IMG/VR virus record: IMGVR_UViG_3300006790_001396
Coordinates: 1 to 23,431 of that record
Direction: 5' to 3' (one strand)
Length of the DNA stretch: 23,431 nt
From: a virus
Below the pieces are notes generated by a model that did no database searches, was not told where the DNA came from, and worked only from the letters and a program-made list of their open reading frames with translations. Positions within the stretch are counted from its first letter, which is position 1, and each line of letters begins with the position of its first letter. The translations under genes were made by a program, and so were the position numbers. Shown in pieces: positions 1 through 23,431 of the stretch.

Positions 1-721
1 ACACTAGCACGAATCTAGGGTACGGGCTGTCCTGCTGCTCACTATCATAGATAGAGAACGCGAGGGTCCACTTAGGAGCAGGTCCGGCGTACTGGAGGCC
101 AGGCTGGTTCTTATCGGCTAGGTATCCTCCCTCCACAGCGAATCTCATTTTCCCTGCGATAGGCATAGCCATGACACCTAAGCGGTGCGTATGGCCCTGG
201 TGGACACTACAGCCGAGTTCGTGGGCCACTTTCAGAGCATGGGCCGCAGGGAACTTAGAGCTGCCCTTGAACTCATCTCCGTGCAGAATCCGTACTTTCT
301 GTCCCTGTCCACACGGCACCATCACCTTCTTACGTCCCGCATTCTCCACCCAGTCTATCCCTAGATCGTCTAGTCCTATTGTCTTAGGGTACGTGAGCCC
401 CGACATACGTAATGCGGGCGCCCTCCCTTGGATGTAGGTGTTCCAGCGTCTCTCGTGATTTCCGGAGATGTAGGTAATCTTAGCCTTGGGCGCGGCGTCG
501 CGGATGGCCTGGAGCAGCTTCCGGACTCCCCTTAACTCCTTGTCCAGCAGGTCTTCCCAGCGCGGGTCCTTGCGGTGGGTCGTCAGCGCGTGGAGGTCGG
601 CAATGTCGCCAGCCAGGACGATGTGCCCTGGCTTCTCTCGGCGGATGGTGTCCAGTAGCTTCTTCTCTCCCTTGCGGGACTGGAAGGGCGCGTGGATGTC
701 GTGGGCTACGATTGTCTTCAA
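1..721 (-). CDS. Calcineurin-like metallophosphoesterase, C-terminus off the left edge
   Basis: This is a binuclear-metal phosphoesterase of the calcineurin-like fold, partial because it runs past base 1 (at least 240 codons are present). Reading from the TTG at 721, the family motifs appear in order: D8-x-H10 (VAHDIHAPF), G38-D39 (LAGDIAD), G87-N88-H89-E90, H147 in LHGD, and G176-H177-T178-H179. These are all the canonical metal and phosphate ligands. The frame has no ATG after its upstream TAA. TTG at 721 is chosen because it overlaps the TGA of the 32-aa peptide gene (TTGA) and gives the usual family N-terminus, MKTIVAHDIHAPF. Phage relatives are thought to act on nucleic acid ends or nucleotides; the substrate here cannot be told. 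It is driven from promoter P4 through coupling to the small gene. The call is firm; the start is probable. Confidence 0.9.
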   Translation of the reverse strand, partial: MKTIVAHDIHAPFQSRKGEKKLLDTIRREKPGHIVLAGDIADLHALTTHRKDPRWEDLLDKELRGVRKLLQAIRDAAPKAKITYISGNHERRWNTYIQGRAPALRMSGLTYPKTIGLDDLGIDWVENAGRKKVMVPCGQGQKVRILHGDEFKGSSKFPAAHALKVAHELGCSVHQGHTHRLGVMAMPIAGKMRFAVEGGYLADKNQPGLQYAGPAPKWTLAFSIYDSEQQDSPYPRFVLV

Positions 722-816
722 GACACGGCCCGAAGGAGGCTCAGAATCAGGAGGCTTACCCCTCCCCAGAACTTTTTCGGATGCGTCTTAGCGAGTAGAG
801 TGATGCGATTAAGCAT
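718..816 (-). CDS. 32-aa single-pass membrane peptide, leaderless
   Basis: No family is recognised. The peptide has a basic N-terminal half (NRITLLAKTHPKKF) followed by a hydrophobic segment at about residues 17-30 (FWGGVSLLILSLL), so it looks like a one-pass membrane peptide. The case for a real gene comes from context. Its ATG begins 7 bases after the last base of a near-perfect -10 box, exactly where transcription should start, and its TGA overlaps the TTG start of the phosphoesterase by four bases. It may be a small functional protein, such as a holin-type or host-interfering peptide. It may instead be a leader whose translation delivers ribosomes to the downstream gene. It could be a chance ORF, but both ends landing on functional signals makes that less likely. 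Confidence 0.5.
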   Translation of the reverse strand: MLNRITLLAKTHPKKFWGGVSLLILSLLRAVS

Positions 817-822
817 AGGAGC

Positions 823-851
823 ATTATAGTGCTCGGCCTAGTCCCCGTCAA
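823..851 (-). promoter_or_regulatory. Promoter P4 (TTGACG-N17-TATAAT)
   Basis: On the minus strand the -35 box TTGACG (846-851) is separated by 17 bases from a perfect -10 TATAAT (823-828). The -10 sits inside the near-palindrome GAGCACTATAATGCTC. The -35 overlaps the last codons of the upstream 133-aa gene (Met-Val-Asp-Gly-Asp-stop). The predicted start point, seven bases past the -10, is base 816, the A of the ATG of the 32-aa gene. The GCAC directly before the -10 is shared with three other promoters in this window. Confidence 0.85.
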
Positions 852-1239
852 CCATGTCCCTAGTTCTGGTGCGTAGCGCTCGGAGTTTCGCTGGCCACTG
901 GTGCGGTGGCGGCATGAACAGGAACGCGGCCAGGGCTATCGCGCCCCAGAACAGGATGCGCTTCAGGAGAGCCGAGAAACTGCTGTTCTGATCCTGGAGC
1001 TGCTGCTGGAGCTTGATGATGGCCAGCGGGTCGTTGATGTCTACCGCATGGCTAGGCTCTGGCGTTAGGGCCTCCTCGACCTGCTCGCCTCCGACATGTC
1101 CCAGCACAGCTCCGACAGCAGCGCCAGGAGGACCGCCAATAGCAGCGCCGCCAGCGCCGCCCACCGCAGCACCCATCGGAGGGAACATAGCACAGCACGG
1201 GAGAAAGACGAATAAAAGAGTAAGATGTCTTAATCTCAT
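838..1239 (-). CDS. 133-aa glycine-zipper membrane protein, function unknown
   Basis: The ATG at 1239 is chosen over longer in-frame starts because it overlaps the TGA of the preceding 69-aa gene as ATGA, and because it exposes a clean N-terminal hydrophobic signal (MRLRHLTLLFVFLPCC). After the signal comes a Gly/Ala-rich run at residues 23-51 with repeated G-x-x-x-G spacing, which is a glycine zipper typical of membrane-inserting helices. Then follow a Gln-rich coiled-coil-like stretch at 70-88, a second membrane segment at about 95-110 and a basic C-terminus. Cysteines 15-16 suggest a lipoprotein, but the preceding residues (F-L-P) do not fit a normal lipobox. Its position after the ejection-type proteins and paired with another membrane protein would suit a lysis (holin/spanin) or membrane-penetration role. 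This is inference only. Confidence 0.7.
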   Translation of the reverse strand: MRLRHLTLLFVFLPCCAMFPPMGAAVGGAGGAAIGGPPGAAVGAVLGHVGGEQVEEALTPEPSHAVDINDPLAIIKLQQQLQDQNSSFSALLKRILFWGAIALAAFLFMPPPHQWPAKLRALRTRTRDMVDGD

Positions 1240-1445
1240 GGCTTGTTCTGGAGCGTAGCGATATCCACGTCGTTGCTGTGGATAGCCTCCCGCAGCTCCT
1301 CCATAGTCTCGACGAACTGGCGGTGCTCCTCGCTCCGGCGCGCGTCGTTGGCTACCCACAGGTAAGCCAGGAGGCCCATGAGGACATAGCTGGTCACGTT
1401 GAGGACCTGGGATTTCGTGATCTGGGTTTGTTCGATTTGGCTCAT
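1236..1445 (-). CDS. 69-aa one-TM protein with coiled-coil tail, possible holin or spanin-like
   Basis: The protein has a polar N-terminus, one membrane helix at about residues 15-33 (LNVTSYVLMGLLAYLWVAN), and then a charged heptad-like C-terminal region (RRSEEHRQFVETMEELREAI). Its start lies four bases after the stop of the 1639-aa gene, and its stop overlaps the ATG of the 133-aa gene. No Shine-Dalgarno is obvious. One membrane helix followed by a coiled coil, with an overlapping second membrane protein, recalls inner-membrane spanins and small holins. However, no endolysin is visible in the window to support a lysis cassette. No family is recognised. It is a credible coding sequence because it is tightly packed between neighbours. 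Confidence 0.65.
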   Translation of the reverse strand: MSQIEQTQITKSQVLNVTSYVLMGLLAYLWVANDARRSEEHRQFVETMEELREAIHSNDVDIATLQNKP

Positions 1446-1449
1446 AGGG

Positions 1450-4400
1450 TTATCTATCGGCGCCGCGCACGTTCTCGTACTTCTCGCGCATAATAAGGTT
1501 CAGACGACGCATCTCGGCACTGAGGGCTTCTCGGTACTCGGGGTCTTTCGTCTCGCGCATCTTGGTTCGTAGCTCCCCAATCTGGTTCCGGTAACGTCCT
1601 AGAATGACGTTCCGCATGTGCTTGGGGCGGGAATGCTTCGTTCCCAACAGAACAGAATCCGCGAGCTGGGTCATAAGGGTCTTCTCGCCGAGGGGGTCAT
1701 CCTCGGCAAAGGCGAGGCGCGTGATCCAGAAGGCGTTTGCGGCTTCCTCCAGGAAGTGCGTGTTTCCGATACCGAAGGCGCTACCTATCATTCGTGCTGG
1801 AGTACCGAACTCGAACGGAATATCGGTCTGCCCCGAGTAGCGCTCCTCTCGCGCCACGGCATGTCCTCGGCCCGTAACCAGTTCCGAAGCTACATCCCCA
1901 GTGTTGAGCATGACCTCGCCTACCGCCTCCAGCATCTTCACTGCCTCGAGGTTAGGGTTAATCCGGGTCGCGTCCAGGCCCAGAGACGACCCCGGAATAC
2001 GCATGACCAGGCGACCGTTCTCCTCGGTTCCTACGCCCGAGGTCGTGGATGCCTTCATGAACGTGCTCATGCGCGCCAGTGCCGACGGGTCCTCGGCCAT
2101 GTGCTTGGCCGCGAAGGGGAGGTAGTGCCTGGGGAAGGTGTAGTAAAGGACACCGCGCTTGAACATACGCTCTGTCGGCGTGATCTGTGCATAGTCCACG
2201 GTAGCCCTCTTCGCGTTCCGGACAGCGTGCTCGAGCGAGACACCTTCCCGTAGCTGTGCGAAGGTGACACCCAGGCGAGCGAATGCCTCGGACGCTTCCG
2301 CCCCAGTTCCGATGGCCTGGTTGATGACGCCGGAGCTGTCCCCTAGCTTGGCCGAGAGCAGCTTCCGGTCCATGACACCAGCACGGAGACGGAACAGGGC
2401 CTCGGTCGTGGAAGAACTGCCGCGAAGCCCGTCGTTGATGAAGGTGCTGAAGAGGCCCTCGCGCGCCATGACATCGAGCAGTTCGCCGATGTTGTGATCT
2501 TGTCCACCAGCCCTGAACACCAGGTCTTCGGGCTGGAGGCCGAACTTGGCTAGGACTTCTGCGTCTGGTGTGCCCTCGATGCCTTCGCGGCCTGCGCGAC
2601 GAATGACGCGAAGGAACTCCATGGTTGGGATACCCTTCACGCGCTTCCTGATAACACCGGTAAGGCCGTCGGTGCCCGATAGGTGTAGCGCCATCTTATC
2701 GTAGACAGCGGCCAGCTTAGGATCGCCGTGCATGAATCGGGCCGCATCGTACATGCCCGCCGTGGACGACATAGGAGACACGCCCAGCGCCCGTGCCTGG
2801 AAGTAGGCACCTGCCGCGTTCGTGATATGGAAGGCGGGACGGAACACGGTCTGCCAGGACTTCACGAAGAACGAGAAGTTGTCCGTCATGGCCGCGAGTT
2901 CTGAGCTGTGTTCCCACTGCTTCTGGGTAGCGGAGAACATACCGCCTACAGTGCCTTGATTCCCGAAGATGACGTGCTGGCCCTGGAGGTTATCCAGGTC
3001 TGCTCGTCCCACGGTACTCATCATCGAGTTAGGATCGAAGGCCCCGCGCGCAGCTCTGAGCGAGAAGGCCTGCGGGACGGTGAGGTCTTCGGAGACTTTA
3101 GCCAGAACATTCGGGTCATGGGTCTCGACGAGTCCGCGCATAGTTCCGGGGGCGTCCAGAGGCAGAAGAACAGAGCCCTGGCCGACGGAGGTGGTCGGGA
3201 CGATGCGCTCGGTTCCGTCGTCGGCGCGGATAACTAGAGCCGAGAAGGTTGTGTCCGCCTGCTTATCTGCGATCTCGAGTGTAGTTTCAACCCCCTCCTC
3301 GGTGCGGCGAACAGTCTTGCCAGCCGTTGCGCCCGGAGCAGCGTGAGGACCTGCGCCCTTGATGACGCGGACAACACGCCCCGAGATAATCTCGCCCGCC
3401 TCTTCCGCAGATTTGAGCATGACTTCAGCACTCTCGGCTACGGCATACCGAGTCTCGGCCTGCGCCAGTCGGGACGTAATGATGTTCGAGGGGCTTATCT
3501 CGAACTTGCCCATGCGTAGACCTTCCTTCTCCGCAGCCTTGGCGATGGTCTTTGCCAGCTTCTCGGCATCAGCATTGCCCGAGGTCTGGAGGACGTGATA
3601 CAGATTGTTCAGGTCCTCGATAGGGAGCGCGTCCAGGTTACGGGCGAATCCGGACGAGAGCTGGGGCATCGCGCTCTGGAGCACCTTCCGAACCTCGTCG
3701 CGCCCGAGTCCTGCCGCGATAGCCTTCACTCCTTCTCGGCTAATGATACGGCCCACGTAGGCGATGGGCGAGGAGCTGGAGATTAGCTTGTGCTCGACGG
3801 CCTCGTTCAGGATTGTGCGACGGTACTTGTCCACCATCCCTCGGTAGTTCGTGGCCCCTGCAGCATCGAGCATATCGTCGATAGGCTTCAGGAACTGGCG
3901 GGAGGCCTCGATAGCGGCCTGCTCCAGGTCTTCGAGGAGGGCCGGAGTGACCAGCTTAGTACGCTTCAGTTCGTCGGCGCCGTGCAGGAGCCGTGCGATA
4001 GCGCCTGCTGTTCCTTCTAGACCTTCCGCGATAGGGCCGTGCGGCGTGACAGTCTCCTGGAAGATGTCAAGAGGCTTGCGCGGGTCAGTGATAAGAGTCT
4101 CGATAGACGGGTGGGCTCTCGGCATTTTCGCCTCCTTCCCTGCGGCCCGGAGCTCGAGCAGTGACTCGATCTGGTGTACGTCCGTGCGTTCGGCCACGGA
4201 CAGGGATTTCATGTCCTCGACAACGAACTTCGTATCCGAGAGCTTCGCCACATCGTGGAAATGCTCCAGCTCCTCGGCGGGGATACGGATACGGGGAGGC
4301 TTGTCGAATGGTTTGGCCAGGGGTGCCCTCTTAGGGGCACGGGTGAGCATCTTAATACCTCCGGCCTTCCGTGCGCGCCGGAGGTTATGCATCATGTCGT

Positions 4401-6369
4401 CGGTGGTGAGTCCGTACTTACGGCGCATCCTGTCCAGGACCTCATCCTTGCGGATGGCCTGTCCGACTTCCGTCTTAGTCATAGGACGGCTGGACTGTTT
4501 CTTCAGTCGCCTCAGAACAGTCTGGAGCTGGCTATCGCTCAGGTTGCCTAAGTGTACGGCCTTACCCTTCGAGCCTACGCGAACGACGTGCTGGTTCTGA
4601 GCAGCACCGCCGAGCTTCGGAGGCTCGCCTACGACACGGACTTTCGCCAGCTCTTCGTACTTGGCAGTCAGTCTAGTCCCGTCTCCGAGAGATTTCGCCA
4701 GTTCTTTGTACGGTTTCGCCAGGGCCTGTAGGTCTGGGCGGCTGTCCGCGAACATGACGAGACGCTCGGCCATGTTTACCATGCGGAGGCCAAGGTTCGT
4801 ACGGGCCTGGGCGAAGCCTGTTACGTTGTCGTCAAGACCTACGAGCCGCGAGGTTTCCATCAGCTCGTCGGCTAGGACATCGACCTGGGAGCGCATAAGC
4901 ATGAAGGCCTCGAAATCCTCCGCGCTCATGGTCATCAGCTTGGCGTCTGCAACGGCGGTTTCCTGAAGGAGCTTGCCAACGCCCTCGATAGACTCGGTGG
5001 CGCGGGCCACGAGCTGGCGGGCCTTCTTGTCTCCGGCGACCAGGGATTCCATATGGGCCTCGGACGAGAAGATTTTCCGGCGCATGTCCGCCATCTTCTC
5101 CCCGAACTTGAAGCCTGACAGGTGTCCGAACTCGCCTCGTAGTTCTGCGGCCTTAGTAGTCGCGGATACCGAGACAGCCTGCCCTTGTAACGATGCGACC
5201 CCTGCCTCGTGACGGGCGATGAGGTCCTGGAGGTCGACATCCGCCAGGTCATCGGCCTTGTCGATTCCGAGAATCCTCTTCGCGTCCGTGGCCATAGTCT
5301 CCATTTCTTCCGCAGAGCGCGGACGCTTGCCTAGTACAATACGGACAAGGGCTCTATCGGGGTCGATGCCTCGGTCTAGGGCCTTACGGTAGCGGGCAGC
5401 GACACTGTGGGGATCTAGTTTATCCGTCAGCCTCCGGTACATGGCGATACCTGTAGGACTCAGCTCCTTATCGAGCAGGTCTTCTGTCTTCGCCGCAAGT
5501 CGCTCACCCGCTACGGCGAGGGAACTCATGCCCGAGGCTTTGGCGCCTTTCGAGATGGCGCTAAGGTTATCTACGGCATTCGAGACGACAGGGATTTTGG
5601 ACAGGCCCTTGCCCATGGCCGTAACTGCCGCAGACGCGCGAGTCTTATTCCCGATAAGCGAAATCCAGTTCGAGTGGTCCTGCGTCCGGTAGAGGGCCTT
5701 CCCTGCCATGTTGAAGAAGGGGGCACTGAGACGGAGTTCGCGGTCGCGGCTCAGTTTCACCGCATCGTCGAGGCCCATAGGTCCGATGTGCGAACCGAGG
5801 GCGCCTTCGTCCCCTAGTTCCTTTACGGCACGGTTCAGTTTTTTACGTGCAGCGCGAGGTACACGCCCCTGGAGGGCACCTTCCAGGGCCTCGCGTACTG
5901 CGGGCAGCGCTGGGTTAGGGCCCAGCTTAGAGAGGGCCTTGCGCCCCGCGTTAGTCTTGGCCGCCTTCTGCAATGCGCGACCGCCTCGCCCCAGAGCAGT
6001 GGCGCCACCTCCCAGGTAGGTGAGAGGGTCAGTGCCGATACCAACACCGAGCTGGGCCCAGAAGCTGTCGGGGTCCATGGAGGTGCCGAGTAACTTGTTC
6101 GTGCGCTCGACCATCTCGGGCATACTGACATCGTGCCGGTCCTCGTCCCATAGGCCGAGGATAGGGACTAGCGCCTGGTCTAAGATGCCCTCCTCGGAGA
6201 ACAGGTCCACGTTCGGGTCCTGGGCAACGCGGAGCAGTCGCATGAAGATCTGCTGAGGGCCTCCGAAGGTCGAGTTAATGAACCGCTCGAAGCTGTTGGT
6301 GGCGTAACGCTGGGAGGACCTGGCCTTCTGGGCGTGTGCGAAAGCGGTAGCTGATTGGGAGATAGCCAT
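1450..6369 (-). CDS. Very large (1639 aa) virion/ejection-type protein, polyvalent-protein-like
   Basis: This is the last of three large genes downstream of the tail nozzle, where short-tailed phages encode internal proteins that are ejected into the cell. It is mostly helical, rich in Ala, Lys, Arg and Glu, and has no visible catalytic motif. Segments that recall the large polyvalent proteins of phages and plasmids are TDPLTYLGGG (about residue 117), FRPAFHITNAAG (about 1180) and YYTFPRHYLPFAAKHM (about 1411). I recognise these by resemblance only, not by a profile. The ATG at 6369 shares one base with the stop of the upstream 737-aa gene (TAATG), so the two are probably translationally coupled. 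No membrane helix stands out. An ejected channel or tunnel component, or a carrier of unrecognised enzymatic domains, is plausible. The coding call is certain; the function is not. Confidence 0.75.
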   Translation of the reverse strand: MAISQSATAFAHAQKARSSQRYATNSFERFINSTFGGPQQIFMRLLRVAQDPNVDLFSEEGILDQALVPILGLWDEDRHDVSMPEMVERTNKLLGTSMDPDSFWAQLGVGIGTDPLTYLGGGATALGRGGRALQKAAKTNAGRKALSKLGPNPALPAVREALEGALQGRVPRAARKKLNRAVKELGDEGALGSHIGPMGLDDAVKLSRDRELRLSAPFFNMAGKALYRTQDHSNWISLIGNKTRASAAVTAMGKGLSKIPVVSNAVDNLSAISKGAKASGMSSLAVAGERLAAKTEDLLDKELSPTGIAMYRRLTDKLDPHSVAARYRKALDRGIDPDRALVRIVLGKRPRSAEEMETMATDAKRILGIDKADDLADVDLQDLIARHEAGVASLQGQAVSVSATTKAAELRGEFGHLSGFKFGEKMADMRRKIFSSEAHMESLVAGDKKARQLVARATESIEGVGKLLQETAVADAKLMTMSAEDFEAFMLMRSQVDVLADELMETSRLVGLDDNVTGFAQARTNLGLRMVNMAERLVMFADSRPDLQALAKPYKELAKSLGDGTRLTAKYEELAKVRVVGEPPKLGGAAQNQHVVRVGSKGKAVHLGNLSDSQLQTVLRRLKKQSSRPMTKTEVGQAIRKDEVLDRMRRKYGLTTDDMMHNLRRARKAGGIKMLTRAPKRAPLAKPFDKPPRIRIPAEELEHFHDVAKLSDTKFVVEDMKSLSVAERTDVHQIESLLELRAAGKEAKMPRAHPSIETLITDPRKPLDIFQETVTPHGPIAEGLEGTAGAIARLLHGADELKRTKLVTPALLEDLEQAAIEASRQFLKPIDDMLDAAGATNYRGMVDKYRRTILNEAVEHKLISSSSPIAYVGRIISREGVKAIAAGLGRDEVRKVLQSAMPQLSSGFARNLDALPIEDLNNLYHVLQTSGNADAEKLAKTIAKAAEKEGLRMGKFEISPSNIITSRLAQAETRYAVAESAEVMLKSAEEAGEIISGRVVRVIKGAGPHAAPGATAGKTVRRTEEGVETTLEIADKQADTTFSALVIRADDGTERIVPTTSVGQGSVLLPLDAPGTMRGLVETHDPNVLAKVSEDLTVPQAFSLRAARGAFDPNSMMSTVGRADLDNLQGQHVIFGNQGTVGGMFSATQKQWEHSSELAAMTDNFSFFVKSWQTVFRPAFHITNAAGAYFQARALGVSPMSSTAGMYDAARFMHGDPKLAAVYDKMALHLSGTDGLTGVIRKRVKGIPTMEFLRVIRRAGREGIEGTPDAEVLAKFGLQPEDLVFRAGGQDHNIGELLDVMAREGLFSTFINDGLRGSSSTTEALFRLRAGVMDRKLLSAKLGDSSGVINQAIGTGAEASEAFARLGVTFAQLREGVSLEHAVRNAKRATVDYAQITPTERMFKRGVLYYTFPRHYLPFAAKHMAEDPSALARMSTFMKASTTSGVGTEENGRLVMRIPGSSLGLDATRINPNLEAVKMLEAVGEVMLNTGDVASELVTGRGHAVAREERYSGQTDIPFEFGTPARMIGSAFGIGNTHFLEEAANAFWITRLAFAEDDPLGEKTLMTQLADSVLLGTKHSRPKHMRNVILGRYRNQIGELRTKMRETKDPEYREALSAEMRRLNLIMREKYENVRGADR

Positions 6370-8582
6370 TACCTTCTAGTTCCCATCTCCAGCATAATAG
6401 ATAGGGCTACCATGTCCAAAGAACTCCTCCTATTCACTTCTCGAGCGCCTACGTTTCCAGCTTTTCGGTATCGTCCCACATTGAGATCGCCACTTCTTTC
6501 GCGCAGTGTGTCTACTGAGTCGAGGTAGGTATCTAGAACGTGCTTGGCCATGTCAATGTCACCTTGAGTTATAGGCATATCGGGTGCACTGGAGTCTTTA
6601 AGGAGAAGGGGCATGGCGTCATACACTAGCTCCATAACCGCATCCTCGCGTCGGTATGCGTCCTCGATAGCAGCTATTTCAGCAAGTTTCGCTTCGTACA
6701 CTGTGGATGGTACAGGCAGAGCATCAGGGTTCAGAGGGTCAGTCACAGGCCCAACCATGGTGTCTAGTCTCAATCCTAGAGTCTCGTAATCCAGAGAGGC
6801 AACGTGCCCTAGAACTTCGGTCATCGTGTCCCCAATCCTGTCGCGCATGACTAGCGTATCCCGCCGGTACTGTGCTGCATGTAGATTTCCTCGCCTACGG
6901 ATCTCCTCGAGGTCGTCCGTCCTCTCTACCGACAGGCCTCCGACAGCTTGTACGGCAGTATCCTGTTGTTCTCTGGTGGGGTTCCACCACGAGGCCACCT
7001 GTTCGTTGAAGTGGTCTCTTCCCGCCCAGTCGTCGAAAGGCCGTTGACGGCGGTGATGTGAGACATCCTCGTTCCAGTTCTCGAATCTCTCAACATAGGC
7101 ACCCACAATATAGTTCGCCGCGAAACTAAGTACCTCGGAGTTCGCGTCTCCTATAGTCTCCCTGAATGCGGCAGGGGAGAGGACATTGTTCTCTACAACC
7201 TCCTTTGCCCGTGCCTCAACAGCAGGTCTGACTTCGTTAAGGAGAGGCGAGGTAGCCCCTGCACCAGTAGTCAGGATTTGCCGTAACTTGAGGACATCTT
7301 GCCCATCCATAGTATGGAGATTCTGAATGAAGTGTCCGAAAGGAGACGGTACTGACTGCGAGAGCTGCCAGCCGGTCCCGTCGGGGGTACGTTCCAGTGC
7401 GACGAACTCGGAGAGATCTTCAGGAACACCGTTAGGGAACAAGAGATGGCCCCCAGGCATCTCAGCAAGACTGGTCCGTAGACTTTCCACGGCGGGCTCC
7501 AGGATGTTAACCTCCGCAGTTGCTCGCGACAGCTCCTGGATAAGGGGCTCGGGGTTCTGGCGGGACAGCTCGGCGGCGAGTCCTGGGTTCGTGTGCGCTA
7601 GGGCTGTCCAGGAACTGGCGCTTTCTTCTCCGGTTAGTAGGTCACGCAGACGGCGGGCTTCAGGACTAAGCTCTACGTTGGAGGGAAGGCTACGGAAGTG
7701 GGAGAGCAGTGACTCTCCCCTATCCTTCATGTTCGTGTACACACCATCTCTTTGGATACTGTCACGTAACATAACTGGGGCGCTGGGATCGTGCGCGGCC
7801 TTGATGGCCTCCTCCAGGTTCCCTTGTTCTGCTTTCGCTGCCCACTTATCGGTAGCTAGGCGGTTTGCCCCGTTCTCTACGTTAGACAGCTCTGCCCTCA
7901 GTAGCCTGCGCTGTAGTTCGGCAAAGTCCTCGGAAATATTACCAGCGGCCTCTAGCGAGTCGATACGCTCAGTAGCGGCCTGGTACTCGTCCTGGATCTG
8001 CTCTAATCCTCTAGCAGTAGGGGCCTGATTGAACTCGACTACCGAGAGCGCGAAGGCTTCCGACTCGTTGTTGGCAGTGCCTATCGCTTGTTTTTCGGCA
8101 CGTTCCTTCGCGTACTGGTTCCCGATCCGCTCCTGTAGGTCCACGAGAGACTCGTCCTCGACGAGCGAAAGTCCGAGCTGGCGGGCCTCCTTCTGGGCCG
8201 CTGCCAGGTTTTTCTCGGCTGACTGGGACTCGGAGAGTTCGCGTATGTGGGCTCGCTCACTCTGGGCCATCCAGGTGTTCAGGTCCTTAGCGTCCATCGC
8301 AACCAACGAGTCGAACGTCTTCTGGTCCGGAACCATCTTCTTGTCGATGTTACCGGTCTTCAGAGCATTCGAGAGGAGTACAGCATTCGCCTTAGAGCCC
8401 TCGATGCTCCGACGACGCTTCGCCAGCTCATCGACGAAACGCCCCAGATTATCGCGCCCCGTGATCTGGTCGGTGGCGCCAAGCCCGAAGGCCGTGCCCA
8501 GGTTCGCCAGTGCTTCGAGTCCTCCGCCCCCAGTGCTGGGGGACGGTTGCTCGAACTCGTCGGGTTCTTTGTTGTCTGCCAT
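6369..8582 (-). CDS. 737-aa helical virion protein, probable internal/ejected protein
   Basis: No family motif is recognised. The protein opens with a Pro/Ser/Gly-rich, acidic stretch and a GLGATDQITG segment. It then becomes long helices rich in Glu, Ala, Gln and Arg, with coiled-coil character at about residues 105-260. There are no Cys clusters and no signal peptide. Size, composition and position between a 251-aa small internal-protein candidate and a 1639-aa giant match the internal virion protein set of T7-type phages, but sequence similarity cannot be asserted. Its start is four bases from the stop of the 251-aa gene, with no Shine-Dalgarno, and its stop forms TAATG with the next start. 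Base composition in its 3' half is less GC-rich than in the tail genes. Confidence 0.65.
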   Translation of the reverse strand: MADNKEPDEFEQPSPSTGGGGLEALANLGTAFGLGATDQITGRDNLGRFVDELAKRRRSIEGSKANAVLLSNALKTGNIDKKMVPDQKTFDSLVAMDAKDLNTWMAQSERAHIRELSESQSAEKNLAAAQKEARQLGLSLVEDESLVDLQERIGNQYAKERAEKQAIGTANNESEAFALSVVEFNQAPTARGLEQIQDEYQAATERIDSLEAAGNISEDFAELQRRLLRAELSNVENGANRLATDKWAAKAEQGNLEEAIKAAHDPSAPVMLRDSIQRDGVYTNMKDRGESLLSHFRSLPSNVELSPEARRLRDLLTGEESASSWTALAHTNPGLAAELSRQNPEPLIQELSRATAEVNILEPAVESLRTSLAEMPGGHLLFPNGVPEDLSEFVALERTPDGTGWQLSQSVPSPFGHFIQNLHTMDGQDVLKLRQILTTGAGATSPLLNEVRPAVEARAKEVVENNVLSPAAFRETIGDANSEVLSFAANYIVGAYVERFENWNEDVSHHRRQRPFDDWAGRDHFNEQVASWWNPTREQQDTAVQAVGGLSVERTDDLEEIRRRGNLHAAQYRRDTLVMRDRIGDTMTEVLGHVASLDYETLGLRLDTMVGPVTDPLNPDALPVPSTVYEAKLAEIAAIEDAYRREDAVMELVYDAMPLLLKDSSAPDMPITQGDIDMAKHVLDTYLDSVDTLRERSGDLNVGRYRKAGNVGAREVNRRSSLDMVALSIMLEMGTRR

Positions 8583-8586
8583 AGTA

Positions 8587-9342
8587 TCAGGAGGATGGGT
8601 AGGCTGCGCGGAAGTCGGACGCGAACTTACCTGCGTCGAGGCCCAGGAAATCTAGGGCCTTACCAGCGTGCGAGGAGACGAAGGGGTCCTCCTTGAACAG
8701 TTCCGAGAACAGTCCCGAGAGAGCTTCCTTATCCTCGCCCGAGAGCTGCCCGAGCGCGGAACTGAAGCCTCCAAGACCTCCGGCAATCGCGGTGCTCGGC
8801 CCTGTGCCCGCGCTGATGCCAGCAATCTGCGACGCGGCCGAGGTTCTGATGTTCGCCGCAGAACGGGCGCCCTCAGTCCTGATAGCACCAGACTCGCGCA
8901 GGAGCTGGGCACGGAGGCTAAGGTTCTGGCGCGCACGTTCGACCCGCGCCTGCTCGGCCGCACCTAAGCCCCTACTGGTAAGGAGGTTAAGAAGAACCTC
9001 ACCAGCGCGACGGCGCCCGGTCGTGGCCCCAGACTGGAGGTTGGCGCGCACGCTCTCGGCCTCGGCCTGTTGGCGTAGGCCCTGCGAGAGAGCATCGCGC
9101 ATGAGCGGGCTCCGCAGATCCATGGACGCAACATCCGCCATCCGCTCGAGCGGAGCTGCGGCACCTGCGGCGGTGTCGAGGACTAGACCTGCTTGCGATT
9201 CGGAAGTTTCGCGGAGGGCCTTACGCGCCTGTTTCGCCTCCTCCTTAGCTCGGTTCCGGGCACGACGCTCGGAGCGTGCGGACAAAATACTAGAACCTAC
9301 CCCGAAGGCAAGCTGTGCACCTGCGAAAAAAGGATCAGACAT
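8587..9342 (-). CDS. 251-aa small internal virion protein candidate
   Basis: The first 20 residues are hydrophobic and small (SDPFFAGAQLAFGVGSSIL), followed by a strongly basic coiled coil at about 22-48 (Arg/Lys/Glu/Ala). The middle is Ala/Arg-rich helix, and the C-terminus is acidic and Gly/Ser-rich. An N-terminal amphipathic or membrane-active helix followed by a coil, in a protein of about 200-250 aa directly after the nozzle, is the pattern of small ejection proteins such as T7 gp14. The assignment is by architecture and position, not by similarity. The ATG shares its A with the TAA of the nozzle gene (TAATG); a GGAG lies 11 bases upstream, too far for a strong site. Confidence 0.6.
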   Translation of the reverse strand: MSDPFFAGAQLAFGVGSSILSARSERRARNRAKEEAKQARKALRETSESQAGLVLDTAAGAAAPLERMADVASMDLRSPLMRDALSQGLRQQAEAESVRANLQSGATTGRRRAGEVLLNLLTSRGLGAAEQARVERARQNLSLRAQLLRESGAIRTEGARSAANIRTSAASQIAGISAGTGPSTAIAGGLGGFSSALGQLSGEDKEALSGLFSELFKEDPFVSSHAGKALDFLGLDAGKFASDFRAAYPSS

Positions 9343-12300
9343 TAGAGTACGATCTCCAGAATAGAGACGGAAGCCGCCTCGGGTTTACGGTTACGGACGG
9401 CAGCACGCTGGAATCGCCCAGTTGCCGTCATGCCTTGACGCCCCGCGAAGTCGTCCCAGGTCGAGAGGGAAGACCTGTCGCCAGGGGTCGTTGCTGCATC
9501 GTGGGCACTCTCCCACGCGCTGCCCGTTAGAACCTCGGCCTCTAGGTGGCGCGAGGTAACTTTCGCCCCTACGTCGAGGGGTCCCGTGTCGAGCAGTAAT
9601 CCGGTCTGGCCCACGCCCAAGTATACCGTGGCGGAGCCCGTAAGTCCAGCGAGGTCTCCGGAGCCGAAGGTGAGCGTAGTGCCCGAAGTGATGTCGCCCA
9701 CAGTATTTACGACGGCCTCGGTCCCGGCGCTGTCCACGACGAGGCAACGGGTCTGGGCCGCGATAGTGCTGGCTGCAACGCCGGTGATGGTGTCGCCCGA
9801 GACAGTGCCCGTGAGGGTCAGCGTCTGATCCGGCACATCGTCGCCATAGACCGACGCCTCCTTGCTCCATGTCCTGGTGAAGTTGACCCAGGCCCCTGCG
9901 CCGTCGTCCAGGTCGCCCACGTCGCGCGCGGCCCGCTCCTCGACGCTCCAGGTCTTCGTGGGGAAGTGGTAGCGGAGCACGTCGCCAGTGCTGGTGTCGA
10001 TGACGAAGAGGGAGGACAGCGCTGCGGAAGAGGCGAGGCGGCAGTTGTCCTTGTCCGGGAGGAGGTCCTGGACAGGGAGCCCGAAGTCGGCCTGCTCGCC
10101 ATCGACCACGGCCCAGAGCTTCCCGTTGAAGGTGAAGGCCATGCCGGAGTAGGCCGCGATACACTGGGCATTCGAGGCGCCGATGATTTGGCCGAGGGAG
10201 CGGACATCTGGCACATCAGGGGAGCCGCCGACCAACACGCCCCAGTTCCGGCCGCAGACAAGGACCTGGCCCTGCCCGAAGCGGTCCTGCACCTCGATAG
10301 CCGCCGTGGCCTGGCCCACGCCCTCCTCCGAGGGGATGCGGAACCGGTCGTTCTCGGGGTAGGATTCCCAGCCCGCCGAGCCCGCGACCGAGGGCCAGAT
10401 TTGGCTCTTGTCGTCGAGAAGGGCCAGGCGCCCGTTCCAGGGGAAGGCGCTGAGGATGTTCTCGGGCACGGAGCCAGCCGTCTCGTCGATGGCCAGCCCC
10501 AGCGCCTCCGAGGGGGTGTTGTCCGTATGGAAGGACGTACCTACCGGCACGAAGGCGAGACTCCGTAGTTCTAGTCCCCGCGCGATCTCCAGTGCAGTCT
10601 GCACGTCCTCGTCCACGTCGGCGTCCACGGGCGCAACTTCCGTGGTGCGGCTCAGTTGCCAGCCCACGATGTCAGGGTGCGGCGCCTCAGGGAACACGAC
10701 CACAGGGGCAGGGTCGGCGCCCGAGTCCTGGGCGGCGCGCTCGTCGATGATTTCGGCGTTCCCGTCGGCAGAGGCATCGCCCTCGGAGCCGTAGTTCTCG
10801 AGCACCGAGCCCACCAGGTCATCGGGCTGGAACTTGTAGTAGTGCAGGAGGTTCGTAGTCCCGCCCGTGTACTCGTTCTCGGAGACGCGGCCGGTCAGGT
10901 AGTCGAAGTCCGTACCATCGTCCAGATCTGGGCCCTTACCATCGTCCCACATCCGGAACTCGGACACGTTGACGCGCTCGTCCAGGGTGCTGGAGCCGTC
11001 CGCATGACCGCCAATATGAATCCAGCCCGCAGGCCAGGAGCCGATGCCCATGCTCGTGCCGCCGAAGCCATCGTCGAAGATGACGCTACCATTGACGGCC
11101 ATGTTCTCGATGGTCAGGTTCCGGGCCGAGCCTGCGCCCGCGTTCACCGTCACGTCGAAGGCTACCCAGTTGAAGCTGTCCAGGTCTGGCATGATGACAC
11201 CAGCATTCGCCAGCTCGTCGCGGGTCTTGACGTACTTCGCGTCCGAGCTCTGGGCGTCCCAGATGCGCTCGGTGATGTTGAAGGAGCCCTCGGTGCCTCC
11301 GCGCAGAGTCAGCGTACCGTCGCCCAGCGCAGAGTAGTAGAGCACGATGGCAGCACTATCGAGCGCAGTTCCGTCGGTATCTAGGACTAGGATAGGATGT
11401 TGCTTTGCCAGGAGGTTGTTATCGTCCTGGGTGAAGTTCTCGACGGTATCGCCCGTGGTTCCGTCAGATCTGGCGTACCAGGGGAGCCCCAGTACGGCAT
11501 CGTAACGCGCATCGTCCGAGTCGGTCTCATCCTCGAAGATAGGCGCGAAGTCGGCGTAGATGTCAGACTCTAGCGACTCGCCCGCGAAGGCCGCGAACCG
11601 CTCCTCCGAGTTGTGGCGGAAGGTGCTGAAGCTCAGTGCGTCCTGCCAGGCCCTGTAGTGCCAATGGACGGCAGTGCTGGGTGCGCCATCGACGATGCTC
11701 ATGGAGTTGTCGTAGGCAGGGGTCGTGAGGACGGTATCAATGGCGGTGTGGTCCACATCCCCTGCCGCAGTCAGGAGCGGGACACGGATACCAGGTCGCC
11801 CAGTGCTACCCCAGACGAGGGTGCGCGTCGCACTGTAGGGCGTCCAGCCCTGGAAGTAGTTGGTGTCGTCGTAGTTGGCGCGGGTGTCCGCGTTGCCCGG
11901 CCCGTAGGTGGCGTGGGCCGTGGTGTAGCCGGTCATGGTATTCCCGTTGCCTACCATGTCGAGCCAGGTGTCCGTAGTCCTGTTATGGACCTGGACCTGG
12001 AGCGCGGCGCCCCTCCGCGTGAACTGGATGTTATAGTCCTCGCCATCGGCCCAGAACCCTGAGCCATCGTTGGAGAACGTGAGCATGTAGTAGTTCGTGC
12101 TCAGGTTCTTAATGCCGCCACCGTAGGCACCGTCCAGGCGCTGGCGCGAGAGACAGACGACGAGGCGAGGGTTCGCGCTCGAGCCGTAATCACTAGCGTC
12201 CGGATGGTTGTGGCCCTCGCTCACGAAGGCCGCGAAGTCTGCGTTCGTGCCTGCGCGGTTACTTCCGCCCGTAGGCGAGGCCTTCTGGATGCCCACGATC

Positions 12301-14423
12301 CCGAAAGCGTTCCAGCCGTTGGTCTTGGACACGGGCGTCTTGTACCGGAACGCGCACTGTAGCGTCCAGTTGGAGGTGAGGTCGAGGGAGAGGGCCGTCT
12401 GGTTGCTCTGCCAGAACTGGTGCGCGGAAGACGAGTTCGCCTCCGAGCGGGCGCCTCGCATCCAGATCGTCTCCTTGAAGTTGTCCTCGTCCCAGTCGGG
12501 CAGACGGAAGTGCTGCTCGAAGACGTGGTTCTCGCCCACGGTGAGCGGCCCCGAGTTAGAGGCCTCGAAGCGGTCGGCCGCAGCGCTGAGGCGCCCTGTC
12601 TGGCCGTAAGTCTCGCCCAGCTCCGAGTCCGAGTCGCCGCCCGTGACGCTGGTCGAGCCGAGGATAACCTTCTGGCCTCCGGTCGCGTCTACGGGGTCTA
12701 GGCGCATGACCGGGCCCTTTGTCCCGTTGTAGGAGACAGCCTGATACCCGTACGCTACGCAGCCGTCCAGGACTCCTGGCCCGATGGCCTTGGTGCTGAC
12801 GACAGCGCTGGGAGCAGGGAGCCCCAGAGTTCTGGCGCGCGACTTCTCCGAGTCCAGGACATGGACCTTCGACGAGCTGGTGAGGAAGGTGAGCGGGCCA
12901 ATCTTTGAGCTGACAGGCCCATCCTCGATGCGCGCCGCAAGCGAGGTCTGGTAGCCGGAGGGGCCCGAGCCGGACACAGCGACTCCACCAGCGATGCTGC
13001 GCCAGGGCTCGTCCGCGATAGGGCCGGGGGCATACACGGGCTCACCGTCCAGGGTCGCGTTCGTGATCGTGAACCCCGGAATGTTGTTGAGCGAGGCGTC
13101 GGCGCTGGAGCCTGACGCGAAATCGTAGTAGAAGGAGGCCAGGCCCTTCTCGACCTGGCGCCGCGTCTCGAAGGGGTAGAGCGCGATAGAGTCGAGGGTG
13201 CCGGTGAAGGCCCCAGTGCTGGGGGCCTCGCTCGCGCCGATGTAGCAGTCAGGGACTCGGCTGAAGTCCAGGTAGGGCGGGAACATCTCCGTGCCCGAGT
13301 TCGAGACAGCCTCGTCGCCGCCCGGTGCGCTAATCTCCAGGAAGCGCGAGTCTCCGTTCCGGCCTGCGGCAATGACGAAGGTCTGGTTCCCGAGCAGGTT
13401 CGTGGTCGAGGAGCTGAGGGTGACGCCGTTCGTGGTGAAGTCTACGGAGCCGTCGCTCTGGATCTGCACCGTGCAGAAGTCCCCGTAGTCGATGAGGGTC
13501 TGGGCGCCTGAGACATCGGTGCCACGGTCGCCCTCGATGACCACCGACCAGGCATCCTCGGCCGTAGAGCTGAGGGCAGTCTGGAAGTAGCGGTCCAGGA
13601 CGGACGTGTGCCGGACGAAGAAGGCGCCCGTGTGCCCGCCGAAGTGCATGTGGTCAGAGTCCTGGGCTGGCCGTCCGGGGTTGGAGCGGAGGGTCAGGAC
13701 GCCCGAGTCGGCCATCTGCACCGAGGGCGACATGGCGGAACCGTCGAGGCGCCAGGACGTATCGAGGGCTTCGCGGATGCCCAGAACTGTGGAGGCGTCC
13801 GAGACGTAGGACTCGGAGTAGCCCACGTTGGCGATGACGGGGTACTTCCCCTCGGCTTTCGTGATAGACGTGTCAGGGTCGCCCAGGATGTAGAGGGTCT
13901 TCGCGCTGACGAAGGTGCCCAGAGTGCTGGTGTCCACGGTAGTCGTCGTGGTCCCGTCGTAGAGCGTGAGGGTCGTGCCCGTGAGCCGGAGCACATAGTC
14001 GGCCTTGGACTCGGGCACTACGGTCGTGGCGGACTCGAGCTTGGAGGCGCTGCCCTCGGCACTGAGGACAATCTGGTAGCCGTTCGCCGCGCTGCGTTTG
14101 AGATAGACCTTGTAGTAGTCCGTGTCGCCCGAGTGGAGCTTCAGGATAGGGTAGTGGCCCTCGGCCTTGGCAATGTCGCCATGGTCTAGGCTGAAGCCCA
14201 CCGTGAAGCCGGAGCCCGTCGCCACGGTGCTCTCGGCGCTGAGATAGCCCTGGCCGGGCATTATAATGCCAAGCGCCGAGCCGTACTCTGCCTGGCGCTC
14301 GCTTCCGGTACGTCGTCGCACCTCTCCCAGAGGCATGTCCGGATTGACCTCGCGCCTGTTCAGGAGCGGGGACTTTCCGGTGCGGTCTAGGGGCAGGCCG
14401 TCGAAGCGGAGGCGATCAGGCAA
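9342..14423 (-). CDS. 1693-aa tail protein: repeated LamG-like domains fused to nozzle-type beta-propeller
   Basis: A giant tail protein of beta-rich sequence. LamG/concanavalin-like hallmarks recur: a first unit at about residues 58-215, a second at about 265-440 with the signature CYIGASEAPSTGAFTGTLDS, a probable further unit in 640-900, and another around 1080-1230 with WIHIGGHADG and NVSEFRMWDD. From about 1240 to 1490 the style changes to repeated blades such as FPWNGRLALLDDKSQIWPS, GQVLVCGRNWGVLVGG and YSGMAFTFNGKLWAVVDG. These resemble the propeller of podovirus tail nozzles (T7 gp12 type). Ig-like or linker beta segments follow. The start is TTG at 14423, inside the end of the 29-aa ORF, with no Shine-Dalgarno; no convincing alternative start is close. 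The likely role is the tail-tube tip plus receptor or glycan binding. Confidence 0.7.
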   Translation of the reverse strand: MPDRLRFDGLPLDRTGKSPLLNRREVNPDMPLGEVRRRTGSERQAEYGSALGIIMPGQGYLSAESTVATGSGFTVGFSLDHGDIAKAEGHYPILKLHSGDTDYYKVYLKRSAANGYQIVLSAEGSASKLESATTVVPESKADYVLRLTGTTLTLYDGTTTTTVDTSTLGTFVSAKTLYILGDPDTSITKAEGKYPVIANVGYSESYVSDASTVLGIREALDTSWRLDGSAMSPSVQMADSGVLTLRSNPGRPAQDSDHMHFGGHTGAFFVRHTSVLDRYFQTALSSTAEDAWSVVIEGDRGTDVSGAQTLIDYGDFCTVQIQSDGSVDFTTNGVTLSSSTTNLLGNQTFVIAAGRNGDSRFLEISAPGGDEAVSNSGTEMFPPYLDFSRVPDCYIGASEAPSTGAFTGTLDSIALYPFETRRQVEKGLASFYYDFASGSSADASLNNIPGFTITNATLDGEPVYAPGPIADEPWRSIAGGVAVSGSGPSGYQTSLAARIEDGPVSSKIGPLTFLTSSSKVHVLDSEKSRARTLGLPAPSAVVSTKAIGPGVLDGCVAYGYQAVSYNGTKGPVMRLDPVDATGGQKVILGSTSVTGGDSDSELGETYGQTGRLSAAADRFEASNSGPLTVGENHVFEQHFRLPDWDEDNFKETIWMRGARSEANSSSAHQFWQSNQTALSLDLTSNWTLQCAFRYKTPVSKTNGWNAFGIVGIQKASPTGGSNRAGTNADFAAFVSEGHNHPDASDYGSSANPRLVVCLSRQRLDGAYGGGIKNLSTNYYMLTFSNDGSGFWADGEDYNIQFTRRGAALQVQVHNRTTDTWLDMVGNGNTMTGYTTAHATYGPGNADTRANYDDTNYFQGWTPYSATRTLVWGSTGRPGIRVPLLTAAGDVDHTAIDTVLTTPAYDNSMSIVDGAPSTAVHWHYRAWQDALSFSTFRHNSEERFAAFAGESLESDIYADFAPIFEDETDSDDARYDAVLGLPWYARSDGTTGDTVENFTQDDNNLLAKQHPILVLDTDGTALDSAAIVLYYSALGDGTLTLRGGTEGSFNITERIWDAQSSDAKYVKTRDELANAGVIMPDLDSFNWVAFDVTVNAGAGSARNLTIENMAVNGSVIFDDGFGGTSMGIGSWPAGWIHIGGHADGSSTLDERVNVSEFRMWDDGKGPDLDDGTDFDYLTGRVSENEYTGGTTNLLHYYKFQPDDLVGSVLENYGSEGDASADGNAEIIDERAAQDSGADPAPVVVFPEAPHPDIVGWQLSRTTEVAPVDADVDEDVQTALEIARGLELRSLAFVPVGTSFHTDNTPSEALGLAIDETAGSVPENILSAFPWNGRLALLDDKSQIWPSVAGSAGWESYPENDRFRIPSEEGVGQATAAIEVQDRFGQGQVLVCGRNWGVLVGGSPDVPDVRSLGQIIGASNAQCIAAYSGMAFTFNGKLWAVVDGEQADFGLPVQDLLPDKDNCRLASSAALSSLFVIDTSTGDVLRYHFPTKTWSVEERAARDVGDLDDGAGAWVNFTRTWSKEASVYGDDVPDQTLTLTGTVSGDTITGVAASTIAAQTRCLVVDSAGTEAVVNTVGDITSGTTLTFGSGDLAGLTGSATVYLGVGQTGLLLDTGPLDVGAKVTSRHLEAEVLTGSAWESAHDAATTPGDRSSLSTWDDFAGRQGMTATGRFQRAAVRNRKPEAASVSILEIVL
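14257..14270. other. Intragenic perfect 14-bp palindrome of the promoter type
   Basis: GGCATTATAATGCC is perfectly self-complementary and is the ideal form of the near-palindrome that overlaps the -10 boxes of the four promoters. It lies early in the 1693-aa coding sequence (codons for Gly-Ile-Ile-Met-Pro). No -35 sequence is present 16-18 bases upstream on the minus strand, so it is probably not a promoter. It could be a pseudo-operator or chance. Confidence 0.4.
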
Positions 14424-14505
14424 GGGAGCGGAGGGCTGTGGTTAGAAGGACTACGGGGAAGACGGTGAAGATGATGGTCAGGGCTCGGCGGTAGATGCGG
14501 AACAT
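14416..14505 (-). CDS. 29-aa candidate membrane peptide between fibre and nozzle genes
   Basis: A short ORF fills the gap between the 389-aa and 1693-aa genes exactly. Its ATG shares the last A of the upstream TAA (TAATG), and it ends in TGA eight bases into the TTG-started tail gene. The predicted peptide is basic at the N-terminus (MFRIYRRAL), then hydrophobic at about residues 8-25 (LTIIFTVFPVVLLTTAL), which is a membrane-spanning pattern. No family is recognised. A leader that carries ribosomes to the weak TTG start is an equally good explanation. The double overlap is the main support. Confidence 0.4.
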   Translation of the reverse strand: MFRIYRRALTIIFTVFPVVLLTTALRSLA

Positions 14506-15674
14506 TAGCGTGGTGTAGCCTTGATGAGCCAGCTCCAGGAGGAGTGGTTCATATTCGTGGGGCCTCCTACAGATTTTATCGTCACGTAGATAACGTCGCC
14601 AGCGTCTACGTCCTGGTTCTGGTCAACGCTGAGAGCCTTCGCTGTCATGGAGACAAGCTCGTCGCCGTTGCTTGTCCAGGGCGAGGAGCCTAGAACTGTG
14701 GCGTCGCCAGCGTTCTTGACCTCGCTTGTCCAGTAGTTCGAGCCATCGGAGCCGGACGAGGCCGTGGTGCTGACGAGGTAGCACTCGTTGATGGTGCAGT
14801 CCACGGTGGCATAGAGAACTGCGATAGGGAACTCGGTATTGTAGGTCGAAGCCGCGCGCGAGAAGGTGAAGTTGACGGGAGCCTGGAGAGCCTGCGCGAC
14901 ACGGAAGTCCGCGCTCCAGGCTACGGCCTCGGGGCTCATCGCGGCCTCGTCCGAGCTGGAGCCTACCTCCATGGTGCTCTGGAGCGGGATAGGGTTCACC
15001 TGCGCGTAGATACCGGCCAGCGCCGAGTTGCCCAGGTCTACATCATTGTCGGGCATCGTCAGGGTGCGGGTCGTGCCGGTGCTGATGCCGTCCACCTCGA
15101 TGGCCAGTTTCTTGGTGTCGTCGCCCGAGCCCACGATCCGGAACACGTCGTCGGGGTACTCGCCGATGGAGCCGTTGCCCGATACGGTGCCGTCATTGTC
15201 CCAGGGCTCCTGCTCGGGCTGGCCCTGGTCGTAGTTGTCGAGGAAGGCGCCACGCGCACACTCGAAGGATTCCCAGGCCTTGACCAGCTTGCACTCGGAC
15301 GCAGGGTAGGCCGCTACGTAGTCGGAGCGCGTGATGTACTGGATGGTCACGTAGGCCGTGTCTCCGTTCGTGCCCGTAGTCTCGATGTAGAGGCCCCTGT
15401 GGTAGTAGCAGGGCGCATGGTCGAGCGTGATAGGGTTGTTCGTGTCTACGGCCTCCAGGTCGATGTCGCCCTCCTCCCTGTCAGGATCTTCCGTGCTGAA
15501 TACCTTGGCCGCGAAGAGGTTAGAGGAACTGGTCGCTGGCACGACGGTCATGGTCAGGCGGTAGGCCGAACCCTCGTACAAGTAGTAGCGCTTGTTCGCC
15601 TCTACGAGCTTCGTCCGCGTCCGGATTAGGTCCGGATGCGTGCCTATTACGCTATCGGCCCCGAACAGCGCCAT
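14505..15674 (-). CDS. 389-aa tail fibre-like or virion-surface protein
   Basis: The protein is beta-rich with many Thr, Ser, Asp and Tyr residues and no catalytic motif. Around residues 187-214 it has KLAIEVDGISTGTTRTLTMP, a pattern often seen in phage fibre shafts and knobs (x-TTRTLTxPD). The N-terminal 120 residues are a separate beta domain of the kind that could dock on the virion. The C-terminal 130 residues form another beta domain (sensing or tip). Its ATG lies within the end of the adaptor gene, overlapping by 23 bases, and there is no clear Shine-Dalgarno. Placement between adaptor and nozzle suggests a fibre, a head fibre or a tail accessory protein. It is structural with fair certainty; the exact role is open. 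Confidence 0.5.
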   Translation of the reverse strand: MALFGADSVIGTHPDLIRTRTKLVEANKRYYLYEGSAYRLTMTVVPATSSSNLFAAKVFSTEDPDREEGDIDLEAVDTNNPITLDHAPCYYHRGLYIETTGTNGDTAYVTIQYITRSDYVAAYPASECKLVKAWESFECARGAFLDNYDQGQPEQEPWDNDGTVSGNGSIGEYPDDVFRIVGSGDDTKKLAIEVDGISTGTTRTLTMPDNDVDLGNSALAGIYAQVNPIPLQSTMEVGSSSDEAAMSPEAVAWSADFRVAQALQAPVNFTFSRAASTYNTEFPIAVLYATVDCTINECYLVSTTASSGSDGSNYWTSEVKNAGDATVLGSSPWTSNGDELVSMTAKALSVDQNQDVDAGDVIYVTIKSVGGPTNMNHSSWSWLIKATPR

Positions 15675-16425
15675 CGGTGGCCTGGTGTTTGAGGTCTGCG
15701 GTCTCGGCCCTGTCGCGGAGGGCCAGTCCTGCCATGTCGAGCGCCCCGCTCCAGGTCAGGTAGAGCTGGAGGGCAAGCGCGAGAACAGGCTCGAGCGCAG
15801 TATAGGGGAGGTCAATGTCCGCGTCCTCGGCATTGGCGCGCTCCTGGAGCACCACAAGGCGGGCGGTCGTGGCTGGCGCCGGGTAGAGCGCGACGTAGCT
15901 CTTGTCCTGGTCCGCGCTCCAGCGCTGGTTAAAGAGGACAGGATCGCCGCCGGACTCGAAGGGCGCGAGGGCGTCCACGGTCGTAAGGGCCCCCAGCTCG
16001 TAGCCGTCCACGAGACGCACGGCCAGGACTTGGCCCTCATGGGGCAGCTCTAGGGCGCGGCGGGTGACGGTGACGGAGCCCGAGAGTGCGTCGGGGTGCG
16101 GGATGCCGATATCCAGGTCGGAGCCGGAGACGGCCCGGATAAGGAACTTGGTCGAGCCTACGACCAGGATGTCCTGCGGAAATACGCCGGTGGTGTCGTC
16201 CAGCGTGACGGTCGCAGTTCCGGCGACGTGGGCCGTGATGGTGGCGCTCAGGTCCCCGCGAACCTGGCCAACGAAAGACTCCGCCAGGCCGGGGAGCCCG
16301 TCGGAGAAGGTGCGCGCGACGGCGCCGTTCAGTGCCTCGTCGAGGCGATTGTCCTCCGTGGTCGTGGTCGAGACGAGGCCGAGGCGCGTCTTGAGCGCGG
16401 TGCGGAGGGTTGCGAGTGTAGCCAT
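15652..16425 (-). CDS. Head-tail adaptor / tail tubular A-like protein (257 aa)
   Basis: The gene follows the major capsid protein and precedes the tail genes, the position of the adaptor ring (T7 gp11, P22 gp4) that joins portal to tail. The N-terminus is helical (ATLATLRTALKTRLGL), followed by TTEDNRLDEALNGAVARTF, the helix-loop pattern common in adaptors. Then comes a beta insertion at about residues 60-115 (HVAGTATVTLDDTTGVFPQ), and finally C-terminal helices at about 200-245 (LEPVLALALQLYLTWSG). Size fits the family. Sequence identity to a named family cannot be asserted. A 51-base gap with a hairpin separates it from the capsid gene. Confidence 0.6.
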   Translation of the reverse strand: MATLATLRTALKTRLGLVSTTTTEDNRLDEALNGAVARTFSDGLPGLAESFVGQVRGDLSATITAHVAGTATVTLDDTTGVFPQDILVVGSTKFLIRAVSGSDLDIGIPHPDALSGSVTVTRRALELPHEGQVLAVRLVDGYELGALTTVDALAPFESGGDPVLFNQRWSADQDKSYVALYPAPATTARLVVLQERANAEDADIDLPYTALEPVLALALQLYLTWSGALDMAGLALRDRAETADLKHQATDGAVRGR

Positions 16426-16438
16426 GGTGGGGTACAGA

Positions 16439-16459
16439 GGGCCAGGACAATCCCGGCCC
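16439..16459 (-). terminator. Hairpin after the capsid gene (attenuator or processing site)
   Basis: In the 51-base gap after the capsid stop, the minus-strand RNA can form a nine-base-pair stem: GGGCCGGGA pairs with TCCTGGCCC (one G-U pair) around a 3-base loop. No run of U follows, so it is not a classical intrinsic terminator. It could slow transcription or protect the 3' end of the abundant capsid message, as hairpins after phage capsid genes often do. Confidence 0.45.
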
Positions 16460-16476
16460 CCTGAATATCATACCTA

Positions 16477-17637
16477 CTAGAGAGTGATTCCCTCGAACTG
16501 ACCGAAGGAACGACGGCCGTGCTCGAGGCTCCAGCCACTCTTCATCTCGAGACGCTTGAACCAGTTGGTGCTGGTCGCGACCGGCCAGGAGCCGGGGTAC
16601 GTCTTGATGAAGCCCATCGAGGGGATGTCCTGGGCCGCGCCTCCGGTGAAGAGGCCCTGCATCACGACATCGAAGCGGAGGGAGTTGTAGTTCATGAACA
16701 CGATAGGATACTCGGCAGTAGCGCCCGCGCTGAAGTCCCAGCGTACATCCTTAGTGTCCAGCTTACGGTGACGGTGCACAGCGATGTCGCCCAGAGGGAC
16801 GGAACGCTGATACCCAGCACCCATATTAGCGGCGAGCGGGGTCGGGAGAGCCGCGTCATCGCGCAGGAGCTCGATGATCTGCTCGTAGACAGAATCACCA
16901 GTCCAGATGTGGGTCGGACGCTCACGACCACCGTAGTCGAGGTCGCGTGCGAAGGAGTCAAGCTCTGCGATCAGGGCGGAGCCGTTCGCGGTACCGGAAC
17001 CAACGCCCGGAGCCCACTTGGCCGCATCGTCAACCGAAAGACCTGCGAAAGTCTCGTCGGACTTGTCGATAGAGCCCGAGACGCCCGACTTTTCGGTGCC
17101 GGAGGTCAGGAGGCCCAGGAGCGACATGCCGTGGTAGTCGGTGCTGTCGTAGTCGGTGTCGCCAGCGAAACAGGCGTTAGCCTCGGGGTTGGCACCGTCG
17201 AAGGTGTCGTTACCGAGAAGGAAGCGCGATTCCAGGATATCGGCGGTTTCGATGCCGTTACCCTCGAACAGAGCCTTCATGTAGTTCTGCTGGTCGCCTT
17301 CCGGGATGGTTGGGACGTAGGGGACGTTCTGGGTCCAGACCGCCTTCGAGAAGCGGAGCTGGGCCAGGATTTCCTTGGTCGCGGTGGTCAGGGTCGCACC
17401 GGCACCGAAGTTGTCCATGTTGTGACCGACACGAGTGCCGCCACCGGACTGGTGCATGAAGTGCTCGACACGCTCTTCGGTGTCGCGGACCTGCATGATT
17501 CGACCTGCGCGAGACAGGGAATCGAGAAACTGGGTATCGCCATCGCTGAAGAGCTGGATCAGGTTGGCGGAAACGTCGTCAGACGCTACCGTAGCCAGGG
17601 TGTCGAGGCTACGGTTGTAACTGGTAGGGAGAGCCAT
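16477..17637 (-). CDS. Major capsid protein (386 aa)
   Basis: The gene lies directly after the scaffold and before the adaptor, has the usual coat-protein length, and lacks any enzymatic motif. The N-terminal region (residues 1-50) is helical, as in the arm of HK97-fold coats. The middle is beta and Gly/Asp-rich with an insertion-like loop at about 150-190 (NACFAGDTDYDSTDYHGM). The C-terminal part has GDIAVHRHRKLDTKDVRWD and a closing LEMKSGWSLEHGRRSFGQF segment. HK97 fold is inferred from context. The leader of 63 bases before the ATG has no normal Shine-Dalgarno next to the start, but an A-rich stretch (CCAAAAATAAGCCC), which may bind ribosomal protein S1. The message presumably comes from P3. 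The codons look more uniform and C-ending than in neighbours, as expected for a highly expressed gene. Confidence 0.85.
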   Translation of the reverse strand: MALPTSYNRSLDTLATVASDDVSANLIQLFSDGDTQFLDSLSRAGRIMQVRDTEERVEHFMHQSGGGTRVGHNMDNFGAGATLTTATKEILAQLRFSKAVWTQNVPYVPTIPEGDQQNYMKALFEGNGIETADILESRFLLGNDTFDGANPEANACFAGDTDYDSTDYHGMSLLGLLTSGTEKSGVSGSIDKSDETFAGLSVDDAAKWAPGVGSGTANGSALIAELDSFARDLDYGGRERPTHIWTGDSVYEQIIELLRDDAALPTPLAANMGAGYQRSVPLGDIAVHRHRKLDTKDVRWDFSAGATAEYPIVFMNYNSLRFDVVMQGLFTGGAAQDIPSMGFIKTYPGSWPVATSTNWFKRLEMKSGWSLEHGRRSFGQFEGITL

Positions 17638-17700
17638 GGGCTTATTTTTGGTTTGGGGTTGTGCTTAAATGCTCACGACCCTCCCCTGCACGCCTTAGCC

Positions 17701-18351
17701 CTAGTTCATAGGGGCGCCGCCTGCATCCTCGGCCTGCTTCAAGCGAGCCTCGAAGGAGGCGCTTGGCGTACGGCCGTAGGTTCTGGCGTCTTCCGCTTGC
17801 TTCGAGGCGGGCCCTTCCTGGAACTGCTGGACGGGCACGCTGTCCACACTATCGGCTTCGGCTTGTCGCTGTTCGCGGGAGACACCAGCGGCTCGGATGA
17901 GCATGGCAACACCTTCCTCAGTCAGGAGCGCTTTCTTGTCCACGAAGCCGAGAGAGGCCTCGACTTTCTGGTAAGCGTCCGTGCCTGGAACGATGCCCTC
18001 GGAAGCAAGGCGCTGATGGAACTGTGCGTTGGCGTCAGCCTCGGCCTTCCATGTTGCGCGTTCCTTCTCGAGTTCTTCCTTGAACTGCCCAGGGGTCATG
18101 TACTCGCCTTTCTGGGTCTTCTGACTCAGAGCAGCGCTTACCTGATCCTCGACAATGCGACGGATATCGGGGTCTAGATCGTTAAGAGAGCGTTTGGTCT
18201 TGTGCTCTTCGCGACCCGCTTCACGTACTGCGTCGGCTACCGAGGGTGTCGGCTCCGGCGCGGGAGTTTCCTGGGGCGCAGGCGTGGCACCGTCCTGCGG
18301 GGCGGGGTCGGCAGGCGTACCTGCTTCTTCCTGTGGCTTTGTTTCGTCCAT
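17701..18351 (-). CDS. Capsid scaffold protein (216 aa)
   Basis: This is an acidic, helix-rich protein without Cys or catalytic motifs, placed immediately before the major capsid gene, which is the classic position of the internal assembly scaffold. Residues 1-40 are disordered and Pro/Glu/Ala-rich (PADPAPQDGATPAPQE). Residues about 55-130 are coiled-coil-like (FKEELEKERATWKAEADANA), and the C-terminus (about 185-216) is basic and helical, as expected for coat binding. The start ATG at 18351 is preceded by AAGGAG at 18358-18363 with a 6-base spacer, the best ribosome binding site in the window. Promoter P3 lies upstream with a predicted leader of about 61 bases. Unlike P1, P2 and P4, this message is not leaderless. 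Confidence 0.82.
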   Translation of the reverse strand: MDETKPQEEAGTPADPAPQDGATPAPQETPAPEPTPSVADAVREAGREEHKTKRSLNDLDPDIRRIVEDQVSAALSQKTQKGEYMTPGQFKEELEKERATWKAEADANAQFHQRLASEGIVPGTDAYQKVEASLGFVDKKALLTEEGVAMLIRAAGVSREQRQAEADSVDSVPVQQFQEGPASKQAEDARTYGRTPSASFEARLKQAEDAGGAPMN

Positions 18352-18357
18352 GTCTGG

Positions 18358-18363
18358 CTCCTT
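18358..18363 (-). promoter_or_regulatory. Strong Shine-Dalgarno of the scaffold gene
   Basis: AAGGAG on the minus strand, six bases before the scaffold ATG. It stands out because almost all other starts in the module either overlap the previous stop codon or sit at the 5' end of a predicted leaderless transcript. Confidence 0.8.
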
Positions 18364-18418
18364 CAGTGAATGGGGCTACCCTGGGGCTCCCCGGTACTTT
18401 TCCGGCTACCTGCTGTGC

Positions 18419-18447
18419 ATTATAGTGCCTCCTGGTGCGGAGGTCAA
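18419..18447 (-). promoter_or_regulatory. Promoter P3 (TTGACC-N17-TATAAT)
   Basis: Minus strand -35 TTGACC (18442-18447), 17-base spacer, -10 TATAAT (18419-18424). GGCAC precedes the -10 and GCAC follows it. The predicted start is near 18412, giving a leader of about 61 bases before the scaffold ATG. It would drive scaffold, capsid and tail genes. A related palindrome lies just upstream at 18454-18471. Confidence 0.85.
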
Positions 18448-18453
18448 GGCCGT

Positions 18454-18471
18454 AGGGCACTATATTTCCCT
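18454..18471. promoter_or_regulatory. Palindromic upstream operator-like site O3
   Basis: AGGGCACTATATTTCCCT on the plus strand is an interrupted palindrome with AGGG/CCCT arms. It lies between the stop of the zinc-ribbon gene and the -35 of P3, six bases from the -35. Its half GGGCACTATA matches the -10 region of the promoters. Its centre (18462.5) is 40 bp from the centre of the -10 palindrome. A sister copy sits in the same place before P2. Confidence 0.6.
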
Positions 18472-18475
18472 GCGG

Positions 18476-18856
18476 CTACGAGTTCACGCCGACCTCGGCC
18501 CTAGCGGCCTCGATGGCGCGGGACTTGGCCTCGCCCGTCAGGAACTCCTGGGTCTCGTAGTTGATGTCGTGCTTCTCGCAGATCCGCATGGCGTCCTTCT
18601 CGGAGCTGGCCCAGAGGTCTGGGTGCCCGGACGGGAGCCCCAGGACTCGGCGCCCGTGAGGGGTCTTGGAGCGGTTCCTGGACATGTAGGCGTAGGTCGT
18701 GTAGTCTGACCGGTTCTCGGCCCATTTCTGGTACCACTCGCCCTCGGTATAGCTAGAGTCACATACGCGACAGTCGAACAAGCCTGTGGACTTGTTACGG
18801 GAAAGGCAGCGGTCAACGCCGCACTCGGCGCAGCCTGTGATGATGGCTTGGAGCAT
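18476..18856 (-). CDS. 126-aa zinc-ribbon protein
   Basis: Four cysteines form two C-x-x-C knuckles, C9-A-E-C12 and C29-R-V-C32, separated by 16 residues, with an extra C17 between them. This is a typical zinc ribbon at the N-terminus. The rest (residues 40-126) is mixed, with a basic patch (SRNRSKTPHGRR) and a helical C-terminal part. The function is unknown: it could bind DNA or RNA, act as a transcription or packaging accessory, or be a structural metal-stabilised protein. It is coupled to the preceding 136-aa gene by TAATG and is the last gene before P3, so a regulatory role is possible but unproved. A free-standing zinc ribbon is unusual between portal and scaffold. Confidence 0.7.
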   Translation of the reverse strand: MLQAIITGCAECGVDRCLSRNKSTGLFDCRVCDSSYTEGEWYQKWAENRSDYTTYAYMSRNRSKTPHGRRVLGLPSGHPDLWASSEKDAMRICEKHDINYETQEFLTGEAKSRAIEAARAEVGVNS

Positions 18857-19266
18857 TAGTAGTGGATCTCAATCATGATATCCACAGTCTCGCCCGTTGA
18901 CGCAAAGTTCTCGATCTGGAGACCGAAGAGCGTCGGGACGATGGAGCTGTACCCCGCTTCCGGACTGGCCTTCGTCAGGTCCGCGTCCTGGGCAAGCGTG
19001 CCCTTCACGAGCTGGGAGGTGGTCGTGTTCCCGTCCACGGGGTCCACGACTACGAGGCTAACGTCTCCGGCCGTGATAGCGCCAGAGCCGTCGTAATCGT
19101 AGGGGAACCAGACCACGTACTTCGCGCCCGGAGGAGCTACGATGCCCGAGATGAATCCGTTAGCCGAATGACCGTCCGACTTGTAGCGCATGAGATTTCC
19201 GCGCAGGGTTTTGACGGCTGTAGAGGCCGTAACCCACTCGCCATCCTTCTGAAACTCTAGTGCCAT
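18856..19266 (-). CDS. 136-aa virion-type protein with EF-hand/dockerin-like calcium loop
   Basis: A small beta-rich protein right after the portal gene. Residues 57-68 read DYDGSGAITAGD, which matches the calcium loop D-x-D-G-S-G-x-I-x-x-x-D with Asp at positions 1, 3 and 12, as in dockerins. The flanking helices of a true EF-hand pair are not evident. The surrounding beta strands (GAKYVVWFPY, VSLVVVDPVDG) and C-terminal strand (GETVDIMIEIHY) suggest a compact beta domain, as in capsid decoration or stabilising proteins. The start is three bases after the portal stop, with AGAGGA about ten bases upstream. A head decoration or head-completion role is inferred from position only. Confidence 0.65.
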   Translation of the reverse strand: MALEFQKDGEWVTASTAVKTLRGNLMRYKSDGHSANGFISGIVAPPGAKYVVWFPYDYDGSGAITAGDVSLVVVDPVDGNTTTSQLVKGTLAQDADLTKASPEAGYSSIVPTLFGLQIENFASTGETVDIMIEIHY

Positions 19267-19269
19267 AGC

Positions 19270-21246
19270 TTATTGTCCTCTGACTGCTTGGGGGGTGGGA
19301 AGCGGTAGTCCTCCGGCCATTAGACCTGCGGCTACCTGATTGTCGATGCCGCCCTGTGCCGAGACCCCAGGAACAGGGGCCTGGGGGTCGGCCTGCTGGG
19401 CCTGGGCCTGGAGGCGCTGGGCGATGCGTTGGTGCTTGACGATGGCCTCCTCGAGGAGTACCTGGTCTGCCCTGTCGTCGTTGACGCCGATGTCCGTGTA
19501 CGTCTGGATGTACGAGGTATGGTTGTCGGACTCCAGGACTGGGATGGCCTCGCCGGTATGGAGAGCCCTGATGTAGCGCTCGAGAGGTCCGCGCGCGTCG
19601 GGGTAGATGTCCATGAACTGGTCGATGTCCTTCCAGCCCAGGGCCTTTAGGATTCGGCGCCGCGACTCGTCCACCATGCGGAGGGCGGAAGGGCTCTGGA
19701 AGTTGGCCGCGTCGTTGACGAGCATGGTGTGCGCCGTCATCAGGGCCTCGAGCGTGTCGGAGCGGCTCTGGTTCTCGAGGGCGCTGGCGTCCAGGCGAAT
19801 GGCCATCGGCGCGTTGGGCACCGGGATGTCTACGTGCTGGGTTTCCGATACAACTACCGTGGTAGTTTCGCCCAGGAGTGCGCGCTGGCGGAATATGAAC
19901 ATCTGGCCCATCGCCTTGAGCGTCCGCGCAATGACACGGAGCCTGTCCCGTCGCCTGTCCCCCGCAGCCTGGAATAGACCTGCGGCCTCGGTCGCGCTCT
20001 TCTCCGGATTGGTAGAAGTGCCACGGTCGAGCGGTCCTACGCCTGTCACGTCATCGTAGAGAGAAAGGAGAATGTTAAGGGTGGCGATGTACTGCGAGAG
20101 GGCCGTATTCCGCTCGACCGGGCGCATAGTCGCGTTGACGCCGCGTGGGTTCTCGGCTCCAGCGTCCTGGCTATCGACCTCGATGTAGATGTCCTCGCCT
20201 GGTTGGGCGCGGATGATCTTGTCGATTTGCTCCTTCTTGATGGCCTCCCGCTCGTAGAGGTTGATGCGGTTCGTAGTCTCCAGCTCGTGGAGAATCTGGT
20301 CGAGAGTCCGGATGATGGAGCGATAGACCGGAATCCAGGATGCGACCTCTGGCGGGGCGAAGGCCTCGCCTGGTGCTGGGTCGAGGGCACGGTCGATGTA
20401 GAGTTCTGGGGTCTCTACTTCCGAGGTCACGACGAGCGTGCCCAGGATGGGAGTCTTCCGCTTCCTAGGGTAGAGCCCGTCCTCGGGCGAGACGAAGTAG
20501 GAGACGGGCACCTTCGGCGCGTCGCTGTACTCTACGCCCAGGTCGAAGTCCCCGTGGAAGACCTCGGTAATCGTGACTGTCTCCCAGGCCTTTCGCTCGA
20601 GTTCGTTCTCGATGTAGTCCTGGAGGATGTCAGGGGCCGAGCCCGCCTGGACAGTGTACGTGTGCCAGGAGAAGCGGTTATGGTGAGGCTCGTAGCCACA
20701 GACCTCAGAGTCGAGGATGTCCCAGCTCTGGACCGCGCCGAGGATGGGCCCCTTGCCCTGGCGGAAGCGTGCGCGGACGCCGTAGTAGCTCTGGGTCGGG
20801 AGCAGCGCCGCGATTTTCTCGATGGCGTGATCCATGCCGGACGTGGCCGCTACCGAGTCTAGGATGGTCTGCTGGTTCTCGACATGGCCGACAGCCTCGC
20901 CGACCATAGGCTCTGGGCGCCAGGACGGGGTGCCCAGGGGCGTAATCTGGACAATGATCTGACGGAGCCGCGACAGGAAGATGTTCGCCGCCGTGTCCGA
21001 GCGCCGGGTCACGCTGACCAGCTTCGTCGGGTGCGGGTGGTGGGTGCTCAGACCTCCGGGCGGCAGCTTCTCGTAGTCGGGCCGGTGCCGTGTAATCGAG
21101 AGCATCCCCGTATACAGCTCGCCGATGTCCTTCTGATAGGACGTGACCTCGGCGCGCGAGGCCGTCATGGCCCGCTGAACTGCATCGTTCAGGACCTGCC
21201 TCGCCTCGTCGGTCAGGGCGTAGATCTTCGGGCGCCGTGCGGCCAC
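19270..21246 (-). CDS. Portal protein (658 aa)
   Basis: The dodecameric ring through which DNA is packaged. The call rests on size, on position one gene after TerL and before scaffold and capsid, and on composition: a long helical N-terminal region (RRPKIYALTDEARQVLNDAV), a mixed wing with PKVPVSYFVSPEDGLYPRKR at about 240-260, a long stem-like helix at about 300-345 (RTLDQILHELETTNRINLYE), and a Gln/Pro-rich C-terminal tail (RIAQRLQAQAQQADPQAPVP) that could form the barrel and disordered end. The start is GTG at 21246, four bases after the stop of the 68-aa gene, without a Shine-Dalgarno, which implies reinitiation. The family within portals cannot be named by eye. Confidence 0.85.
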   Translation of the reverse strand: MAARRPKIYALTDEARQVLNDAVQRAMTASRAEVTSYQKDIGELYTGMLSITRHRPDYEKLPPGGLSTHHPHPTKLVSVTRRSDTAANIFLSRLRQIIVQITPLGTPSWRPEPMVGEAVGHVENQQTILDSVAATSGMDHAIEKIAALLPTQSYYGVRARFRQGKGPILGAVQSWDILDSEVCGYEPHHNRFSWHTYTVQAGSAPDILQDYIENELERKAWETVTITEVFHGDFDLGVEYSDAPKVPVSYFVSPEDGLYPRKRKTPILGTLVVTSEVETPELYIDRALDPAPGEAFAPPEVASWIPVYRSIIRTLDQILHELETTNRINLYEREAIKKEQIDKIIRAQPGEDIYIEVDSQDAGAENPRGVNATMRPVERNTALSQYIATLNILLSLYDDVTGVGPLDRGTSTNPEKSATEAAGLFQAAGDRRRDRLRVIARTLKAMGQMFIFRQRALLGETTTVVVSETQHVDIPVPNAPMAIRLDASALENQSRSDTLEALMTAHTMLVNDAANFQSPSALRMVDESRRRILKALGWKDIDQFMDIYPDARGPLERYIRALHTGEAIPVLESDNHTSYIQTYTDIGVNDDRADQVLLEEAIVKHQRIAQRLQAQAQQADPQAPVPGVSAQGGIDNQVAAGLMAGGLPLPTPQAVRGQ

Positions 21247-21250
21247 TTGG

Positions 21251-21457
21251 CTACAGGGCCTGCTTCAGGTAGCGGACGGCGTTACGGAGGGCAGGGATAG
21301 TCCTGCCGATAGGCGCTTGGTACTTGCCTTCAGCGTTGGCGAGCTTGAGCCGCTCTAGGATGTCGCAAAGGACAGCGTAGTCCTCGGCGAGCTGGGAGGT
21401 CTGGGGGGCCGTCGGCTCGGGCGCCTCGGAGGTCAGGGGGGAGTCTTCCGGTAGCAT
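21251..21457 (-). CDS. 68-aa helical protein, leaderless start, function unknown
   Basis: The first 22 residues are Pro/Glu/Ser-rich and probably disordered. The rest is helical (QLAEDYAVLCDILERLKLAN) and ends with a basic helix (IPALRNAVRYLKQAL). It sits between TerL and portal, where some phages encode a small head or packaging accessory. The only good start in its 5' part is the ATG at 21457, nine bases after the -10 of P2. Its message should therefore begin about three bases before the AUG and carry no ribosome binding site. No family is recognised. The helical, basic C-terminus would allow DNA or protein binding, but nothing more can be said. Confidence 0.7.
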   Translation of the reverse strand: MLPEDSPLTSEAPEPTAPQTSQLAEDYAVLCDILERLKLANAEGKYQAPIGRTIPALRNAVRYLKQAL

Positions 21458-21466
21458 GGTGAGTGC

Positions 21467-21494
21467 ATTATAGTGCCATCCGCCCCGATGTCAA
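21467..21494 (-). promoter_or_regulatory. Promoter P2 (TTGACA-N16-TATAAT)
   Basis: Both hexamers are perfect consensus on the minus strand: TTGACA (21489-21494) and TATAAT (21467-21472), with a 16-base spacer that ends in GGCAC. Expected start near 21460, three bases before the ATG of the 68-aa gene. It drives the 68-aa protein, portal, 136-aa and zinc-ribbon genes. It lies in the 70-base gap after TerL. Confidence 0.9.
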
Positions 21495-21502
21495 AGGATT
21501 AG

Positions 21503-21520
21503 AGGGAAATATAATGCCCT
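21503..21520. promoter_or_regulatory. Palindromic upstream operator-like site O2
   Basis: AGGGAAATATAATGCCCT on the plus strand, the near-exact inverse of the site before P3. It lies eight bases upstream of the -35 of P2, seven bases after the TerL stop. Its centre (21511.5) is 41 bp from the centre of the -10 palindrome. The plus strand contains a TATAAT, but no -35 accompanies it, so a divergent promoter is unlikely. Confidence 0.6.
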
Positions 21521-21527
21521 ACCGAAA

Positions 21528-23126
21528 CTACTCGTCGAAGAAGTCGAAGTCAGCGTCCGGCAGGTTGGCCGAGGGACCTGTGGCCCAGTCCTCGTTCGCC
21601 TTCGCCCCATTCTCGAACGGGAGCTGGCCGCGCCTCGACAGGTGGGAGCCCAGGAGCGCCAGAGCTGCGGGCAGGTCGTCGGAGGAGGACATAGGGAACT
21701 CGATGAGGCGCTTGATGAGCTTGTCGCGGCCCTCGAAGCGCGCGGGGAACTGGATGATGCCCTTCCGGAGCGCTGTCGGGACGCCCTTGAGGCGCGTGGC
21801 CAGGTTCTTCTGCGGGATGCGCTGTGTCCGGACGCGAACGCCCTCGAGGCGACCGCGCTCGATGAGCCAGGGCTTGATGGTGCCGCTGAAGACCACGTTC
21901 TCGATCCAGATGGAGCGCAGGTTCGGGAAGCGGTCCTTCTCGATGAGGTGCTCGATGTGCTGGATGAGCGAGTCCACGTTGCCACGGATTTCGGCGGCAT
22001 AGTGCGGAATGAATACGTTATGGTCTGGTGGCAGCGTAGCGATGCCCAGGACTGCGGCGGGCACGACGCGGACGACGAGGACTCCGTTCAGGTCGGCCGA
22101 GTAGCCCTCGGTCACGGCCACGGGGTCCACGAGCATAATGTCGTAGCCCTCGGGCAGATTTTCGCCACTGAGCTGGCCTGCCGTTGCCTGCACGAACATG
22201 TCGTCCTCGAACAGGGCATCCTCGCCCGCGACGGGGCGGCACTCGTACTGCATGGCGAAGAACGACTTCGGGTTGTTCGCCTGGATGGCGTAGATCTCCT
22301 CGGCCGTCAGGAAGGAGGAGCAGAGCGGGTAGGAGCCGCCAGGTCCTGGGCCCTTTCCGTCCTTCTCGCCCGTGGCCTCGTTCGCGCCGTCCCAGACCCC
22401 GTAGCGGTACTGCGACCACTCGGGCGCCTCGGACAGGTACGCGGAAACGTCCGAGAAGGCCCAGGGCGTGCCGATATGCTTCACCGGGCTGTTCTTCTCG
22501 TACATGATGGGTACGAGCTGGTGGATGAAGTCGATGACCTGCTGGCGGCGCATCTCGGTGTTCGAGTTCTGCTCGTTCGCCGGGTCGTCGATGGAGGCGT
22601 GCGTGGGGTGGTTGCCCGCCAGGTTCATGCCGGGGGAGGCCGTCATGAAGCAGGGCTCTCGGCCCTGGCCCGCACGTCCGATAATATTGAACTTGTCGCA
22701 CGGCCCCGAGACCTGGCCCTGGTGGAAGCGGGGGAAGGCCCACGGGAATAAGTCACGCATCGGTACGTAATATCCCTCGAACAGCTCGATGTCGCCACCC
22801 ATCCGGTCGCGCATCTCGCCCAGGAGCTTCTTGCCCAGGTCTAGGGTAGACGAGCCCACCAGGATGCGCGAGTCCGGGCGCGTAATCTTGGTGTGGATGT
22901 TACAGATTAGCTCGACCGTGGACTTGGCGTGGCCACGGGAGCAGACGGTCGAGGTCTTCGGCTGCGAGTTCCGGTGCTCGAGCATCTCCTCGTGGAAGGC
23001 GCCGAACTGCTTGCGTCCGTCAGGGGTGCCCTTGTAGCCGAGGGCTCGGCCCAGTTCTAGGGGATCGGCGAAGAGGTCCTTGATGCGCTGCGCGAAGCGA
23101 TCGGGGTCGAGGGCCCCTACCCCCAC
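21528..23126 (-). CDS. terL: Terminase large subunit (532 aa)
   Basis: The DNA packaging motor: an ATPase that pumps DNA into the procapsid and a nuclease that cuts the concatemer. Numbering from the GTG at 23126, the adenine/Walker A region is C62-SRGHAKST-70. Walker B is at 176-182 (HASIDDP, D180-D181, where many relatives have D-E), and a GTPW motif lies at 219-222. The C-terminal RNase H-like nuclease shows D334 (MLVDPVAV), E409 (IWIENV) and D483-D484 (SSDDLPAALALLG). Length is typical. GTG at 23126 is preferred over the upstream ATG at 23180. It is preceded by GGAGGACGAAGA, a good Shine-Dalgarno, it overlaps the previous gene by only 10 bases, and the extra 18 residues are Arg/Gly-rich noise from the other frame. 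Confidence 0.95.
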   Translation of the reverse strand: MGVGALDPDRFAQRIKDLFADPLELGRALGYKGTPDGRKQFGAFHEEMLEHRNSQPKTSTVCSRGHAKSTVELICNIHTKITRPDSRILVGSSTLDLGKKLLGEMRDRMGGDIELFEGYYVPMRDLFPWAFPRFHQGQVSGPCDKFNIIGRAGQGREPCFMTASPGMNLAGNHPTHASIDDPANEQNSNTEMRRQQVIDFIHQLVPIMYEKNSPVKHIGTPWAFSDVSAYLSEAPEWSQYRYGVWDGANEATGEKDGKGPGPGGSYPLCSSFLTAEEIYAIQANNPKSFFAMQYECRPVAGEDALFEDDMFVQATAGQLSGENLPEGYDIMLVDPVAVTEGYSADLNGVLVVRVVPAAVLGIATLPPDHNVFIPHYAAEIRGNVDSLIQHIEHLIEKDRFPNLRSIWIENVVFSGTIKPWLIERGRLEGVRVRTQRIPQKNLATRLKGVPTALRKGIIQFPARFEGRDKLIKRLIEFPMSSSDDLPAALALLGSHLSRRGQLPFENGAKANEDWATGPSANLPDADFDFFDE

Positions 23127-23389
23127 TCTTCGTCCTCCTCCTCGGCAGTGATGGCGTCGGAGAAGACCTGGCCAATCCACTCGGGGATGTGCTGGGAGAG
23201 GCCCATGAGCGGAAAGTAGGAGCCGCTCATTCTCCAGAATAAAGAGTTTTCGGTCTCTTTTTCGTTTTTGTAGAGGACGAGGATAACGTCGTCGTGGCGC
23301 GCGATCAGCTCGTCTACTAGGGCATCGGTCGTGACGTAGGTGAGCGGATGCGGAATATGGTCGGAAGGCTTCTTGCTGGATGGCGCCAT
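23117..23389 (-). CDS. 90-aa protein upstream of TerL, possible small terminase
   Basis: No motif is recognised. The N-terminus is basic and polar (APSSKKPSDHIPHP), and a mixed alpha/beta core follows (ALVDELIARHDDVILVLYKN, GSYFPLMGLSQHIPEWIGQV). It ends in an acidic tail (AEEEDEEWG). The acidic codons of that tail double as the purine-rich Shine-Dalgarno of terL. Immediately upstream of terL is the usual place for the small terminase. However, most small terminases are longer and carry a helix-turn-helix, which is not evident here, so the call is weak. The ATG at 23389 lies nine bases after the -10 of P1 and is the only start in the first half of the frame, so its message is predicted to be leaderless. 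Confidence 0.65.
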   Translation of the reverse strand: MAPSSKKPSDHIPHPLTYVTTDALVDELIARHDDVILVLYKNEKETENSLFWRMSGSYFPLMGLSQHIPEWIGQVFSDAITAEEEDEEWG

Positions 23390-23398
23390 GGAGAGTGT

Positions 23399-23427
23399 AG
23401 TATAGTGCCCGCCAGTGTTCGGGTCAA
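23399..23427 (-). promoter_or_regulatory. Promoter P1 (TTGACC-N17-TATACT)
   Basis: Minus strand -35 TTGACC (23422-23427), 17-base spacer ending GGGCAC, and -10 TATACT (23399-23404). Predicted start near 23392, three bases before the ATG at 23389. It drives the 90-aa gene and terL. The window ends just upstream, so an upstream palindrome like those at P2 and P3 cannot be assessed. Confidence 0.82.
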
Positions 23428-23431
23428 GCTC

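Follow-up and report, generated by a model that had tools for sequence, protein, structure and literature searches.

Predicted leaderless operon heads and a leadered scaffold-like gene in a metagenomic virus and its relatives

Promoters and genes of the window

The window, i.e. the whole stretch of DNA that was analysed, is a 23.4-kb virus record with a G+C content of 62% and with its genes on the minus strand. No tRNA genes were found. The roles of the portal, scaffold and capsid genes were assigned by position and family. The features at promoters P1, P2 and P4 are as follows.

23399-23427, minus strand: promoter P1, TTGACC-17-TATACT, followed by ACACTCTCC and the ATG at 23389
23117-23389, minus strand: 90-aa gene, predicted to be leaderless, 9 nt from the -10 box of P1; its ATG is the sole possible start in the frame
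21528-23126, minus strand: large terminase subunit (phrog_38, E 9.7e-31)
21467-21494, minus strand: promoter P2, TTGACA-16-TATAAT (12/12 consensus), followed by GCACTCACC and the ATG at 21457
21251-21457, minus strand: 68-aa gene, predicted to be leaderless, 9 nt from the -10 box of P2
19270-21246, minus strand: portal-like gene with a GTG start, assigned by position and family
823-851, minus strand: promoter P4, TTGACG-17-TATAAT, followed by GCTCCT and the ATG at 816
718-816, minus strand: 32-aa mini-ORF, predicted to be leaderless, 6 nt from the -10 box of P4; resembles one membrane helix
1-721, minus strand: calcineurin-like phosphoesterase gene (PF12850, E 4.7e-8) with a TTG start, truncated by the window edge

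Sigma-70-like sites with a consensus score of 10/12 or more occurred four times on the coding strand, compared with 0.17 times in dinucleotide shuffles, while those scoring 11/12 or more occurred three times (0.015 in shuffles). The distance from the last base of the -10 box to the ATG was 9 nt at P1, 9 nt at P2 and 6 nt at P4; these values had been given in an earlier note on this DNA and were exact on recheck. An ATG opening at least 20 aa is found at an offset of 6 to 9 from a random position in 3.7% of cases. No Shine-Dalgarno (SD) sequence was present before the three ATGs, and a check of frames and SD sites agreed with the earlier claim that the P1, P2 and P4 frames contain no other in-frame ATG, GTG or TTG with an SD. 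Lack of an SD together with lack of a better in-frame start, as used by Zheng 2011 (PMC3160421) to recognise leaderless genes, was thus found at all three sites. The first T of the TANNNT motif lay 12 bp (P4) or 15 bp (P1 and P2) before the start, and 12 to 18 bp in relatives. This spacing agrees with the Zheng criterion and with reporter tests in Deinococcus (PMC12340547). Actinobacteria and Deinococcus-Thermus commonly have leaderless genes preceded by TANNNT at about 12 bp (PMC3160421, PMC12340547); the promoters described here resemble them and have a full -35 box in addition.

The frame of the 90-aa gene is closed by a stop 45 nt upstream, and its next in-frame ATG, GTG or TTG does not come before codon 54. 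The terminase gene starts with a GTG within the 90-aa gene and has a strong SD (GAGGAGGA, -11.7 kcal/mol), the strongest of all. A Pfam search of the portal-like gene gave no match. The gap before P2 measures about 70 nt, and P2 is placed at its extreme end.

Spacing and first cistrons in related lineages

Relatives were obtained by terminase, portal and promoter searches, and the contigs compared are metagenomic. Five lineages were compared: the window, G001 (IMGVR_UViG_3300032257_000025; terminase 71% identical), L070 (3300028844_006179; portal 37-38% identical), G002 (3300034375_009288; portal 39-41% identical) and L136 (3300006789_004492; portal 40% and terminase 53% identical), the last with near copies L137 and L138. 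Portal identity to that of the window was 37-66% across related lineages. The terminase and portal had no protein match in phage records, and none in contigs of cellular genomes. In far relatives (portal 33-36%) the terminase mostly abutted the portal directly, without a clear promoter before the terminase. The distances from the -10 box to the start codon were as follows.

Window, non-scaffold promoters: 9, 9, 6 nt
G001, non-scaffold promoters: 9, 6, 6, 6 nt
L070, non-scaffold promoter: 12 nt
G002, non-scaffold promoters: 10, 7, 6, 9 nt
L136, non-scaffold promoters: 8, 7 nt
Scaffold promoters, five lineages: 67, 60, 68, 62, 58 nt

All 14 non-scaffold promoters lay 6-12 nt from a start codon, compared with 58-68 nt for all five scaffold promoters (Fisher p 8.6e-5, for sequences that are not independent). 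At a random site, an ATG or GTG that begins an ORF of 20 aa or more is found at 6-12 nt in about 11-14% of cases; as the 14 sites share ancestry, the product of the per-site values is not claimed as a probability. The frame was closed 12-69 nt upstream, without another start, at 10 of the 14 sites, and the G001 P2 frame has an in-frame ATG upstream (-30). Promoter sequences, distances and closed frames, and their conservation in five lineages, are direct observations on the DNA. A multiple-of-three spacing, suggested by the 6, 9 and 12 nt of the first three phages, was abandoned when G002 and L136 gave 10, 7 and 8 nt.

The close spacing was retained despite changes of the first cistron. P1 is kept in G001 (9 nt to a GTG), G002 (10 nt to an ATG) and L136 (terminase GTG at 8 nt), and it is followed by a small gene or a mini-ORF, or by the terminase in the case of L136. 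The 90-aa gene of the window is homologous to an 81-aa gene of G001. Downstream of P2, a 68-77 aa gene precedes the portal in the window, G001 and L070, while the portal itself comes first in G002 and L136, 7 nt from the promoter in both. The 68-aa gene is homologous to a 75-aa gene of G001, the start of which is 6 nt from its own -10 box. A RuvC-like gene starts at 6 nt in G002; G001 has a 21-aa ORF first, whose stop overlaps the RuvC-like ATG. The portal start in G002 was fixed by alignment of the N-terminus, and the homology of the L136 terminase begins before the next in-frame start. Upstream of G001 P1 the genes have the opposite direction and no further promoter was detected, making read-through unlikely there.

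The phages retrieved by scans with the promoter pattern were for the most part unrelated and had ordinary leaders, so the pattern alone does not force short distances. In an unrelated phage with a G+C content of 40% (L118, L130), TTGACA-17-TATACT is followed at 8 nt by the ATG of a 127-aa gene (L130:1973-2012, plus strand), just upstream of a terminase-like ORF; this is perhaps another leaderless terminase operon.

The ATG at P4 was rejected as the start of an ordinary gene: its frame ends after 32 codons, and the phosphoesterase begins at the TTG at 721, which the TGA of the mini-ORF overlaps as TTGA. The order at P4 of G001 is TATAAT, 6 nt, ATG, a 33-aa ORF, GTGA and the phosphoesterase. The phosphoesterases of both phages aligned from residue 1 with 71% identity over 240 aa, and none of 5000 shuffles scored as well as the alignment of the two mini-proteins. 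The predicted P4 mini-protein is thus conserved at the protein level in G001, one of the relatives. The earlier note had expected leaderless mRNAs for three operons. A leaderless or near-leaderless reading of P1, P2 and P4 was upheld by the spacing kept in relatives, but the P4 ATG is not the start of the phosphoesterase.

Stop/start overlaps were present at five first ORFs of the set (TTGA, ATGA, GTGA, ATGA and GTGA). In mycobacteria, a coupled small ORF is marked by its leaderless start and by the RTGA overlap at its end (Shell 2015, PMC4633059). ORFs of 5-50 aa in a leaderless position, with their TGA in the next RTG, were found at P1 (ATGA), P4 (GTGA) and P5 (ATGA) of G001; TTGA at P4 of the window is the TTG variant of RTGA. 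The two systems share a small leaderless ORF with a TGA overlapping the next RTG and a linkage that is retained even where the peptide sequence may differ. They differ in that host genes are concerned in mycobacteria and phage genes, by prediction, here, where one overlap uses TTG. Three predicted leaderless mini-ORFs of 32-34 aa have the look of a single membrane span (L005:9670-9774, plus strand; a 33-aa ORF of L058 downstream of 9912, minus strand; window 718-816, minus strand). Such mini-ORFs at the heads of operons are easily overlooked by gene callers.

The scaffold leader and palindromes at the promoters

Promoter P3 is the only leadered promoter of the window. Its features are given together with the palindromes.

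18419-18447, minus strand: promoter P3, TTGACC-17-TATAAT, 67 nt to the ATG at 18351
18352-18412, minus strand: scaffold leader, 61 nt, with the SD AAGGAG (GAAGGAGC)
18373-18392, minus strand: conserved hairpin of the leader, GGGG-A-GCC-CCAG-GGU-AG-CCC
17701-18351, minus strand: scaffold-like gene, 216 aa, assigned by position
16477-17637, minus strand: presumed major capsid gene, 386 aa, without an SD, assigned by position only
821-832, 18417-18428 and 21465-21476: palindrome GCAYTATARTGC over -10 boxes
21504-21519: near-palindrome GGGAAATATAATGCCC, centred 41 bp upstream of the centre of the P2 -10 palindrome
18455-18470: near-palindrome GGGCACTATATTTCCC, upstream of P3

Promoter, distance and SD were as the earlier note had described them for P3, with a leader of about 61 nt and AAGGAG. 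Scaffold leaders measured 52-62 nt in the five lineages; since the scaffold-like proteins of all five align from M1, these leaders are real if P3 is used. A hairpin is common to the leaders of the window (18352-18412, minus strand), G001 (L005:15331-15384) and L136 (L136:11878-11931) in the form GGG-A-GCx(N4)xGU-AG-CCC. Two of its pairs are kept through changes on both sides, but some pairs are disrupted in one of the sequences, and the support from covariation is accordingly modest. Only the L136 leader folded better than shuffles. An outer pairing of GGUAGCC with GGAGCC over part of the SD region appeared in the consensus and in the folds of the window and G001 and was absent from the minimum-energy fold of L136. 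Within 1.36 Mb of fetched loci the hairpin pattern matched only these leaders and one site in an unrelated contig, and Rfam gave no match for the scaffold leader or the contigs. P3 is distinguished by a leader of conserved length, with a conserved hairpin in three lineages, and this hairpin is a possible translational operator. In the scaffold leaders of L070 (L070:790-850, minus strand) and G002 (L114:9608-9670, minus strand) a direct repeat of GGCACC, in two copies at a spacing of about 26-27 nt, was noticed by eye in place of the GGUAGCC motif.

The earlier note had reserved leadered, SD-led initiation for the most abundant virion proteins. As stated, this idea fails: the presumed capsid gene lacks an SD (-0.7 kcal/mol in the window, none in G001), and the strongest SD, at -11.7 kcal/mol, belongs to the terminase. 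The predicted structure of the presumed capsid protein had a pLDDT of 30. Several internal genes likewise have no SD, and leader and SD occur together only at the scaffold-like gene. The two proposed initiation modes, leaderless and SD-led, were retained, but at least three would be needed when SD-less or coupled internal starts are added.

In the window, G001, L070 and G002, almost every promoter has its -10 box covered by the palindrome GCAYTATARTGC or a near variant of it. In the window, 10 matches with at most two mismatches were found versus 1.1 expected, and all five sites of G002 were at promoters. At P2, P3 and P3 of G001 a second copy is found 40-41 bp further upstream, a distance of roughly four helical turns. 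The presence of the palindrome at most -10 boxes of the four lineages points to a regulator in common, and a phage regulator is plausible as the reader of the site. It is not required for short distances, as L136 is without the palindrome and yet has distances of 7-8 nt. A further perfect copy was seen at 14258-14269, inside a 1693-aa ORF and without a clear promoter. In G001 (L005:8640-8700) a GCACTATAATGC site adjoins a GTTAACACTGTTAAC palindrome between opposed gene blocks and may be a regulated promoter.

Initiation at the operon heads

P1, P2 and P4 are best read as giving very short leaders or none, since the spacing is above chance and kept in relatives, the frame is closed at 10 of the 14 sites, and in relatives the neighbouring codon begins the terminase or the portal itself. 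From the sequences we infer promoter use, exact start points, leaderless translation, coupling and a role of the hairpin, which would combine as follows. Transcription from the sigma-70-type promoters P1, P2 and P4 would start 0-6 nt before the first codon, assuming a start about seven bases past the -10 box. Ribosomes, probably as 70S with initiator tRNA as on other leaderless mRNAs, would begin at the 5'-terminal AUG without an SD. The small first cistron would then pass them to the next gene by an RTGA-type overlap (TTGA at P4 of the window), by an SD-bearing overlapping start, as from the 90-aa gene into the terminase, or through close spacing, as between the 68-aa gene and the portal. A leader is retained at the scaffold-like gene, and it may regulate that gene through the hairpin of three lineages, with its outer pairing that covers part of the SD region. 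Distances of 9 nt at P1 and P2 and 12 nt in L070 would, as a counterpoint, give leaders of 3-6 nt; in some species leaderless translation declines as the start codon lies further from the 5' end (PMC9031893), and a gap in leader lengths in Lactococcus would include 5-6 nt (PMC10986495). The in-frame ATG upstream at G001 P2 and the far relatives, most of which have no such promoter before the terminase, are further counterpoints. We give this reading, with leaderless or nearly leaderless heads at P1, P2 and P4, small-cistron hand-off and a leadered scaffold with a possibly regulatory hairpin, a probability of about 0.78.

The excess of palindromes over the -10 boxes, the second copies upstream and the confinement of the G002 sites to promoters would also be expected if the TATAAT palindromes were mainly operators, the closeness to the ATG then serving repression, with short-leadered mRNAs and translation from other transcripts. 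We consider this unlikely, as most palindrome sites have a -35 box at 16-17 bp, the scaffold promoters share the palindrome but have a long leader, and L136 keeps its spacing without it. The -35 boxes at 16-17 bp were also the reason to set aside promoters of a T7-like polymerase (CACTATA core); a search of G001 for PF00940 (phage single-subunit RNA polymerase) gave no match, and neither did the control search.

No intrinsic terminator was found close upstream of P2-P4, so read-through RNAs may exist there, and many internal genes are without an SD. The late genes could accordingly be expressed mainly on long polycistronic RNAs from P1 or further upstream, with P2 and P4 as minor promoters and the 68-aa and 32-aa ORFs reached by internal SD-less starts or coupling. 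That P2 matches the consensus perfectly (12/12), and that a promoter is retained just before a changing first cistron (68-77 aa gene or portal) in five lineages, renders this account rather improbable. Short intergenic gaps in a compact genome would necessarily bring promoters near to starts, but chance placement of this kind is very improbable: the scaffold promoter shows that there is space for leaders, P2 stands at the extreme end of its gap, and 14 of 14 sites fall within a range expected for about 11-14% of random sites. A more far-reaching proposal, which we regard as speculative and doubtful, is that the phage sorts its operons by promoter placement, leaderless for terminase, portal and others and leadered with a hairpin operator for scaffold and capsid, so that control of the two kinds of initiation, by host or phage, would set the ratio of packaging to shell proteins.

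Leaderless phage mRNAs are established for lambda cI and for PY54 cI and cro (PMC4488713), and a transcriptome paper describes phage transcripts as often leaderless (PMC5312081). As in lambda and PY54, the promoter abuts the AUG; lysogeny-switch repressor genes are concerned there, in contrast to terminase, portal and other operons here. In the Thermus phage phiYS40 the middle and late mRNAs are mostly leaderless, and host IF2/IF3 are reportedly shifted (PMC3594737). That phage resembles the present one in the leaderless transcripts predicted here; the IF2/IF3 shift belongs to phiYS40, whereas the present case is known from sequence alone.

The novelty is the comparative pattern at the operon level, not a new mechanism. 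In the literature surveyed, leaderless phage mRNAs were those of repressor genes or of a Thermus phage. In the present set such placement recurs across five lineages, at homologous terminase and portal operons, with the scaffold as one consistent exception. The question why some structural operons of a virus should be under leaderless initiation can thus be approached through a clean comparison, and the scaffold leader offers a testable RNA element.
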